This document shows positions 1 to 64,000 of a stretch of 64,000 nucleotides of DNA, in pieces (the stretch's first letter is position 1; each line of letters begins with the position of its first letter). Below the pieces are notes generated by a model that worked only from the letters and a program-made list of their open reading frames with translations, was not told where the DNA came from and made no database searches. Where the stretch lies: assembly GCA_016869215.1 (NCBI GenBank), contig VGEP01000009.1, positions 1 to 64,000 on the forward strand. Direction: 5' to 3'. A program made the translations under genes and the position numbers. Source of the DNA: Alphaproteobacteria bacterium. Its GTDB lineage: Bacteria > Pseudomonadota > Alphaproteobacteria > Rhizobiales > Xanthobacteraceae.

Positions 1-246
1 CTTTGCCGGTGCGGCGGCCGGTGCGCGCTTGGCGGCCGGCGCCGCCGCAGGCTTCGCGGGCTCCGCCGGCTCGGGCTTCGCATCCTTCGCGGCGGTGCGG
101 CTTCTCTTGACCTCGACGACCACCTGCTTGGTGCGGCCGTGGCTGAAGCTCTGGCGCACGACGCCCGTTTCGGTGCGCGGCTTGAGCGACAGCGTCGGCT
201 TCGACACGCTCAGGGTCTTGCCGTCAGGGGTCTTGGTTTCAGCCAT
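1..246 (-). CDS. infB: Translation initiation factor IF-2, N-terminal fragment (cut by window edge)
   Basis: Only the first 82 codons are present; the gene continues beyond the left edge. IF-2 is the GTPase that brings initiator tRNA to the 30S subunit. The visible part starts [14 protein letters not shown], contains a conserved-looking KPTLSLK stretch followed by [19 protein letters not shown], then turns into an Ala/Pro/Lys-rich linker. This is how the long N-terminal region of alphaproteobacterial IF-2 looks. The GTPase domain is outside the window. The gene follows ylxR by 17 bp and is the last visible member of the rimP-nusA-ylxR-infB operon. The call rests on the N-terminal motif and the operon order. 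Confidence 0.9.
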
Positions 247-263
247 TCAGTTCTCGATTCCTG

Positions 264-932
264 TCAATTTCGGGCGCGTGCACCGGCGCTCGCGCCCGAA
301 AAACCGGTCCGAAAGCGCTCAAGACGCCGCAAACGCGTCAAAAAGGTATCGCTCGCAGTCCCGGCGGTCAGGGCTGCATGTACCACATTTGACCGGCCCA
401 ATGCCAAATCCAATTGGCCGGAGGTGAGCGTCCGCACCACCGCGATCCGCTCTGCGTCCGGGCGGTTCCGCAACGCGGCGGCAAGCTTCGCAACGCCGTC
501 GGCGCCGGCGTCGCTTGCGTGCAGCAGAGCGGTGACATTGTCGTGGGCCAGCGCCGCCTCGACCTTGGAAAAGCCGGTCAAGGCCTGGCCGGACTTTCCG
601 ACGATCGCCAGGGCGTCCAGCACGGACCGGACCAGCAGCTCCTCGGTCCGGGCCGGCAGGTCCGCCGGCACGTCGACGTCGCGCTTGAAGCCGCGGGCGA
701 ACACCTTGCGCGCCACTGCCTGGGCGATGGTGGTCCGGTCGGCGCCGACCCACAGGCCGCGGCCCGGCAATTTTCGCTTGAGGTCGGGCACCACGCCGCC
801 GGGTCCGGCGACGAAACGGATCAGTTCGTCGGCCGGCCGCACCGTCCGCGTGACCGCGCAGGTCCGCTCCTGGCCGGGACCGCGTTGCCGCGGTCCGGCG
901 TCGAGCTCGTCGATCTGCGTTTCGGCCAGCAT
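264..932 (-). CDS. ylxR: YlxR-family (DUF448) RNA-binding protein with L7Ae-like C-terminal part
   Basis: 222 residues, longer than the roughly 90-residue Gram-positive YlxR. The first half holds the DUF448 signature: QERTCAVTR, then ELIRFVAGPGGVVPDL and KLPGRGLWVGADR. The second half (about residues 105-200) resembles the L7Ae/L30e-type RNA-binding fold, a fusion usual in alphaproteobacteria. ATG start at 932. It lies 16 bp after nusA and 17 bp before infB, so it is almost certainly co-transcribed. The role is inferred to be RNA binding linked to transcription or translation; the exact target is not established from the sequence. Confidence 0.9.
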   Translation of the reverse strand: MLAETQIDELDAGPRQRGPGQERTCAVTRTVRPADELIRFVAGPGGVVPDLKRKLPGRGLWVGADRTTIAQAVARKVFARGFKRDVDVPADLPARTEELLVRSVLDALAIVGKSGQALTGFSKVEAALAHDNVTALLHASDAGADGVAKLAAALRNRPDAERIAVVRTLTSGQLDLALGRSNVVHAALTAGTASDTFLTRLRRLERFRTGFSGASAGARARN

Positions 933-948
933 CGGTGCGCCTTGATCC

Positions 949-2565
949 TCAAGCCGGGGCCGCCGCGGACTCGGTCTCCGCTGCTTCGCCCTCCGCGGGC
1001 GGCGGCGGCGCGAGATCGGCCTCGGTGACCCAGCCGGCCTTCAAGCGGGCCTGCATGATCAGCGCCTCTGCCTCCTCGCGCGACAGGTCGAAGCCGTCGA
1101 GCATGCCCGGCTCGCGCTTGGTTTCGCCGTCCTTGCGCTCGGTCCAGCCGACGAGGTCGTCGGTGGCGCAGCCGGCGAGGTCCTCGACCGACTTCACGCC
1201 GTTTTCGCCGAGCTTGACCATCATCGCGGTGGTGACGCCGGGCACGTCCCTGAGCGCGTCCTCGACGCCCAGCTCCTTGCGCTTGGCGTCGAGCTCGGCC
1301 TCTTCCTTGGCGAGATAGTCGCGCGCACGCGCCTGCAGCTCGCGCGCGGTGTCCTCGTCGAAGCCCTCGATGCCGGCGATTTCCTTTTCGTCGATCAGCG
1401 CCAGTTCCTCGACCGAGGCGAAGCCTTCGGATGCGAGCAATTGCCCGACCACCTCGTCGACGTCGAGCGCTTCCATGAACATCTTGGTGCGATTCTGGAA
1501 CTCGGCCTGGCGGCGCTCCGACTCCTCCTGCTCGGTGAGGATGTCGATGTCCCAGCCGGTGAGCTGCGAGGCGAGCCGCACGTTCTGGCCGCGGCGGCCG
1601 ATGGCGAGCGAGAGCTGCGCGTCCGGCACCACCACCTCGATGCGCTCGCGATCCTCGTCGAGCACCACCTTGGCGACTTCGGCGGGAGCGAGCGCGTTGA
1701 CCACGAAGGTCGCGATGTCGTGCGACCAGGGAATGATGTCGATCTTCTCGCCCTGCAGCTCGTTCACCACCGCCTGCACGCGCGAGCCGCGCATGCCGAC
1801 GCAGGCGCCGACCGGATCGACCGAGGAATCGCGCGAGATCACCGCGATCTTGGCGCGCGAGCCCGGATCGCGGGCCACCGCCTTCACCTCGACGATGCTG
1901 TCGTAGATTTCCGGCACCTCCTGCGCGAACAGCTTGGCCATGAACTGCGGATGCGTCCGCGACAGGAAAATCTGCGGGCCGCGCGGCTCGCGCCGCACAT
2001 CGTAGATGTAGGCGCGCACGCGGTCGTCGTTGCGCAGCGTCTCGCGCGGCAGCATCCCGTCGCGGCGGATGATGGCTTCGCCGCGGCCGAGATCGACCAC
2101 CACGTTGCCGTATTCGACGCGCTTGACGATGCCGTTGACGATGTCGCCGATGCGGTCCTTGTATTCCTGGAACTGCCGGTCGCGCTCGGCTTCGCGGACC
2201 TTCTGCACGATCACCTGCTTGGCCGACTGCGCGGCGATGCGGCCGTATTCCAGCGGCGGCAGCGTGTCGGCGAGCGTGTCGCCGACCTGGGCCGCGGGAT
2301 TGCGCTTGCGCGCCTCGTCCAGGCTGATCTGGTTCGACGGGTTCTCGACGGCGTCCACCACCAGCATGTGGCGGGCGAGCCGCAGTTCGCCGGTCTTGGA
2401 ATTGATCTCGGCGTGCACGTCGGTCTCCGCGCCGTAGCGCGAGCGCGCCGCCTTGGCGATGGCATCCTCCATCGCGGTGATCACGATTGTGCGTTCGATC
2501 GACTTTTCGCGGGCGACCGCGTCGGCGATCTGCAACAGCTCGAGCCGGTTGGCGCTGACGGCCAT
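949..2565 (-). CDS. nusA: Transcription termination/antitermination factor NusA
   Basis: 538 residues, full length for the long proteobacterial form. NusA binds RNA polymerase and nascent RNA and modulates pausing, termination and antitermination. An N-terminal RNAP-binding domain (about 1-130) is followed by an S1 domain (about 133-200, with GIVKRVEYGNVVVDLG), two KH domains (GACVGMRGSRVQ and LAIGRRGQNVRLASQ), and two C-terminal acidic helical repeats (around 375-420 and 430-475). The tail is Ala/Pro/Glu-rich. The ATG at 2565 follows the rimP stop by 3 bp, indicating translational coupling within the rimP-nusA-ylxR-infB operon. Confidence 0.97.
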   Translation of the reverse strand: MAVSANRLELLQIADAVAREKSIERTIVITAMEDAIAKAARSRYGAETDVHAEINSKTGELRLARHMLVVDAVENPSNQISLDEARKRNPAAQVGDTLADTLPPLEYGRIAAQSAKQVIVQKVREAERDRQFQEYKDRIGDIVNGIVKRVEYGNVVVDLGRGEAIIRRDGMLPRETLRNDDRVRAYIYDVRREPRGPQIFLSRTHPQFMAKLFAQEVPEIYDSIVEVKAVARDPGSRAKIAVISRDSSVDPVGACVGMRGSRVQAVVNELQGEKIDIIPWSHDIATFVVNALAPAEVAKVVLDEDRERIEVVVPDAQLSLAIGRRGQNVRLASQLTGWDIDILTEQEESERRQAEFQNRTKMFMEALDVDEVVGQLLASEGFASVEELALIDEKEIAGIEGFDEDTARELQARARDYLAKEEAELDAKRKELGVEDALRDVPGVTTAMMVKLGENGVKSVEDLAGCATDDLVGWTERKDGETKREPGMLDGFDLSREEAEALIMQARLKAGWVTEADLAPPPPAEGEAAETESAAAPA

Positions 2566-2568
2566 TGC

Positions 2569-3291
2569 TCAGTCTCCTTCATGATGGGCGCGATGCCGGC
2601 CCCGGCCGGAGGCGCGCTGGAAAGGTTGATGCCTGTGGGACGAACCGTTCGGGCGCCGCTCGTGCGGGCGCCGTTCGGCATGGAAATCCTGTGGGTTGTC
2701 GGCGGCTTGCGCTTCGCGCAGCTCGCGCTCGGCCTCCTTGCCGCGCCTGAGCGCCTCGGCGATCAGCGCGTCGGTGAGCACGAGCTTGGCCTCCGCCATC
2801 TCCTCGATCGGCAGCAGCACGTCGGCGGGCTCGCCGGCCGGCGCGTCGTCGCGGTAGATGCGCGCGCACCGGTCCTCGGCGCCGAGCAGCATGCCGCGGA
2901 ACCGTTTGCGGCCGTCGACCGCGACGGCCATCTCGATCTTCACCAGGTTGTTTGCGTAGCGCTCGAAGTCGGAGCGGCGCACCAGCGGCCGGTCGAGGCC
3001 CGGCGAGGAAACTTCCAGACGGTAGGCGCGGTCGATCGGATCGGCGACATCGAGCACCGGCGACAGCGTCCGCGACACCGCCTCGCAGTCCTCGATCGTC
3101 ATGGTGCCGTCCGGACGCTCCGCCATGACCTGCACGGTGCAGCCGTCGGATCCCGACACGCGCACCCGCACCAGCCGGTAGCCCAGGCCTTCCAGCACCG
3201 GCTCGACGACCGCGGCCACGCGCGCCGCCAGGCCGGGCTCGGCGATCAAGCGCGGCTCGCTGCCTGCGGTGGTCTCGGTGCGATCGTTCAT
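2569..3291 (-). CDS. rimP: Ribosome maturation factor RimP
   Basis: RimP is needed for 30S subunit assembly. The start chosen is the ATG at 3291 ([10 protein letters not shown]), giving 240 residues; an upstream in-frame start at 3351 would add a basic 20-residue extension that crosses the leader. Family features visible are [22 protein letters not shown], then [13 protein letters not shown] and [14 protein letters not shown]. The C-terminal 60 or so residues are a charged, His/Arg-rich tail beyond the usual fold. First gene of the operon with nusA, ylxR and infB; a hairpin plus T-run 73 bp upstream probably attenuates it. Confidence 0.95.
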
Positions 3292-3363
3292 TCGTTCGAT
3301 TCGACGCTCAAATCCCCGGTTTTTCCATTTCCTGCCCCGGTGGCGCCGCACGGGCGCTCGGGT

Positions 3364-3397
3364 AACAAAAAAGAGCGGGTCCCGGGGGGCCCACTCT
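3364..3397 (-). terminator. Intrinsic terminator/attenuator in the rimP leader
   Basis: Read on the minus strand, an 11-bp GC-rich stem (3397-3387 with 3382-3372, arms AGAGTGGGCCC and GGACCCGCTCT, one G.T pair) is followed by a run of six T. It lies 73 bp upstream of the rimP ATG, with no gene in between on that strand. It would therefore stop transcripts before rimP unless read through. A rimP leader with a premature terminator is an established bacterial attenuator family. That this copy is regulatory, and not the terminator of an upstream transcript, is inference. Confidence 0.7.
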
Positions 3398-3488
3398 CAA
3401 AAGCCGATCAGACTAATGAGGATCCATACAGACGGTCTGTAAGGATGCGCGGAATATAGCGATTTTCGTTTGCCGCGCAAGGGCGGGT

Positions 3489-3642
3489 AGTGTCGCGGTT
3501 CGGAAGTTCGCCCGAGTTCTCAGCTTGCTCCGTAGCGAACTTCCGAACCGAAGCGACACTGGCAACGCTATGATTTTAGGGTCCCTTTTGGACCCGAAGT
3601 TCGCATACGCGCCTGCTGAGCAGCGGTGCGAACTTTGGGTCC
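3489..3642. repeat. Cluster of three inverted repeats sharing a GAAGTTCG core
   Basis: Three palindromes lie end to end between divergent rimP and the DUF2336 gene. The first has arms at 3489-3510 and 3536-3560, identical over 22 bp apart from a 3-base insertion. The second is a GGGTCC/GGACCC hairpin at 3579-3595. The third has arms at 3590-3605 and 3627-3642 (GGACCCGAAGTTCGCA against TGCGAACTTTGGGTCC). The core GAAGTTCG or its complement appears in the arms of both long palindromes. These look like extragenic palindromic elements of the kind common in rhizobial genomes. The rest of the gap (3398-3488 and 3643-3743) shows nothing recognisable. Confidence 0.75.
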
Positions 3643-3743
3643 GGGACACTCGCAGCGCAAATGGCTAACGGTTCGTTCACGTTCGCCCTCTACCCTCCGC
3701 TGGCCAGGGTCCGCAGGCCATCGGACCGGCAGGTGTTGTACGG

Positions 3744-4835
3744 ATGTCTGCGTCTGCGTCCCTGATCCCCGAGCTTGAAGACGTCATTCAGCATGGCACG
3801 CAGGAAAAGCGTGCCCTGACCGTTCAGCGCATCGCCAACCTGTTCATCGACGGCGCCACGCATTTCAACGAAGACCACATCGGACTGTTCGACGACGTCC
3901 TGTGCCGCCTGGTCACGGAGATCGAGGCCAAGGCGCGCGCCGAGATGGCGAATTCGCTGGCGCCGGTTTCCAACGCGCCGGCCGGACTGATGCGCCATCT
4001 GGCGCGCGACGACGATATTGCGGTCGCCGGACCGGTGCTCAAGGTGTCCGCGCGGCTCGATGAAACCGATCTTGTCGAAGTGGCCAAGACCAAGGGCCAG
4101 GCGCATCTCGCCGCCATCGCCGGCCGCACCGGCATCGGCGAGGCGGTGACCGACGTGCTGGTGCGCCGGGGCGATCCCGAGGTCGTGCGCAACGTCGCTT
4201 ACAATGTCTCGGCGCGGTTGTCCGAAGGCGGCTTCTCGGCGCTGGTGCGCCGCGCCGAAGGTGACGACGATCTCGCCGAAAGAGTCGGCCAGCGCGCCGA
4301 TATTCCGCCGCACCTGTTCCGCGACCTGCTGGTGCGCGCCACCACCGTGGTGCAGCAGCGGCTGCTGGCGCAAGCCAGGCCCGAAACGCAGATGGAAATC
4401 CAGCGTGTGCTGGATAAGATCGCCCGCGAGTTCGGCAAGTCGACGCCGGCGCGAGACTATGCGGTGGCGCTGCGCGCGGTCCGCGATCTGCAAAAGGCCG
4501 GCAAGCTCGGCGAGAACGAACTCGCCGAATACGCCAAGGACAGGAAATACGAGGACATGGTGGCCGCGCTGTCGGTGCTGTGCGGCGTGCCGATCGAAAC
4601 GACGGACCGGCTGATGGCCGGCGACCGGCCCGACCCGATCCTGATCCTGTGCAAGTCCGCCGGCTTCGGCTGGGCGACCGCGCGCTCGATCATCATGGCG
4701 CGGCCGAGCGCCAAGGGGACCTCGAACCAGTCGCTCGACGCAGCCTTCTTCAATTTCGAGAAGCTGTCGCCGTCCACTGCGCAGCGCGTCGTGCGGTTCT
4801 GGCAGGTGCGCACGCCCGACGACCTCCCGGTGTGA
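3744..4835 (+). CDS. DUF2336-family protein, function unknown
   Basis: 363 residues, entirely helical in appearance, with no signal peptide or membrane segment. Family-type stretches are LIPELEDVIQHGTQEKRALTVQRIANLF near the start, HFNEDHIGLFDDVLCRLVTEIE, and the central ADIPPHLFRDLLVRAT. The DUF2336 family is widespread in alphaproteobacteria, built of short helical repeats, and has no agreed function. ATG at 3744. It is divergent from the rimP operon across a repeat-filled gap and followed by another palindromic element, so it is probably a single-gene transcription unit. Confidence 0.85.
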   Translation: MSASASLIPELEDVIQHGTQEKRALTVQRIANLFIDGATHFNEDHIGLFDDVLCRLVTEIEAKARAEMANSLAPVSNAPAGLMRHLARDDDIAVAGPVLKVSARLDETDLVEVAKTKGQAHLAAIAGRTGIGEAVTDVLVRRGDPEVVRNVAYNVSARLSEGGFSALVRRAEGDDDLAERVGQRADIPPHLFRDLLVRATTVVQQRLLAQARPETQMEIQRVLDKIAREFGKSTPARDYAVALRAVRDLQKAGKLGENELAEYAKDRKYEDMVAALSVLCGVPIETTDRLMAGDRPDPILILCKSAGFGWATARSIIMARPSAKGTSNQSLDAAFFNFEKLSPSTAQRVVRFWQVRTPDDLPV

Positions 4836-4846
4836 ACGCTTTCCCG

Positions 4847-4895
4847 GAGCATGGTCCCGAAAAGTGGGAACCGGTTTTCGGGAAAGACCATGCTC
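4847..4895. repeat. Extragenic palindrome of the rhizobial GAGCATGGTC type
   Basis: Perfect 10-bp terminal arms (GAGCATGGTC at 4847, GACCATGCTC ending at 4895) enclose a second imperfect palindrome (CCCGAAAAGTGGGAACCGGTTTTCGGG). It sits between the convergent 3' ends of the DUF2336 gene and trmB, where it could act as a bidirectional transcription stop. Very similar palindromes are scattered through Bradyrhizobium-type genomes. Confidence 0.8.
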
Positions 4896-4942
4896 AAATG
4901 AAAGCTAAAGCGGGATGACGATCCGAGGAAAGTCATCGCGAT

Positions 4943-5674
4943 TTAGCGTCTCCGAAAAACCAGGTAGCAGGGCACGCGACCCTCGCGCTTGGCCTTGGCC
5001 TCGTAGCGGGTGCCCGAAAATCCGGGCCACGGCTGGCGCCAGTCGTCGGCGCATTCGGCGGTCCAGACGAACGCCGGCGAGCGCAGCAATCGGGTGAGCG
5101 TCCACGCCGCGTAGTCGGGAATATCGGTGGCGAAGCGGAACTCGCCGCCGGGACGCAGGATGCGGGCGATCTCCGAAACGCTTGCGTCCTGCACGAAGCG
5201 CCGCTTCCAGTGCCGGCGCTTCGGCCACGGGTCCGGATAGAGCAGGTCGACGCGCGCAAGCGACGCGTCGGGGAGCCACGCGAGCAGTTCGCTGGCGTCG
5301 CCGAAATGCAGCCGCACGTTCGCAAGCCCGCGCTCCTCGGCGAGCGCCAGCATCTTCGCCATGCCGTTGACGAAGGCGTCGCTGCCGACGAAGCCGGTGG
5401 ACGGCGCACGCCCGGCCTCCGACGCGAGATGCTCGCCGCCGCCGAAGCCGATTTCGAGGCGCACGTCGTCCGCGCCTGCGAACAGGCTTCGCAGGTCGGC
5501 GGGCGCGGACTTTGTCAGATCGAGCGCGAGCTTCGGCAGCAGGGTCTCGAGCAGCGCCGTCTGCCGCGGCCGCAGCGCGTGGCCCTTGCGGCGGCCGAAG
5601 AAGGCGCGGGTTTGGTTCGGCGGGTTCACTGGCAGACCGTTGTGTCCGTGCGGCTCAAGAATGTCCGGCACCAT
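4943..5674 (-). CDS. trmB: tRNA (guanine-N7-)-methyltransferase
   Basis: SAM-dependent methylation of G46 in the variable loop of tRNA. The SAM-binding glycine motif LEIGFGGGEHL is followed by the acidic GSDAF, the family hallmark LLYPDPWPKRRHWKRRF and the late IPDYAAW/FRFATD region. The ATG at 5674 (MVPDILEPHG, 243 aa) was chosen because the longer frame to 5734 runs through a palindromic repeat at 5700-5725 and adds low-quality sequence. The conserved domain begins at RTRAFFGRRKGHALRPRQ. Downstream of metK, on the same strand, with a hairpin between. Confidence 0.95.
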   Translation of the reverse strand: MVPDILEPHGHNGLPVNPPNQTRAFFGRRKGHALRPRQTALLETLLPKLALDLTKSAPADLRSLFAGADDVRLEIGFGGGEHLASEAGRAPSTGFVGSDAFVNGMAKMLALAEERGLANVRLHFGDASELLAWLPDASLARVDLLYPDPWPKRRHWKRRFVQDASVSEIARILRPGGEFRFATDIPDYAAWTLTRLLRSPAFVWTAECADDWRQPWPGFSGTRYEAKAKREGRVPCYLVFRRR

Positions 5675-5699
5675 GACACAGCCAGGCCGTGCGAAACGA

Positions 5700-5766
5700 G
5701 ATGGCCGGGACATCGCCCGGCCATCAAGCAGCATGAAACGGGATCCCCGCTTTCGCGGGGATGACC
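5700..5766. repeat. Two adjacent REP-type hairpins between metK and trmB
   Basis: The first is a perfect 10-bp palindrome GATGGCCGGG/CCCGGCCATC with a 6-base loop (5700-5725). The second is GGATCCCCGC-TTTC-GCGGGGATGACC (5741-5766), a classic strong hairpin. The metK stop is 14 bp away. There is no clean T-run, so it may slow or stop transcripts leaving metK, or stabilise their 3' end, but is not a textbook terminator. Related GCCGGG palindromes recur near 24.9, 25.5 and 31.1 kb. Confidence 0.7.
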
Positions 5767-5779
5767 GGTCAAGAGCCGG

Positions 5780-7048
5780 TCACTTGAACGCGCTCTTGAG
5801 CTGGCTCACGAGATCGGTCTTCTCCCAGGAGAAGCCGCCGTCCTTGTCCGGCGCGCGGCCGAAGTGGCCGTAGGCCGCGGTGCGGCGATAGATAGGCCGG
5901 TTGAGCTTCAGCGTGCGGCGGATGTTGGTCGGGCGCAGCGGGAAGATTTCCGGCAGCACATTCTCGAGCTTGCGCTCGTCAACCTTGCTGGTGCCGTGGG
6001 TCTCGACCAGCACCGACATCGGGTCGGCGACGCCGATGGCGTAGGCGACCTGGATCGTGCAGCGCTCGGCGAGGCCAGCGGCCACCACGTTCTTGGCCAG
6101 ATAGCGCGCGGCATAGGCAGCCGAGCGGTCGACCTTGGTCGGGTCCTTGCCGGAGAACGCGCCGCCGCCGTGCGGCGCATAGCCGCCGTAGGTGTCGACG
6201 ATGATCTTGCGCCCGGTCAGGCCGCAGTCGCCGTCGGGACCGCCGACCACAAAGTTGCCGGTCGGGTTGACCAGGAAGTCGGACGAACTCTTCGGCATCC
6301 AGCCCTTGGGCAGCGCCGAGGTCACGGCGTCCTCGATCAGGTCCTTGACCATGCCCGGCGTGTAGGTCTTGCCGTTGCGGCTCTTGGCATTGTGCTGCGT
6401 CGACACGACGACCTTGGTGCAGCCGACCGGCTTGCCGTTCACGTACTTCACCGTGACCTGGCTCTTGGCGTCGGGCTGCAGGTCGAAGATGCGGCCGGAG
6501 CGGCGCTTCTCGGACAGCACCTTCAGGATCTTGTGCGCGAAGTAGATCGGCGCCGGCATGTACGAGCCCTTCTCGTACACTTCGCTCTCGGTGCAGGCGT
6601 AGCCGAACATCATGCCCTGGTCGCCGGCGCCTTCTTCTTCCTTGCCCTTCTTCTTCTTGGCGTTGACGCCCATCGCGATGTCGGGCGACTGGCCGTGCAG
6701 CAGCACCTCGACGTCGGCGCCGTGGAACGAGAATCCGTTCTGGTCGTAGCCGATGTCCTTGACCACGCCGCGCGCGATCTCGGTGATGCGCTCGCGGTCG
6801 ACCACCGACACGCCGCTGATGGTGCGGAACAGCTGTCCGCGGCCCTCGCCGGCGACCACGATCTTGTTGGTCGTGGTCAGGGTTTCGCAGCCCAGCCGGG
6901 TGTTGATCTGGCTGTCGTCGGCGATGCCGAGCTTGATGTCCTCCTCGATGAATGCGTCGAGGATGGCGTCCGAAATCTGGTCGGAAACCTTGTCCGGGTG
7001 ACCCTCGGACACGGACTCACTGGTGAATAGGAAGTTGGCGCGAGACAC
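5780..7048 (-). CDS. metK: S-adenosylmethionine synthetase
   Basis: Makes SAM from methionine and ATP. 422 residues, slightly longer than the typical 380-400. The N-terminal [19 protein letters not shown] motif, the signature [12 protein letters not shown] and the glycine-rich [16 protein letters not shown] motif are all intact. A short Lys/Glu-rich insert (KKKKGKEEE) just before GAGDQG accounts for part of the extra length. The start is GTG at 7048, preceded by AGGAG. No SAM-II, SAM-I or other riboswitch consensus was recognised in the 143-bp leader. Encoded behind the XRE regulator in the conserved lnt-xre-metK-trmB order. Confidence 0.97.
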
Positions 7049-7191
7049 CGTTGCACACTCCTGAAAGGGCGGGCGGGGAGCGCCGCGCCGGGCACGAATG
7101 CGTGCTTTCTATTCAGGGTCCGCAATCGCGGTCAAGATGTGGGCAGCCGTGGGCGAACGCACAGGTCGTGTCGCACCGCCGCAGGCGGCGC

Positions 7192-7605
7192 TCAACGCTC
7201 GCTGTCCGCCACGATCTGTTCGACCAAATCGACGATCCTGCGCCGCAATTTGGCGTCCTTGATGCGCATGAACGCCTTGGTCAGCGCGAGCCCGTCGGAG
7301 GTCGCGAGGAAGTCGGACACGTAGGCCGGCGACGGCGCTTCCGCGAAGCCGTCGGTCTGCTGGCCCGGCACGTTCGGCGCGCCCTCGAAGAAGAACGACA
7401 CCGGAACCTGCAGGATGTGCGCGATCTGCTGCAGCCGCGACGCACCGATCCGGTTCGCACCTTTCTCGTACTTCTGGACTTGCTGAAAGGTGAGACCGAG
7501 CGCGTCGCCGAGTTTTTCCTGACTCATGCTCAGCATCATCCGGCGCATCCTGACCCGCGCTCCAACGTGCTTGTCCGTCGGGTTGGGCGCCTTCTTGGCC
7601 ATCAT
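7192..7605 (-). CDS. XRE-family transcriptional regulator (PhrR/PraR-like)
   Basis: 137 residues from the ATG at 7605 (tandem ATGATG; GGGGATC lies upstream). A Cro/C1-type helix-turn-helix covers about residues 15-70: RVRMRRMMLSMSQEKLG, then FQQVQKYEKGANRIGASRL, which is the recognition helix region, then LQQIAHILQVPVSFFFEG. The C-terminal half is a short effector or dimerisation tail ending in VDLVEQIVADSER. Rhizobial homologues (PhrR, PraR) control stress, surface and quorum-sensing genes; that role here is inferred from similarity only. The leader contains repeated TTTGACGC octamers that may be its own operator. Confidence 0.88.
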   Translation of the reverse strand: MMAKKAPNPTDKHVGARVRMRRMMLSMSQEKLGDALGLTFQQVQKYEKGANRIGASRLQQIAHILQVPVSFFFEGAPNVPGQQTDGFAEAPSPAYVSDFLATSDGLALTKAFMRIKDAKLRRRIVDLVEQIVADSER

Positions 7606-7628
7606 TGTACTAAGATCCCCATTCTGTG

Positions 7629-7725
7629 TTTGACGCGAGGTGATTGTTTGACGCTTAGTAATTGGCGCGCGCAAATCAACTGCGCGCACAACCCGTGAAT
7701 TGCACGCGCTGAGCGCCGCGTCAAA
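7629..7725 (-). promoter_or_regulatory. Candidate operator: three TTTGACGC octamers upstream of the XRE gene
   Basis: The octamer TTTGACGC occurs at 7629-7636 and 7647-7654 in direct orientation, 18 bp centre to centre, and inverted (GCGTCAAA) at 7718-7725. All lie within 120 bp upstream of the XRE regulator start at 7605. Repeated identical octamers next to a helix-turn-helix gene suggest autoregulation. No footprint evidence exists here, so this is a candidate only. Confidence 0.4.
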
Positions 7726-7919
7726 GATTTCCGGCAATTAAGGCGTGCAAAGGACGAAGCGCGCCATGCGCGAAAAAACGAGTTTCGGATATCGAAAGGT
7801 ACCTAACGAGTTCATCGTTGTGCCACGCGCGTGGAATACCAATGCAATTCCCGCGCGGTAGGGTTTCGTCAATTGGGCGCGCATTCGTTGCGAAATGACT
7901 CATAAACGCCGATGCGCGA

Positions 7920-9536
7920 TCAGCGGCGGCGCCGGAACAAGACGATCGTTCCACCGATTAAAATAAGGCCGAGCACATAGTCGCCTGCGCGCGCGTAAAC
8001 GGTGGCGTTTACGCTTCGCGGCAACGGCGCGTCGAGCACGCCTTCGGTCGCGAGCGGTAGCGACCTGACGGTGCGGCCGAGCGGATCGATCACCGCGGAG
8101 ATTCCGGTGTTGGCGGCGCGCACCAGCGGCAGGCCCTGCTCGATCGCGCGCACGCGCGCCTGCTGCAGATGCTGATGCGGTCCGGTGCTCACGCCGAACC
8201 ATCCGTCGTTGGTCAGATTGATCAGCCATCCGGGCCGCTCGCCGCGCGGCACGGCTTCGCCGGGAAAGACGATCTCGTAGCAGATCAGCGGCAACATGCG
8301 CGGCGCGCGCGGCACGTTCATCGCGCGCCGCCGCTCGCCCGGAATGAATCCGCCCGGCACCTTGGTGAGCTGCGTCAGCCCGAGGGATTCCAGAAACGCC
8401 GCGAACGGCAGGTATTCGCCGAACGGCACCAGATGGACCTTGTCGTAGACCGACAGAATCGAACCGTCGTGATCGATGACGTAGATCGAGTTGTAGGCGC
8501 GCGTCAGCTTCTGGCCCGGCGCAAGCTCGGGCGCGCGCACCGCGCCGGTGATCAGCACGGTGCCCGGCGGCAAGAGCGATGCGATCTGCGCCAGCGCGTC
8601 GGGCTCGCGCGTCAGGAGGAACGGAAACGCCGACTCCGGCCAGATCAGATGTGTGACGTCGCGAACGCCTGTGGTCTGCGGGCCCGTCGAACGGTCCGAC
8701 AGTTCGAGATAGTGATCCATCACGCGCTGCTTGGCGGTGTAGTTGAATCTCTCGTCCTGCTGGATGTTGGGCTGCATGATGCGCAGCCGCACGCCGTCGG
8801 CGAACGCGGTCGGGGCGCGCGCCAGGCGGAGCGCGCCGAACCCCGCCATCAGGGCGATCAGAACGACGCTGACGGCGAGCGGCAGCCACGGCCTGCGCGT
8901 GTCGGCGCGATCGTCGGCGAACGTGGCCGGGCTCGCAAACACGGCGATTGCGAGGAACGTCAATCCCCAGATGCCGACCACCGAGGCGCCTTGCGCCAGC
9001 ACCGGCGGGCCCGTCAACGCGTAGCCGAACGTGTTCCAAGGAAAGCCCGTGAACAGCGCGCCGCGCAGCCATTCGGCGGCGGTCAGCGCGACCGCGAGCG
9101 CGATCAGCCGCCGCGGCCCGCGCACCCAGAGCAGGCGCGCCAGTCCGAGCCCGAGCGCGGTGTAGCAGGCCATGAAGGCGGGCAATGCAACCACCGCGAA
9201 CGGCAAGAGCCAGCCGAAGTTCTTGGCGTCGACCAGGAATGCGTTGCCGATCCAGTAGAACCCCGCGACGAAATAGCCAAAGCCGAACCACCAGCCGGCG
9301 ATCATTGCGCTCGGCACGCCGCCGAGGCGGCCGCCGGCCGCGCCGTCGGTGAGCCACACCAGCACCGGAAACGTCAGGAACAGGATCGGCCAGGCGTCGA
9401 ACGGCGCCAGCGCAAGAACCGAGACCGCGCCCGCCATGCTTGCGATCAGCGCGCGCCGCCAGCCCCACGACAGCACGATCCTGTCGGCGAGCCGAATGAC
9501 GGCGTTGCCGGGGGCGCGGGTTTCGGCGGCGGTCAC
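7920..9536 (-). CDS. lnt: Apolipoprotein N-acyltransferase
   Basis: Inner-membrane enzyme that adds the third acyl chain to lipoproteins. 538 residues: several hydrophobic segments in the first ~200 residues, then a periplasmic carbon-nitrogen hydrolase domain. Catalytic landmarks are the glutamate in LIWPESAFPFLL, the lysine in VYDKVHLVPFGEYLPF, and the cysteine in LICYEIVFPGE. Further support comes from LTNDGWFG and HLQQARVRAIEQGLPLVRAANTG. The start is GTG at 9536, overlapping the corC stop (GTGA), so translation is coupled to the upstream gene. Confidence 0.95.
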   Translation of the reverse strand: MTAAETRAPGNAVIRLADRIVLSWGWRRALIASMAGAVSVLALAPFDAWPILFLTFPVLVWLTDGAAGGRLGGVPSAMIAGWWFGFGYFVAGFYWIGNAFLVDAKNFGWLLPFAVVALPAFMACYTALGLGLARLLWVRGPRRLIALAVALTAAEWLRGALFTGFPWNTFGYALTGPPVLAQGASVVGIWGLTFLAIAVFASPATFADDRADTRRPWLPLAVSVVLIALMAGFGALRLARAPTAFADGVRLRIMQPNIQQDERFNYTAKQRVMDHYLELSDRSTGPQTTGVRDVTHLIWPESAFPFLLTREPDALAQIASLLPPGTVLITGAVRAPELAPGQKLTRAYNSIYVIDHDGSILSVYDKVHLVPFGEYLPFAAFLESLGLTQLTKVPGGFIPGERRRAMNVPRAPRMLPLICYEIVFPGEAVPRGERPGWLINLTNDGWFGVSTGPHQHLQQARVRAIEQGLPLVRAANTGISAVIDPLGRTVRSLPLATEGVLDAPLPRSVNATVYARAGDYVLGLILIGGTIVLFRRRR

Positions 9537-10729
9537 GGGCGGCGTGCGGCGTTGGCGTCGGTTGCGGACGCCGGAGACTTTGCGGACTCGGACTTTGTCG
9601 AATCGGACTTGGCGGCATCGCCCGGCGCCGGCTCCGCCGCGGCGGGCGCAATCGCCGGACTTGCGGCGTCCGGCGTGGAGTAGCGCCGGCGGCCCTCGCG
9701 GTCGCGCTCGATCGCGCGGCCCTTGTTGCGGTGGATGCGCACGCGCTTGATGCGGCGCGGGTCGGCGTCCAGCACTTCGATCTCGAAGCCTTTCGGACCG
9801 GGCACCAGTTCGCCGCGCAGCGGCAGCCGGCCGACCTGTGACATCATATAGCCGCCGACGGTGTCGACCTCGCGCGCGGCGTCGCCAGCGTCGAATTCGG
9901 CGCCGATCAGTCTGGTGGCGTCTTCAAGGCTCGCGCGCGCATCCGCGACATAGGAACCGTCGGGCTGGCGCACGATTGACGGCTTTTCGTCCACGTCGTG
10001 CTCGTCGGCGATCTCGCCGACGATCTGCTCGACGATGTCCTCCATCGAAACCAGGCCGTCGGTGCCGCCGTATTCGTCGACCACCAGCGCAAGATGAATT
10101 CGCGTGGCCTGCATCTTGGCGAGCAGGTCGATCGCCGGCATCGACGGCGGAACGAACAGGATCGGCCGCGTGATGTTGGTCGCCGACAGCTGCATGGCGA
10201 GATTGATCGCGCCGAGATCGAGCCCGGCGGGGCGCGGCTTCTTGCGCTTGAGATTCTTCTCCGGGCTGAGCGAGGCCTGCGCGGCCATGAACGCGATCAG
10301 GTCGCGGATGTGCACCATGCCGGCCGGATCGTCGAGCGTGTCGTTGTAGACCGGGAGCCGCGAATGGCCGGCCTTCTCGAACACGCGCACCAGTTCGCCG
10401 ATCGCAATGTCCTGCTGTACGGCGACGATATCGCCGCGCGGCACCATGACGTCGTCGATCCGGCGGCCGCGCAGCGCCAGGATGTTGCGGATCATGGTCC
10501 GCTCTTCCGGCGAGACGCCGCCTTCGCCCGGGCCTGCCGCCTGGAGCACGACCTCGATGTCGGCGCGGGTCGGTCCGTCGCGCCATGCGAACAGCGCGCG
10601 CATCAGCCGCGCGAAGAAGCCATCGCCTTCGGGCTGCATCGGCCGTGCGATCGGAACCGGAAGGTTGCGCGACTCGCCGGACGAGGTCGCGGCCTCCGCG
10701 GGGCGGGTTTGGGAATTCGACTCAGGCAT
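9533..10729 (-). CDS. CorC/HlyC-type CBS-domain protein (hemolysin-family, no DUF21)
   Basis: 398 residues. Two CBS domains (about 95-225) start at IDDVMVPRGDIVAVQ and IDLLAKMQATRIHLALVVDEYGGTDGLVSMEDIVEQIVGEI. They are followed by a CorC/transporter-associated domain. The transmembrane DUF21 domain of long family members is missing, as in E. coli YbeX. The last 55 residues are an Ala/Ser/Asp-rich low-complexity tail. Family members are linked to Mg/Co efflux and ribosome quality; the exact role here is unknown. Part of the ybeY-corC-lnt operon: 8 bp after ybeY, overlapping lnt. Confidence 0.88.
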   Translation of the reverse strand: MPESNSQTRPAEAATSSGESRNLPVPIARPMQPEGDGFFARLMRALFAWRDGPTRADIEVVLQAAGPGEGGVSPEERTMIRNILALRGRRIDDVMVPRGDIVAVQQDIAIGELVRVFEKAGHSRLPVYNDTLDDPAGMVHIRDLIAFMAAQASLSPEKNLKRKKPRPAGLDLGAINLAMQLSATNITRPILFVPPSMPAIDLLAKMQATRIHLALVVDEYGGTDGLVSMEDIVEQIVGEIADEHDVDEKPSIVRQPDGSYVADARASLEDATRLIGAEFDAGDAAREVDTVGGYMMSQVGRLPLRGELVPGPKGFEIEVLDADPRRIKRVRIHRNKGRAIERDREGRRRYSTPDAASPAIAPAAAEPAPGDAAKSDSTKSESAKSPASATDANAARRP

Positions 10730-10737
10730 GGCTCGAT

Positions 10738-11274
10738 TCAGGCCCCGGCGTCGCGCGCGGCGTAGGGATCGGGAACGCCGATCCCGGCGAGGATCGTCCG
10801 CTCCAGCCGCTCCATGCGTTTGGCGTCCCGGTCGGTTTCGTGGTCATGGCCGAGAAGATGCAGGAATCCGTGCACGGCGAGATGGGTGAGGTGGTTCTTG
10901 AACGGTTTGCCTTCGGCCGCGGCTTCGCGTGCGGTGGTTTCGTAGGCGATGACGATGTCGCCGATATATGGGGTGCCGCGGCCGCCGTTGCACGGCGTCC
11001 CGGCCGGGAACGACAGCACGTTGGTCGGCGCATTCTGGCCGCGCCAATCGCGATTGAGCGCTCGGATGGCCGAATCATTGCACAGCACGATAGCAAGCTC
11101 GGCGCGCGGCGTTGAGGCCGCCTTGGCCGCGGCGTAAATGGCGCGTTTCAGCGTGTTTTTTGTGCCCCGCTGCTTCCGCCAGCGTGCGGACCGGACCAGA
11201 ACCTCGATCTGGACGCGTTTCGGGGCCGGTTTCGCCGGTTTCCGGCGCCGGGCCGGGGCAGGAGGCTTGCTCAA
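10738..11274 (-). CDS. ybeY: Endoribonuclease YbeY (16S rRNA maturation)
   Basis: 178 residues. The metal-binding motif HGFLHLLGHDHE is present in HLAVHGFLHLLGHDHETD, and NRDWRGQNAPTNVLSFP is the other family signature. The apparent start is TTG at 11274, overlapping the phoH stop in a TTGA arrangement. No in-frame ATG exists before the conserved core, so the unusual start is accepted. A Pro/Lys/Arg-rich N-terminal tail of about 20 residues precedes the domain. It follows phoH, the usual neighbour. Confidence 0.93.
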   Translation of the reverse strand: MSKPPAPARRRKPAKPAPKRVQIEVLVRSARWRKQRGTKNTLKRAIYAAAKAASTPRAELAIVLCNDSAIRALNRDWRGQNAPTNVLSFPAGTPCNGGRGTPYIGDIVIAYETTAREAAAEGKPFKNHLTHLAVHGFLHLLGHDHETDRDAKRMERLERTILAGIGVPDPYAARDAGA

Positions 11275-12314
11275 GGGCGTTCGTCTCTGGCGCCCTGGCG
11301 CCGCGCCGCCTCGGCCTTGTCATAGGCCGCGACGATCCGCGCCACCAGCTCGTGCCGGATGACGTCCTCGGCGGTGAAGGTGACGTGGCCGATGCCCTCG
11401 ACGTTGTGCAGGAGCCGCACCGCCTCCGACAGTCCGGAGGTCTGGCCGGGCGGCAGGTCCACCTGGCTCGGATCGCCGGTGACGATCATGCGGCTGTTCT
11501 CGCCGAGCCGCGTGAGGAACATCTTCATCTGCATCGCGGTGGTGTTCTGCGCCTCGTCGAGGATCACTGCGGCGTTCGACAGCGTGCGTCCGCGCATGAA
11601 GGCGAGCGGCGCGATTTCGATCTCGTTGGTCTGCAGCGCGCGCTCCACGATGCGCGCGTCCATCAGGTCGAACAGCGCGTCGTACATCGGACGCAGATAA
11701 GGATCGACCTTCTCGCGCAGATCGCCCGGCAGGAAGCCGAGCCGCTCGCCGGCCTCGACCGCGGGCCGCGACAGCACGATGCGGTCGACCTCCTTGCGCT
11801 CGAACAGCAGCACCGCATACGCAACCGCGAGCCAGGTCTTGCCGGTGCCGGCCGGCCCGGTGCCGAACACCAGCGCGTTCTTACGCAGCGCGCGGATATA
11901 GGCATCCTGGCCGGTGGTGCGCGCGCGCACCGGACGCTTGCGCAGGTTGATCTCCTCGAAGCCCGAGCGCGTCGCCGCTTGATCGAAGTCGAATAGCGAG
12001 CCCTGCGCGATGGCGAGCCGGATTGCGCCCTCGACGTCGCCGGCTGCAAGGTCGTTGCCCTTCTTGAGCTGTTCGTAGAGTCCTTCCAGCACGCGCCGCG
12101 CCTGCTCCACTGCGTCGCGTGAGCCCTGCAGCGTGACGTGATTGCCGCGCTGCTCGGCGACGACGCCGAGACGGCGTTCGATCAGCGCTAGGTTCTGGCC
12201 GTACTGGCCGAACAGCATGGAGGCGCGGCGGTTGTCGTCGAACGCGAGCACAAGCTGGGTCGGGGCCCCTTCGGCGTCGGGGATCAGGTCGTTGCCGGGT
12301 CCGAGTGTGCGCAA
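11271..12314 (-). CDS. phoH: PhoH-like ATPase
   Basis: 347 residues. A Walker A motif (GPAGTGKTWLAVAYA) and a Walker B-like DEAQNTT with ILDEAQNTTAMQMKMFLTR are intact. The N-terminal third carries a KH-like region (NLALIERRLGVVAEQRGNHVTLQG), as in the PhoL/YbeZ group that pairs with YbeY. The start is not clear: the only codon upstream of the conserved TQLVLAFDDNRRASMLFGQYG is a TTG at 12314, a few bases after the miaB stop. Role inferred from the family: RNA-linked ATPase acting with YbeY. Confidence 0.93.
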   Translation of the reverse strand: MRTLGPGNDLIPDAEGAPTQLVLAFDDNRRASMLFGQYGQNLALIERRLGVVAEQRGNHVTLQGSRDAVEQARRVLEGLYEQLKKGNDLAAGDVEGAIRLAIAQGSLFDFDQAATRSGFEEINLRKRPVRARTTGQDAYIRALRKNALVFGTGPAGTGKTWLAVAYAVLLFERKEVDRIVLSRPAVEAGERLGFLPGDLREKVDPYLRPMYDALFDLMDARIVERALQTNEIEIAPLAFMRGRTLSNAAVILDEAQNTTAMQMKMFLTRLGENSRMIVTGDPSQVDLPPGQTSGLSEAVRLLHNVEGIGHVTFTAEDVIRHELVARIVAAYDKAEAARRQGARDERP

Positions 12315-12319
12315 TGCGG

Positions 12320-13702
12320 TCAGGCCTCCGCGGCGGCGAAATGCAGCGCGCCCGCAGGCGCACGGTTGAGCGTTGCGAACAGGCTGTTGCTGCCGATTTC
12401 GGTGACGGTGACGGGCGCGACCTCGCCGATCAGCGACGGCGGCGCCATCACCTGCACCGGCTGCAGATATGGCGAGCGCCCGACGATCTGGCCGGGATGC
12501 CGGCCGATGCGGTCGAACAGCACGTCGAAGGTGCGGCCTTCGCAGCGCGCGTTGAACGCCGCCTGGCAGCGGTCGATCTCGCGCTGCAGGATTTGCAGCC
12601 GCTCGTCCTTCACGTCTTCCGGCAACTGTTCCATGTCGGCCGCGGGCGTGCCCGGCCGCGGCGAATACTTGAACGAAAACGATCCGGCGTAGCCGACCTC
12701 GGACACCAGACGCAGCGTGTCTTCGAAGTCGGAGCCGGTCTCGCCGGGGAAGCCGACGATGAAGTCCGAAGTAAACGCCATGTCGGGCCGCGCTTTCCGC
12801 AACCTGCCGATGACGGCAAGGTATTCGGCGCGCGTGTGTTTGCGGTTCATGGCATCGAGAATGCGGTCGGAGCCCGACTGAACCGGCAGGTGCAGTTGCG
12901 GCATCAGCGCGGGCAATTCGCGGTGCGCTGCAATTAACGAGTCGTCCATGTCACGCGGATGACTCGTCGTGTAGCGCAGCCTGGCGACGCCCGGAATGTC
13001 GGAGAGCCGATGCAGCAGCCGGCCCAGCGTGGACGCGCGGCCGCTTTCGTCCTCGCCGTGCCAGGCGTTGACGTTCTGGCCGATCAGCACGATTTCGCGC
13101 ACGCCCGCATCGGCGAGCCGCTCGGCCTCGGCGACGATCTTCGCCGTCGGCCGCGATACCTCGCTGCCGCGCGTGTAGGGCACGACGCAGAAGGTGCAGA
13201 ACTTGTCGCAGCCTTCCTGCACCGTGACGAAGGCCGTGACACCGCGCCTGCGCGTCGCCTCCCGGCTCGGCGCCGCGAGATGATCGAACTTGTCCTCGGC
13301 GGGAAACTCGGTGTCGACAACCTTGCCGCGTTCGGCGCGTGCAAGCATCTCCGGGAGGCGGTGGTAGCTCTGCGGGCCGAACACGAGGTCCACCGTGGGC
13401 GCGCGCCGCACGATCTCCTCGCCCTCGGCCTGCGCGACGCAGCCCGCGACCGCGATCTTGACGTCGCGGCCCTGCGCCGCCGCCGCTTCCTTGAGCACGC
13501 GCATGCGGCCGAGTTCCGAATAGACCTTCTCGGCGGCCTTCTCGCGGATGTGGCAGGTGTTGAGGACGATCAGGTCGGCGTCGTCGGGCGTCGCGGTCTC
13601 GGCGTAGCCCTCGGGCGCGAGCGTGTCCGCCATACGATGCGAATCGTAGACGTTCATCTGGCAGCCGTAGGACTTGACGTAGAGCTTGCGCGGTCCGGTC
13701 AT
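12320..13702 (-). CDS. miaB: tRNA-2-methylthio-N6-dimethylallyladenosine synthase
   Basis: Radical-SAM methylthiotransferase acting on A37 of tRNAs. From the ATG at 13702 ([17 protein letters not shown]) the protein has 460 residues. The N-terminal UPF0004 domain binds one cluster through [18 protein letters not shown] and [10 protein letters not shown]. The radical-SAM motif is [15 protein letters not shown], and a TRAM domain ends the protein. The frame stays open to 14146 but that extension has no family resemblance and no conserved start. Heads the miaB-phoH-ybeY-corC-lnt operon. Confidence 0.96.
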
Positions 13703-14079
13703 GCCATGCGAGCCGGACGCCTGCCGGCTGGATTTTCCAAGAGTTTCAAACGCTTCGAGCTTTGCGGGACGGCGGCGGCGGTGCCGGGTCCCGGCTCGTT
13801 TCATATAAGCTTTGGGGTCAAAAGGGAATGGGCGGGCGCGCGCTTTGGTCCCGGACGGCGCGCCCTTATGCGGCCGGTCGCTTTGGTCTAGCCTGACCGC
13901 GAGCGCCCCCTGAGGACGTGCCGAAGTCCTCCTCCCATATCGGGCCGCGACCGTGCCGTCGGCAGGCGCACGTTCACTCAGAAATGAAATTCGCATGCCG
14001 GATCGCAAGCCGGCTGCTGGTGAATTTCCGGCCGGGCGCGGTTCAGCCGCGCGGCGGGCCATTTCGGAGGGGCAACGCC
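13703..14079. other. Divergent intergenic region, miaB / binding-protein gene
   Basis: A 377-bp gap between two divergent genes. It must hold both promoters, but no sequence matching a clear -35/-10 pair or operator could be singled out. CATATAAGCTTTGGGGTCAAAAGGG (13802-13826 region) is its only AT-rich stretch. A CGGAGGGG Shine-Dalgarno precedes the rightward gene at 14080. Nothing else was seen. Confidence 0.5.
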
Positions 14080-15063
14080 ATGACTTGCCATTTTCGACGT
14101 CGATATCTCGCCGTTGCAGCCGCGGCGCTCGCGGCCGCGCTGACATCCGGTGCCGGATCGGCGCAGACCTATCCCGACCGCAACGTCCGCATCATCGTAC
14201 CCTATGCGCCCGGCGGTCCGACCGACATCACGGGCCGGCTGCTGTCGCTGAAACTGTCCGAGCAGTTGGGCAAGCAGTTCTACGTCGAGAATGTGCCGGG
14301 CGTCGGCGGCAACATCGGCATGGCGCGCGCGGCGCAGGCGGCGCCCGACGGCTACACGATCCTGTTCGCGGCCTCTCCGCTCGCGGTCGCGCCGGTGCTT
14401 TACGAGAAGGTGCCGTTCGACCCGGTGAAGGACTTCGAGCCGGTGACGCTGGCGGTGAAATCGCCCGCGCTGCTGACCGTGCACCCGTCGCTGCCGGCCA
14501 AGTCGGTCAAGGAGCTGGTCGCGCTGATCAACGCCAATCCGGGCAAATACGCCTATGCGTCGCCGGGCATCGCCACGCCGCCGCATCTGCTCGGCGAGTT
14601 GTTCCGCCTGTCGCTCAAGCTCGACATCGTGCACGTGCCGTTCAACTCCGGCGGGCTTGCGATCGGCTCCGCGGTCGCGGGCCACACGCCGATTTCGTTC
14701 GGCGCCTCCGCCCCCGCCGTGCCGCACGTTCAGGACGGCAAGCTGCGTGCGCTGGCGCTGACCGGCAAAAAGCGCTCGCCGGGAATTCCGGACGTGCCCA
14801 CCATGTCGGAAGCCGGCTACCCGGCGATCGAGGGCGAGGCCTGGTTTGCCGCGGTCGTGCCGGCAGGAACGCCGAAGGACATCGTCGCTTTGCTGCACCG
14901 GGAGATCGTCAAGGCGCTCTCGCACCCGGATGTGAAGGACCACGTCACCAAGCTCGGGTTCGAGTCGGTCGGCAGCACGCCTGCGGAGCTTGCCGAAACG
15001 ATCAAGTCGGACGCCGTGAAGTGGGGCAAGGTGATCCGCGACGCCGGCATCAAGCCGCGGTGA
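14080..15063 (+). CDS. Tripartite tricarboxylate transporter (Bug-type) substrate-binding protein
   Basis: 327 residues from the ATG at 14080 (good CGGAGGGG upstream). A signal peptide covers the first 29 residues or so: basic MTCHFRRR, hydrophobic Ala/Leu core, cleavage near GSAQTYPD. The mature protein begins with the family pattern [23 protein letters not shown] and includes [18 protein letters not shown] and [14 protein letters not shown]. These proteins capture carboxylates or aromatic acids in the periplasm. No TctA/TctB membrane genes lie nearby, so it is an orphan receptor whose ligand cannot be inferred. Confidence 0.9.
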
Positions 15064-15078
15064 CCGAGCGCGTCCCGG

Positions 15079-16533
15079 TCAGGTGTGCGTCGTCTGCAGC
15101 GGCCGTTCCTCGATCATGAACACCGCGATCAGCGAGATCGTGAAGCTCGCGGCCGCGACGTAGAACACGCGCACGAAGCCGTCCGCGCTTACGTTGGTCA
15201 GGAGTTGCCGCCCGGTTTCGGCGGCCTCCGGCACCGGCGCGCCGGCGAGGATCACCGCGCCGAACACCGCGACCAGCATGGTGCAGAACAGGTTGCGCGA
15301 GAACTGCATGGTGCCGACCGCGCTGCCGAACTGGCTGATCGGCACCGAGTTCTGCAGCACCGTCGAGGCGAGCGGCGGCAGCGCACCGAAGCCGATGCCG
15401 GTCAACGCCAGCAACAATTCGAATTGCCAGAACGTCAGCGCCTGCGCTTGCCAGCCGAGCGTCAGCGTCGCCGCGATCGGGAAGGTCATGAACACGATCG
15501 GCAGGACCTTGTAGCGCGGCAGCCGCGGCAGCAGCATGCCCGTTACGCCCGCGCTGATGTTGAGGCTGACCGACAGCACCAGCACGCTCAGGCCCGCATA
15601 GGTCGCGGTCATCCCGACCACGGTTTGCAAATACATCGGCAGGAAGATGTTGAGGCCGACGATCGAACCCCAGCCGAAGGCATTGGCGATAATCGCGCCG
15701 CGCGCCACCGGATGCGACAGCACCGACAGCGGGATCAGCGGCTCGGCCGCGGTCATCAGCCGAACGATGAAGCCAGCGCCGACGATGGCGGCGACCGCGA
15801 GCAGCGCCAGGATCGGCGGCGAGGTCCAGCCGTAGCGCACGCCGCCCATACTGATCGCAAGCATGAAGGCGACGCTCGCGGTCATGATCAGCGAAGCGCC
15901 GACGAAATCGAGCTGGTGCCTCTTCTCGCGCCGCGGCAGCTTGCGCAGCAGGATCGAAGCCAGCCCGAGCGCGATCAGCGCCAGCGGGATGTTGATCCAG
16001 AAGATCATCTTCCAGTGCAGGTGCTCGGCGATGAAGCCGCCGAGCGCGGGGCCGACGCCGCCCGCGGTGGTGTAGGTCACCGAGAAGTAGCCGTAGTAGC
16101 GGCCGCGGTCCTTCGGCGAGGCGACGTCGCCGAGGATCACCATGCCGGTCGAGGTGAGCCCGCCGCTGCCCAGCCCCTGGATGACGCGGCCGAGAATCAG
16201 AACGACCATGTTTGGCGCCAGCAGGCAGGTCAGCGAGCCCAACATATGCAGGCACAGCGCGATGGTGAGCGTGGTGCGGCGGCCGTAGATGTCGCTGATC
16301 TTGCCGTACAGCGGCGTGATCGCGGTGTTGGCGATGAGATAGGCCGTGATCAGCCAGGGCAGGCTGTGCACCTCGCCCAGTTCGCGGCCCATGATCGGCA
16401 GCGCGCCGGCGAGAATGGTGTTGTCGAGCGAGCCCATGAACACCGGCAGCATGACGCCGCCGACCACCAGCAGGGTTTCGCGGTGGGTGAGGGCGGGCGC
16501 CTCCGCCGTCGGTGTCTGTGTCTTGGCGTCCAT
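15079..16533 (-). CDS. DHA2-type major facilitator (14-TM) drug/proton antiporter
   Basis: 484 residues from the ATG at 16533 (MDAKTQTPTAEAP). The DHA2 signatures are LDNTILAGALPIMGREL at the first loop, WLITAYLIANTAITPLYGKISDIYGRR (motif A) and GRVIQGLGSGGL. Around 14 hydrophobic segments are seen. Substrates of this group are drugs or other toxic compounds; nothing in the sequence defines which. Convergent with the binding-protein gene 15 bp away and just downstream, on the same strand, of the xanthine-dehydrogenase-type gene. Confidence 0.88.
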   Translation of the reverse strand: MDAKTQTPTAEAPALTHRETLLVVGGVMLPVFMGSLDNTILAGALPIMGRELGEVHSLPWLITAYLIANTAITPLYGKISDIYGRRTTLTIALCLHMLGSLTCLLAPNMVVLILGRVIQGLGSGGLTSTGMVILGDVASPKDRGRYYGYFSVTYTTAGGVGPALGGFIAEHLHWKMIFWINIPLALIALGLASILLRKLPRREKRHQLDFVGASLIMTASVAFMLAISMGGVRYGWTSPPILALLAVAAIVGAGFIVRLMTAAEPLIPLSVLSHPVARGAIIANAFGWGSIVGLNIFLPMYLQTVVGMTATYAGLSVLVLSVSLNISAGVTGMLLPRLPRYKVLPIVFMTFPIAATLTLGWQAQALTFWQFELLLALTGIGFGALPPLASTVLQNSVPISQFGSAVGTMQFSRNLFCTMLVAVFGAVILAGAPVPEAAETGRQLLTNVSADGFVRVFYVAAASFTISLIAVFMIEERPLQTTHT

Positions 16534-16545
16534 GGTGATTCTTAT

Positions 16546-16586
16546 CCCTCCCCCGAAGGGGGAGGGTGGCCGCCGAAGGCGGCCAC
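16546..16586. repeat. Double hairpin of the CCTCCCCC..GTGGCCGCC type
   Basis: Two perfect palindromes lie back to back: CCCTCCCCCGAAGGGGGAGGG and GTGGCCGCCGAAGGCGGCCAC. Both have a GAA-type loop. They lie 13 bp before the MFS start codon and 27 bp after the stop of the upstream gene on the same strand. The position suggests a transcript-end or mRNA-stabilising element; a related CCTCCCC palindrome occurs at 24791-24846. Confidence 0.7.
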
Positions 16587-16612
16587 GCCGGGTCGGGCGC
16601 AGTCGATCCGAT

Positions 16613-18988
16613 TCACGCGCGCTCCGCTTTAGCGTTCTGGATCGCCGTCCACACGGCGAACGGCGTCGCGGGCATCGCGATGTCGCGGATGCCGTAGTCC
16701 GACAGCGCATCGCAAATCGCGCTCACCACCACGGCGAGCGCGGGCGTGGTGCCGCCTTCGCCGCCGGCCTTGATGCCGAGCGGATTGGTGGGAGAGAGCA
16801 CCTCGACGATCTCCGCCTTGAACGACGGCAACGTGTTCGACCGCGGCATGCCGTAATCCATGAACGAGCCCGCGAGCGGCTGGCCCGAGGCAAGGTCGAG
16901 TGTGCACTGTTCCCACAGCGCCTGGCCCACGCCCTGCGCAATGCCGCCATGCGTCTGCCCGTGGACGATCATCGGATTGATGCAGCGCCCGACGTCGTCG
17001 ACGGCGGCGTAGCGCGTAAGCGCCACATGGCCGGTGTCGGGATCGACCTCGACTTCGCAGACCGCACAGCCGTTTGGGAAGACGGGATCGTGCATCTCGT
17101 GCTCGGCGGCGATGCTGAGCCCGTCCTTGAGTTCTGGCGGCAGCGTAAGCCGGGCGGCTTCCTTCGCGAGTTCCAGGAAGTCGAAGCTGCGGTTGGCGGG
17201 CGGCGCCGAGAACCGCCCGTCCTGGAACGCGACCTTGTCGGCGCTCGTGCCGAGCGCCAGCGCGGCGATGGCCTTGCCCTTGGCGATCAGCCCGGTCGAG
17301 GCCTGCGCGATGATCGTGCCGGCGTGGCGCATGGAGCGGCCCGAATGCGAGCCGCCGCCGACGCTGACGATGTCGGTGTCGCCCATCAGCACGCTGATGG
17401 TCTCGACCGGCACCGCAATGAGATCGGCCAGCACCTGCGCAAAGCTGGTTTCGTGGCCCTGTCCGCTCGGCTGCGTGCCGATGACGAGGTCGATGGTGCC
17501 GGTGGCCTTCACCTTGATCTCGGTGCGCTCGCGCGGCGAGCCGATGGAGGACTCCACGTAGTTCGCAAGCCCGAGGCCGAGCAGTTTCCCGCGCTTCTTC
17601 GCGTCGCGCTTCCTTTGCTTGAATTCGTCCCAGGCGGCGATTTGCATCGCGAGGTCCATGTTGGCCTCGTAGGTGCCGCTGTCATAGTTCATGCCGACGG
17701 CGTTGCGGTACGGCATGGCCTTCGGCCGCACCAGATTTTTGCGGCGGATGCGGATGCGGTCGATGCCGAGATCGTGCGCGGCCATGTCCATCAGCCGCTC
17801 GATGGCGAAGGTGACTTCGGGCCGCCCCGACGAACGATAGGCGTTGGTCGGCATGGTGTTGGTGAACGCCGCGCGCGCTCGCAGCGTCGCCGCCGGAATG
17901 TCGTAGGAGCCGGTGATCAGCCCTGCGCCCTTCGACAGAGGCGACAGCGACACGCAGCGGGCGCCGACGTTGGAGATGTTGTCGGCGCGCATCGCGAGGA
18001 TGCGCCCGCTCTTGTCGTACGCGAGCTCCACCTTGGTAACGAGATCGCGGCCCTGGTAGTCGGTGAGGAACGCCTCCGAGCGCGTCGCGGTGTACTTCAC
18101 CGGGCGCTTGAGCTTGCCCGCGGCCCACAGCACCAGACCGAACTCGACGTAGGGCCGGTTGCGCGCGCCGAAATTGCCGCCGACGTCGTAGGACAGAACG
18201 CGCAGCTTTTCCGGCGGGATGCCGATGACGCTCGCCATCTCCGCCTTCTGCCGCACCGCGCCGCCGGAGCCGGCGTAGAGCGTGTAGCGGCCGCTCGCGG
18301 CGTCGAACTCGGCGAGGCACGAGCGCGCCTCCATCGTCACCGCGGTGACGCGGGCGATGTCGAACTCGGCCTTCACCACATGCGCGGCATTGGCGAAGGC
18401 GCGGTCGGTCGCGGCCTTGTCGCCGAAGAAGGTGTCGGCCGGAACGTTGTCGGGGCATTCGTCCCACACCACGGCGGCGCCGGGCTTCAGCGCGTCTTCG
18501 GTGGCGCAGACGAACGGCAGCGTTTCGTAGCTGACTTCGACCGCCTCGGCGGCGTCCTGCGCCTGCGCCTTGGTCTCGGCGACCACCATCGCCACCGCCT
18601 CGCCGACGTGGCGCGCCTTGTCGGCCGGCAGCAGCATGTGCGGGCCGGCGAACACCGGCCCGCCGCCGGGGCCGGTGAGCTTCATGTCGAAGCGCGTCGC
18701 CGGCACCGGCGTGTGCGGGATCGGCTTCAATTCGTCGGCGGCGCAATCGGCGCCGGTGAGCACCGCGCGCACGCCCGGCATCGCCTGCGCCGCCCGCGTC
18801 TCGATGCGAACGATCCGCGCATGCGGATGCGGCGAGCGCACCATCGCAGCGTGGAGCTGGCCTTCGGCTGAAAAGTCGTCGCTGAAGCGGCCCTTGCCGG
18901 TGAGCAGGCGTCCGTCCTCCTTGCGGCGCACCGGATGGCCGATGGCGTTGAACGCGGTGCCGGCGGGAAATTTGGGTTGTTCGTTCAT
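16613..18988 (-). CDS. Xanthine dehydrogenase-family molybdopterin-binding large subunit (orphan)
   Basis: 791 residues from the ATG at 18988 (MNEQPKFPAGTAFN). The aldehyde oxidase/xanthine dehydrogenase a/b-hammerhead domain comes first (RRKEDGRLLTGKGRFSDDF, HAAMVRSPHPHARI). The molybdopterin-binding domain follows (GGNFGARN, NAYRSSGRPEVTFAIER, VIGTQPSGQGHETSFAQ, GGGSHSGRSMRHAG). The active-site loop AYRSSGR is not the AYRCSFR of true CO dehydrogenase. The FAD and 2Fe-2S partner subunits normally encoded alongside are absent from this window, so it may use partners elsewhere. Substrate unknown. Confidence 0.9.
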   Translation of the reverse strand: MNEQPKFPAGTAFNAIGHPVRRKEDGRLLTGKGRFSDDFSAEGQLHAAMVRSPHPHARIVRIETRAAQAMPGVRAVLTGADCAADELKPIPHTPVPATRFDMKLTGPGGGPVFAGPHMLLPADKARHVGEAVAMVVAETKAQAQDAAEAVEVSYETLPFVCATEDALKPGAAVVWDECPDNVPADTFFGDKAATDRAFANAAHVVKAEFDIARVTAVTMEARSCLAEFDAASGRYTLYAGSGGAVRQKAEMASVIGIPPEKLRVLSYDVGGNFGARNRPYVEFGLVLWAAGKLKRPVKYTATRSEAFLTDYQGRDLVTKVELAYDKSGRILAMRADNISNVGARCVSLSPLSKGAGLITGSYDIPAATLRARAAFTNTMPTNAYRSSGRPEVTFAIERLMDMAAHDLGIDRIRIRRKNLVRPKAMPYRNAVGMNYDSGTYEANMDLAMQIAAWDEFKQRKRDAKKRGKLLGLGLANYVESSIGSPRERTEIKVKATGTIDLVIGTQPSGQGHETSFAQVLADLIAVPVETISVLMGDTDIVSVGGGSHSGRSMRHAGTIIAQASTGLIAKGKAIAALALGTSADKVAFQDGRFSAPPANRSFDFLELAKEAARLTLPPELKDGLSIAAEHEMHDPVFPNGCAVCEVEVDPDTGHVALTRYAAVDDVGRCINPMIVHGQTHGGIAQGVGQALWEQCTLDLASGQPLAGSFMDYGMPRSNTLPSFKAEIVEVLSPTNPLGIKAGGEGGTTPALAVVVSAICDALSDYGIRDIAMPATPFAVWTAIQNAKAERA

Positions 18989-19015
18989 GAACGCCACTCG
19001 TTCCGTATTGGGGGC

Positions 19016-19149
19016 GTTCCCCGCGCGCGGTGCAGCGCACTTGCGCTGCGCCGCAGACGCGGGGTCCAGCTTTGAAGCCAATCACCGGGGTCCCGGGTCT
19101 GCGGCGCACCGCTCCACTTCGTTGCGCGCTGCGCCGCGCCCGGGACACG
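19016..19149. repeat. Dispersed intergenic repeat, copy 1 (GGGTCCCGGGTCTGCGGCGCACC type)
   Basis: A 134-bp GC-rich element with short arms such as CCGGGGTCCCGGGTCTG and GCGCTGCGCC..GCCCGGGACAC. The same word series recurs at 20885-21041 in the same orientation and at 24063-24236 in inverted order. All three copies lie between genes. No ORF of its own and no transposase; it looks like a MITE-like or ERIC-like repeat. Confidence 0.7.
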
Positions 19150-19167
19150 AGGACTACACAACCGCGG

Positions 19168-19599
19168 CTACCTTCGCTGCTTATCGTCCAGCGGCACCGC
19201 ATAGAGCTCCAGCCGGTGGTCGACCAGCTTGTAGCCGAGCTTGCGCGCCACCTCGGCCTGCAGCTTCTCGATCTCCTCGGACTGGAACTCGATCACCTCG
19301 CCGGTGCGCAGGTTGATCAGATGGTCGTGGTGCGAGTCGGGGATCTGCTCGTAGCGCGCACGGCCGTCGCGGAAGTCGTGGCGTTCGATGATGCCGGAAT
19401 CCTCGAACAGCTTCACCGTGCGGTAGACGGTGGAGATCGAGATGTTCTTGTCTACTTCGGCGCAGCGCCGGTACAGCTCCTCGACGTCCGGATGGTCGTC
19501 GGAGTCCGCCAGCACGCGCGCAATCACGCGGCGCTGCTCGGTCATGCGCATGCCTTTGGCGACGCACAGGGCCTCGATGTTGGTCTTGGCTGGAGTCAC
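19168..19599 (-). CDS. Fur-family metalloregulator (Fur/Mur type)
   Basis: 143 residues from a GTG at 19599 (VTPAKTNIEAL; AGAGGAA six bases upstream). A longer frame to 19689 lacks support. Winged-helix part: MRMTEQRRVIARVLADSDDHPDVEELYRRC and ISISTVYRTVKLFEDSGIIERHDF. Metal-binding motif SHHDHLINL is present. There is no CxxC zinc motif, typical of alphaproteobacterial Fur/Mur, where the protein often senses manganese and controls Mn uptake. Which metal it senses cannot be read here. Last gene of the nfu-tsaB-rimI-fur run. Confidence 0.9.
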   Translation of the reverse strand: MTPAKTNIEALCVAKGMRMTEQRRVIARVLADSDDHPDVEELYRRCAEVDKNISISTVYRTVKLFEDSGIIERHDFRDGRARYEQIPDSHHDHLINLRTGEVIEFQSEEIEKLQAEVARKLGYKLVDHRLELYAVPLDDKQRR

Positions 19600-19685
19600 G
19601 CGTTCCTCTCCGGCGGGAATAATATGGCGGCGGTGGTGGCCCGTCCATTGCGGCATTTTCGGCGCGAATTCAGGCATCTGCGCGA

Positions 19686-20171
19686 TCACGCAAGATCGCG
19701 CCGCAGCACCAGCGCGGTCGCAGCGGCGCCCTTGTCCTGCCGGTAGTATCCGGGCCGCTTGCCGACCTCGTGGAAGCCCGCGCGGGCGTAGAGCCGCCGC
19801 GCCGGTTCGTTGTCCTCGTCGACTTCGAGAAACACCGCGCGCGCGCCAAGCCCCGCAAGCCGCCGCATGTTCAGGTCAAGCAATGCGCGTGCGACGCCGC
19901 GGCCGCGCCGCGCCGAGACAACCGCGATCGAGAGAATCTCCGCCTCGTCGCCGGCGAGCCGCGACAGGATGAAGCCCGCAAAGCGCTGCCCGAGCAGCGC
20001 GCGGTGCGCCACGACATTGCGCTCCAGAAGCATCGCCTCGATTTCCGCCTCGCTCCAGCCGCGGCTGAACGAGGCCGCGTGCAGTTCTGCGATAGCGTGG
20101 GCATCGCGCGGCGAGGCTTGCAGCAGCGCGGGCACGGCGCGTGCGAACAGGCGAGAGAGAAAAGCGATCAT
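19686..20171 (-). CDS. rimI: GNAT N-acetyltransferase, RimI-like
   Basis: 161 residues. Acetyl-CoA-binding motif A is ILSIAVVSARRGRGVARALLD, followed by GARAVFLEVDEDNEPARRLYARAGFHEVGKRPGYYR, the typical RimI C-terminal pattern. RimI acetylates the N-terminal alanine of ribosomal protein S18 in E. coli; rhizobial homologues may have broader targets. The start ATG at 20171 overlaps the tsaB stop by 4 bp (ATGA), confirming coupling with tsaB, a usual partner. Confidence 0.9.
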   Translation of the reverse strand: MIAFLSRLFARAVPALLQASPRDAHAIAELHAASFSRGWSEAEIEAMLLERNVVAHRALLGQRFAGFILSRLAGDEAEILSIAVVSARRGRGVARALLDLNMRRLAGLGARAVFLEVDEDNEPARRLYARAGFHEVGKRPGYYRQDKGAAATALVLRRDLA

Positions 20172-20842
20172 CGGCGCGGCAGGCGCGCGGCGTCCTGCGG
20201 CTGCGCGTCCGGCGCGCGCAGGTAGAGCGGCTTCGGCGGACTTGTGGACTCATCCGCCGCCACGCCAAGCCGGCCGATCCAGACGATGTCAGGCGCCTCG
20301 CGGTCGTCCACCGTGGGCCGCGTCTCGGCGCTTACGGGCCACAAGGCCGCGACGAGGCCCGCGCCGGTGCCGACCACGCGCGCGCCGTCCTTCGCCGCGA
20401 TCGAGGCCGCTTCGCGCGTATCGGCGATGCGCGGGGTGCCGTGCGTCCGCCCGCCGGGCCCGAAAACCTGGAAATAGACGTGGTCGTGGCGCGCGTCGAT
20501 CGCGACTGCAACGCCGGCGTTCTCCGCCAGATGCGGTGCGGCGTAGGCCGCGAGCGTCGTGATGCCGAACGCGGGCTTGCCGGCTGCGAGCGCGATGCCG
20601 CGCGCCGCCGAGATGCCGACGCGCAGGCCGGTGAAGCTGCCCGGTCCGACGGTGGTCACGACGCGGTCGAGCGCCGTGAACGGCATGTCGGCCTGGCGCA
20701 TCACGCGCGCGATCAGCGGCATCAGCGCCTCGGCATGGCCGCGGTTCATCGGCACCGACTCATGCGCGACCCGGCCGTGCTCGGTGTCGAGCACGGCCGC
20801 GGAACAGGCGCCCAGCGCGGTATCGATGGCGAGGACTCGCAT
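20168..20842 (-). CDS. tsaB: tRNA threonylcarbamoyladenosine biosynthesis protein TsaB
   Basis: 224 residues of the ASKHA fold. N-terminal RVLAIDTALGACSAAVLD and the conserved VGPGSFTGLRVGISAARGIALAAG identify it. It is the non-catalytic partner of TsaD in t6A37 tRNA modification. ATG at 20842; overlaps rimI. The C-terminal ~100 residues are shorter and more variable, as in other TsaB proteins. Expected cellular place is cytosol. Confidence 0.94.
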   Translation of the reverse strand: MRVLAIDTALGACSAAVLDTEHGRVAHESVPMNRGHAEALMPLIARVMRQADMPFTALDRVVTTVGPGSFTGLRVGISAARGIALAAGKPAFGITTLAAYAAPHLAENAGVAVAIDARHDHVYFQVFGPGGRTHGTPRIADTREAASIAAKDGARVVGTGAGLVAALWPVSAETRPTVDDREAPDIVWIGRLGVAADESTSPPKPLYLRAPDAQPQDAARLPRR

Positions 20843-20884
20843 GGAAGCGGACTATAGCAGTGATTGACCGAAGCGACTCCTCGC

Positions 20885-21041
20885 GTTCCCCGCGCGCGGT
20901 GCAGCGCGTCAGCGGTGCCGAAAGCGCGGTTACGCGCGTCTTCGTCGCGCTATGGCAGACGCTGGGTCCCGGTTATCGCTCGTGAACCGGGGTCCCGGGT
21001 CTGCAGCGCACCACTTCGTGCTGCGCTGCGCCCGGGACATG
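20885..21041. repeat. Dispersed intergenic repeat, copy 2
   Basis: Begins GTTCCCCGCGCGCGGTGCAGCGC, as copy 1 does, and ends with CCGGGGTCCCGGGTCTG and GCGCTGCGCCCGGGACA. The middle section differs from copy 1, so the ends appear more conserved than the centre. It fills the space between the nfu stop (21047) and tsaB start (20842). Confidence 0.7.
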
Positions 21042-21046
21042 AGACC

Positions 21047-21604
21047 TCACGACGGCCGGACTTCGACCACGTCGGGCAGGTAGTGCTTTAGCAGGTTCTG
21101 GATGCCGTGGCGCAGCGTCGCCGTCGACGACGGGCAGCCCGAGCAGGCGCCCTTCATGTGCAGATAGACGACGCCGTCCTTGAAGCCCTTGAAGGTGATG
21201 TCGCCGCCGTCGTTGGCGACCGCGGGGCGCACGCGGGTCTCGAGCAGGTCCTTGATGGTCGCGACGGTCTCGGCGTCGCCGGGCTCGAAGAATTCGGAGT
21301 CCTCGGCTGCGCCGGCCTCGCCGTCCCTGATCAGCGGCGCGCCGGACATGAAGTGCTCCATGATCGCGCCGAGGATCGCGGGCTTGAGCTGCGGCCATTC
21401 GCCGGCGGCCTTGCTGACCGCGATGAAGTCCGCGCCGTAGAACACGCCGTTGACGCCCTCGATGGCGAACAGCCGCTCGGCCAGCGGCGACTTCGCGGCG
21501 TCTTCCGGCGCGCGCATTTCCAGCGTGCCGGTTTCGAGCACGGCGCGCCCCGGAAGGAACTTCAGCGTCGCCGGGTTCGGCGTGGCTTCGGTCTGGATGA
21601 ACAT
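21047..21604 (-). CDS. NifU-family Fe-S cluster carrier (Nfu)
   Basis: 185 residues from the ATG at 21604 (MFIQTEATPNPATLKFLPG). The first ~87 residues are the Nfu N-terminal domain; the rest is the NifU C-terminal domain with the cluster ligands C154 and C157 in ACSGCPSS. It carries assembled Fe-S clusters to target enzymes. The frame also stays open to 21625, but the family start is the one chosen. First gene of the nfu-tsaB-rimI-fur series, separated from tsaB by a repeat. Confidence 0.93.
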   Translation of the reverse strand: MFIQTEATPNPATLKFLPGRAVLETGTLEMRAPEDAAKSPLAERLFAIEGVNGVFYGADFIAVSKAAGEWPQLKPAILGAIMEHFMSGAPLIRDGEAGAAEDSEFFEPGDAETVATIKDLLETRVRPAVANDGGDITFKGFKDGVVYLHMKGACSGCPSSTATLRHGIQNLLKHYLPDVVEVRPS

Positions 21605-21694
21605 CGGGCTTCTCCTTGGCCGCAACCGGGTTCAAGGCCCGGCGGGCGGGACAAACATAGCAGATAAGTGGCGATTCCGGGTGGAAGGGTCAAC

Positions 21695-22195
21695 CTACGC
21701 CAGCGCGTCGATTTCCTCGTTGCTGAGGTGCCCGGGCACGATCGCGACCGGAATCGGGTAGTCGCCTGCGGTCTTGCCGATGCTGGAGACCAGCGGCCCC
21801 GGCCCGTCCTTGCCGGTGGCGGCGGCCAGCACCAGGATCGCGATGTCCTCGTCCTCTTCGAGCAGCTTGAGTATCTGCTCCGCGGTGCCGCCCTCGCGCA
21901 CCACGCGCTCCGGGGTGACGCCGGCGATGCCGTTGGCCCGCGAGGCGTATTTCTCCAGCGACGCGTTCGCCTCCTCGTGCGCCTCCTGCTTCATGATGTC
22001 GGCGACGCCGAGCCATTGCTGGTTGTGGTCGCCGGTCTCGATCACCCGCAGCATCACGAGGCCCGCGCCGACGCGCGCGGCCCGGCGCGCCGCGAAATAG
22101 ACCGCGCGGTCGCACTCCTCGGTATCGTCGATCACCACCAGCCACTTCGGCTTGTGCCCGGCTTCGTAGCTGCGGCGTCTCCGAATCGTCGTCAT
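21695..22195 (-). CDS. Universal stress protein (UspA) domain protein
   Basis: 166 residues from the ATG at 22195 (MTTIRRRRSYEAGHKPKWLVVID). The Usp fold shows in WLVVIDDTEECDRAVYFAARRAARVGAGLVMLRV and in EQILKLLEEDEDIAILVLAAAT. The usual ATP-binding G-2x-G-9x-G(S/T) motif appears replaced by AATGKDGPGPLVSSIG, so nucleotide binding is uncertain. The longer frame up to 22429 runs into a duplicated fragment of trpS and is not used. It follows trpS in the same direction, after the toxin-antitoxin insertion. Confidence 0.85.
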   Translation of the reverse strand: MTTIRRRRSYEAGHKPKWLVVIDDTEECDRAVYFAARRAARVGAGLVMLRVIETGDHNQQWLGVADIMKQEAHEEANASLEKYASRANGIAGVTPERVVREGGTAEQILKLLEEDEDIAILVLAAATGKDGPGPLVSSIGKTAGDYPIPVAIVPGHLSNEEIDALA

Positions 22196-22318
22196 GGTCG
22201 TTCGGCCCTGGCGGTGGTTCGGCGGATGGCGGCAAATGGTGGCACGGCGTTCGGCCACGGCACAAGCCGCGCGGCTGCCCGGATTTTGCGCTGCGGCGGA
22301 GGAACCGCAGTGGATCAG

Positions 22319-22365
22319 CGCCGCACGAAGCCGACGATGTCCTTGACCGCCTTCATGGTTTCGGT
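22319..22365. repeat. Direct repeat, distal copy of the trpS 3' end (47 bp)
   Basis: Identical over 47 bp to 22942-22988, which encodes the last 15 codons or so of trpS. Read in the trpS frame this copy still encodes [15 protein letters not shown]-type sequence and runs into an in-frame TGA (22317-22315). It starts 11 bp downstream of the toxin stop codon. The two copies bracket the toxin-antitoxin genes with a period of 623 bp. Confidence 0.9.
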
Positions 22366-22376
22366 CGGGCGGCGAG

Positions 22377-22670
22377 TCAGAGGTCGGAATATTCGCGCTC
22401 CTGCGCAGCATGCTGAATTGCAACCACAACGGCTTCGCCCTGGGCCGGAGCGACTGTGTAGTAGATCAGATACGGATAGCGCGGTACGATCAGCTTGCGC
22501 ACATCTTCGACGCCTTGCTGGCGTCCCGCGTTCGGGAAACGGGTCAGGATATTCAGACTGTCGAGTATTGCATCGCGGACGCGCAATGCGGCGGAAGGAT
22601 TGCGGGCGCGGATGTAATCGGCGATGTCGGAGAGGTCGCGCGCTGCGCGCCGGCTGATCCGGACCTTCAT
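22377..22670 (-). CDS. ParE/RelE-superfamily toxin
   Basis: 97 residues. The N-terminal KVRISRRAARDLSDIADYI, the central LDSLNILTRFPNAGRQ and the C-terminal DVRKLIVPRYPYLIYYTV are typical of the ParE/RelE fold, with the conserved arginine and tyrosine stretch near the end. It would poison gyrase or translation; which one is not readable. The ATG at 22670 overlaps the antitoxin stop by 4 bp. The pair sits inside a 47-bp direct repeat of trpS. Confidence 0.9.
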   Translation of the reverse strand: MKVRISRRAARDLSDIADYIRARNPSAALRVRDAILDSLNILTRFPNAGRQQGVEDVRKLIVPRYPYLIYYTVAPAQGEAVVVAIQHAAQEREYSDL

Positions 22671-22894
22671 CGCTCGAAGCGGCGGAACGCGGCTGCGACC
22701 TCCTCATCGGACGCAAACTCGCGGCGCTTGGCTTGCGCGAGGCCTTCGAGGACGGCAGGCAGATGCGCCGGATTGATCGGCTCCGGCTCCGCTTCGGCTT
22801 TCGCCCAATGGAGCAAGGCCCGCGCGATTTCGTCCTGGCTCTCGGCCGGCAATTGACGAACCGCTTCGAGCGCCTGTTCCAGGAGCTTGGTCAT
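22667..22894 (-). CDS. Antitoxin of the ParE/RelE pair
   Basis: 75 residues. N-terminal LEQALEAVRQLPAESQDEIARALL is a typical short helical DNA-binding or dimer segment of antitoxins, and the C-terminal ASDEEVAAAFRRFER matches the toxin-neutralising tail of many such partners. It precedes the toxin and overlaps it (ATGA), the usual order. Probably represses its own promoter in the 43 bp between its start and the trpS stop. Confidence 0.85.
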   Translation of the reverse strand: MTKLLEQALEAVRQLPAESQDEIARALLHWAKAEAEPEPINPAHLPAVLEGLAQAKRREFASDEEVAAAFRRFER

Positions 22895-22937
22895 AAAATC
22901 AGGATACCGCGAATCGGCTCCGATATGAAGCCGCGCC

Positions 22938-23981
22938 CTACCGCCGCACGAAGCCGACGATGTCCTTGACCGCCTTCATGGTTTCGGTGGCGATCGCCTG
23001 CGCGCGCGCGGAGCCGTCGGCCAGGATCGAATCGATATACGCCGGGTCCTGCATCAGCCGCCGCACCTCCTTGCCGATCGGATCGAGCTTGGCGACCAGG
23101 AGGTCGGTCAGCGCCGGCTTGAACGCGGAGAACTGCGCGCCGCCGTGATGCCGCAGCACCTCGGCCTTGCTGATGCCCGCGACCGCCGCATAGATGCTGA
23201 CGAGATTGTCCGCCTCGGGGCGGTGATCGAGACCCTTTTCCTCGCTCGGCAGCGCGTCGGGATCGGTCTTGGCGCGGCGGATTTTCAGCGCGATGGCGTC
23301 GGCGTCGTCGGTCATGTTGATGCGCGACTGGTCGGACGGGTCCGACTTCGACATTTTCTTGGTGCCGTCGCGCAGCGACATCACCCGCGTCGCCGGGCCC
23401 TGGATCAGCGGCTCGGGCTGCGGAAAGAACGCCTCGCCGTGGCCGCGCGCCGCGATCGAAGCGCCGAAATCGTTGTTGAACTTCTGCGCGATGTCGCGCG
23501 AAAGCTCCAGGTGCTGCTTCTGGTCCTCGCCGACCGGCACGTGGGTCGCGAGATAGAGCAGGATGTCCGCTGCCATGAGAGTCGGATAGGCGTAGAGCCC
23601 GACCGAGACGTTCTCGCGGTCCTTGCCGGCCTTCTCCTTGAACTGGGTCATGCGGTTGAGCCAGCCGAGGCGGGCGACGCAGTTGAACACCCAGGCCAGC
23701 TCGGCGTGCTCGGCGACCTGGCTCTGGTTGAACACGATGTGCTTCTTCGGATCGATGCCCGCCGCGATGTAGGACGCGGTGACGTCGCGGATCGCCGCCG
23801 GCAGCTCGTTCGGGTCCTGCCAGACCGTGATGGCGTGCAGGTCGACCACGCAGTAGATGCACTCGTGGCTCTGCTGCAGCTCGACGAATTTGACGATCGC
23901 GCCGAGGTAATTGCCGAGATGCAGGCTGCCGCTCGGCTGAATGCCCGAGAACACCCGCTGCTTGAACTGCTTGCCCGCCAT
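22938..23981 (-). CDS. trpS: Tryptophan-tRNA ligase
   Basis: 347 residues from the ATG at 23981 ([18 protein letters not shown]); a TTG six codons upstream is also in frame. Class I motifs are present: the HIGH-type [11 protein letters not shown] and [11 protein letters not shown]. Length matches bacterial TrpRS. Its 3' end (22942-22988) is duplicated 623 bp downstream. The gene is therefore intact but its end may be an imported copy. The gene reads into the toxin-antitoxin cassette. Confidence 0.97.
22942..22988. repeat. Direct repeat, trpS-proximal copy (47 bp)
   Basis: This copy is the true 3' end of the present trpS reading frame; it is identical to 22319-22365. The base immediately before and after the 47-bp match differs between copies (C against G at one end, G against C at the other), so the duplication has sharp limits. 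The trpS stop here is TAG, while the distal copy ends in TGA. Confidence 0.9.
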
Positions 23982-24062
23982 GATTGCTTGCCCGCTCAAT
24001 GACCGGACCCCGTGTTGCGGGCGTCACATTCCATACGGGGCAGGGGGATGCAAGCGGAGGCT

Positions 24063-24236
24063 CGTGTCCCGGGCGCGGCGCAGCGCGAAACGAAGTGCAG
24101 CGGTGCGCCGCAGACCCGGGACCCCGGTTTTCGGCATTCACAGGCGAACCGGGGTCCCGGATCGGCGATGCATCGTTTCGCGCCACCGCGCGCGAGCGCG
24201 CATGGCGCTCATGCTGCACCGCGTCCGGGACACGCC
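24063..24236. repeat. Dispersed intergenic repeat, copy 3 (inverted)
   Basis: Begins GTGTCCCGGGCGCGGCGCAGCGC and contains GCAGACCCGGGACCCCGG and AACCGGGGTCCCGG, the same words as copies 1 and 2 but in opposite order. It fills most of the 299-bp space between trpS and the first thioesterase. No ORF in it is credible. Confidence 0.65.
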
Positions 24237-24280
24237 CGCATCGCTTCCCGCCCTTGCGCCGCAATGCTAAGAGCCGCGCC

Positions 24281-24757
24281 ATGTCCACGACCGACACCCC
24301 CGCAGCCCCGCCCGCCACGAAGCCGAAGCGCCCGCCGCCCGCGCCGTTCGATCCCGCCGCGCACGGCTGGGAGCCCTACGGCCTCGACGACAAGGGCTTC
24401 ATCGGCCTCGTCGGCCCGTGGTGGCAGCGCGCCCGGGGCGACAGCTTCGACTACGCCTTCCTCGCCGAGGACAAGCACCACAACCGCCGCGGCGTGGTGC
24501 AGGGCGGCATGATCATGACCTTTGCCGACCGCGCCATGGGCATGACCTGCTGGCACGCCAACGGCCGCGTGCCGCAGGCGACGGTGCAGCTCGACGTGCA
24601 TTTCATCGACGCCGTTCAAATCGGCGAGTTCGTCGAGTGCAAGGCCAAGGTGGTCCGCCGCACGCGCGCGCTGGTGTTCATGAGCGGCGAGCTGGTCGTG
24701 GGCGAGCGGGTGGTCGCGACCGCGAGCGGCGTATGGAAGACGCTGGGGAAGCAGTGA
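24281..24757 (+). CDS. PaaI-type hotdog thioesterase, copy A
   Basis: 158 residues from the ATG at 24281 (MSTTDTPAAPPATKPK). The hotdog core covers about residues 20-155, with the family pattern HHNRRGVVQGGMIMTFADRAMG around the active-site helix and RTRALVFMSGELVVGERVVATASGVW at the end. Such enzymes hydrolyse acyl-CoA or aryl-CoA thioesters in the cytosol; the substrate is unknown. A close paralogue follows at 25037, separated by palindromic repeats. Confidence 0.88.
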   Translation: MSTTDTPAAPPATKPKRPPPAPFDPAAHGWEPYGLDDKGFIGLVGPWWQRARGDSFDYAFLAEDKHHNRRGVVQGGMIMTFADRAMGMTCWHANGRVPQATVQLDVHFIDAVQIGEFVECKAKVVRRTRALVFMSGELVVGERVVATASGVWKTLGKQ

Positions 24758-24790
24758 GCGTCTGAACGGCGGCGAGGCATACGCGCTTCT

Positions 24791-24983
24791 CCCTCCCCGC
24801 CAAAAGGGCGTTCACGCCCGTCTTCGACGTTCAAAGGCGGGGAGGGTGGCGCGCGCAGCGCGCCGGGTGGGGCGCTTCGCCGCGACACCCACCGGCGTCA
24901 TCGCCGGGCTTGACCCGGCGATCCCGATCGGGCGAGCACAGTGCCCACCTAAGCGAGATGGCCGGAACAAGTCCGGCCATGAC
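24791..24983. repeat. Cluster of palindromes between the two thioesterase genes
   Basis: Contains an 11-bp palindrome CCCTCCCCGCC/GGCGGGGAGGG with arms at 24791-24801 and 24836-24846, a CGCCGGGCTTGACCCGGCG hairpin at 24902-24920 and a GATGGCCGGA..TCCGGCCATGAC hairpin at 24957-24983. The middle one recurs exactly at 25508-25526, after the second thioesterase. Confidence 0.7.
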
Positions 24984-25036
24984 GGCGTGGCAAAGTTCCT
25001 GCCATGGCTGCGGTCATTGTCGTGCGAGAAGCCCCG

Positions 25037-25474
25037 ATGTCGGTCACCGAGCAGCCTTCAGCCCCGCCCTTCGATCCCGCGGCCCACGGCTGGGAGCGCG
25101 ACGAGGACCACGGCTTCGTCGCCCTCGCCGGCCCGGTGTGGCGGCGGCCCGACGGCGACGGCTTTCGCTACGCCTTCCTCGCCGAGACGAAGCACCACAA
25201 CCGCCGCGGCGTGGTGCAGGGCGGCATGCTGATGACCTTTGCGGATCGTGCGATGGGCCGCACCTGCTGGCACGCCAACGGCCGCGTGCCGCAGGCGACC
25301 GCGCAACTCGGCGTGCATTTCGCCGACGCTGTGAAGATCGGCGAGTTCGTCGAGGCGCGCTGCACGGTGGTGCGGCGGACGCGCGCGCTGGTGTTCATGC
25401 GCGGGGAGCTCATGGTCGGCGAGCGCGTGGTGGCGACGGCGAACGGGGTGTGGAAGGTGCTGGGGAGGGGGTGA
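25037..25474 (+). CDS. PaaI-type hotdog thioesterase, copy B
   Basis: 145 residues from the ATG at 25037 (MSVTEQPSAPPFDPAAHGW); an ATG at 25004 would add 11 residues. Nearly the whole core repeats copy A: HHNRRGVVQGGMLMTFADRAMG, CWHANGRVPQAT and RTRALVFMRGELMVGERVVATANGVWK. Differences cluster in the first 40 residues and around positions 80-95. Long identical DNA stretches shared with copy A point to a recent tandem duplication. Function as for copy A. Confidence 0.86.
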   Translation: MSVTEQPSAPPFDPAAHGWERDEDHGFVALAGPVWRRPDGDGFRYAFLAETKHHNRRGVVQGGMLMTFADRAMGRTCWHANGRVPQATAQLGVHFADAVKIGEFVEARCTVVRRTRALVFMRGELMVGERVVATANGVWKVLGRG

Positions 25475-25507
25475 GGGCGGCGCGGCCGCCACGCCCGTCA
25501 GTGCGCT

Positions 25508-25526
25508 CGCCGGGCTTGACCCGGCG
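25508..25526. repeat. CGCCGGG..CCCGGCG hairpin, second copy
   Basis: CGCCGGGCTTGACCCGGCG, identical to the hairpin at 24902-24920 and followed by a similar ATCCCGAT..GGCGAGCACAG flank. It lies between the second thioesterase and the stop of the leftward membrane-protein gene. The repeat pair thus brackets the second thioesterase copy. Confidence 0.7.
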
Positions 25527-25553
25527 ATCCCGATGAGGCGAGCACAGCGCGCG

Positions 25554-26003
25554 TCAACGGCTCCGATCTAAATTGCCAAAGATCATTTCACTGTAGAAAT
25601 ACGCGCATGGGTCGGACTTGCAGCCGCCGAAAGCTTTGAGGCCCGTGCCGACTGTGTGGACGATGCTGACAAGGCTGACCACGCTGACAGCGACTATCGA
25701 TAGACACCATGAAATCCGATAGCGCTTTGTCCGTGACGTGCGACGCACTTGCAGGTCTGCGGTTCCCGATGGTTCCGACCAATGCAGCCAAATAATCGAG
25801 AGCAGAAATACACACGATGCGAGCGACGCCAGAAACGCCAAGTCCAATCGAAAGTGCAGAAGATTATCCGGCACGTAATTCAACCAGACTGAAATTGCCG
25901 CAAGCAGGAGGGCATTGAACGACAACAGTGCCGACGCCTTCGCGTCGATGATGCTCAGCAGTTCGTAAAGCGATTTGACGTTCGTGTTGTGTGTCTCAGA
26001 CAT
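25554..26003 (-). CDS. Small three-TM membrane protein, Pycsar/SLATT-effector-like in outline
   Basis: 149 residues from the ATG at 26003 (MSETHNTNVKSLYELL). Hydrophobic segments lie at about 24-42, 53-73 and 97-117. The opening stretch SIIDAKASALLSFNALLL resembles the first helix of small membrane effectors of nucleotide-signalled defence systems (DUF5706/SLATT groups), where DxKA before the helix recurs. That likeness is by eye only. Two cysteines sit near the C-terminus (GGCKSDPCAYF). No cyclase gene is adjacent. Same strand as the two genes at 26051 and 26699; lower GC than neighbouring core genes. Confidence 0.7.
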   Translation of the reverse strand: MSETHNTNVKSLYELLSIIDAKASALLSFNALLLAAISVWLNYVPDNLLHFRLDLAFLASLASCVFLLSIIWLHWSEPSGTADLQVRRTSRTKRYRISWCLSIVAVSVVSLVSIVHTVGTGLKAFGGCKSDPCAYFYSEMIFGNLDRSR

Positions 26004-26050
26004 GATCTCTTCCACTGCTTCCGCCCAAACCAAAAATGATCTGGCGTTAG

Positions 26051-26530
26051 TCACGATCCCGTCGGTTTCCCCGCCGCGATGTTGCTCAACATTTCCTTCA
26101 ACCGCGCCTCGATCACGGGAATCTCCGCCTCGATCCTGCGCGCCGTTTCCAGCGACTCTTTCGGCGTCTTGACCTTGCCCTCCTCGCCGTCGAACACGAC
26201 GCCGCCGGTCGCCGCGGCATAGGCCGCCGCGGCCATGTACGCGCCGACGCACGCCTTCAGGTCGGCGCCCCACCGGAATGCGAGCGCGTGCGCCCAACCG
26301 CGGCCGAAATCGATGTCGCCGTTCTCCCGCATGACTTCGCGCGCGTCCCAGTGGTCGCATTCGAATCCGGCGGGCTCGCCGTTCCACCGGGCGGGTAGGT
26401 GGCCTTCCAGATTTTCAATCGACCGTTCGGTATCGAGCGTCAGGGCAAAGCCCGCCGCGTCGATGGCGCGCCGCCATTCCTCGATGGAGGAGAGTTTTCT
26501 GTCCGACAAGACGAAGAGTTCCAGGGACAT
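26051..26530 (-). CDS. Hypothetical protein, possible partner or immunity protein
   Basis: 159 residues, soluble, ATG at 26530. It opens MSLELFVLSDRKLSSIEEWRRAIDAAGFALTL and has a central GFECDHWDAREVMRENGDIDFGRGWAHALAFRWGADLKACVGAYMAAAAYAAATGG stretch, then a C-terminal helical tail. No family was recognised. Its size and its place just after a nuclease-like gene on the same strand fit an immunity protein, but that is only positional. 168 bp separate it from the nuclease-like gene, 47 bp from the membrane protein. Confidence 0.65.
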   Translation of the reverse strand: MSLELFVLSDRKLSSIEEWRRAIDAAGFALTLDTERSIENLEGHLPARWNGEPAGFECDHWDAREVMRENGDIDFGRGWAHALAFRWGADLKACVGAYMAAAAYAAATGGVVFDGEEGKVKTPKESLETARRIEAEIPVIEARLKEMLSNIAAGKPTGS

Positions 26531-26698
26531 GGCAGCGCCGTAAAAAATGTGGCCGCATGGGAATCGTACTCAATCCACCGCGGCGCGATCGTCACAAATC
26601 ATAGGCACACAGAGCAATGCAACTAGAGCAAACTCGACAGAAACTGTCGAGTTTGCCAAATCGGCGCAATAATTAAATTATTATCATCAGGATAAGTA

Positions 26699-27517
26699 CT
26701 ATGTTGGATTCCAAAGTCGCGCCAGAATCAAACCAATGGTTTGCCGAACGTGCGCTCTTCCCTTGATCTGAGCGCCCCGCAAAACGTGCATCTCGATAAT
26801 AGGAACGTTCGGCCCGACTCCGGTCTTGCTGCGCAGCTCCCTCACCCGCGCCGGGGTTAGTCGCGCCCCACCAGTCTTGACATCATATATGGCAATGACA
26901 TCGCCGGATTCGCTCCGAAGAACGACATCGGTACGAATGCTGCCACGCATTCCGTAGTCACCCCCAAAACTATGCTCAACGTCTCTTGGAGCAATGCCGG
27001 GAATGCCTTGCATTCGGACGAGCGCGCCGAAGGCAACGTGTACCGCTGTGCCATAAGCTTGTGGTGTCTGCTCGGGGATGAAATCCATCGTCTGCATAGT
27101 CAATGCCAACGTATTGCTAAGCGATTTGGTTGCATCATCAATCGTTGAGATGCCCGTTAGCGCATCGGAATAGTCAATGCTGACGGCCGATCCAGCGAGC
27201 CGAACTGTGCCGAGCCCACCCTCAATAGCTCTGGGCTTCTCGATGAACACTGCGCCGCCCGAACTTCCACTTTCATTCGTCCATTGTCCGCCATCTGGAT
27301 TTCCCGCTGATACGCGCGGCTGGGTCGGATTGAAGTTCGCCTTTCCTGACTGTCTGCGCATCCAGGCCTCGTAGCCATGGTGAAGCCAGTAGTAGTCTGG
27401 TCGCACGCGGCGAAGTTCATCGAGTGGCAGGCTTTCAAGATGAGCTTTGGTGATTTCCTCCCGCGATTGCCATCGCCGAGAAGCAGGGGTGACTCGATTT
27501 GAAGTATGTTGGGGCAT
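26699..27517 (-). CDS. Putative PD-(D/E)XK nuclease-fold protein with NPDGGQWT linker (toxin-like)
   Basis: 272 residues from the ATG at 27517 (MPQHTSNRVTPASRR; GAGGTC upstream). Residues 1-65 are a charged helical region (LRRVRPDYYWLHHGYEAWMRR). A RVSAGNPDGGQWT linker motif (68-80) follows. The C-terminal domain has GTAVHVAFGALV (H160), then SIRTDVV (D197) and AIYDVKTGG (D212, K214), which fits a D...DxK nuclease core, and a final VPIIEMHVLRG strand. No signal peptide. The linker motif is met in many rhizobial proteins that end in variable enzymatic domains, much like polymorphic toxins. DNA activity is inferred. Confidence 0.7.
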   Translation of the reverse strand: MPQHTSNRVTPASRRWQSREEITKAHLESLPLDELRRVRPDYYWLHHGYEAWMRRQSGKANFNPTQPRVSAGNPDGGQWTNESGSSGGAVFIEKPRAIEGGLGTVRLAGSAVSIDYSDALTGISTIDDATKSLSNTLALTMQTMDFIPEQTPQAYGTAVHVAFGALVRMQGIPGIAPRDVEHSFGGDYGMRGSIRTDVVLRSESGDVIAIYDVKTGGARLTPARVRELRSKTGVGPNVPIIEMHVLRGAQIKGRAHVRQTIGLILARLWNPT

Positions 27518-28245
27518 ATAGACCTCGCGAGGGGTTGAGGAATTATTCCTATCAGAATTTCGCGGGCTTGACAAGAATAAAAGCCTAGGATAATAACCCG
27601 CACCTCACTCATCCGAGGGCGTCAACCGGTGACGCCGTTTGACGGAGCGGGGTGCGGCGCCCGCGGGTCCGGCCTCGTCAGCCGGGCACTCGGGAGGCCC
27701 GGGTCACCGTCCGTTCTCATTATGGGGAGCCGCCCTTCGGTGGGCTGGACGGGGCCGGATGAAGGCGGGCGAAAGCCTGCCGGATAAGGCGGGCGAAGAG
27801 TCCGCTTCCGCGCCCCGGAAGCTACGGTCCTGGAGCCCAAAATCGCCGCGTGGAGCGCCGGGAGGCGCGCGTGTCTTTCGCCAAAGACACGCCCACGTCT
27901 CCCACGAGGCGTGGACTTGAGATTGGGCGCCGCCCGGCGCTCCACCCCTCGGGCTTGATGTCCGAGCGAGGAATGAAAGGCCGGCGTCCGGGCGCCGACA
28001 AAAACCCCGGGCGATCAAACGCGCACTCAGCACAACGGAGTCGATGATGAATGCAGGCCGCGAGGCAGACGCGGGTCTCCCTCTCCCCGCAAGCGGGGAG
28101 AGGTGCAGGCTGCGGCAAGTGGAGAAGGAAGAGCGCAAGCGGCTCGTTCCTGCCCACCGGCACGTCCTCAGCCCATCGGTTGCCGCTTCTCCCCCCGCCG
28201 CTATAGTGCGCGCCGAAAATCCCCCACAACCCAGCGAGTGAGTTC
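27518..28245. other. Gene-free structured region, candidate non-coding RNA or extragenic element
   Basis: 728 bp without a credible gene. It contains GGCGTCA-ACCGG-TGACGCC (27611-27629), a long nested palindrome from about 27848 to 27945 with outer arms TGGAGCGCCGGG and CCCGGCGCTCCA, the perfect inner hairpin GTGTCTTT-CGCC-AAAGACAC, and a CCACG/CGTGG stem. Small ORFs here are in several frames at once and look like structure translated by chance. The 28080-28110 part has another CTCTCCCCGC/GCGGGGAGAG hairpin. Promoter of the kinase gene presumably lies in the last 50 bp. Confidence 0.5.
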
Positions 28246-29247
28246 ATGCCCGACCTGAAGTTCGACGTGCTCGGCATCGGCAACGCCATTGTCGACGTCA
28301 TCGCCCGCGCCGAGGACGACTTCCTCGTCAAGCAGGGCATGAACAAGGGCGCGATGGCGCTGATCGACGAGCCGCGCGCGGAGGCGATCTACGACGCCAT
28401 GGGTCCGGCGGTGGAAGCCTCCGGCGGCTCGGCGGCCAATACGATTGTCGGCGCCGCAAGCTTCGGCGCGCGCGCGGCGTTCGTGGGGAAGGTGAAGGAC
28501 GACGAGCTCGGCCGCGCGTTTGCGCACGACATCCGCGCGGCGGGCGTCGCCTTCGACACGCCGCCCGCGGCCGACGGGCCCTCGACCGCGCGCTGCTACA
28601 TCATGGTCACGCCGGACGGCGAGCGCACCATGAACACGTATCTGGGCGCGGCGCAGGACCTGCATCCGAACGACGTCGATCCGGCGGCGGTGCAGAGCGC
28701 AGCCATCACCTATCTCGAAGGCTATCTGTGGGACCCGCCGCATGCGAAGGATGCGTTCCGCAAGGCTGCGACGATCGCGCATGGCGCGGGCCGCATGGTG
28801 GCGCTGACATTGTCCGATGCATTCTGCGTCGATCGCTATCGCGCCGAGTTCGTCGAGTTGATCCGCAGCAAGACCGTGGACTTGATCTTCGCCAACGAGC
28901 GCGAATTGCACAGCCTGTACCAGACCGCGGACTTCGACACCGCGGTGCGCGCGCTGCGCGACGACGCGGTGCTCGCTGCGGTGACGCGCTCGGAGAAGGG
29001 CTGCGTGGTGGTGAGCAAGGGCGCGGTCGTTCCGGTGGCGGCGTCGAAGGTCGCGCGCGTGGTGGACGCGACCGGCGCGGGCGATCTGTTCGCGGCGGGC
29101 TTTCTGTTCGGGCTCGCGCGCGGGCGCGATCATGCAACGTGCGCCCGGCTCGGCGTGCTGGCGGCGACCGAGGTGATCCAGCACGTCGGCGCGCGGCCCG
29201 AGGCGTCGCTGAAGGACCTCGCGCGCCAGAGCGGGTTGCCGGTTTAG
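28246..29247 (+). CDS. PfkB-family carbohydrate/nucleoside kinase (adenosine kinase-like)
   Basis: 333 residues. The glycine-rich substrate motif ASGGSAANTIVGAASFG (about 58-74) and the catalytic VDATGAGDLFAAGFLFGLARG near residue 265-285 are intact, with the general base Asp in GAGD. DVLGIGNAIVDVI at the start is usual for the adenosine kinase group of alphaproteobacteria. It phosphorylates a sugar or nucleoside with ATP in the cytosol; the substrate is uncertain. Stands alone on the plus strand. Confidence 0.9.
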   Translation: MPDLKFDVLGIGNAIVDVIARAEDDFLVKQGMNKGAMALIDEPRAEAIYDAMGPAVEASGGSAANTIVGAASFGARAAFVGKVKDDELGRAFAHDIRAAGVAFDTPPAADGPSTARCYIMVTPDGERTMNTYLGAAQDLHPNDVDPAAVQSAAITYLEGYLWDPPHAKDAFRKAATIAHGAGRMVALTLSDAFCVDRYRAEFVELIRSKTVDLIFANERELHSLYQTADFDTAVRALRDDAVLAAVTRSEKGCVVVSKGAVVPVAASKVARVVDATGAGDLFAAGFLFGLARGRDHATCARLGVLAATEVIQHVGARPEASLKDLARQSGLPV

Positions 29248-29612
29248 CGGCGTCCTCCGCTGTCATTCCGGGGCGCGCCGAAGGCGCGAGCCCGGAATCC
29301 AGGGCTGCTTCCTCCGTGCTTGCCGCTCTGGATTCCGGGTTCGCCACTGCGTGGCGCCGCGCGCAATATTACCGCCACTACCGCTGACTGGAGCGGCCAA
29401 GTCTGAACGGCCAAGTCGGAATGACCGAGTCTGAAATGGGGCGGCGCTGTCACCGGCGCCGCCCTTCGCATTTGTGAGGGGACATCCGGTGGCCTGTGCC
29501 CGCGTTCCGTGCCAGATTCCGGTCCATAAGGTTTTCGAGCGAAGTGGGAACCGCTTCGCGTTAAGAAACGCGTCGAACTGAGGCACGCCTGCCGGGGGCA
29601 ACGGAGGCCGCG
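29248..29612. other. Intergenic region with REP-type palindromes
   Basis: 365 bp. Its first part carries GTCATTCCGGGGCGCGCCGAAGGCGCG and a distant inverted partner CTGGATTCCGGGTTCGCC (about 29261-29345), a type of extragenic palindrome frequent in rhizobial genomes. Later parts contain a CGAAGTGGGAACCGCTTCG palindrome (29539-29557). A CGGAGG Shine-Dalgarno precedes the next gene at 29613. No gene seen. Confidence 0.55.
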
Positions 29613-30476
29613 ATGGTTCCTGGTTGCAGTTCGCTCTCTGTGCGTTTCGTGCCGCTTTTGGCCGCGGTCGCGATGCTTGCCGCACCCGCTTCGGCGCAGC
29701 CCGCGCCGCCGCAGTCCAGGCCCGCGATCAAGCCGGAAATGATGGAGAACTGCTTGGGCCTGGTCGCGCGGAACCGGGCGCCGCGCGCGGTTCCGGCCTC
29801 GCTCGCCGGCGATCAGGTTCGCATCACCTATGTCGGGCACTCGACCTTCACGGTCGAAAGCCCGCGCGGCATCAAGATCGCCACCGACTACAACGACTAC
29901 GTCAAGCCACGCGCGCTGCCGGACGTGGTCACCATGAACCGCGCCCACTCAACCCACTACACCGACAGCCCGGAGCCCGGGATCAAGCACGTGCTGCGCG
30001 GCTGGGGCCAGGGGCCGGACGTGCCCGCCCGCCACGACATTCAGGTCTCCGACGTCCGCGTCCGAAACGTGCCCACCAACATCCGCACCTGGATGGACGG
30101 CGGCACCGGAAGGCATGGCAATTCCATTTTCATTTTCGAGATGGCGAACATGTGCATCGCCCACCTCGGCCATCTGCACCACACGCTCAATCAGCAGCAG
30201 CTCAACGAGATCGGTCGGCTCGACGCGGTCATGGTTCCGGTCGACGGCGGCGCCACGCTCGACCTCGACGGCATGGTCGAGGTGCTGCAGGCGCTCAAAG
30301 CGCCGCTGATGATTCCGATGCACTATTTCAGCACCTACACGCTGCGGCGATTCCTCGACCGGCTCGGCGAAAGCCAGTTCGACGTTGCCCATCACGACGT
30401 ACCGTCGGTCGTGGTGTCGAAGACCACGCTGCCCGCGAAACCGAAGGTGCTGGTGCTTCCGGGCCGCGCGTTCTGA
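29613..30476 (+). CDS. Exported metallo-beta-lactamase-fold hydrolase (UlaG-like)
   Basis: 287 residues, ATG at 29613 after CGGAGG. Signal peptide: hydrophobic FVPLLAAVAMLAAPASA with likely cleavage at ASAQPAP. The MBL fold begins at VRITYVGHSTFTVESPRGIKIATDYN; a metal-site-like MNRAHSTHYTD replaces the classic HxHxDH, and later conserved histidines occur in CIAHLGHLHHTL and MIPMHYFSTY. This is closest to the UlaG-like group. Expected in the periplasm, substrate unknown. The modified HSTHYTD motif is noteworthy but usual in this subgroup. Confidence 0.85.
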   Translation: MVPGCSSLSVRFVPLLAAVAMLAAPASAQPAPPQSRPAIKPEMMENCLGLVARNRAPRAVPASLAGDQVRITYVGHSTFTVESPRGIKIATDYNDYVKPRALPDVVTMNRAHSTHYTDSPEPGIKHVLRGWGQGPDVPARHDIQVSDVRVRNVPTNIRTWMDGGTGRHGNSIFIFEMANMCIAHLGHLHHTLNQQQLNEIGRLDAVMVPVDGGATLDLDGMVEVLQALKAPLMIPMHYFSTYTLRRFLDRLGESQFDVAHHDVPSVVVSKTTLPAKPKVLVLPGRAF

Positions 30477-30692
30477 CGGATCGACGCAGTTTCAATGTGA
30501 ATTGTCTGCAATTGGTTTGCGTGCGCGGCGTCGTGCGTTGCGCTGCCAAAGCTGTGGATAGCGGTCATGGCGGTGCCGCATTCGAGGCGCAATTGGAACG
30601 AATTGACGTATCCAATTTGGTGCGGTGTTACCGGCGATTCGCGGACCGCACCCGGCACGTACCCAGGCGCACACGGACCCAAGCGAAGCCCC

Positions 30693-31043
30693 ATGGTCGA
30701 CCGCTGGACGGAATGGAAGCCGTTTCCCGATCCCTTCTACGGCGAATTCATTGCCGCGCCGATCGGTCCGGGCGTCTATGAGGTCTGCGACGCCTCCACG
30801 CGCGAGCAGATCGCCTTCGGCTGCACCAACAATGTGGTCGATTCGCTGACCGGCGTCTTGAAGCCCGGCAAGGCGCGCAGGCGCTCGTTGTTCCGGCGCT
30901 GGCGCGCGCGCGACCTGAGCAGCAATCTGGAATATCGCTCCTGGCCGACGGATTCGCTTAACGACGCCAAGGTCGTCGTGGACCAGATACTCGGCCAGCG
31001 CGAGGCGGTCTGGCGGCGCTTCTCGGCGACAATGCGGGCGTGA
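30693..31043 (+). CDS. Small protein with GIY-YIG-like pattern
   Basis: 116 residues from the ATG at 30693 (MVDRWTEWKPFPDPF). The stretch GPGVYEVCDASTREQIAFGCTNNV resembles the two opening strands of a GIY-YIG nuclease core, and LEYRSWPT followed by an AKVVVDQILGQ helix resembles its later part. The catalytic Arg/Glu pair cannot be placed with certainty. It could be an inactive or diverged member. Function unknown. It stands alone, convergent with the amidohydrolase gene. Confidence 0.6.
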   Translation: MVDRWTEWKPFPDPFYGEFIAAPIGPGVYEVCDASTREQIAFGCTNNVVDSLTGVLKPGKARRRSLFRRWRARDLSSNLEYRSWPTDSLNDAKVVVDQILGQREAVWRRFSATMRA

Positions 31044-31075
31044 CTGCCCGCCGATCTCGCAAACCGGATTTGCAA

Positions 31076-31102
31076 TCATGCCCGGCGCAAGACCGGGCAT
31101 GA
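31076..31102. repeat. Palindrome between convergent genes (possible bidirectional stop)
   Basis: Perfect 10-bp arms TCATGCCCGG and CCGGGCATGA with a 7-base loop. It lies between the stops of the small GIY-YIG-like gene (31043, plus) and the amidohydrolase gene (31127, minus). No T-run follows, so efficiency is uncertain. Confidence 0.65.
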
Positions 31103-31126
31103 TGCATTTTGAACCGCTGCGGCGAC

Positions 31127-32119
31127 CTACGGCTTGATCTTGAGCAGCGCGTCGGCGTTGCCGTGGGTGAACTTGGCGAAGTCCGCCGGCGACAGCGCAA
31201 CTTCGTCGAGGAACTTCTTGCCCATGGAATTGGGCGCGTAAGGATAGTCGACCGAGAACATCAGCCGGTCGATGCCGAAGGTCTGCAGCGCGGCGATGAA
31301 CGGCGGCTGGCTGAAGATGCCGCTGTTGGTGATCCAGACCTGTTCGACGATCTGCCGGCTCGGCGCGCGCTTGAGGTGCCCGACGTCGGCCTCCGATACC
31401 TCGTCGATGCGAGCCAGCATCACCGGCAGCATCTCGCCCATGTGGCCGATGACAAGCTTCAGCTTGGGGTGCTTGTCGAGCACGCCGTTGAACACCATGC
31501 GCAGCACGTGGATCGCGGTTTCCTGGTGCCAGCCCCAGCCGGCGGACGCGAGCACGCGGTCGGCGCCGTCCGGAAGGTTGTCGTAGTAGGCGAGCCGCAC
31601 CGGCTCCGGCGGCAGGTGCGGATGAATGTAGATCGGCACGTCGAGCTGCACCGCAGCGGCGAGAAGACCGTCGTAACTCGGATGATCGAGGAAGCGGCCC
31701 TCGCAGGTGCCGTTGACCAGGGCGCCGAGAAACTTGTGCTGCTTGACGGTGCGCTCAAGCTCGGCGGCGCAGGCCTCCGGCGTTGCCATCGGCAGCGAGG
31801 CGAAGCCGTAAAAGCGCTTGGGATGCCTGGCGCAGGCGGCGGCGAGATGATCGTTGATCTCGCGCGCGAGCGCGGCGCCGTCCGCGCCGGGCAGAAGGTC
31901 GGGGCCGGCACCAGTCGCGGACAGCACCTGCACGTCGATGCCGGCCTCGTCCATGGACTTCAGGCGGATCTCGCCGATCTCGGGCGCGAGTTCCATCGGG
32001 TTCGCCCGGCCGGGCACCATCTTGCGCGGCCGGAAACCGCGGCGCGCGACGACGGCCGGATCGATCCGCTTGGTCAGCGCAGGCGCAGTGAAATGCTCTT
32101 CGAGTGCAACGACACGCAT
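31127..32119 (-). CDS. Amidohydrolase-family protein (ACMSD/resorcylate decarboxylase-like)
   Basis: 330 residues from the ATG at 32119 (MRVVALEEHFTAPAL). The family elements are ALEEHF at the N-terminus, IHPHLPPEP mid-protein, KLVIGHMGEMLPVMLARIDE and FSVDYPYAPN with the metal-binding Asp. The group includes metal-dependent non-oxidative decarboxylases and hydrolases of aromatic or cyclic acids. The next gene upstream on the same strand is a flavin monooxygenase, which fits aromatic-compound breakdown. Exact substrate unknown. Confidence 0.88.
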   Translation of the reverse strand: MRVVALEEHFTAPALTKRIDPAVVARRGFRPRKMVPGRANPMELAPEIGEIRLKSMDEAGIDVQVLSATGAGPDLLPGADGAALAREINDHLAAACARHPKRFYGFASLPMATPEACAAELERTVKQHKFLGALVNGTCEGRFLDHPSYDGLLAAAVQLDVPIYIHPHLPPEPVRLAYYDNLPDGADRVLASAGWGWHQETAIHVLRMVFNGVLDKHPKLKLVIGHMGEMLPVMLARIDEVSEADVGHLKRAPSRQIVEQVWITNSGIFSQPPFIAALQTFGIDRLMFSVDYPYAPNSMGKKFLDEVALSPADFAKFTHGNADALLKIKP

Positions 32120-32191
32120 GGACGGTTTCCTCCCATTGGCGCTCAGTTTGTCGCATTCAATGTCGCCCGCCCGCAAGCGGCGCAACAAGGA

Positions 32192-33844
32192 TCAGCCATG
32201 CCCGCTGACGCGGCGCAGCACGGCGGCAGCGTCGGTTGCCGCGTTGCCGCGCCAGGCGACGATCTGGTCGGGGCGGATCAGCGCGAGATCGGCCCCGTAG
32301 AGCTCGCGTGCCTCGCCGGTTGTGACGTCGACCACCGAGAGCGGCACACCGAGCGTCTTCGCGGCCTCCGCGAAAGGCGAAGCATCCGGCGATTTCGGTC
32401 CGAGCCGCAGCAACGTGAACTCGAAACCGAACGCGTCATAGATCGAGCGATCGTCAGGCAGCCACAGATGCGGCGCACGGCCGCCGGGACAGGCGGTCGG
32501 CACGTATTCGTTCGGCCTGTCGGGCGGCGGCGACGTGCCGTCCGGCACGACGATCGGCGAGCCGTCGTAACGGCCGCCGAAGGTGACGCCCGGAATGTTG
32601 AACTCGAACCGTGCGTGATGGTTGTAGTGGTCGCCGGCCTTCTTGCGCGCGGCATCGCCGGCAGGGCCGTCGTCCTCGATCTCGAGCGCCAGCGGAAACA
32701 GTCCAACCGAGTCGGCGAAGCCGCGCGCGTAGGCGGTGTTGCGCTTGGCCAGCGCCTGGCGCTCGATCTCGTAGCTTGCAAGCAGCGCGGGCCCGCCCCA
32801 GCCGTTCAGCACGGCTGCGAGCTTCCAGCCGAGATTGACCGCGTCCTCGACCGCGGTGTTGTAGCCGAGCCCTCCGGTCGGCGTGAACAGATGCGCGGCG
32901 TCACCGCCGAGGAACACGCGGTCGCGGCCGAACTTCTCCGCCACCAGCGTGTAACCGGCGTTCCAGGACGAACGGCCGATGAGTTCGATGTCGAGCGGGG
33001 CGCCGAAGCCCTCGTGGAACATCGCGACGGCCTCGGCGTCGGAGATTTGTTCGGCGCGCTGATCCGGCCTGATCTGGGTGTGGAACGTGAACTCGTCGAT
33101 GCCGTTCACCGACGCCATGAAGGCACGGCGGTGGTGGTTGATCGCCCAGTACATCCACGCCTTCGGATGCGGCAGCACGTCATAGAATTTCGGCGCCCGG
33201 AAATGGATCGCGAACATCCGGCCGCCCATGATGTCGCGCACAGCGCTGGTTTCGCCGATATAGTTGGTGCCCAGCGCCTTGCGCGTGCCGCTGCCGCCGC
33301 CGTCTGCGCCGAGCATGTAGGCCGCGCGCAGCGTGGTGCGCTCGCCGCCGCGCTCGGCGTCGACTTCGACGCCGTTGCCGGTATCGTGGAACGCGGTCAC
33401 GCGCCAGCCGGGCCGCAGCGACACCGTGGGACAGGCGGCGGCCTCCGCGCGCAGCACGTCCTCGACGAAAATCTGCGACACGCGGTGCGGCAGCTCGGCG
33501 GCGCTCCATGAGCCGGACAGCGTCTTCACCATCATGCGCGCGGCGCGCGACGACGGCAGGCTGAAGCGGGCCAGTTCATGTTTGGTGTAGCGGGTGAAAT
33601 AGGCGATGTCGGTCGGGTAGTCGGGCGGCAGCCCCTCCGCGCGCACCTTGTCGGCGAAGCCGAGGCGGCGGTAGTGCTCCATGGTGCGGGCCTGGGTGGC
33701 GTTCGCCGACGGGAACCGCGAGGGCGTTGCCTTTTCTTCAAGCAGGATGGCGCCGATCCCGCGCCGGCCCAATTCGATGGCGAGCGTGAGCCCACACGGG
33801 CCGCCGCCGACGATGATTACCGCGCAATCCCGACGCCTGTTCAC
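32192..33844 (-). CDS. FAD-dependent aromatic monooxygenase (phenol hydroxylase/MhpA-like)
   Basis: 550 residues; the start is GTG at 33844, 64 bp from the divergent dehydrogenase. FAD-binding motif VIIVGGGPCGLTLAIELGRRG, the DG-type motif MLGADGGGSGTRKALG, and GGDAAHLFTPTGGLGYNTAVEDAVNLGWKL are complete. The C-terminal thioredoxin-like domain is present, as in the TfdB/MhpA group. Probably hydroxylates a ring compound with NAD(P)H and O2. Same direction as the amidohydrolase, 72 bp apart; likely an operon. Confidence 0.9.
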   Translation of the reverse strand: MNRRRDCAVIIVGGGPCGLTLAIELGRRGIGAILLEEKATPSRFPSANATQARTMEHYRRLGFADKVRAEGLPPDYPTDIAYFTRYTKHELARFSLPSSRAARMMVKTLSGSWSAAELPHRVSQIFVEDVLRAEAAACPTVSLRPGWRVTAFHDTGNGVEVDAERGGERTTLRAAYMLGADGGGSGTRKALGTNYIGETSAVRDIMGGRMFAIHFRAPKFYDVLPHPKAWMYWAINHHRRAFMASVNGIDEFTFHTQIRPDQRAEQISDAEAVAMFHEGFGAPLDIELIGRSSWNAGYTLVAEKFGRDRVFLGGDAAHLFTPTGGLGYNTAVEDAVNLGWKLAAVLNGWGGPALLASYEIERQALAKRNTAYARGFADSVGLFPLALEIEDDGPAGDAARKKAGDHYNHHARFEFNIPGVTFGGRYDGSPIVVPDGTSPPPDRPNEYVPTACPGGRAPHLWLPDDRSIYDAFGFEFTLLRLGPKSPDASPFAEAAKTLGVPLSVVDVTTGEARELYGADLALIRPDQIVAWRGNAATDAAAVLRRVSGHG

Positions 33845-33908
33845 TGCATTCCCCGCATGACGTTTCCGGCGCTATAATACCCGCTGGAGCCAAACGAGGA
33901 ACGACACG

Positions 33909-34754
33909 ATGAATCCGACTGTAGCGGTGGTGGCGCAAGGCGCGATGGGTGCGGGGGTGGGCGGACGCCTGGCGGAGCGCGGCCTGCACGTCGTCACGTC
34001 GCTGGCCGGCCGCAGCGATGCCAGTGTCAAGCGGGCGCGAGAGGCCGGCATGGTCGCGGTCTCGGATCAGGAGTGCGCGCAGGCCGACTATTTCCTATCG
34101 ATCCTCCCGCCGAATGAGGCGTTGGCTCTGGCGAAGAAAATGGCCGCTTTGATCGGACCGAGCAACAAGAAGCCGGTCTACGTCGACTGCAACGCGGTGA
34201 GCCCCCCGACGAAGATCGAGATCGGCAAGGTCATCGTCGAATCCGGCGCTCCGTTCATCGACGTCGGCATCATCGGGCTGCCGCCGCAGAACGATGGTTC
34301 GAGCCCGTGGCTGCATGCATCGGGGCCGGACGCCTCACGCTTTGCGCCAATCGGCGACTTCGGCGTCAACGTCAACGTGATCGAGGGGCCGATCGGCGCC
34401 GCCTCCGCGCTCAAGATGTCCTACGCGGGCATCACCAAGGGCGTGACGGCGCTGGGCTCGATGATGATGCTGGCCGCGACCCGCGCCGGCGCTGCGCAAG
34501 GGCTCCGCAACGAGCTTGAGCGCGGCCAGAAGACGCTGCTGCCGTGGTTTCAGCGCGCGATTCCGGGGATGTATTCGAAAGCTTATCGCTTCGTCGGCGA
34601 GATGGACGAAATTGCCGACTTCGTCGGCGACGATCCTGCGGCGCGGAAGATGTACGAGGCCATCAGCGAATTCTACACGCGTCTGGCCGCCGACTTCGAA
34701 GGCAAGCAGGAGGAGACCGGTGCGCTGACCGAAATCCTCAAGCCCAGACAATAG
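33909..34754 (+). CDS. NAD(P)-dependent dehydrogenase with DUF1932 C-terminal domain
   Basis: 281 residues. The Rossmann start VAVVAQGAMGAGVGGRLAERGLHVV and the hydroxyisobutyrate-dehydrogenase-like body (YVDCNAVSPPTKIEIG, FIDVGIIGLPP) are clear. GPIGAASALKMSYAGITKGVTALGSMM carries the conserved catalytic-type lysine. The C-terminal half is the DUF1932 helical domain. Substrate unknown. Divergent from the monooxygenase and 26 bp before pobA, so probably first in a plus-strand operon. Confidence 0.86.
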   Translation: MNPTVAVVAQGAMGAGVGGRLAERGLHVVTSLAGRSDASVKRAREAGMVAVSDQECAQADYFLSILPPNEALALAKKMAALIGPSNKKPVYVDCNAVSPPTKIEIGKVIVESGAPFIDVGIIGLPPQNDGSSPWLHASGPDASRFAPIGDFGVNVNVIEGPIGAASALKMSYAGITKGVTALGSMMMLAATRAGAAQGLRNELERGQKTLLPWFQRAIPGMYSKAYRFVGEMDEIADFVGDDPAARKMYEAISEFYTRLAADFEGKQEETGALTEILKPRQ

Positions 34755-34780
34755 CCGACGACGCGCAGCGTCCCAATCCC

Positions 34781-35959
34781 ATGCGCACGCAAGTCGGTAT
34801 CGTCGGCGCGGGGCCCGCGGGGCTGTTCCTGTCGCTGTTGTTGCAGCGCGCCGGCATCGACTGCGTGGTGCTGGAGTCGCGCAGCCGCGACTATGTCGAG
34901 AGCCGCGTGCGCGCGGGCGTGCTGGAGCAGGGCACGGTCGATCTGATGGCCGATCTCGGCGTGGACGCGCGGCTGCGCCGCGAATGCATGATCGACGCGG
35001 CGCTCGACATCCGTTTTTCCGGCAAGCTCATCCACCTCGACCTGCCGGGCATGTCCGGCGGCAAGGTGGCGCACATCTACGGCCAGCAGGAGGTGGTGAA
35101 GGATTTGATCGCGGCGCGGCTGGAGCGCGGCGGCGCGCTGCTGTTCGAGGCCGAAGTCTCACGGCTCGACGGCCTGAAGAGCGGCCGGCCGACGATCCAC
35201 TTCACGCACGGCGGCAAGGCCCAGATGCTGGAGTGCGATGTGATCGCCGGCTGCGACGGTTTCCACGGCGTCTGCCGGCCGGCGATCCCGGCCGATGTGC
35301 TGACAATCTACGACCGCGAGTTTGCCTGCGGCTGGCTCGGCGTGCTGTCGGAATCGCCGCCACTCGCCGAAATGACGTATGCCAATCACGACCGCGGCTT
35401 CGCGCTGGCGAGCCGGCGCTCGCCGCAAGTCTCGCGGCTCTACGTGCAATGCGATCCCGACGACGACGTGGCGAACTGGTCCGACGCGCGCATCTGGGAT
35501 GAGCTGCACATCCGCCTCGGCGATCCGGGCCGCGTCGAGCTGAAGGAGGGCCGCATTTTCCAGAAGGGCATCACCCCGGTGCGCTCGTTCGTGTCGGCGC
35601 CGATGCAATTCGGGCGGCTGTTTCTCGCCGGGGACGCCTCGCACATCGTGCCGCCGACCGGTGCCAAGGGCCTCAACCTCGCGGTCGCCGATGTGCGGGT
35701 GCTGTCGCGGGCGCTGATCGAGTATTTCAAGACCGGTGCGGACGCGCGGCTCGAACTCTATTCGGACACCTGCCTCAAGCGCGTGTGGAAGGTGGTGCGC
35801 TACTCAACCTACATGACCACGCTGCTGCATCGTTTTCCGGGCCAGACCGCGTTCGAGCGGCAGGTGCAACTGGCCGAGCTCGACTACGTGCTGAACTCGC
35901 ACGCCGCCTCGACCACGATCGCGGAAAACTACGTCGGCCTGCCGTACGAGGAGGATTGA
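34781..35959 (+). CDS. pobA: 4-hydroxybenzoate 3-monooxygenase
   Basis: 392 residues from the ATG at 34781 (MRTQVGIVGAGPAGLF). It converts 4-hydroxybenzoate to protocatechuate using NADPH and O2. FAD motifs GAGPAGLFLSLLL, and GDASHIVPPTGAKGLNLAVADVRVLSRAL, together with VLESRSRDYVESRVRAGVLEQGTVDLM and YGQQEVVKDLIAARL, are those of PobA, and length matches (394 in Pseudomonas). No pobR or pca genes are in view. Substrate specificity within the family should be taken as probable. Confidence 0.9.
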   Translation: MRTQVGIVGAGPAGLFLSLLLQRAGIDCVVLESRSRDYVESRVRAGVLEQGTVDLMADLGVDARLRRECMIDAALDIRFSGKLIHLDLPGMSGGKVAHIYGQQEVVKDLIAARLERGGALLFEAEVSRLDGLKSGRPTIHFTHGGKAQMLECDVIAGCDGFHGVCRPAIPADVLTIYDREFACGWLGVLSESPPLAEMTYANHDRGFALASRRSPQVSRLYVQCDPDDDVANWSDARIWDELHIRLGDPGRVELKEGRIFQKGITPVRSFVSAPMQFGRLFLAGDASHIVPPTGAKGLNLAVADVRVLSRALIEYFKTGADARLELYSDTCLKRVWKVVRYSTYMTTLLHRFPGQTAFERQVQLAELDYVLNSHAASTTIAENYVGLPYEED

Positions 35960-36034
35960 CCGGACCGCTCCGGCTTGACGACGGTATGGCTCCTTACCAT
36001 GCTGCCCGCACAACAACGCGGATGGGAGGGCACC

Positions 36035-37027
36035 ATGACGAGCCGTCGAGTCTGTCTTCGGTCCTTGGGCGCATTGGGTTTTGCGGCCCTGATCGCCGGG
36101 CTGCCCGCGGATGCGCCGGCGCAATCACAGTCCTATCCGAACCGTCCTATCCGCTTCCTGATCCATACTGCGCCCGGCAGCCTGGTCGACGTGCTCGGCC
36201 GGATCGTGGCGCAGGAGCTGGGCGAGCGGCTCGGCCAGACGCTGGTGGTCGACAACCGGCCCGGCGCCGCGACCATGATCGCGGCCGAGCAACTCATCCG
36301 CTCGCCGGCCGACGGCTACACGCTGATGATCAACACGTCCGAGTCGACCATGCTGCCGTTCCTCAAGCGCAGCTACAAATACGACCCGGTCAAGGATTTT
36401 ACCCCGATCGCGCTGGCTGTGACGTCGTGGACCGTGTTCGCGGTCAATCCCAAGGTCCAGGCCAACACGCTGCAGGAGCTGGTGGCGTTGTCGAAGACGC
36501 AAGGCGGCGGCATCCGCGTCGGCCACGGCGGCACCGGCGGCGCGCTCCATATCGCGGTCGAGATGCTCAAGCTCAGAAGCGGCGGCAACTTCGTGCACGT
36601 GCCGTATCGCGGCGGCGGGCCGGCGGCACAGGATGCTATCGCAGGGCAGATCGAAGGGGTGTCGATGGGCATCGCGTCGACACGCATCGCCGAGGGCGGC
36701 AAGCTGCGCGTCATTGCGCAGGCCGGACCGCGCCGGCATCCGATACTTCCCAATGTGCCGACGACAGGCGAGGCCGGGTTCACCGACGTTCAGATGGAAA
36801 CCTGGTTCGGGCTGGTCGGGCCGCCGAACCTGCCGAAGGAGATCGCGGACCGCATTGCGGGCGCGCTCGCGGAGGTCTCCAGGCAGCCGGCTTACCAGGA
36901 GCGGCTGTTCAAGCTCGGGATGGCGGTCGACTACAAGACCGGCCCGGACTTGATCGCATTCATCAACCGGAACACCGCGAAATGGAAAGAACTGATCCCG
37001 GCGATGGGCATCCCGCAAGTCGATTGA
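36035..37027 (+). CDS. Tripartite tricarboxylate transporter (Bug-type) substrate-binding protein
   Basis: 330 residues from the ATG at 36035 (MTSRRVCLRSLGALGF; GGGAGGG upstream). Signal peptide with an Arg-Arg at positions 4-5 and hydrophobic GALGFAALIAGLPA, cleavage near APAQSQSYP, followed by the family start YPNRPIRFLIHTAPGSLVDVLGRIVAQEL. PADGYTLMINTS and FVHVPYRGGGPAAQDAIAGQ also match. Context with pobA suggests uptake of an aromatic acid, but no TctAB genes are adjacent. Orphan receptor. Confidence 0.9.
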   Translation: MTSRRVCLRSLGALGFAALIAGLPADAPAQSQSYPNRPIRFLIHTAPGSLVDVLGRIVAQELGERLGQTLVVDNRPGAATMIAAEQLIRSPADGYTLMINTSESTMLPFLKRSYKYDPVKDFTPIALAVTSWTVFAVNPKVQANTLQELVALSKTQGGGIRVGHGGTGGALHIAVEMLKLRSGGNFVHVPYRGGGPAAQDAIAGQIEGVSMGIASTRIAEGGKLRVIAQAGPRRHPILPNVPTTGEAGFTDVQMETWFGLVGPPNLPKEIADRIAGALAEVSRQPAYQERLFKLGMAVDYKTGPDLIAFINRNTAKWKELIPAMGIPQVD

Positions 37028-37092
37028 TCCGGAACGCATTTTCGATTCGCGAGCGGCGGCGCATTCCGCGCCGGCCGGATGGAGCATGACAG

Positions 37093-37977
37093 ATGGCAAA
37101 GTCGAAGAAGGCGGGTGGCGCCACGGGACGTGCGCTCACCTGGCCGAACGGCAAGAAGGTCGCGGTTTCGGTTACGGTGATGTTCGAGATCTGGCCCGAC
37201 GACAGCGCGCCGAGCTACTCGGTGCAGACCTCGCATCTGAGGAAGGGCACGGTGGATCATGCGTCCAAGGCCTGGGCCACCTACGGCGGACGCGTCGGGG
37301 TCTGGCGGTTGATGCGGATGCTGGAGCGGCTCGGCGTCCCGGCGACGTTCTTTGTCAACGCCCGCTGCACAGAGGTCTATCCCGACGCGGTGAAGCAGAT
37401 CGCCAGGTCGGGCTTCGACATCGCCGGGCATTCCTACACCCAGGACGACCTGCCGTCGTATTTCGCGCCGGAAGAGCAGGACAAGCTGATCCGCAGGAGC
37501 GTCGATCTGCTGGAGGGCTGCGCCGGCAAGAAGGTCACCGGCTGGGGCAGCCCGGTGGTTGCGTTCACGCCGGAGACCGCTGGCCTGCTCAAGAAGAACG
37601 GCCTGTACTGGACCTGCGACGTCACCTACGCGGACTTGCCGATCAAGATCGCCACGCCGCATGGACCGATCGCGGGCGTGCCCACGACCGATTTCTCCGA
37701 CAACCGAGTGCTGCGCGCCTCGACGCGCGACCTCTACGACGTTCACCGCGGTACGTTCGACTACCTGCGGCAGAACGAATCGATCGCGCTCCAAACCCTG
37801 GTGATCCACTGCCAGTTCGGCGGCCGGCCGCTCGTCACAGCGGTTCTGATGGAGCTGTTCAAGTACATGCAAAAGTCGCGCGACGCCTGGTTCACGACCC
37901 ACGCGACGCTGGCGGACTGGGCGCTGAAGCAGAAGGTGGACGAGCACACCTATCAAAGCCGATACTTCGGGGGCTGA
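37093..37977 (+). CDS. Polysaccharide deacetylase (NodB)-fold protein
   Basis: 294 residues. The NodB fold is suggested by VAVSVTVMFEIWPDD, MLERLGVPATFFVNARCTEVYPDAVKQIARSGFDIAGHSYTQDD, and the late GWGSPVVAFTPETAGLLKKNGLYWTCDVTYAD. The usual HSxxH metal motif reads GHSYTQDD, so the second His is missing, as in some HpPgdA/PuuE-like members that act on small amides and not on polysaccharide. Cytosolic (no signal peptide). Given its catabolic neighbours, a hydrolytic role on a small substrate is more likely. Confidence 0.82.
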   Translation: MAKSKKAGGATGRALTWPNGKKVAVSVTVMFEIWPDDSAPSYSVQTSHLRKGTVDHASKAWATYGGRVGVWRLMRMLERLGVPATFFVNARCTEVYPDAVKQIARSGFDIAGHSYTQDDLPSYFAPEEQDKLIRRSVDLLEGCAGKKVTGWGSPVVAFTPETAGLLKKNGLYWTCDVTYADLPIKIATPHGPIAGVPTTDFSDNRVLRASTRDLYDVHRGTFDYLRQNESIALQTLVIHCQFGGRPLVTAVLMELFKYMQKSRDAWFTTHATLADWALKQKVDEHTYQSRYFGG

Positions 37978-38007
37978 GACCGCGTTTCTGACCACCGAGG
38001 AACTGCC

Positions 38008-38868
38008 ATGCCCTACGCCACCACCTCCGACAGCGTCCGGCTCTACTACGAAGAGGCCGGCAGCGGCACGCCAATCGTGTTCGTGCACGAGTTCGCGGGC
38101 GACCACCGCAACTGGGAGCCCCAGATGCGGTACTTCGCGCGGATGCACCGCTGCATCGCTTACGCGGCGCGCGGCTACAAACCGTCCGACGTGCCGCCGG
38201 ACCCGAAGTCCTATTCGTACAAGCACTGGGCGAGCGACGTCTGCGCCGTGCTCGATCATCTCAAGATCGACAAGGCGCATATCGTCGGGCTTTCGATGGG
38301 CGGCTACACCACCGCGGTGATGGGCTTCATGTTTCCGCAGCGCGCGCGATCGCTGACCATCGCCGGCGCCGGCTCGGGTTCGATCCCCTCGCGCATGGAG
38401 GAGATGCGCAAGGGCTGGCGTCAGATTGCCGACGATTTCGAGAAGAAGGGCACGCCCGAAGTGGTGAAGGGCTACGGCATGAGCCCGCAGCGCATCGCCT
38501 ACATGCTCAAGGACCCGCGCGGCTTCGAGGAGTTCAACCGCATGTTCGCCGAGCACGACTCGAAGGGCTCGGCCAACACCATGCGAGGCTTCCAGTGCGA
38601 GCGGCCGCCGATCTACGACTTCGAGGCGCAGTTCAAGACCATCACGGTGCCGGCGCTGATCGTGGTCGGCGACGAGGACGATCCTTGTTTGGAGCCGAGC
38701 GTGTTCATGAAGCGCGTGATCCCGACGTCCGGTCTGGTGGTGATGCCCAAGACCGGGCACGTCGTGAATCAGGAGGAGCCCGCACTGTTCAACCAAGTCG
38801 TCGCCGATTTCATCGCGCGCGTCGAGGCCGGCCGCTGGCCGACACGCGATCCGCGCTCGGTCGGGTGA
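38008..38868 (+). CDS. Alpha/beta-fold hydrolase
   Basis: 286 residues. The nucleophile elbow GLSMGGYTTAV (GxSxG), the acid in VVGDEDDPCLE and the histidine in KTGHVVNQEEP form the catalytic triad. An oxyanion-hole HEFAGDHRNW follows PIVFVHEF. No signal peptide. It resembles ring-cleavage product or ester hydrolases in the 3-oxoadipate enol-lactonase group; the substrate is unknown. Last gene of the plus-strand set beginning at 33909. Confidence 0.86.
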   Translation: MPYATTSDSVRLYYEEAGSGTPIVFVHEFAGDHRNWEPQMRYFARMHRCIAYAARGYKPSDVPPDPKSYSYKHWASDVCAVLDHLKIDKAHIVGLSMGGYTTAVMGFMFPQRARSLTIAGAGSGSIPSRMEEMRKGWRQIADDFEKKGTPEVVKGYGMSPQRIAYMLKDPRGFEEFNRMFAEHDSKGSANTMRGFQCERPPIYDFEAQFKTITVPALIVVGDEDDPCLEPSVFMKRVIPTSGLVVMPKTGHVVNQEEPALFNQVVADFIARVEAGRWPTRDPRSVG

Positions 38869-39062
38869 CAGCGTGCGAATCCGGGCGTTTGCCGGGGCAT
38901 ATTCGCGCCGCCGTTCCGGGCCCCGGCAAGGTGTCTCATTTTGGGTTAACTTTGTGGCGAAGAGAGAACAAAAAAGTACGTGAAATCATAGACATATATG
39001 GTTAACGGAAGCCCCGTTCCGCGCTACACTTATCAGGTTGTGGAATTGCGTAACGGAGGCAA

Positions 39063-39590
39063 ATGATGCGTGGCACTGCGTATGCGTTGCTCGCGTTCGG
39101 CGCATTGGCGCTCGGCGCGATGATTCCGAGCCCGGCCGCGGCGGGCTGTTATGGAGACGACTGCGGTTATCGCGAGCGGGCGCCGGTGACCTACTACGAG
39201 TCCGCTCCGCGGACCTACGAGCGGTATGCCGAGCGGCCGTACTATCGCGACCACGCGCCGACCTATCGGGCCCACTACCACGACAGGTCGGCGTACTCCT
39301 ATCGTTCGTCATGCTACGAGCGCTCGAATTGCTACGACCGGCCGGTGGTGAGGACCACCTACGTTGACGGGGGTTACTACCGTCCGTCCTATCGTTCGTA
39401 TTACCGGCCGTACTATCGCAAGCACTACAGCTCCTATCCCTACTATCACCGTCCGCATTACCACACAGTGCGCTACGGCGGCGGCTGGACGCAGACGGGC
39501 TACGGCTATCATGGCGGCTACGCCTACGGCGGCTGCCACACGGCCTACATCCCGTACGGCTGGACCTGGTACCGGGCGCGGAGCTGCTAA
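39063..39590 (+). CDS. Tyrosine-rich exported protein
   Basis: 175 residues from the ATG at 39063 (GGAGG upstream). Signal peptide: MMRGTAYALLAFGALALGAMIPSPAAAG. The mature chain is dominated by Tyr, Arg, His and Gly (about 36 tyrosines counted by hand) in irregular YR/YY/HY repeats, with a few paired cysteines (CYGDDC, SSCYERSNC). No enzymatic domain. Likely a periplasmic or cell-surface protein. Similar tyrosine-rich small proteins are known in Bradyrhizobium-type genomes but their role is unclear. An AT-rich GGTTAAC-containing leader precedes it. Confidence 0.75.
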   Translation: MMRGTAYALLAFGALALGAMIPSPAAAGCYGDDCGYRERAPVTYYESAPRTYERYAERPYYRDHAPTYRAHYHDRSAYSYRSSCYERSNCYDRPVVRTTYVDGGYYRPSYRSYYRPYYRKHYSSYPYYHRPHYHTVRYGGGWTQTGYGYHGGYAYGGCHTAYIPYGWTWYRARSC

Positions 39591-39591
39591 T

Positions 39592-39628
39592 AAAAAGCGA
39601 AGCGCGCCGCACGATCCGCAGCGCGCTT
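39592..39628 (-). terminator. Intrinsic terminator between the Tyr-rich gene and gyrB
   Basis: On the minus strand an 8-bp stem AAGCGCGC/GCGCGCTT is followed by CGCTTTTTA. It lies 63 bp downstream of the gyrB stop (39691) and immediately after the Tyr-rich stop, so it most likely ends gyrB transcription. On the plus strand the hairpin has no T-run. Confidence 0.75.
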
Positions 39629-39690
39629 GCGTGTCCTGATCGAGACTTGAACTGCGCGCGGTTCCCGCCGCCTCCGCGGGACGCGCGCGA

Positions 39691-42153
<2,463 letters not shown>

Positions 42154-42320
42154 TCAGCGCTGATTTGGCACGAAACGGCGGGCTGCGTACAGCGCAATTT
42201 GGCTCGCGTTAATATGTTGATCGCAATGCGGTTTTTGTAGGGACGGGGCCGCAAAAATCTGCATCGGAATCCGGCTGCCGAAGGGTCCTGAGAACGGCGT
42301 GATTCGCGACGTTTGCGGCG

Positions 42321-42581
42321 CTATTTTAAGAGGTGCCGGTCGCGCTGCGGGCTGCGCTCCGGGCCGCCGCCATCTGACTGTTGCGGCAGCAGATGGCGGT
42401 GCAGAGGAGTCCCCGAGGCCTGGTAGTCCGGGACCGGCCGGCAGAAGCCATCGAGCGCGTCGGCCCAGTACTCGACACGCGCGATGTCGTCCCGCAGCCG
42501 GTCGATCGATTCCTGCAAGCGGCGGCCGATCCGCTCTCTCGCCGCGTCGAGCGCGGTCTCACGTTTGTCCCGTGGCGTCAT
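42321..42581 (-). CDS. Small conserved-looking protein between recF and gyrB
   Basis: 86 residues, ATG at 42581. The N-terminal half is helical and charged (TALDAARERIGRRLQESIDRLRDDIARVEYWADALDGF), then a Pro-containing tail. No signal peptide. The first 50 residues look like real coding sequence. The tail is richer in Gln/Arg and less certain. Its role is unknown; its position within the recF-gyrB block suggests a small accessory gene. Confidence 0.65.
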   Translation of the reverse strand: MTPRDKRETALDAARERIGRRLQESIDRLRDDIARVEYWADALDGFCRPVPDYQASGTPLHRHLLPQQSDGGGPERSPQRDRHLLK

Positions 42582-42745
42582 GGTCCGGCAAGCGCGTCCT
42601 TTCTTCCCCGGCTGCGCTGGTTCCGATTGTTTGCGGGCGCGGCGGCGACGGCATCGCCCGCGTCCGTGTCGTTAAGTCCCCGATCGGACGGAATGTTCCT
42701 CGCCGGCGGGCGCACAGTCATGCGCGCAGCGAGGGAACCGCGGCC

Positions 42746-43894
42746 TCAGGCGGCGCGAACGAGACGTCCGGGCGTCACAGTAAACACGTCCGCACCAGTG
42801 GCAATCTCGGCGAAGGCCGCGGGGTCGGCACCGGTCATCCAGACCTGGCCGCCCAGCCGGCCGAGTGCGGCGAACAGCGCGGCGCGCCGGCCTGGGTCGA
42901 GATGCGCCACCACCTCGTCCAGCAGCAGCACAGGCGCAAAGCCGGTCATCTCGGCGACCAGGCCCGCGTGCGCGAGCACGAGCCCGATCAGTAGCGCCTT
43001 CTGCTCGCCGGTCGAGGCATCGGCGGCGGCGATGTTCTTTTGCGGGAAACTGACCGCCAGATCGGTGAGATGCGGCCCGTCGAGGGTGCGGCCCGCCGCG
43101 GCGTCGCGGGCGCGGCCGTCGTGGAGCACTGCGCGGTAGCGATCCTCGATCTCGGCCGCGGGATGGTTCGGCAGCAGCGCCTCCATCCAGCCGTCGAGCG
43201 CGATCTCCGCCGAGGGAAACGCTTCGTCGCGGCGCTTCGCCAGCGCGCCTTGCAGCCGCCGCACGGTCTCGGTGCGGCCGGCCGCGACTGCGACGGCGAG
43301 TTCGGCGGTCTCGTGTTCGACGGCATCGAGCCAGTGCGTGTCGGGGCGCGGTTCTTCGAGCAGGCGGTTGCGTGAGCGCAAGCTGCGCTCCAGCGCCGCG
43401 ACCCGGCCGGTGTGCTCGGCGTCGACCGCAAGCGCAAGCCGGTCGAGGAAGCGGCGGCGCTCGGACGCCGGCCCCATGAACAGCGGGTCCATTGCAGGCG
43501 TCAACCAGGCGATGCGCAGGTGATCGGCAAAGGCGGCGGCCGAGCCGACCGGTTCGCGGTCGATCCGGCATTGCCTCGTGCGCGGCGTTTCGTCGGGGCC
43601 CTGCGGCTCGATGCCGGTGCCGAGCGTCGCGAGCCCCAGCATGCCCTCGATCTCGGCGGACACGGCCCAAGTATCGCCACCTGCGCCGTCGCCTTCGGAG
43701 AACGCGACCTCTTCGAGCGTCGCGCGCCGCAGGCCGCGCCCGGGCGCGAGCAGCGAGATCGCCTCGATCAGGTTGGTCTTGCCGGCGCCGTTCTCGCCGG
43801 TCAGCACAACGAGGTTCGCCGCCGCTTCGAGGCTCGCGGCGCGATAGCTGCGGAAATTGGTCAGCGCCAGGCGGCGAATGCGGGCTGCGGTCAT
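42746..43894 (-). CDS. recF: DNA replication/repair ATPase RecF
   Basis: 382 residues. Walker A is LTGENGAGKTNLIEAISLL; the ABC-type signature region lies around GRTLDGPHL and STGEQKALLIGLVLA; Walker B is APVLLLDEVVAHLDPGRRAALF. It loads RecA at gaps. The start ATG is at 43894, 90 bp after the dnaN stop. Length fits the family. Confidence 0.96.
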   Translation of the reverse strand: MTAARIRRLALTNFRSYRAASLEAAANLVVLTGENGAGKTNLIEAISLLAPGRGLRRATLEEVAFSEGDGAGGDTWAVSAEIEGMLGLATLGTGIEPQGPDETPRTRQCRIDREPVGSAAAFADHLRIAWLTPAMDPLFMGPASERRRFLDRLALAVDAEHTGRVAALERSLRSRNRLLEEPRPDTHWLDAVEHETAELAVAVAAGRTETVRRLQGALAKRRDEAFPSAEIALDGWMEALLPNHPAAEIEDRYRAVLHDGRARDAAAGRTLDGPHLTDLAVSFPQKNIAAADASTGEQKALLIGLVLAHAGLVAEMTGFAPVLLLDEVVAHLDPGRRAALFAALGRLGGQVWMTGADPAAFAEIATGADVFTVTPGRLVRAA

Positions 43895-43984
43895 GTCGTC
43901 CGGTCGTTCCGGCCGAGCGAGCCATAAGCGCGTTTGCGCGCGGCTTCAACGCGCCTTTGGGCTGCTCGCCGGGATTCGCGGAGG

Positions 43985-45103
43985 TTAGACCCGCATCGGC
44001 ATCAGGACGTACAGCGAGCCCTTGGCGTCCTTGTCCTGGATCAGGGTCGGCGAGCCCGGATCGGCGAGCCTGAGCACGGCCACATCGCCGTCGAGCTGGG
44101 CCGCGATGTCGAGCAGGTAGCGCGAATTGAAGCCGATATCGATCGGATCGGAATCGTACTCGACTTCCAACTCTTCGGTGGCGCTGCCGGAGTCCGGATT
44201 GGTCACGCTGAGCACCAGCTTGCCGCCGGTCAGCGCCAGCTTGACCGCACGGCCACGTTCGCTCGAAACGGTGGAGACACGATCGACCGCGGCCTCGAAG
44301 TCCTTCTTGTCGACCACCAGCTCCTTGTCGTTGCCGGAGGGGATCACCCGCGCGTAATCGGGAAAGGTGCCGTCGATCAGCTTGGAGGTCAGCACTACGT
44401 CGCCGATCGAGAAGCGGATCTTGGCGCTCGACAGTTCGATCGTGACCTCGGCCTCGTTGTCCTCGATCAGGCGCTGGATTTCGGTGACGGTCTTGCGCGG
44501 CACGATGACGCCCGGCATGCCGGCAGCGCCGGAGGGCACCGGCAGGTCGGTCTGCGCCAGGCGGTGGCCGTCGGTCGCGACCGCGCGCAGCGTCGCGGAT
44601 TTGCCGCTGCCGGCGGTGTGCAGGTAGATGCCGTTGAGATAGTAGCGCGTCTCTTCGGTGGAAATCGCGAACTGCGTCTTGTCGATCAGCCGCTTCAGGT
44701 CGGCGGCGGCGAGCGTGAACTTGTGCGACATGTCGCCGGCGGCAAGATCGGGGAAGTCGCTCTCCGGCAGGGTCTGGAGCGTGAACCGCGAGCGCCCGGC
44801 GCGGATCGTCAGCATCGCGCGGTCGCCGGACGATTCCAGCACCACCTGGGAGCCCTCCGGGAGCTTCCGGACGATTTCGTAGAACATGTGCGCCGGCACG
44901 GTGGTCGAGCCTGCCGGCGCAACCTCGGCCGCAATCGACTCGATGACTTCGAGGTCGAGGTCGGTGGCCTTGAGATTGAGCGCCGACTTCTCGGCGCGGA
45001 TCAGCACGTTGGCGAGGATCGGGATGGTGTTGCGGCGCTCCACCACGCGATGCACGTGGCCCAGCGACTTCAAAAGCTCTGCGCGCTCGACGGTAACCTT
45101 CAT
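43985..45103 (-). CDS. dnaN: DNA polymerase III beta subunit (sliding clamp)
   Basis: 372 residues with three repeated domains. N-terminal MKVTVERAELLKSLGHVHRVVERRNTIPILANVLI and C-terminal VAVLRLADPGSPTLIQDK...YVLMPMRV are characteristic. It forms the ring that holds polymerase to DNA. ATG at 45103, preceded by a 135-bp gap from dnaA. Confidence 0.97.
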   Translation of the reverse strand: MKVTVERAELLKSLGHVHRVVERRNTIPILANVLIRAEKSALNLKATDLDLEVIESIAAEVAPAGSTTVPAHMFYEIVRKLPEGSQVVLESSGDRAMLTIRAGRSRFTLQTLPESDFPDLAAGDMSHKFTLAAADLKRLIDKTQFAISTEETRYYLNGIYLHTAGSGKSATLRAVATDGHRLAQTDLPVPSGAAGMPGVIVPRKTVTEIQRLIEDNEAEVTIELSSAKIRFSIGDVVLTSKLIDGTFPDYARVIPSGNDKELVVDKKDFEAAVDRVSTVSSERGRAVKLALTGGKLVLSVTNPDSGSATEELEVEYDSDPIDIGFNSRYLLDIAAQLDGDVAVLRLADPGSPTLIQDKDAKGSLYVLMPMRV

Positions 45104-45238
45104 GGCCTCGCCCGATGGTCAGGGGGCGTCGAAAATGGCGTGAATACGCGCTTTTCGCAAGCTTTTGGGGCCGCAGACGCGGCGTTTTCCCGGCGATTCA
45201 CCGGGGATTGCCGCGCCGCGTCCCGATGACGCCTAGCC

Positions 45239-46669
45239 TCACTCCTGCAGCTGGCGTTTGAGCACCTCGATTTCGTCCGCCAGCATGGCGTCGTGTCCGA
45301 CCAGACCCTCGATCTTGCGCACTGCGTGCAGCACCGTCGTGTGGTCGCGACCGCCGAAGCGGCGGCCGATTTCCGGCAGCGATCTAAGTGTCAGGGTCTT
45401 GGCCAGATACATCGCGACCTGCCGAGGGCGGACGACGTTGGCCGTCCGCCGGGACGACAAAAGGTCGGCGCGGCTCACATTGTACTGACGCGCCACCACG
45501 CGCTGGATGTCCTCGATCTTAACCCGCTTGGGCTCCTGCGGGCGGATCAGGTCGCGCACCTCGCGCTCGGCCATCTCCATGGTCACCGGCTGGCCGGTGA
45601 GCTTGTTATGCGCGAGCAGGCGGTTGACCGCGCCTTCGAGGTCGCGCCCGTTGTGGGTCACGGTCTTGGCGATATAGCCGAGCACCGGTCCCGGAACGTC
45701 GAAGCCCGGATGATACTGGCGGGCGGCAGTGACGCGGGTCTTCAGGATTTCAAGCCGCAGTTCCTCGCCGAGCTGGCCCATCTCGACCACGAGCCCACCG
45801 GCAAGCCGCGACCGCACGCGGTCGTCGAGGCTTTCAAGGTCGGTCGGGGCGCGGTCGGCGGCGATCACCACCTGGCGGCCGGCATCGATCAAGGCATTGA
45901 GAGTATGACAGAATTCCGCCTGGGTCGACTTGCCCTGGAGGAACTGGAGGTCGTCGATGACGAGCACGTCGATGGCTCGCAGCGCCTCTTTGAAGGCAAG
46001 CGCGGTCTGGGTCCGGAGCGCCGAAACGAAGCCGTACATGAACTTTTCGGCGGTGAGATAAAGCACCTTGCGCTCGGCGCCGTGGTTGCCGGCCCAGGTG
46101 ACGGCCTGCAGCAGGTGGGTCTTTCCAAGGCCGACGCCGGCATGGATGTAGAGCGGATTGAACATCACCGGCTCGCCGCGGCGGGCGACCGCCACCTGCT
46201 TCGCTGCAGCATGGGCAAGCGTGTTGGATCGGCCGACCACAAAGCTGTCGAAGGTCAGCCGCAGATCGAGCGGCGAGCCACCGAGCGCGTCGTGGCCGCT
46301 GGAAACCGGCGCATAGGCGGCGCGCAATTCGCCGAGGTCCATCCGGCCGAGCCGCGGGTCGCGCGCGCTTTCGATCGACTCCGGAATGCGCGGCTTGGGC
46401 GGAGCGGTGCGGATCACCGCGCTGCGCACGTTGACATCGACCTTCTGGACCTCGGGCGCCTCCGCCTGCCAGCACGCCAGCAGCTTTTCGGAATAGTGCG
46501 TCAGGGTCCAGCTCTTCAGGAAGCGCGTCGGCACGGTCAGATGCACGGTCGCACCGTCGACGCGATCCAGCTCCATGCTCGCGAACCAGCTTTGATAGAT
46601 TTCCTCGCCAACCTCGGCGCGTAGCCGTTCCTTTACTCGCAACCAGCGCTGTTGATCAGGGCTCGGCAT
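45239..46669 (-). CDS. dnaA: Chromosomal replication initiator DnaA
   Basis: 476 residues. Domain I at the N-terminus is followed by the AAA+ module: Walker [14 protein letters not shown], Walker [14 protein letters not shown], and the C-terminal DNA-binding domain IV with the signature [22 protein letters not shown]-dependent unwinding of the origin. In rhizobia the origin usually lies elsewhere (near hemE), so this location does not by itself mark oriC. Leader of 1.16 kb before rpsT. Confidence 0.98.
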
Positions 46670-47833
46670 TTTCTTCTCTGATGTTTGGCGGTTGTGTTGG
46701 AACTCGGTGAAACGGATGGCGGCGGACCGGCCGCCGATGCCGTTACGCGCGGTTACGCCACTGAAGCGTGGATTGAATGTCGGGCCGGAAACACCCTTCG
46801 CCCTAGCGGCGAAGGTGAAGCGGAAATCGGGCCTGGTTAGCCCGTGGCGGAGGCCGGTCTCTTGGGTCGCGTGGGCCCTCTCGAACTGCGCAGGCCAGTG
46901 TGGCCCGTGTTTGCGCGATCGTTACGAAAGAGAACCCGTGCGTGAGACATAGTGCCCCCCTCGTCCACTGCGGCGAAAGTCGCAATGGAGTTGTTAGATC
47001 GTGTTGTCGAAGTACAAAGACCTCATGCTTCAGACGCTCCAACCGGACCGGGAGGGTCGCACGAAGTTCACACGGAGGGAAACGAATTCGGACTCTTAAG
47101 CACGGTCACGAGAGCAGCAGCGATTGAAAAACTTTCGCACCGTTCTCATCTGCATCGAGTCTGAAGTCGCCACCTCGTTTGAATTCGCGGAACGCCTGGA
47201 AGCGAGTCAAAAATAGCACGGTCATTCGAAGCCGCAACAAGACAATGCTGCTGGAATTCAGGCGCCATCTGTGTTTGCGCGCGCTACGCAGCGCTAAGCG
47301 CACGTCGCGCGCGGCGCAAGATGTTGAATCGACGGAAAGAAATTTTTTCAATGTGGCGATGAGGCGCGCATCGTCGCCCCGACAAGTTTCACACGCGCGT
47401 TGCGGCCTTCGTTTCCAAAAATTCCGACTCCTCGCTTTCGCTTTCCACTTAAATCCTTTCGTCACAAGACAAATTCATGACCGAAATTGCAGGGTAGCTT
47501 TTGCGGCAAGCGATGGCGCGCGCGGCGGAATCGAAGACGTGCAACGTAAGTAGGACTACGTACGTTCGCAATTCTTGTCAGCCATGTGACATAATTACAA
47601 CAGAGCAGAACTGAATTCTCAATGCGAGCGTCGTGGTTCCCGCGCGCGCTCCGGCACCGCGGCAAGCGTAAATTTCTCGCGCGCCGGGCCGATCGCGCGA
47701 GCCATCGTGTGCGCACGGCGAAGCGCGTCGCACATTGACGCGTTGAGGGGATGAGTTGCGAGGAAAATGGCGGCGCGGCCGGCGGCGGTGCTCGGTTGCC
47801 GAGGTCTGGGTGCCGAAGCCTGCTTTTCGACGG
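46670..47833. other. 1.16-kb gene-free region between rpsT and dnaA
   Basis: No credible ORF in any frame; the short ones lack family-like composition. The stretch is noticeably less GC-rich than the genes, particularly 47090-47630. No match to the 9-bp DnaA box (TTATCCACA) was found by eye on either strand, only weak partial ones such as AGTTCACA (47066 region) and GTTTCACAC (47387 region). It must hold the dnaA promoter and the end of the rpsT transcript. Nothing else could be identified. Confidence 0.6.
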
Positions 47834-48100
47834 CTACTTGCCGAGCTTGGCGATCTGCTTGGTCAGCCGGGCCACCTTGCGGCTGGCCGAGTTACGGTGA
47901 ATCTGGCCCTGCTGCGCCGCGCGCATCAGCTGCGGTTCGGCGGTCTTCATGGCCTCAAGGGCCTTGCTGCGGTCGCCGGCGGCAACCGCCTCCTCGACCT
48001 GGCGCACGGCGCTGCGCATGCGCGAGCGGCGCGCCTTGTTGACCTCGGTGCGGCGCGCGATCTTGCGGGCGGCTTTGCGGGCGGACGAAGTGTTGGCCAT
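47834..48100 (-). CDS. rpsT: 30S ribosomal protein S20
   Basis: 88 residues, [40 protein letters not shown], ending [11 protein letters not shown]. Basic helical protein binding 16S rRNA. Length and motif match the family. ATG at 48100. Its position upstream of dnaA on the same strand is the usual alphaproteobacterial arrangement. Confidence 0.97.
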
Positions 48101-48193
48101 GAACGCTGTCTGAAACCTGTCGAATTGAAGGGAAATCCGGCGGCGGGACCCCCGCGGCCGGCGCGGTGCTTATAGTCATCGGGCCGGAGGGCG

Positions 48194-49396
48194 TCAATGA
48201 CTGGCGGAAGCGGGCTCCGCAGGTTTCAGAGCCCCCGCGTCGTGGCGGTAAACCCAGTCGACGTGGACGTAGGCGTTGCTTGCGCCTTTGGCCAACTGGG
48301 CGTCGCGGGCCACCTGACCGGGGCCGTCAACCATGTGGTATTTCGCCTTGTTGTCCCAGGATCCGGTCTGGATCTTCGAGGCCCGTGGCAGCCGCACCGT
48401 TTCGTAGAGCTTGAGCGCCCCTTCGATGTCGTCGCCGCACTTCAGGAGACAGGCGGCGATCGCGGCTGCGTCCTCGATCGCCTGCGCGCCGCCCTGGCCC
48501 ATGAAGGGGATCATCGGATGACAAGCGTCGCCCAGCATGGTGACGCGGCCGTAGGTCCAGCGCGATATCGGCGGCCGGTCGAGCACCGCCCAGATGAATG
48601 TCTCCTCCACCGCGTCGAGCACGCGCTGCAGCTGCGGATGCCAGCCGGCGTAAGCCGCGCGCAGGTCCTCGACCCGGCCGGGCTCGGTCCAGGATTCGCT
48701 GATCCAGGCCTCCTGCTCGACATGGCCGACGAAATTGAGCATGCGCCCCGCCGACACGAAGTAATGGACGATATGCCGTCCCGGGCCGAGCCACGACGTC
48801 GATTCCCGCGGGATGTCGGGCACTTTCTCGGCCGGAATCAGGCCGCGGTAGGCACGGCATGCAAAGCGGAGCGGTTCCGGTCCGAGCAGGAAGCGTCGAA
48901 CGGTGGAATGGATGCCGTCGGCGCCGATCAGAATGTCGGCGCCGGTGTCGACGCCGTTCTCGAACTTGATGCGGACGCCGTTTCCGGTCTGCTCGAAGCC
49001 TGAGCAGCGATGGGCCAGGTGGATGCGCTCCGCCGGCACCGCGCGGGCCAGGATCGAATGCAATTCGCCGCGGTGGAAGATCATATGGGGAGCGCCGAAC
49101 GCCGCCTCGATCTCGGCGCCGAGCGGCGTGCGGGCGAGCGTGCGGCCGTCGTCCCAGCGGCGCTGATGGTGGTGGGGGGACCGGAAGGCCACCTTCGCGC
49201 ATTCGTCGCCGAGGCCAAGCCGGATCAGGAGCCGCGAGGCGTTCGGTCCGATGTTGATGCCGGCGCCCACTTCGGACAGCAGGCGGGTCTGCTCGTAGAC
49301 CTGCACATCGTAGCCGGCCTGCAGCAGGCTGATTGCGGCGGTCAGCCCGCCGATGCCGCCGCCGACGATCGCGATCCGGGTGTCTCGCGGGGCCAT
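48194..49396 (-). CDS. FAD-dependent monooxygenase (salicylate hydroxylase-like)
   Basis: 400 residues from the ATG at 49396, which shares one base with the stop of the upstream DapA-like gene (TGATG). FAD motif IAIVGGGIGGLTAAISLLQAGYDVQVYEQ, GADGIHSTVRRF, and GDACHPMIPFMGQGGAQAIEDAAAIA. This is the UbiH/salicylate 1-hydroxylase group. A HVDWVYRHDA stretch near the end is typical of 6-hydroxynicotinate or salicylate-type enzymes. The translational coupling suggests it acts in the same pathway as the aldolase-like protein. Substrate unknown. Confidence 0.88.
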   Translation of the reverse strand: MAPRDTRIAIVGGGIGGLTAAISLLQAGYDVQVYEQTRLLSEVGAGINIGPNASRLLIRLGLGDECAKVAFRSPHHHQRRWDDGRTLARTPLGAEIEAAFGAPHMIFHRGELHSILARAVPAERIHLAHRCSGFEQTGNGVRIKFENGVDTGADILIGADGIHSTVRRFLLGPEPLRFACRAYRGLIPAEKVPDIPRESTSWLGPGRHIVHYFVSAGRMLNFVGHVEQEAWISESWTEPGRVEDLRAAYAGWHPQLQRVLDAVEETFIWAVLDRPPISRWTYGRVTMLGDACHPMIPFMGQGGAQAIEDAAAIAACLLKCGDDIEGALKLYETVRLPRASKIQTGSWDNKAKYHMVDGPGQVARDAQLAKGASNAYVHVDWVYRHDAGALKPAEPASASH

Positions 49397-50292
49397 CAAG
49401 CGACGCGCTTGCCGCGGACCTGGTCGTAGCCCGCGACCACACCGGCGCGGTCCGCGGCCGGGAATGCCGCGAGCGGCGGCTTGACCCGCGCCAGAGCCGG
49501 ATCGCCGTGGATGTGCGACAGCAGCGACTTCACGCCCGAGACCAGCGCCTTGCCGTCGAACAGCTTGCGGATCGTCACCGCCGCGTCGTGCGCGGCCTTG
49601 TCGCCCTTGGCCCAGGCCAACTGGCAGAGGTCGGGGTTGAGATTCGCGGTCGCCGAGATGCAGCCCGCGAACGCGCCCGCGCGGGCGTCGAGCAGCACGG
49701 CCTCGGTCGACGGGAACACGGCGAAGTGCTTGCCGATCGCCTGGGCCTCGCGCGCGTAGTTCATATCGCCCGAAGAGTCTTTCAAGCCGACGATCCGCGA
49801 GCCGAAACGGTCGAGCAGGCGGCGCACCAGCGGCACGGTCCAGTGCAGGCCGGACTGCTGCGGGTAGTGATAGAGGTAGATCGGGATCGGCTTTGCCGCC
49901 GTGGCGTTCACGATTGCCTCGATATAGGCCACGAGCCCGTCGTCCGGCACGCCTTTGTAGTAGAACGGCGGCAGCACCAGCGCACCGGCAAAGCCGAGCG
50001 CCGAGGCGTGCTGGGTCAGTGCGATGGCGTCGGCGACCGCGGCCGCGCCGGTGCCGACCATCAGGCGGTCGAGTGGCAGGCCCTGGGCCTTGTAAGCGTC
50101 CATCACGCGCTTGCGCTCGTCGAGCGAGAACGACGTCGCCTCGCCGGTGGTGCCGAGCACGTTCAGCCCGTCGCAGCCGTTGTCGAGGAGGTAGCGCGCA
50201 AGCTTGGTGGCGCGGGCGAGATCGGGCGAGCCGTCCTCGGCGACCGGAGTGGCGACGGCGGCGATGACGCCGCGAAGGGTATGGTCTGACAT
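49396..50292 (-). CDS. DapA/N-acetylneuraminate lyase-family aldolase
   Basis: 298 residues. LNVLGTTGEATSFSLDERKRVM, the tyrosine in YLYHYP and the Schiff-base lysine in IVGLKDSSGDM are all present. This family includes dihydrodipicolinate synthase, KDG aldolase and related pyruvate-dependent lyases. Because it is coupled to a monooxygenase gene and not to lysine genes, a catabolic aldolase or hydratase role is more likely than lysine synthesis. Start ATG at 50292. Confidence 0.88.
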   Translation of the reverse strand: MSDHTLRGVIAAVATPVAEDGSPDLARATKLARYLLDNGCDGLNVLGTTGEATSFSLDERKRVMDAYKAQGLPLDRLMVGTGAAAVADAIALTQHASALGFAGALVLPPFYYKGVPDDGLVAYIEAIVNATAAKPIPIYLYHYPQQSGLHWTVPLVRRLLDRFGSRIVGLKDSSGDMNYAREAQAIGKHFAVFPSTEAVLLDARAGAFAGCISATANLNPDLCQLAWAKGDKAAHDAAVTIRKLFDGKALVSGVKSLLSHIHGDPALARVKPPLAAFPAADRAGVVAGYDQVRGKRVA

Positions 50293-50348
50293 GACGTTTC
50301 CTCGAACTGCGTCTTGGCCGGCGCAATCCCGGCCGCGAGGCGAAAGTG

Positions 50349-52619
50349 TTAGCCGCTCACGTTGAACGCCGCCAGCGCCGCCATGTTGACCAGGGTTGCG
50401 TCCTTGGCGCCGAGCGGCACGATCTGCACCGGCCGGTCGAGCCCGACCAGCAGCGGGCCGATGACGGTGGCGCCGCCGAGCTCCTGCAGGAGCTTGGTGG
50501 AAATCGACGCCGAGTGGAACGCTGGCATGATCAGCACGTTGGCCGGGCCGGTGAGGCGGCTGAACGGATAGGCCGCGGCGGCCTCGGGATTGAGCGCCAC
50601 GTCGGCGTTCATCTCGCCGTCGTACTCGAAGTCCACCCGGCGCTGGTCGAGGATCCTTACCGCCTCGATCACGTGCGCCGAGCGCTCGCCCGGCGGGTGG
50701 CCGAAGGTGGAGAAGGCGAGCATTGCGACCCGTGGCTCGTAGCCCATGCGGCGCGCCACGCCCGCGGCCTCGACCGCGATGTCGGCGAGTTCCTTGGCTT
50801 GGGGCATTTCGGCGATCGCGGTGTCCGCGACCAGCACGGTGCGGCCACGCGACAGCACCATCGACAGGCCGATGACGCGGTGGCCGGGCTTGGGGTCGAT
50901 GACGCGGCGCACGTCTTCCAGCGCCACGGAATAGTTGCGGGTGACGCCGGTCACCATGGCGTCGGCGTCGTCCAGCGCCGTCATGCAGGACGCGAAGATG
51001 TTGCGGTCCTGGTTGACCATGCGCTGGCAGTCGCGGAACAGGTAGCCTTGGCGCTGCAGGCGCTCGTAGAGATAGGCGGCATAGTTCGAGTTGCGCGTGG
51101 ACAGCGCGGCGTTGATGATCTCGATGCCGCTACCGAGTTCGATGCCGAGATTTTGCGCGCTCTGCCGGATCGGCTCTTCGCGGCCGACCAGCAGCGCGGT
51201 GCCGAGCCCCTGCTGCACGAAGCTCGCGGCGGCGCGGATTACCTGCTCCTCTTCGCCCTCGGCGAACGCCACGCGCTTGGGCGCACGCCGCAGCCGCTGA
51301 ATCACCCGCTGCAGGACGCCGGCCACCGGATCGCGGCGCGATTGCAGCGACTGCTTGTAGGCCTCCATATCGACGATCGGCTTGCGCGCAACGCCGGTCT
51401 CCATCGCGGCCTTCGCTACCGCCGGCGGTACGTGCGAGATCAGCCGCGGGTCGAATGGCACCGGGATGATGTAGTCCGGCCCGAATTTGGGGCGTGTGCC
51501 ATAGGCGGCCGCGACCTCGTCGGGCACGTCCTCGCGGGCCAATTCAGCGAGCGCGCGGGCGGCTGCGATCTTCATCTCCATGTTGATGGTGGTGGCGCGC
51601 ACATCGAGCGCGCCGCGGAAGATGTAGGGGAAGCCGAGCACGTTGTTGACCTGGTTCGGATAGTCCGAGCGGCCGGTCGCCATGATGGCGTCGTCTCGCA
51701 CCTCGGCCACCTCTTCGGCGGTGATCTCGGGGTCCGGGTTCGCCATCGCGAAGATGATCGGCTTGTCGGCCATGGAGCGGACCATGTCCTTGGTCACCGC
51801 GCCCTTGGCGGAGAGCCCGTAGAACACATCGGCGCCCTTGAGCGCATCGGCCAGCGTTCGCGCGGAGGTTTTCACCGCGTAGGCCGACTTCCATTGATTC
51901 ATGCCGTCGGTGCGGCCCTCGTAGATCACGCCCTTGGTGTCGCAGAGGATCAGGTTCTCTGGCTTGAAGCCGATGGAGCGCAGCAATTCGAGGCAGGCGA
52001 TGCCCGCCGCACCCGCACCGTTGCAGACGAGCCTGGTGTCCTCGATCTTGCGGCCGGTCAGGTCGAGCGAATTGAGCAGGCCCGCCGCGGAGATGATCGC
52101 GGTGCCGTGCTGGTCGTCATGGAACACCGGGATATCGAGCAGTTCGCGCAGCTTCTGCTCGATGATGAAGCATTCCGGAGCCTTGATATCTTCAAGGTTG
52201 ATGCCGCCCCAGCCCTTTCCGAGCAGCTTGACGCAATTGATGATTTCGTCGGGGTCCTCGGACGACACCTCGAGGTCGATGGAGTCGATGTCGGCGAAGC
52301 GCTTGAACAGGACCGCCTTGCCCTCCATCACCGGCTTGGCCGCGAGCGCGCCGCGGTTGCCGAGGCCGAGAATGGCGGTGCCGTTGGTGATGACGGCGAC
52401 GAAATTGCCCTTGGTCGTGTAATCGTAGGCCTTGCTCTCATCCTCGGCGATGGCCAGCACCGGCACGGCGACGCCGGGGGAATAGGCCAGCGACAAATCG
52501 CGCTGGGTCGCCATCGGCTTGGTTGCGACCACTTCCAGCTTGCCCGGCCGGCCCTGGCTGTGAAACAGCAACGCTTCCTGGTCGGTGAAAGTCGGCCGAT
52601 TGTTGGATTTCTTTGCCAT
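50349..52619 (-). CDS. maeB: NADP-dependent malic enzyme with phosphotransacetylase-like domain
   Basis: 756 residues, two parts. The malic domain has SLAYSPGVAVPVLAI, YDYTTKGNFVAVITNGTAILGLGN, FHDDQHGTAIISAAGLLNSL and the Rossmann VCNGAGAAGIACLELL. From about residue 430 a phosphotransacetylase-like domain (RVAFAEGEEEQVIRAA, ADVALNPEAAAAYPFSRLTGPANVLIMP) follows. Makes pyruvate and NADPH from malate; the second domain is usually regulatory. Length matches the hybrid MaeB of rhizobia. Single gene. Confidence 0.95.
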   Translation of the reverse strand: MAKKSNNRPTFTDQEALLFHSQGRPGKLEVVATKPMATQRDLSLAYSPGVAVPVLAIAEDESKAYDYTTKGNFVAVITNGTAILGLGNRGALAAKPVMEGKAVLFKRFADIDSIDLEVSSEDPDEIINCVKLLGKGWGGINLEDIKAPECFIIEQKLRELLDIPVFHDDQHGTAIISAAGLLNSLDLTGRKIEDTRLVCNGAGAAGIACLELLRSIGFKPENLILCDTKGVIYEGRTDGMNQWKSAYAVKTSARTLADALKGADVFYGLSAKGAVTKDMVRSMADKPIIFAMANPDPEITAEEVAEVRDDAIMATGRSDYPNQVNNVLGFPYIFRGALDVRATTINMEMKIAAARALAELAREDVPDEVAAAYGTRPKFGPDYIIPVPFDPRLISHVPPAVAKAAMETGVARKPIVDMEAYKQSLQSRRDPVAGVLQRVIQRLRRAPKRVAFAEGEEEQVIRAAASFVQQGLGTALLVGREEPIRQSAQNLGIELGSGIEIINAALSTRNSNYAAYLYERLQRQGYLFRDCQRMVNQDRNIFASCMTALDDADAMVTGVTRNYSVALEDVRRVIDPKPGHRVIGLSMVLSRGRTVLVADTAIAEMPQAKELADIAVEAAGVARRMGYEPRVAMLAFSTFGHPPGERSAHVIEAVRILDQRRVDFEYDGEMNADVALNPEAAAAYPFSRLTGPANVLIMPAFHSASISTKLLQELGGATVIGPLLVGLDRPVQIVPLGAKDATLVNMAALAAFNVSG

Positions 52620-52880
52620 TTCAACACGCTACCCCCCGGCCGCCGGGCCGATGCCCGGACGTTAGCGGAATGGACCGGGGCTGCTCAAGGGAGCCGCCCC
52701 TTGGCGGGCCCGCGTCATGCCAGCGCGCAGCGCCGATCCTCGCGAACGGCATGGCGGGATCGGCACCGGATATCGGTTCCGTCAAATTTTGGCCGCGCTG
52801 GTGGTGCTGAGACAGCACGTCGGTTGAACGAACGGCCCGCACGGGTTAATCGGATCGCCGAAGCTCCTGGAATTTGGGTC

Positions 52881-53201
52881 ATGATCCGGTTTTTGTTGCG
52901 CTTTCTCGGCCTGCTGCTGCTCGCCCTGGCTTTCATCTTCGTGGTCTATGACGGCATGAAGTCGATCGCCGACGGCGGCCTGTTCTTCACCAAAGTCACG
53001 CAAATCTGGACCGATATCCATGCCGCGAGCCTGCAGGCCGCGCAGGCGACGGTCGAACGCTACACCGGCGCCGAAGTCTGGCAGTTGGGCGTTGCGACGA
53101 TCGTGGACCAGCCGGCGTCGGCGGTGGCCTGTGTGCTTGGCATCGTGCTGATCGTCCTCGGGCGCAGGAAGAAGCCGCTGATCGGCTACGCCCGCGACTG
53201 A
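52881..53201 (+). CDS. Small membrane protein, two TM segments
   Basis: 106 residues from the ATG at 52881 (MIRFLLRFLGLLLLALAFIFVVYDG). A first hydrophobic helix spans about residues 3-24 and a second 82-98 (ASAVACVLGIVLIVLG), ending in RRKKPLIGYARD. The loop between carries a Trp-rich patch (QIWTDIH, EVWQLGV). No known function. A much longer frame extends leftward to 50346 through maeB antisense and is spurious. Convergent with the DoxX gene. Confidence 0.8.
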   Translation: MIRFLLRFLGLLLLALAFIFVVYDGMKSIADGGLFFTKVTQIWTDIHAASLQAAQATVERYTGAEVWQLGVATIVDQPASAVACVLGIVLIVLGRRKKPLIGYARD

Positions 53202-53216
53202 CAGTCCCATCTTCTG

Positions 53217-53254
53217 AAAAATGACACCGACCCCGGGTTGCCCCGAGGCCGGTG
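53217..53254 (-). terminator. Intrinsic terminator after DoxX copy 1
   Basis: Minus-strand hairpin CACCGGCCTCGGG-GCAA-CCCGGGGTCGGTG with a T-run (TCATTTTTC) behind it, 43 bp downstream of the DoxX stop. On the plus strand it follows the small membrane gene by 16 bp and could also stop that transcript weakly. Confidence 0.75.
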
Positions 53255-53297
53255 TGCACGCCCCCAAGAAGACCGCCGGGAGGAGGCGGTCCGACTT

Positions 53298-53687
53298 TCA
53301 GATGTCGATCGCCGCGAGCGGGCTGACGATGACGATCGGCTGCAGCGTGTGCTGCTTTACGGCGGGCTGATAGCCGGTGGCGGTGAACTGCGGGATTGGC
53401 GGCTTTGCGGAAACCGCGCTGGCCACGTGGCCGATGGTCATGCCGAGCGCGCCGACCATGACGCCGGTCAACAGCACCGCGACGAGGATGCCGCCACGCG
53501 GCAGCAGCAGACACAGGCCCGCAAGAATTTCCGCGGTGCCGGCGGCAAACAGGAAGCCGTGGCCGAGGCCGAGCGCTTGGAATTGCTGGACCATCAGGGC
53601 CGCGCCGGAGAGTTTCGCGTAACCTGACGCAAGCGCGATCAGCCCGAGCGTCACCTGCACACCATAGATGCCGATGGTCCTGGTCAT
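53298..53687 (-). CDS. DoxX-family membrane protein, copy 1
   Basis: 129 residues with four hydrophobic segments. DoxX pattern: GIYGVQVTLGLIALASGYAKLSG, QQFQALGLGHGFLFAAGTAEILAGLCLLLPR and VAVLLTGVMVGALGMTIGHV. The C-terminal ~25 residues (PQFTATGYQPAVKQHT) are variable. DoxX proteins are linked to redox or thiol stress and quinone chemistry. Nearly duplicate of 54138-54518. Its promoter region carries the CGATAC operator at 53740-53787. It is its own transcription unit: terminators lie on both sides. Confidence 0.88.
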   Translation of the reverse strand: MTRTIGIYGVQVTLGLIALASGYAKLSGAALMVQQFQALGLGHGFLFAAGTAEILAGLCLLLPRGGILVAVLLTGVMVGALGMTIGHVASAVSAKPPIPQFTATGYQPAVKQHTLQPIVIVSPLAAIDI

Positions 53688-53739
53688 GACGCGCCCCTTT
53701 GCTCGACCCTTTTCGTTGCGGCAAGCCTAGGCGCGCCGT

Positions 53740-53787
53740 GTATCGCGGCGATGTTGACGGGGCCTCGAATTGGTATCGTTGGTATCG
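53740..53787 (-). promoter_or_regulatory. CGATAC operator, site A (upstream of DoxX copy 1)
   Basis: On the minus strand CGATACCAACGATACCAATT (53787-53768) holds two CGATACC half-sites 9 bp apart. A third GATAC (CGATACACGGCG) sits at 53745-53740, 33 bp from the second. Distance from the third site to the start codon is 53 bp. The layout recurs at 54561-54607 and 54702-54748 at near-identical spacing. Confidence 0.65.
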
Positions 53788-53816
53788 CGGGACACGATCC
53801 CGGCGGTGGCGTTCCG

Positions 53817-53853
53817 AAAAAAAAGGGATCGCAGCCGTTGGGCGCGATCCCTT
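53817..53853 (-). terminator. Strong intrinsic terminator after the small exported protein
   Basis: Minus strand: perfect 10-bp stem AAGGGATCGC/GCGATCCCTT with an 11-base loop, directly followed by eight T (counting the last two stem bases). It lies 43 bp downstream of the stop at 53896, so it closes the DoxX2-small-protein unit and insulates it from DoxX1. Confidence 0.85.
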
Positions 53854-53895
53854 GAAGTTGCCGGACCCATTGCGGGACCGGCAGCGGAGGTTCGG

Positions 53896-54111
53896 TCAGA
53901 ACTGGTGGCGGCCGGCGGAAATGGCGGCGGCCTGGCGCACGGCCGGATTCGGGGCCGGGATGCCGTCGTAGCGGATGCTTTCGGAGCGCTTGGCGTCGAG
54001 CGGCTGTGAGTTCGCTTCGGCCGTACGACCGTCGGCCACGACTGCGGCATTGGCGGTGGCGATGAACAGGGTCGCGGTAGCGAGCGCTGCGATCAGAATT
54101 TTGCCGATCAT
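53896..54111 (-). CDS. Small exported protein downstream of DoxX copy 2
   Basis: 71 residues; ATG at 54111 after GGGAGA. Signal peptide MIGKILIAALATATLFIATANAA, then a short polar chain RTAEANSQPLDAKRSESIRYDGIPAP. No known domain. It starts 26 bp after DoxX2, on the same strand, and ends at a strong terminator, so the two are likely co-transcribed. It may assist the DoxX protein in the periplasm; that is inference. Too small and embedded in a larger shadow frame, so easily missed. Confidence 0.75.
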   Translation of the reverse strand: MIGKILIAALATATLFIATANAAVVADGRTAEANSQPLDAKRSESIRYDGIPAPNPAVRQAAAISAGRHQF

Positions 54112-54137
54112 GTCGATCTCCCCGTGTCTGTCGGATA

Positions 54138-54518
54138 TCAGATGTCCCACGCGGCGCGCGGGCGGACGATGACGATCCGTTCGGCCGGGCTCTGCTTGGC
54201 GATGGCGGTCGCCGTGAACTGCGGCGAATGCGGGTGGGCGGCGACTGTGCTCGCCACGTGACCGATGGTCACGCCGAGCGCGCCGACCATGACGCAGGAC
54301 AGCAGCACTGCTCCGAGGATGCCGCCGCGCGGCAACAGGAGGCACAAGCCCGCGAGAATTTCCGCGGTGCCGGCGGCGAACAGGAAGCCGTAGCCGAGGC
54401 CGAGCGCCTGGAACTGCTGGGCCATCGGGCCCGCGCCCGAGAGCTTGGCATAACCCGCCACAAGCGCGATCGCACCGAGCGCGACCTGCACGCCGTAGAT
54501 GCTGATGGTCTTGGTCAT
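54138..54518 (-). CDS. DoxX-family membrane protein, copy 2
   Basis: 126 residues from the ATG at 54518 (MTKTISIYGVQVALGAIALV). Four TM segments matching copy 1 almost residue for residue over the first 90 positions (QQFQALGLGYGFLFAAGTAEILAGL); the C-terminal part diverges. Followed by the 71-residue exported protein. Promoter with CGATAC operator, site B. Tandem duplication with copy 1. Confidence 0.88.
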   Translation of the reverse strand: MTKTISIYGVQVALGAIALVAGYAKLSGAGPMAQQFQALGLGYGFLFAAGTAEILAGLCLLLPRGGILGAVLLSCVMVGALGVTIGHVASTVAAHPHSPQFTATAIAKQSPAERIVIVRPRAAWDI

Positions 54519-54560
54519 GGCACGGCCCCTTCTTCGATGGGGCCACACTAGGCGCCGAGC

Positions 54561-54607
54561 GTATCGCCCGAATGTCGCGGTAACGCTAATTGGTATCGTC
54601 GGTATCG
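54561..54607 (-). promoter_or_regulatory. CGATAC operator, site B (upstream of DoxX copy 2)
   Basis: Minus strand CGATACCGACGATACCAATT (54607-54588), two half-sites 9 bp apart, and a third CGATAC at 54566-54561, 32 bp from the second. The third site is 43 bp from the DoxX2 ATG. The bases after it (GGCGCCTAG) also match site A (GGCGCGCCTAG). Confidence 0.65.
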
Positions 54608-54701
54608 CTACCGAGAATGATTCATCAATGGCTGAAAACCGGCCAAAAACCTGGGTTTTCGAGCGCCCATGGGGCGGTCGCGGCCGGCCGGCCCGACGCT
54701 G

Positions 54702-54748
54702 CGATACAGACGATACAAATCCCGTTCGGCGCGAAACACCGCAGATAC
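54702..54748 (+). promoter_or_regulatory. CGATAC operator, site C (upstream of the hybrid kinase)
   Basis: Plus strand CGATACAGACGATACAAAT (54702-54720), two half-sites 9 bp apart, and a third AGATAC at 54743-54748, 32 bp after the second. Same orientation relative to its gene as sites A and B. Third site to ATG is 40 bp. ACACTATGATG after it could contain a -10-like element. Confidence 0.65.
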
Positions 54749-54787
54749 ACGGCGTGCACACTATGATGAGTTGGGGGAGTTTCAGCG

Positions 54788-57700
54788 ATGCCGACCAAGC
54801 GCATGTCAGGCGCCAAGACCAAACGAAAAGCGGCAGCCGGCACTGCAAGCCCTCATGCCAGGACGGTCCGCCCCAAGTCCGCGGGCCGGGCGCGCGACGG
54901 CGGCCTGGGCGAGGCCGAGCGCTATGCCCTCGCGCTCGAGTCGATCAACGAGAGCGTCTACGACTGGGACGTCGAGACCGACGAAGTCTATTTCTCGCCG
55001 TCGCTTCGCCAGATGCTCGGGCTCCGGCCCAACGAGCCGGTCACGCGCGCAGGCTGGGCCAAGCTGATCCATCCCGACGACCAGGTCCGTCACCGCGAAA
55101 CCCTGTTGGCGCATTTCCGCGCCGAAACGCCGCGCTTCGAATCCGAGTTCCGCTATCGCGCCGGCGACGGCAGCTGGCGCTGGGCGCGCCAGCACGGCAT
55201 CGCGCAACGCGACGGCCGCGGTCGCGTCCGGCGCATGGTGGGCGCGACGGGTGACATCACCGAGGCCAAGCTGCGCGAGCGCGAGCTGCAATCGGCGCGC
55301 GCCGAGGTCGTGGCCGCGCAGCGCTATGCACTGGCGCTCGAATCGATCAACGAGAATCTCTATGACTGGGATATCGACGCCGGTACGGTCTATTACGCCC
55401 CCGGCCTCTACCGCATTCTCGGCCTGACGCCCGACGAGCTTCACACTCCGAAGGACTGGACCGACCGGATCCATCCCGACGACCAGCCGCTGTTCCGCTA
55501 TTCGCTCGCGGAACATCTCAAGGGCAACACCCCGCGCTTCTCCATGGAGCTGCGCTACCGCGCCAGCGACGGTAGTTGGCGCTGGGCACGTCAGGCCGGC
55601 ATCGCGCTGCGCGGCCCCGACGGGCGTGCGCACCGCATGGTCGGCGCGGCCGGCGACATCACCGAGGCCAAGCGCGACGACGAGGCGATGCGGGTCTCCG
55701 CCGACGTGCTCAAGGTGATGAGCCACTCGACGTTCGAGCTGCAGACCGTGCTCGATGCGCTCGCCAATTCGGCCGTCCACCTTTGCGAGGCCGACACCGC
55801 CTTCATTTTCCGCCGCGACGGCTCGCACTACCGCGCGATGGCCGGCGTCGGCCACAACGACGCCTACAGCACCTTCCTGCGCGATCAGCGGATCCCGGTC
55901 GGCCGCGGCACCGTGGTCGGGCGGACCGCGCTCGAGGGCCGGCCGATCCACATTCCCGACATGGCGTCGGACCCCGAGTACAACTGGCCGGAGTCGCAGG
56001 CGATCGGCCGGTTCCGCACCATGCTCGGCGTGCCGCTGATGCGCGAGGGCGTGGCCATCGGCGTGATTGCGCTGGCGCGGCTGGTGACGCGGCCGTTCAG
56101 CGCCAAGCAGATCGAGCTGATCTCCACGTTCGCCGACCAGGCGGTGATCGCGATCGAGACGGTCCGCCTGTTCGAGCAGGTGCAGGAGCGCACCCGCGAG
56201 CTCGAACGTGCGCAGGAGTCGATGCAGACCGTGCTCGACAATATGACGGACGGCGTCACGCTGTTCGACAAGGACTTCCGCCGGCAATTCTCCAACCGGC
56301 GGCTCGACGAGATGGTTGGCTATCCGCCGGAACTGCGCGGCGCCGGCGTGTCGCTGCATGACATTTACCGCTTCATCTACGGCCGCGGCGATTACGGGCC
56401 GGTCGACGACCTCGAAGCCAGCGTTGCAGAGCACGTGGCGAAGGTGACCGATCCGGCGGGTTATCGCTACGAACGGCGCGTGCCCAGCGGGGCTTTCATC
56501 GAATTCACCTTCCGGCGGCTCGCCGACGGCGGCGTGCTCGCGATGTTCCGCGATATCACCGAGCTGAAGGAGCGGCAGGAGGCGCTGGCCGCCGCGAAGG
56601 AGGCCGCCGAGTACGCGCGCGCCGACGCCGAGCGCACCCGGTCGGTGCTCGCCACCATGATCGACAATATGAGCGACGGCATCGCGCTGATGACGCCGCA
56701 GGGCGACGACGTGCGCGCCGACTTCGTCAACCAGCGGATGATGGAGTTCCAGCGCTATCCCGCCGACATCGTGTTCCCCGGCTGCATGATGAGCGACGTG
56801 CGCCGCTTCCAGGTCGGCCGCGGCGATTTCGGCCCGGTCGACGACCCGGAGGCGAAGGTCCGCGAACTGGTCGATCACCTCCTCACCCCGGGCGGCGTGC
56901 GCTTCGAGCGGCCGTCGGCCAGCGGCCATTACATCGAAGTCAGCTACAAGCCGCTCGACAACGGCACCATCCTCAGCATCCACCGCGACATCACCGAGCT
57001 GAAGGAACGCGAGGCCTCGCTCGCGTCGGCGAAGGAGGCTGCCGAGGCCGCGCGCGCCGACGTCGAACACACGCGCCAGATCATGCAGACCGTGCTGGAC
57101 AACATGAACGAGGCGGTCCAGCTCTTCGACAAGGACTTCAACGTCGAGTTCGTCAATCGCCAGCTCTACGAATTTCACCAGTACACGCCCGAAATCGGCG
57201 GGCCGGGCGTCTCGGGCTATGCGGGAATGCGCTTCATGGCGGAGCGTGGCGACTACGGCCCGAACGTCGACGTCGAGAAGGTCGTGGCCGAGCGCGCCGC
57301 GCGCATTCGCGACCCGAAAGGCAGCCGGCACGTGCGCCGGGCCGGCAACGGCAGCCTCGTCGAATTCACCTTCAACCCGCTGCCCGGCGGCCGTGTGCTC
57401 TGCGTGGGCCACGACGTCACCGAGGTCAAGCAGCGCGAGGCGGCGCTGCGGGCCGCAGGCGAGATCCTCAAGCTCATCAGCCGCACCAAGTTCGATCTCA
57501 AGGCGGTGCTCGACAAGCTCGTGGAATCGGCGGTGGCGCTGTGCGAGGCAGACGGCGCCAACATTCATCAGAAGATCGGCGACGAATTCCGGGTCACGGC
57601 GAGCCACGGCTACTCGCGCGAATTGACGGAGTTCATGTTCAATTCGCCGATCCCGCTCGACCGAAGCTCGCTGACCGGCCGGACCGTGCTCGACCGCACC

Positions 57701-60700
57701 GTGATCCACATCCCCGACATCACGAAGGACCCGACCTACAACTGGCAGGGACCGCAACGCTTCGACGAGTACCGGACCATCATCGGCGTGCCGCTGCTGC
57801 GCGACGGCCAGCCGATCGGCGTGCTGGCGATCACGCGCGCCAAGCCGCGCCCGTTCACGCCGGCGCAGATCGAGCTGATCTCGACGTTCGCCGACCAGGC
57901 CGTGATTGCAATCGAGACCCTGCGCCTGTTCGACGAGGTCCAGGAGCGCACTGCGGACGTCGAGCGCACGCGCCAGATCATGCAGACCGCCTTCGACAAC
58001 ATGGAGGACGGTGTCGCCCTGCTCGACAAGGACATGCGCGTGCAGCTCATCAGCCGCGAACGCGTCGAGAGTCGCCAATTCCCGAAAGAGATGACTCGTC
58101 CCGGAACGCCGGCGCGCGACCTGATCCGCTTCCAGGCGGCGCGCGGCGATTTCGGACCGGTGGCGAACGACGAGGAGGTCGAACGCAAGGTCGACGCAGC
58201 GGTTGCGCGCATGTTACTTCCGGACGGCAATCGTTACGAGCGGCGCGAAGGCGACCGCCATATCGAATATCATTTTAAGCCGATCGCCGACGGCGGCCTG
58301 CTCGCCGTCTTCCGCGACATCACCGGCCTCAAGGAGCGCGAACAGGCGTTGGCCCAGGCGCGCAGCGTCATGCAGTACGTGCTGGACAATATGAGCGACG
58401 GCGTCACGCTGTTCGACCGCGATTTCCGCTGCCGGTTCACCAACCAGCGTCTGATCGACTTCCTGCAGATCGACCCGAGCGTGGTTGCGCCCGGCTCGTC
58501 GCTGTTGGACATTTTGCGCCACCAGGCCCGGCGCGGCGATTTCGGGCCGCCGGAAGAGGCGGAGCGTTTGGCGCGCGAGCGCTTCGCCCTGATTTCGAGC
58601 CCTGGCGGAGCTCAATTCGAGCGGCGGACCGCCGAAGGTCGCCAGCTCGAATTCAAGTTCATTCCGCTCGCGAACGGCGAGACCATTGCCGTCACCCGCG
58701 ACATCACCGAGTTGAAGGATCGCGAGGGGGCGATGATCGCCGCCAAGGAGGACGTCGAGCGCACGCGCGAGCTGCTGCAGACCATCCTCGACAACATGAG
58801 CGACGGCATCACGCTATGGGACAGCGACTTCCGCTGGAAGTTCAGCAACCGCCAGCACATCGAACGCCAGCAATACACACCCGACGTGCTCAAGCCAGGC
58901 TCAACCGGCTACGACATGATTCGCTATCAGGCCAAGCGCGGCGAGTACGGCCGGCTCAGGGACGACGAGATCGAGAATAAGGTCCAGGAAGTCGCCTCGA
59001 TCATCCGCAATCCGAAGGGCGGACGCTACGAGCGCCGCACGCTGAGCGGCCGCCACGTCGAGTTCAAGTACAACCGGCTCGCCGACGGCAGCATGATCGG
59101 TCTCTACCGCGATATCACCGAACTGAAAGACCGCGAGGTGGCGCTGGGCGCCGCCAAAGAGTCCGCCGAGGCGGCGCGCGCCGAAGCGGAAGCGGCCACG
59201 CATGCGAAGTCCACATTCCTCGCCACCATGAGCCACGAAATCCGCACCCCAATGAACGGCGTGCTCGGCATGATGGAAGTGCTTGAGCACCAGGGGCTCA
59301 ACGACGAGCAGCGCCGGAGCGTTGCGACCATGCGCGATTCCGCGCAGGGGCTGCTGCGCATCATCGACGATCTGCTCGACTTCTCCAAGATCGAGGCCGG
59401 GCGGCTGGAGCTGGAAGAGACCGCATTCTCGCTCTCGGGTCTGATCTCGGGCTCGGTGGAAACGTTCCGCCCGCAGGCCGCGGCCAAGGGCCTGACCATC
59501 GATGTGCTGATCGCCGCGGGCTCGAACGACGCGCTGGTCGGCGATCCGACACGCGTGCGGCAAGTCCTGTTCAACCTGCTCGGCAACGCCGTGAAATTCA
59601 CCCAGCGCGGCGGCGTCCAGGTGCGCGCCGGTACGGCGCCGCTCGGCCAGGGTGCGACGCGCGTAACGTTGTCGATCAGCGACACCGGGATCGGGCTGAC
59701 GCCGGAGCAGCGCGCGCGCCTGTTCCAGCCGTTCGCCCAGGCCGATTCTTCGACCACGCGCAAGTTCGGCGGGACCGGGCTCGGCCTGTCGATCGTGCGG
59801 CGGCTCGTGGAGCTGATGGACGGCACGATCGAAATCGAGAGCACGCCCGGTGCCGGTTCGACCTTCACCGTGTTGTTGACGCTGAAGGCCGCGCCGGCCG
59901 ACTCGCCGCTGGCGGCGCTGCTGCGGCCCGAGGGCGGCGACCGGCCGGCCGCTCCCATCCCGATCCGCAGCGAACGCCACCGTGTGCTGGTGGTCGACGA
60001 CCATCCGGTCAATCGCGAAGTGCTGGTCCGCCAGCTCGGACTGCTGGGCGTGGCCGCCGACAGCGTCAACGACGGCGTCGAGGCGCTCGAAGCCTGGATG
60101 GCGGGCCGCTACATCGCGGTGCTCGCCGACATCCACATGCCGCGCATGGACGGCTATGAACTGAGCCGGCGCATTCGAGAAGCCGAAGCCGCAGGTGCGA
60201 AGGCGGGCCGCACGCCGATTGTCGCCGTCACCGCCAATGCAATGAAAGGCGAGGAGGAGCGTTGCATCGCGGCCGGGATGGACGCCTATCTGGTGAAGCC
60301 GGTCAGCATCGACCGGCTGCGCACAACGCTCGAACGCTGGCTATCGGTCGGCGGCGATAGCGACCGCGCCGACGCCAGCGAGGGCAACAACGGGGCCGCC
60401 ATCGACCGTAGCGTGCTCGGCGCCTGGCTTGGCGACGACCTTGCCGCCATCGGCTCGCTGCTCGGCAAGTTTCGCGACACTGCGATCGAGACCCAGCGCG
60501 AGATCGACGGCGCCTCGCGCAGCGGCAACCTCGCCGCGCTTGCCGCGGCGGCCCACAAGCTCAAGGGCGCGGCCAATGCGGTGGGCGCCAAGGGTGTCGG
60601 CAGCGCCGCAGCCGTTCTGGAGCAGGCCGGCAAGGCCGGCGACCGCGCGCGGTGCCGCGAGGGCCTGGGACCGCTCGCGTCCGAGCTGCGCCGCGCAATG

Positions 60701-60733
60701 GCCGAGATCGAGGCGTCGCAGCCCCGCTCCTGA
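54788..60733 (+). CDS. Giant soluble hybrid sensor histidine kinase (PAS2-GAF-PAS3-GAF-PAS3-HisKA-HATPase-REC-Hpt)
   Basis: 1981 residues, no membrane segment. Two PAS/PAC units (about 45-160, 178-298), GAF1 (317-465), three PAS_7-like units (478-596, 621-740, 766-882), GAF2 (903-1050), three more PAS_7-like units (1064-1182, 1193-1308, 1330-1448), each ending in RDITELKxR or close to it. Then HisKA with H1483 ([13 protein letters not shown]), HATPase ([25 protein letters not shown]), REC with D1781 ([11 protein letters not shown]) and Hpt with H1923 ([10 protein letters not shown]). A complete internal phosphorelay, lacking only an output regulator. ATG at 54788 (GGGGGAG upstream). Divergent from DoxX2 and shares its operator. 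Confidence 0.92.
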
Positions 60734-60743
60734 GCGGGCGTTG

Positions 60744-61340
60744 TCAGTGCTTGCGCAGCGCGATGTGTACGCCGGTGATGTGAACGCCGCGCGGCGTGAT
60801 CGACACCGACTGCCGGTCGCCCTGCGTCGTCAGCGCGAGTCCCGCCGTGAACAGGTCGCTGGTCGCGACCGCGCGGACGCGGTTGCCGGCGGCGCTGCCC
60901 GAAACCGAGCTGGACACGCCGTTGCTGGCTTCTTGCCAACTGCCGAAAATCCGCCCGCGCCGCTCGACCACGTTGCTGGACAGATCGAAGCGGTAGCTGT
61001 CGCTGGCGCAGCGGATGCTGAGATTGAGGCTCTTGCCGTCCCGGCCGGCGCTGTGGCGCGCCCGGCAGCGCAGCCGCTCGCGCGTCCCGCTCGACAAGAC
61101 GATCGTGCCGCCGCCGCTCCACGAGCCGGCCATGATCGCGAACACATGCGGTTCGGGTTTGGCGGCGGTTTCGCCCGGTGTGGCGGCGGCCGGCTTGACC
61201 GCGTCCGGTTTGGCCGCGGCCGCAGGCGCTGTGCCCCGCGGTGCAGATTGTGCCGGCGCCGGCTGCGCCATTGCAGCTTCGCATGTCAGGACGATCGCCA
61301 GCGCGGCGACGGCCCGTTGTCCGATTGCATACGGATTCAT
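60744..61340 (-). CDS. Exported protein, paralogue of the next gene (copy A)
   Basis: 198 residues from the ATG at 61340 (MNPYAIGQRAVAALAIVL). Signal peptide ends near CEAAMAQPAPAQ, followed by an Ala/Pro/Lys-rich linker of about 50 residues. The C-terminal domain (about 68-198) has AGSWSGGGTI, TRERLRCRARH, LSIRCASDSYRFDLSSNVVERRGRIFGSW, and ends in a HIALRKH tail. The same pattern is in the 61393-61872 protein. No known enzyme. Probably periplasmic; role unknown. Confidence 0.8.
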   Translation of the reverse strand: MNPYAIGQRAVAALAIVLTCEAAMAQPAPAQSAPRGTAPAAAAKPDAVKPAAATPGETAAKPEPHVFAIMAGSWSGGGTIVLSSGTRERLRCRARHSAGRDGKSLNLSIRCASDSYRFDLSSNVVERRGRIFGSWQEASNGVSSSVSGSAAGNRVRAVATSDLFTAGLALTTQGDRQSVSITPRGVHITGVHIALRKH

Positions 61341-61392
61341 CGGCGCCCCCTCACAGTCTGTGAGGGGATCATAGGACAACTTGCGTCCGCCG

Positions 61393-61872
61393 TCAGCGTT
61401 TGCGCAGCGACAGCGTCACCCGGTCGACCACCGTGCCCTCCGGCCGCATGGTGACCGTCTGCTGGTTCGAGCCGGTCGACATGGATAGCCGGGCCGAGAA
61501 GGTGTTGCCGACCGCAAGCACGTTGATCTGGCTGCCGGTGGCGCGGCCGTTCATCGTGCCGGCAGCGTTGAACGTGGTTTCGCTCCACTGGCCGGACAGC
61601 GATCCGCCTCGGTTGGTCACGAAGCCGGTCAAATCGAACTTGTAGCTGTCGCTGGCGCAGCGAATGGCGAGCTGGACATGATTGCCGTCCTCGCCGACGG
61701 TGTAGTTCGCCCGGCAGCGCAGTCGCTCGCGCTTGCCGTCGGTCATGTTGATCAGGCCACCGCCGGTCCATTCGCCGGCCATGCCGGTGAAGGGTCCGGC
61801 CGCGATAGCGGCGTTGGGTCCGGTCAATGCAAGGGTCAAGACAGTCAGGGCCCACGCTATTCGCGACAACAT
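61393..61872 (-). CDS. Exported protein, paralogue of the preceding entry (copy B)
   Basis: 159 residues, ATG at 61872. Signal peptide LSRIAWALTVLTLALTGPNAAIAAG. The domain pattern matches copy A: MAGEWTGGGLI, KRERLRCRANY, LAIRCASDSYKFDL, GSLSGQWSETT, VTLSLRKR. No linker here. Two close paralogues next to each other and behind an OmpR regulator on the same strand suggest a duplicated envelope-stress-type gene; function unknown. 52 bp separate the two. Confidence 0.8.
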   Translation of the reverse strand: MLSRIAWALTVLTLALTGPNAAIAAGPFTGMAGEWTGGGLINMTDGKRERLRCRANYTVGEDGNHVQLAIRCASDSYKFDLTGFVTNRGGSLSGQWSETTFNAAGTMNGRATGSQINVLAVGNTFSARLSMSTGSNQQTVTMRPEGTVVDRVTLSLRKR

Positions 61873-62015
61873 TCAGCGCTCCTCTTCGGTGGCGTCCCGG
61901 CGCCCGCAAACACGCGCCTCGGCGGCGCTATCGGCCGCCCCGCGCGGGCGGCACTCTGCCATGGCGCAAGTTCCGCCGCCACGGCCCAATACGGCAAAAT
62001 GCTGAAGAGAATGCG

Positions 62016-62723
62016 TCAGTCCTTCGGCGGCACGAACATGTAGCCGACGCCGCGGACGGTGCGGATCGCCTCCGGGTGCGCGGGATCGGCCTCGATCTTG
62101 CGACGCAGCCTGGTGATCCGCAGATCGATGGCGCGATCGAAGGCCTCCATCTCGCGATGGGCTGTGACTTCGAGCAGCCAGTCGCGGGTTAATGGGCGGT
62201 TGGGGTTTTCGGCGAAAACCTTGAGCAGGTCGAATTCGCTGGACGTCAGCGTCTCCTCGTCGCCATTGCCCGGATCGACCAGCACGCGTTTCTCCAGGTC
62301 CAGCACGCGGCGGCCCATGCGGGTGCGCGGTCCGGCGGACGCCTGCGCGCCGGTGACGCGCCGGAGCACGCTCTTGATCCGCGCGAGCAGTTCGCGCGGT
62401 TCGTAGGGCTTGCCGATGTAATCGTCGGCGCCGGTCTCGAGCCCGACCACGCGATCGACGGTGTCGGAGGCCGCCGTCACCATGATGATCCCGACGCGCC
62501 CGCTTCGCTCGCGCAGCCAGCGCGCCAGCGCAAAGCCGTCCTCGCCCGGCAAGCCGACGTCGAGCAACACCAGTTCGGGAAGCTCGCGCTCGACGATTCG
62601 CCGCAGTGCGCCGCCGCCGTCGGCGCCGCTGACGCGAAAGCTCTGCTTGTCGAGGTAGTCGACGAGCAGTTGGCGCTGCGTCGGCTCGTCTTCGACCACG
62701 ACGATGTGCGGCCGCTGGTCCAT
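62016..62723 (-). CDS. OmpR/PhoB-type response regulator
   Basis: 235 residues. Receiver domain with acidic ED/DE near [11 protein letters not shown], phosphoacceptor D55 ([13 protein letters not shown]), T83 and K105 (IGKPYEP). A C-terminal winged-helix domain ([52 protein letters not shown]). No histidine kinase gene directly beside it. It lies 24 bp after the HbpS-like gene on the same strand, so the two are probably one operon. TorR-like in overall pattern. Its partner could be the orphan hybrid kinase at 54788, but this is untested. Confidence 0.92.
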
Positions 62724-62747
62724 GCCCCGATCCGAATTGCCGCAGCG

Positions 62748-63236
62748 CTACTTCATGGCCTCGGCGCCGGCCTGCGCAACCTGCGCGTTGTTCGACGACC
62801 GCATGCCCGACACGCCGATGGCACCGACGATCTTGCCGTCGGCTACGAGCGGCAGGCCGCCGTCCAGCGGTACGATGTCCCGGAGCGCGAGGAAGCGCAG
62901 GCCTGCGCCGCCGCCGGAGATCGCCTCGTCGAGCAGCTTGGATGGAATCTTGAAGTAGAGCGCCGAGCGCGCCTTTCCGGTGGACAGCTCGACCGAGGAC
63001 AGTTGCGTGTTGTCCATGCGGTGCAGCATCACCAGATGGCCGCCGCTGTCGATGATCGCGATTGCCATCGGCCAGTTGTTCTTCGCCGCTTCCGCCTCGG
63101 CGGCAGCCATGGCCTTTTTCGCGGCTTCCAGTGTGATTGGGGGGCCATATGGCGGCTGCGTGTTCTGCGATTGTGCGGGCAGCACCGCCAGCAGCGCAAA
63201 AACGCAGGCGCCGGCAAGGGTTCTCAGCATCGTCAT
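62748..63236 (-). CDS. Exported HbpS/GlcG-family protein
   Basis: 162 residues from the ATG at 63236 (GGAGG upstream). Signal peptide [24 protein letters not shown]. GlcG/HbpS domain: [43 protein letters not shown], then [15 protein letters not shown], and [19 protein letters not shown]. In Streptomyces the homologue HbpS is a secreted haem-binding redox sensor acting with a two-component system. Here it lies directly ahead of a response regulator. Haem binding by this protein is inferred from family alone. Divergent from msrA. Confidence 0.88.
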
Positions 63237-63431
63237 GGGGCCTCCACACACAATCCGGTTTGGCCGCAGCATAAGTGCCCTGAGCGATTAGGGAAACAGG
63301 GCCGCTCGCGACGCCGTGAAGCATTCGAGGGTCCCGATGGCTGGAATTTGACGACCCGGACGGTGCCTAATGCGCGCGTTCGGCCTATATTTGCGTCACC
63401 GATCGCAATCAGACCTGCAGGAGAACCGGCC

Positions 63432-64000
63432 ATGTTCCTGTTCAAGAAGTCGCCCGATATGCCGGCCAAGGACCAGGCGCTGCCCGGCCGGCCGCAGGCG
63501 ATCCCGACTGCGCGGAACCATTTCGTCAACCGCAATCCGCTGAAGGGGCCGTACCCGCCGGGGCACGAGACCGCCATTTTCGGCATGGGCTGCTTTTGGG
63601 GCGCGGAGCGCAAGTTCTGGGAGTTGGGCGACGGGATTTTCGTTACCGCCGTCGGCTACGCCGCCGGCGAGACGCCCAATCCAACCTACGAGGAGGTGTG
63701 CTCCGGCCGCACCGGCCATAACGAGGTCGTGCTGGTGGTCTTCGATCCGAAGACGGTGTCCTACGAGGCGCTGCTCAGGACGTTCTGGGAGAATCACGAT
63801 CCGACCCAGGGCATGCGCCAGGGCAACGACGTCGGCACGCAGTACCGCTCCGGCATCTACACAACCTCGCCGGACCAGAAGGCGTCCGCCGAGCGGTCGA
63901 AGACGATGTTCGGGCAGGCGCTGAAGGCCAAGGGCTACAGCGCGATCACGACCGAGATTCTCGACGCGCCGCCGTTCTACTTTGCCGAGGACTATCACCA
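63432..64000 (+). CDS. msrA: Peptide-methionine (S)-S-oxide reductase MsrA (cut by window edge)
   Basis: First 189 codons; the stop is beyond the right edge. Repairs oxidised methionine with thioredoxin. Catalytic C54 is in [13 protein letters not shown], followed by [27 protein letters not shown] and [26 protein letters not shown]. The start is ATG at 63432 (CAGGAG upstream). The N-terminal ~45 residues extend beyond the core as in the longer rhizobial forms. Divergent from the HbpS-like gene over 195 bp. Confidence 0.95.

Follow-up and report, generated by a model that had tools for sequence, protein, structure and literature searches.

A Four-Box CGATAC Operator and Its Candidate OmpR/PhoB-Type Regulator Near Alphaproteobacterial doxX and Hybrid Kinase Genes

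Introduction

Three promoters in one stretch of an alphaproteobacterial genome share an arrangement of CGATAC repeats, which raises the question whether they are read by one regulator and, if so, by which. The stretch, called the window here, comprises 64,000 nucleotides of contig VGEP01000009.1 (assembly GCA_016869215.1). An earlier note on this DNA had described a tri-partite operator upstream of two doxX genes and of a hybrid histidine kinase gene, and had taken it for the mark of a real regulon of one unknown regulator, with the kinase gene autoregulated.

Results

Operator Copies in the Source Genome

The layout CGATAC-N3-CGATAC...GATAC is present at all three promoters with the coordinates and orientation first reported (Table 1). 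Within the window the exact distal pair CGATACNNNCGATAC occurs at these three places only, 53773-53787 (-), 54593-54607 (-) and 54702-54716 (+). When up to two mismatches are allowed there are eight matches against 4.09 expected, and 7 of 100 shuffles reach that number; by itself the loose motif is therefore not significant and only the exact or full-length form is informative. In the source genome (G000, 5.15 Mb) exact distal pairs number seven, against none for the reversed control. A fourth full copy with the whole layout is located on contig C10 (locus L004) before the gene of a small exported-looking protein, and a weak fifth copy with a degenerate box 4 lies on contig C66 (L140, 3301-3354, minus strand). 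The sequence model built from 41 aligned sites gives the four full copies, which are part of its training set, 60, 58.3, 53.5, and 52.4 bits, and the fifth, which is outside the training set, 30 bits; below this there are ten further matches, all at or below 17.3 bits. Exact distal pairs on contigs C25 and C53 were taken as chance occurrences, as the AAT tail is missing and there is no full-length model match (none at the C25 place, 12.6 bits at C53). Also dropped from the regulon were a site on C65, which scores 17.3 bits and consists of the distal pair alone, and C9:79836, where the distal pair has one mismatch and the model finds nothing at E ≤ 1.

TABLE 1. Operators, promoters and genes of the window, with positions counted from its first nucleotide.
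Feature	Position	Strand	Remarks
Operator/promoter A (doxX1)	53724..53787	-	Model 53.5 bits (training site)
Boxes of operator A	box 1 53782-53787; box 2 53773-53778; box 3 CAACAT 53751-53756; box 4 53740-53745; -10 TAGGCT 53724-53729	-	
doxX1, DoxX-like, 129 aa	53298..53687	-	Pfam DoxX_2 31.2 bits, above cut-off
Operator/promoter B (doxX2)	54545..54607	-	Model 60 bits (training site)
Boxes of operator B	box 1 54602-54607; box 2 54593-54598; box 3 CGACAT 54572-54577; box 4 54561-54566; -10 TAGTGT 54545-54550	-	
doxX2, DoxX-like, 126 aa	54138..54518	-	Pfam DoxX_2 34 bits, above cut-off
Small exported-looking protein, 71 aa	53896..54111	-	ORF; export judged by eye
Operator/promoter C (kinase)	54702..54764	+	Model 52.4 bits (training site)
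Boxes of operator C	box 1 54702-54707; box 2 54711-54716; box 3 CGAAAC 54732-54737; box 4 AGATAC 54743-54748; -10 CACTAT 54759-54764	+	
Hybrid histidine kinase, 1981 aa	54788..60733	+	Pfam: PAS/GAF array, HisKA, HATPase_c, receiver, Hpt
OmpR/PhoB-family response regulator, 235 aa	62016..62723	-	Pfam Response_reg and Trans_reg_C; proposed reader of the operator

Structure of the Operator and the Promoter

The operator turned out to have four direct-repeat boxes rather than three parts, the box that had been missed (box 3) starting exactly 11 bp before the GATAC box in operators A, B, and C. For the GATAC box itself, said to lie 32-33 bp further on, the start-to-start distance from box 2 is indeed 33 bp in A and 32 bp in both B and C, and its distance to the ATG, given as 40-53 bp, is 52 (A), 42 (B), and 39 bp (C) when measured from the box end. 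The 9-bp spacing applies to the distal pair only, the proximal pair having the usual 11 bp. The downstream bases that A and B have in common, GGCGCCTAG, are part of the -10 region. In the 41-site alignment box 1 is CGATAC; box 2, starting 9 bp after box 1, is CGATAC with an A-rich tail; box 3, usually 21 bp after box 2, is mostly CGACAY, CGAAAC, or CGATAC; and box 4, CGATAC, comes 11 bp after box 3 with the -10 element 10 bp past it. In the candidate operators, direct repeats thus follow one another with periods of 11 bp and 9 bp.

The A(-11)...T(-7) pair of the -10 element stands at one offset from box 4 in 30 of the 41 sites, and in at most four at any of 12 other offsets. No TTGACA-like -35 was found, the best match reaching at most three of six bases in 40 of the 41 aligned sites, and boxes 3 and 4, which span about -39 to -23 counted from the -10 element, therefore appear to take its place. 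The promoters thus show one mark of a PhoB-type class II promoter, a direct repeat in place of the -35 at a fixed distance from the -10. The alignment was assembled from 28 rows obtained with a pattern that fixes boxes 1, 2, and 4 and 13 rows from searches with boxes 1 and 2 in the pattern; the latter were chosen by eye (19 of 31 places kept for fitting the layout and 12 left out, 13 remaining after removal of duplicates) and their box 4 was set by the best match over six offsets. Of 53 sites obtained with a wider pattern scan (see below), the 26 in regulator-less genomes were excluded from the alignment, except L058, where the layout fitted. Although no search pattern included box 3 or the -10, the selection by eye is partly behind their conservation in the alignment; a clean test of box 3 comes from the unselected comparison of the 53 pattern sites.

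A search for distal pairs spaced N1 to N8 in 29 regulator-positive genomes, 19 of which had themselves been recruited via the N3 pattern, gave 43 matches, 38 of them N3. In the 10 genomes that came from the protein search all 13 distal pairs were N3, with no exact match in G406, G423, and G448. Twenty regulator-less family genomes gave three matches, one of them N3 (G004). At locus L231 of G004, which is of the same genus and has no regulator, there is a lone distal pair, CGATACCGACGATACAAA, without boxes 3 and 4, either a chance occurrence or a relic. At three Acetobacteraceae loci near a regulator gene the model matches boxes 1 and 2 only (model positions 1-35 in L121 and L122, 2-31 in L123), perhaps a half-length operator; L122 has a full site as well, on the opposite strand.

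Genes Downstream of the Operator

In the family genomes 30 sites were found. Of these, 12 stand before kinase genes (every one of the 10 genomes concerned has such a site, G021 and G424 have two), nine before DoxX-like genes, six before genes of small exported-looking proteins, and two before fatty-acid hydroxylase genes (G026); these targets were assigned by eye from translations, and Pfam was run on the window kinase, doxX1, doxX2, one DoxX-like protein (L198), both hydroxylases, and a globin. The view that the sites lie upstream of genes is supported in part by the 21 of 30 that stand before a kinase or DoxX-like gene, and that of an autoregulated kinase gene is supported by the comparative data; an operator stands before the kinase in all 10 family genomes with the regulator. 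No model match was found before the regulator gene of the window. The gene of the 71-aa protein, for which neither Pfam nor NCBIfam gave a match, lies downstream of doxX2 and, judged from this position, is probably on the same transcript. The remaining family site, the weak fifth copy of the source genome (L140), stands upstream of a 94-aa ORF and of a gene for a globin (Pfam Globin 66.4 bits). Downstream genes in Acetobacteraceae include those of an AfsA-like hotdog protein and an NMT1-like protein, and no convincing downstream gene was found at the Acetobacteraceae loci L057, L077, and L090.

Distribution of the Operator and the Regulator

The response regulator at 62016-62723 has the two domains of the OmpR/PhoB family, both above cut-off (Response_reg 92 bits, Trans_reg_C 78.1 bits). 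An ortholog of at least 77% identity is present in 10 of 149 family genomes, and the motif model (E ≤ 0.001) matches the same 10 (Fisher test, 9e-16), four of which gave no training site (G406, G423, G424, G448) and six of which share sites with the training set (G000, G002, G003, G021, G026, G507); the filters of the model search, in this and in the class sample below, lose weak matches. The earlier note had made conservation in relatives the test of its motif, and full sites are absent from the regulator-less genomes among the 149. An eleventh family genome (G036) has a 55% relative of the regulator and no operator site, and four genomes of the same genus (G004, G007, G008, G010) have no match to the regulator, the motif model, or doxX2. 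Relatives of doxX2 (E ≤ 1e-12) are found in eight of the 149 genomes, all eight among the 10 with the regulator. The module thus seems to have come or gone as one block. Most of the 30 family sites, 21 in 9 of the 10 genomes, are located no more than 10 kb from the regulator gene, and in these nine the kinase and regulator genes point towards each other; in the tenth (G423) the regulator lies at a contig start.

The genome collection was also scanned for CGATACNNNCGATACNAAN{23,26}GATAC, which gave 51 stretches with 53 sites. ORFs were clustered from 42 sources, comprising the window, 16 earlier loci, and 25 of the 51 stretches (those that looked genuine by eye). Of the resulting protein clusters, ten recur in at least three loci, and among these a DNA-binding family is found only in the kinase/regulator cluster; the remaining recurrent clusters are DoxX, malic enzyme, acyl-CoA dehydrogenase, GFO/IDH oxidoreductase, NMT1-like, short-chain dehydrogenase, ribosomal S2, extensin-like, and a 116-aa protein with a sub-cut-off DUF2523 match. 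An OmpR/PhoB-family regulator like that of the window is encoded in six loci (76-88% identity in L071, L092, L100, L069, and L061, 60% in L067). When it was sought in the whole genomes of 50 of the 51 loci (48 genomes; L094 was omitted as it shares a contig with L092), an ortholog of 61-89% identity was present in 22 (at least 284 bits), the other 26 reaching 46% at best. Box 3, scored at four or more of six bases, is present in 26 of 27 sites in regulator-positive genomes vs. 2 of 26 elsewhere (p = 1e-11), and a length of 47 bp is found in 26 of 27 vs. 6 of 26 (p = 2e-8). The two sets are unmatched by lineage, many regulator-negative sites being Firmicutes or Bacteroidota according to their record titles. 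One genuine-looking site, L058, is in a genome without the regulator (G064, a metagenome-assembled genome, MAG) and counts against the link. Around regulator genes of other genomes a model match (E ≤ 0.001) was found within about 1.5 kb in 14 of 38 loci, some of them partial.

We conclude with good confidence that the OmpR/PhoB-family response regulator 62016-62723 (-) is the probable reader of the operator. The proposal of one regulator behind a real regulon thus gains from the comparative data, and the word "unknown" can be dropped, as this regulator, already named as a candidate, co-occurs with the operator in the family sample.

In a class-wide sample of 289 genomes, relatives of the regulator (at least 56% identity) are present in six and model matches (E ≤ 0.01) in 12, both together in three (G000, G174, G292), and in this sample the link was not seen outside the source genome: the matches in G174 (21.5 bits) and G292 (19 bits) are no stronger than those of 16-25 bits in nine genomes without a relative, and G294, G313, and G388, with relatives of 56-66%, have no model match. 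The link can therefore be claimed for close family orthologs and for the pattern-recruited genomes (at least 61%), but not for every relative. Records with the operator include Acetobacteraceae, Reyranella, and Rhodoferax. Operator and regulator are found together in a Burkholderiaceae MAG (L069/L235; 83% identity) and in Rhodoferax MAGs (L067 and L093; 62% identity); these betaproteobacterial records may reflect either lateral transfer or mis-binned contigs.

Discussion

Our preferred reading, to which we give a probability of roughly 0.8, is that the four-box sites are operators of one OmpR/PhoB-type regulator (62016-62723), the putative partner of the hybrid kinase 54788-60733, and that it recruits polymerase in a class II manner. 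What this most likely describes is a two-component module in which the regulator would activate the gene of its own kinase together with a small regulon, perhaps directed at the envelope. The kinase would sense a signal and pass phosphate via its receiver and Hpt domains to the regulator, which would then bind the CGATAC-like boxes head-to-tail in two pairs. The boxes are 9 bp apart in the distal pair and 11 bp apart in the proximal one, which lies closer to the gene by about two helical turns. Since the proximal pair takes the -35 position, with 10 bp between its end and a TAnnnT-type -10 element, RNA polymerase is probably recruited in the way known for PhoB; as a -35 is missing, the simplest assumption is activation by such recruitment. 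The targets would be the kinase gene itself, the doxX genes, and genes of small exported-looking proteins, and with an operator in the kinase promoter the system should amplify itself by positive feedback.

The same regulator might instead act as a repressor, with boxes 3 and 4 across the -35 blocking polymerase until phosphorylation, or the loss of it, relieves the block. Their position at about -39 to -23 is also open to a repressor, but 40 of 41 sites offer no good -35 to an unaided polymerase and in 30 of 41 the spacing between box 4 and the -10 is constant, which contact between protein and polymerase would explain, and we regard repression as unlikely. Less probable still is that the operator is read by a different DNA-binding protein, co-inherited with the kinase, regulator, and doxX genes. 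Co-occurrence by itself cannot separate genes that travel as one block; among the 10 clusters that recur in at least three of the 42 sources, however, those other than kinase and regulator contain no DNA-binding family, and some sites lie far from the module (on C10 in the source genome, on C82 in G448, and 105 kb away in G021).

That the boxes are not an operator at all but the promoter of an alternative, ECF-type sigma factor would fit a fixed spacing at many promoters. It is nevertheless most improbable, four direct repeats over 47 bp being more than the two elements of a sigma footprint and an ordinary-looking TAnnnT -10 element lying downstream of the boxes. Likeness by descent or chance, without any shared regulator, can be discarded. 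doxX1 and doxX2 are indeed paralogs, as had been noted, and at 76% identity their promoters could have been duplicated along with them, but the same operator stands before the kinase gene and, in relatives, before exported-looking proteins and the two fatty-acid hydroxylase genes, and it recurs in the Acetobacteraceae, Reyranella, and Rhodoferax records. Seven exact distal pairs in the source genome vs. none in the reversed control argue in the same direction, and the explanation is contradicted by the split in box 3 over 53 sites as well as by the joint occurrence of regulator and motif in 10 of 149 genomes.

The operator reader proposed here, the 62016 regulator, has its closest parallels in well-known systems. 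In E. coli, PhoB sites usually substitute for the -35 region (PMC4971064) and pho boxes are 11-nt direct repeats (PMC4415409), and it is to such class II promoters that the present ones are alike in the family of the regulator, the head-to-tail repeats, the 11-bp proximal period, and a site that replaces the -35. They differ in the box, CGATAC instead of CTGTCAT, in a distal pair with a 9-bp period set off by 21 bp, and in the partner, here a PAS/GAF hybrid kinase with Hpt; the regulator scores 168.3 bits with the NCBIfam PhoB model, below the cut-off of 296.2. The TorS/TorR system, in which torCAD is preceded by tor boxes 1 to 4 that differ in affinity (PMC9239176), shares with the window a hybrid kinase with receiver and Hpt, an OmpR-family regulator, and four boxes upstream of the target. 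TorR and TorS are among the best NCBIfam matches of regulator and kinase, both below the curated cut-offs (186.4 bits with a cut-off of 275, and 367.6 bits with a cut-off of 676.5, respectively). The tor box has another sequence than the CGATAC operator and a 10-bp period. The best NCBIfam model of the regulator is OmpR (235.4 bits, cut-off 331), and OmpR has a partner kinase and targets other than those of the 62016 regulator. No cut-off was passed among the 25 listed of 93 matched NCBIfam models. The closest plasmid matches of the regulator, nine records of 51-54% identity, are annotated only as response regulators.

A distal spacing of 9 bp is unusual for the OmpR/PhoB family, and to our knowledge a composite 9/11-bp operator grammar has not been described for its regulators. 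Titles and abstract beginnings of the open-licence literature, which leaves most subscription journals outside, gave no description of the operator or of this grammar. The regulon looks real, of a known kind, and undescribed. More tentatively, and with the odds against it, one could suggest that each promoter combines two binding modes, a standard head-to-tail dimer with 11-bp spacing at the -35 and, upstream, a compact one with 9-bp spacing, the 21-bp gap being needed for a cooperative four-subunit complex, in an uncharacterised and patchily inherited two-component module that controls DoxX-type proteins.

On the preferred reading a hybrid kinase, a response regulator, and proteins without assigned function (DoxX-like and small exported-looking ones) would become one testable regulon with a defined DNA code, spread over several alphaproteobacterial groups and a few betaproteobacterial records. 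The co-occurrence in the family offers a way into the search for the signal, and with its mixed 9/11-bp spacing the operator is well suited to asking how OmpR/PhoB-type regulators cope with differences in spacing.

Some further features of the locus are of interest. With six PAS_7 and two GAF stretches (Pfam) the kinase (54788-60733, +) has a long sensor array, which may have grown by internal duplication. Between the kinase and regulator genes lie two neighbouring genes of exported-looking proteins, 60744-61379 (-) and 61393-61872 (-), which gave no Pfam match and are mutually similar, with a common RERLRCRA...IRCASDSY.FDL stretch (by eye). Just upstream of the regulator gene, 62748-63272 (-) encodes a 174-aa protein that matches NCBIfam PRK09732 with 85.4 bits, below the cut-off of 246. 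We take it to be of the GlcG/HbpS heme-binding type, and it could bear on the signal.
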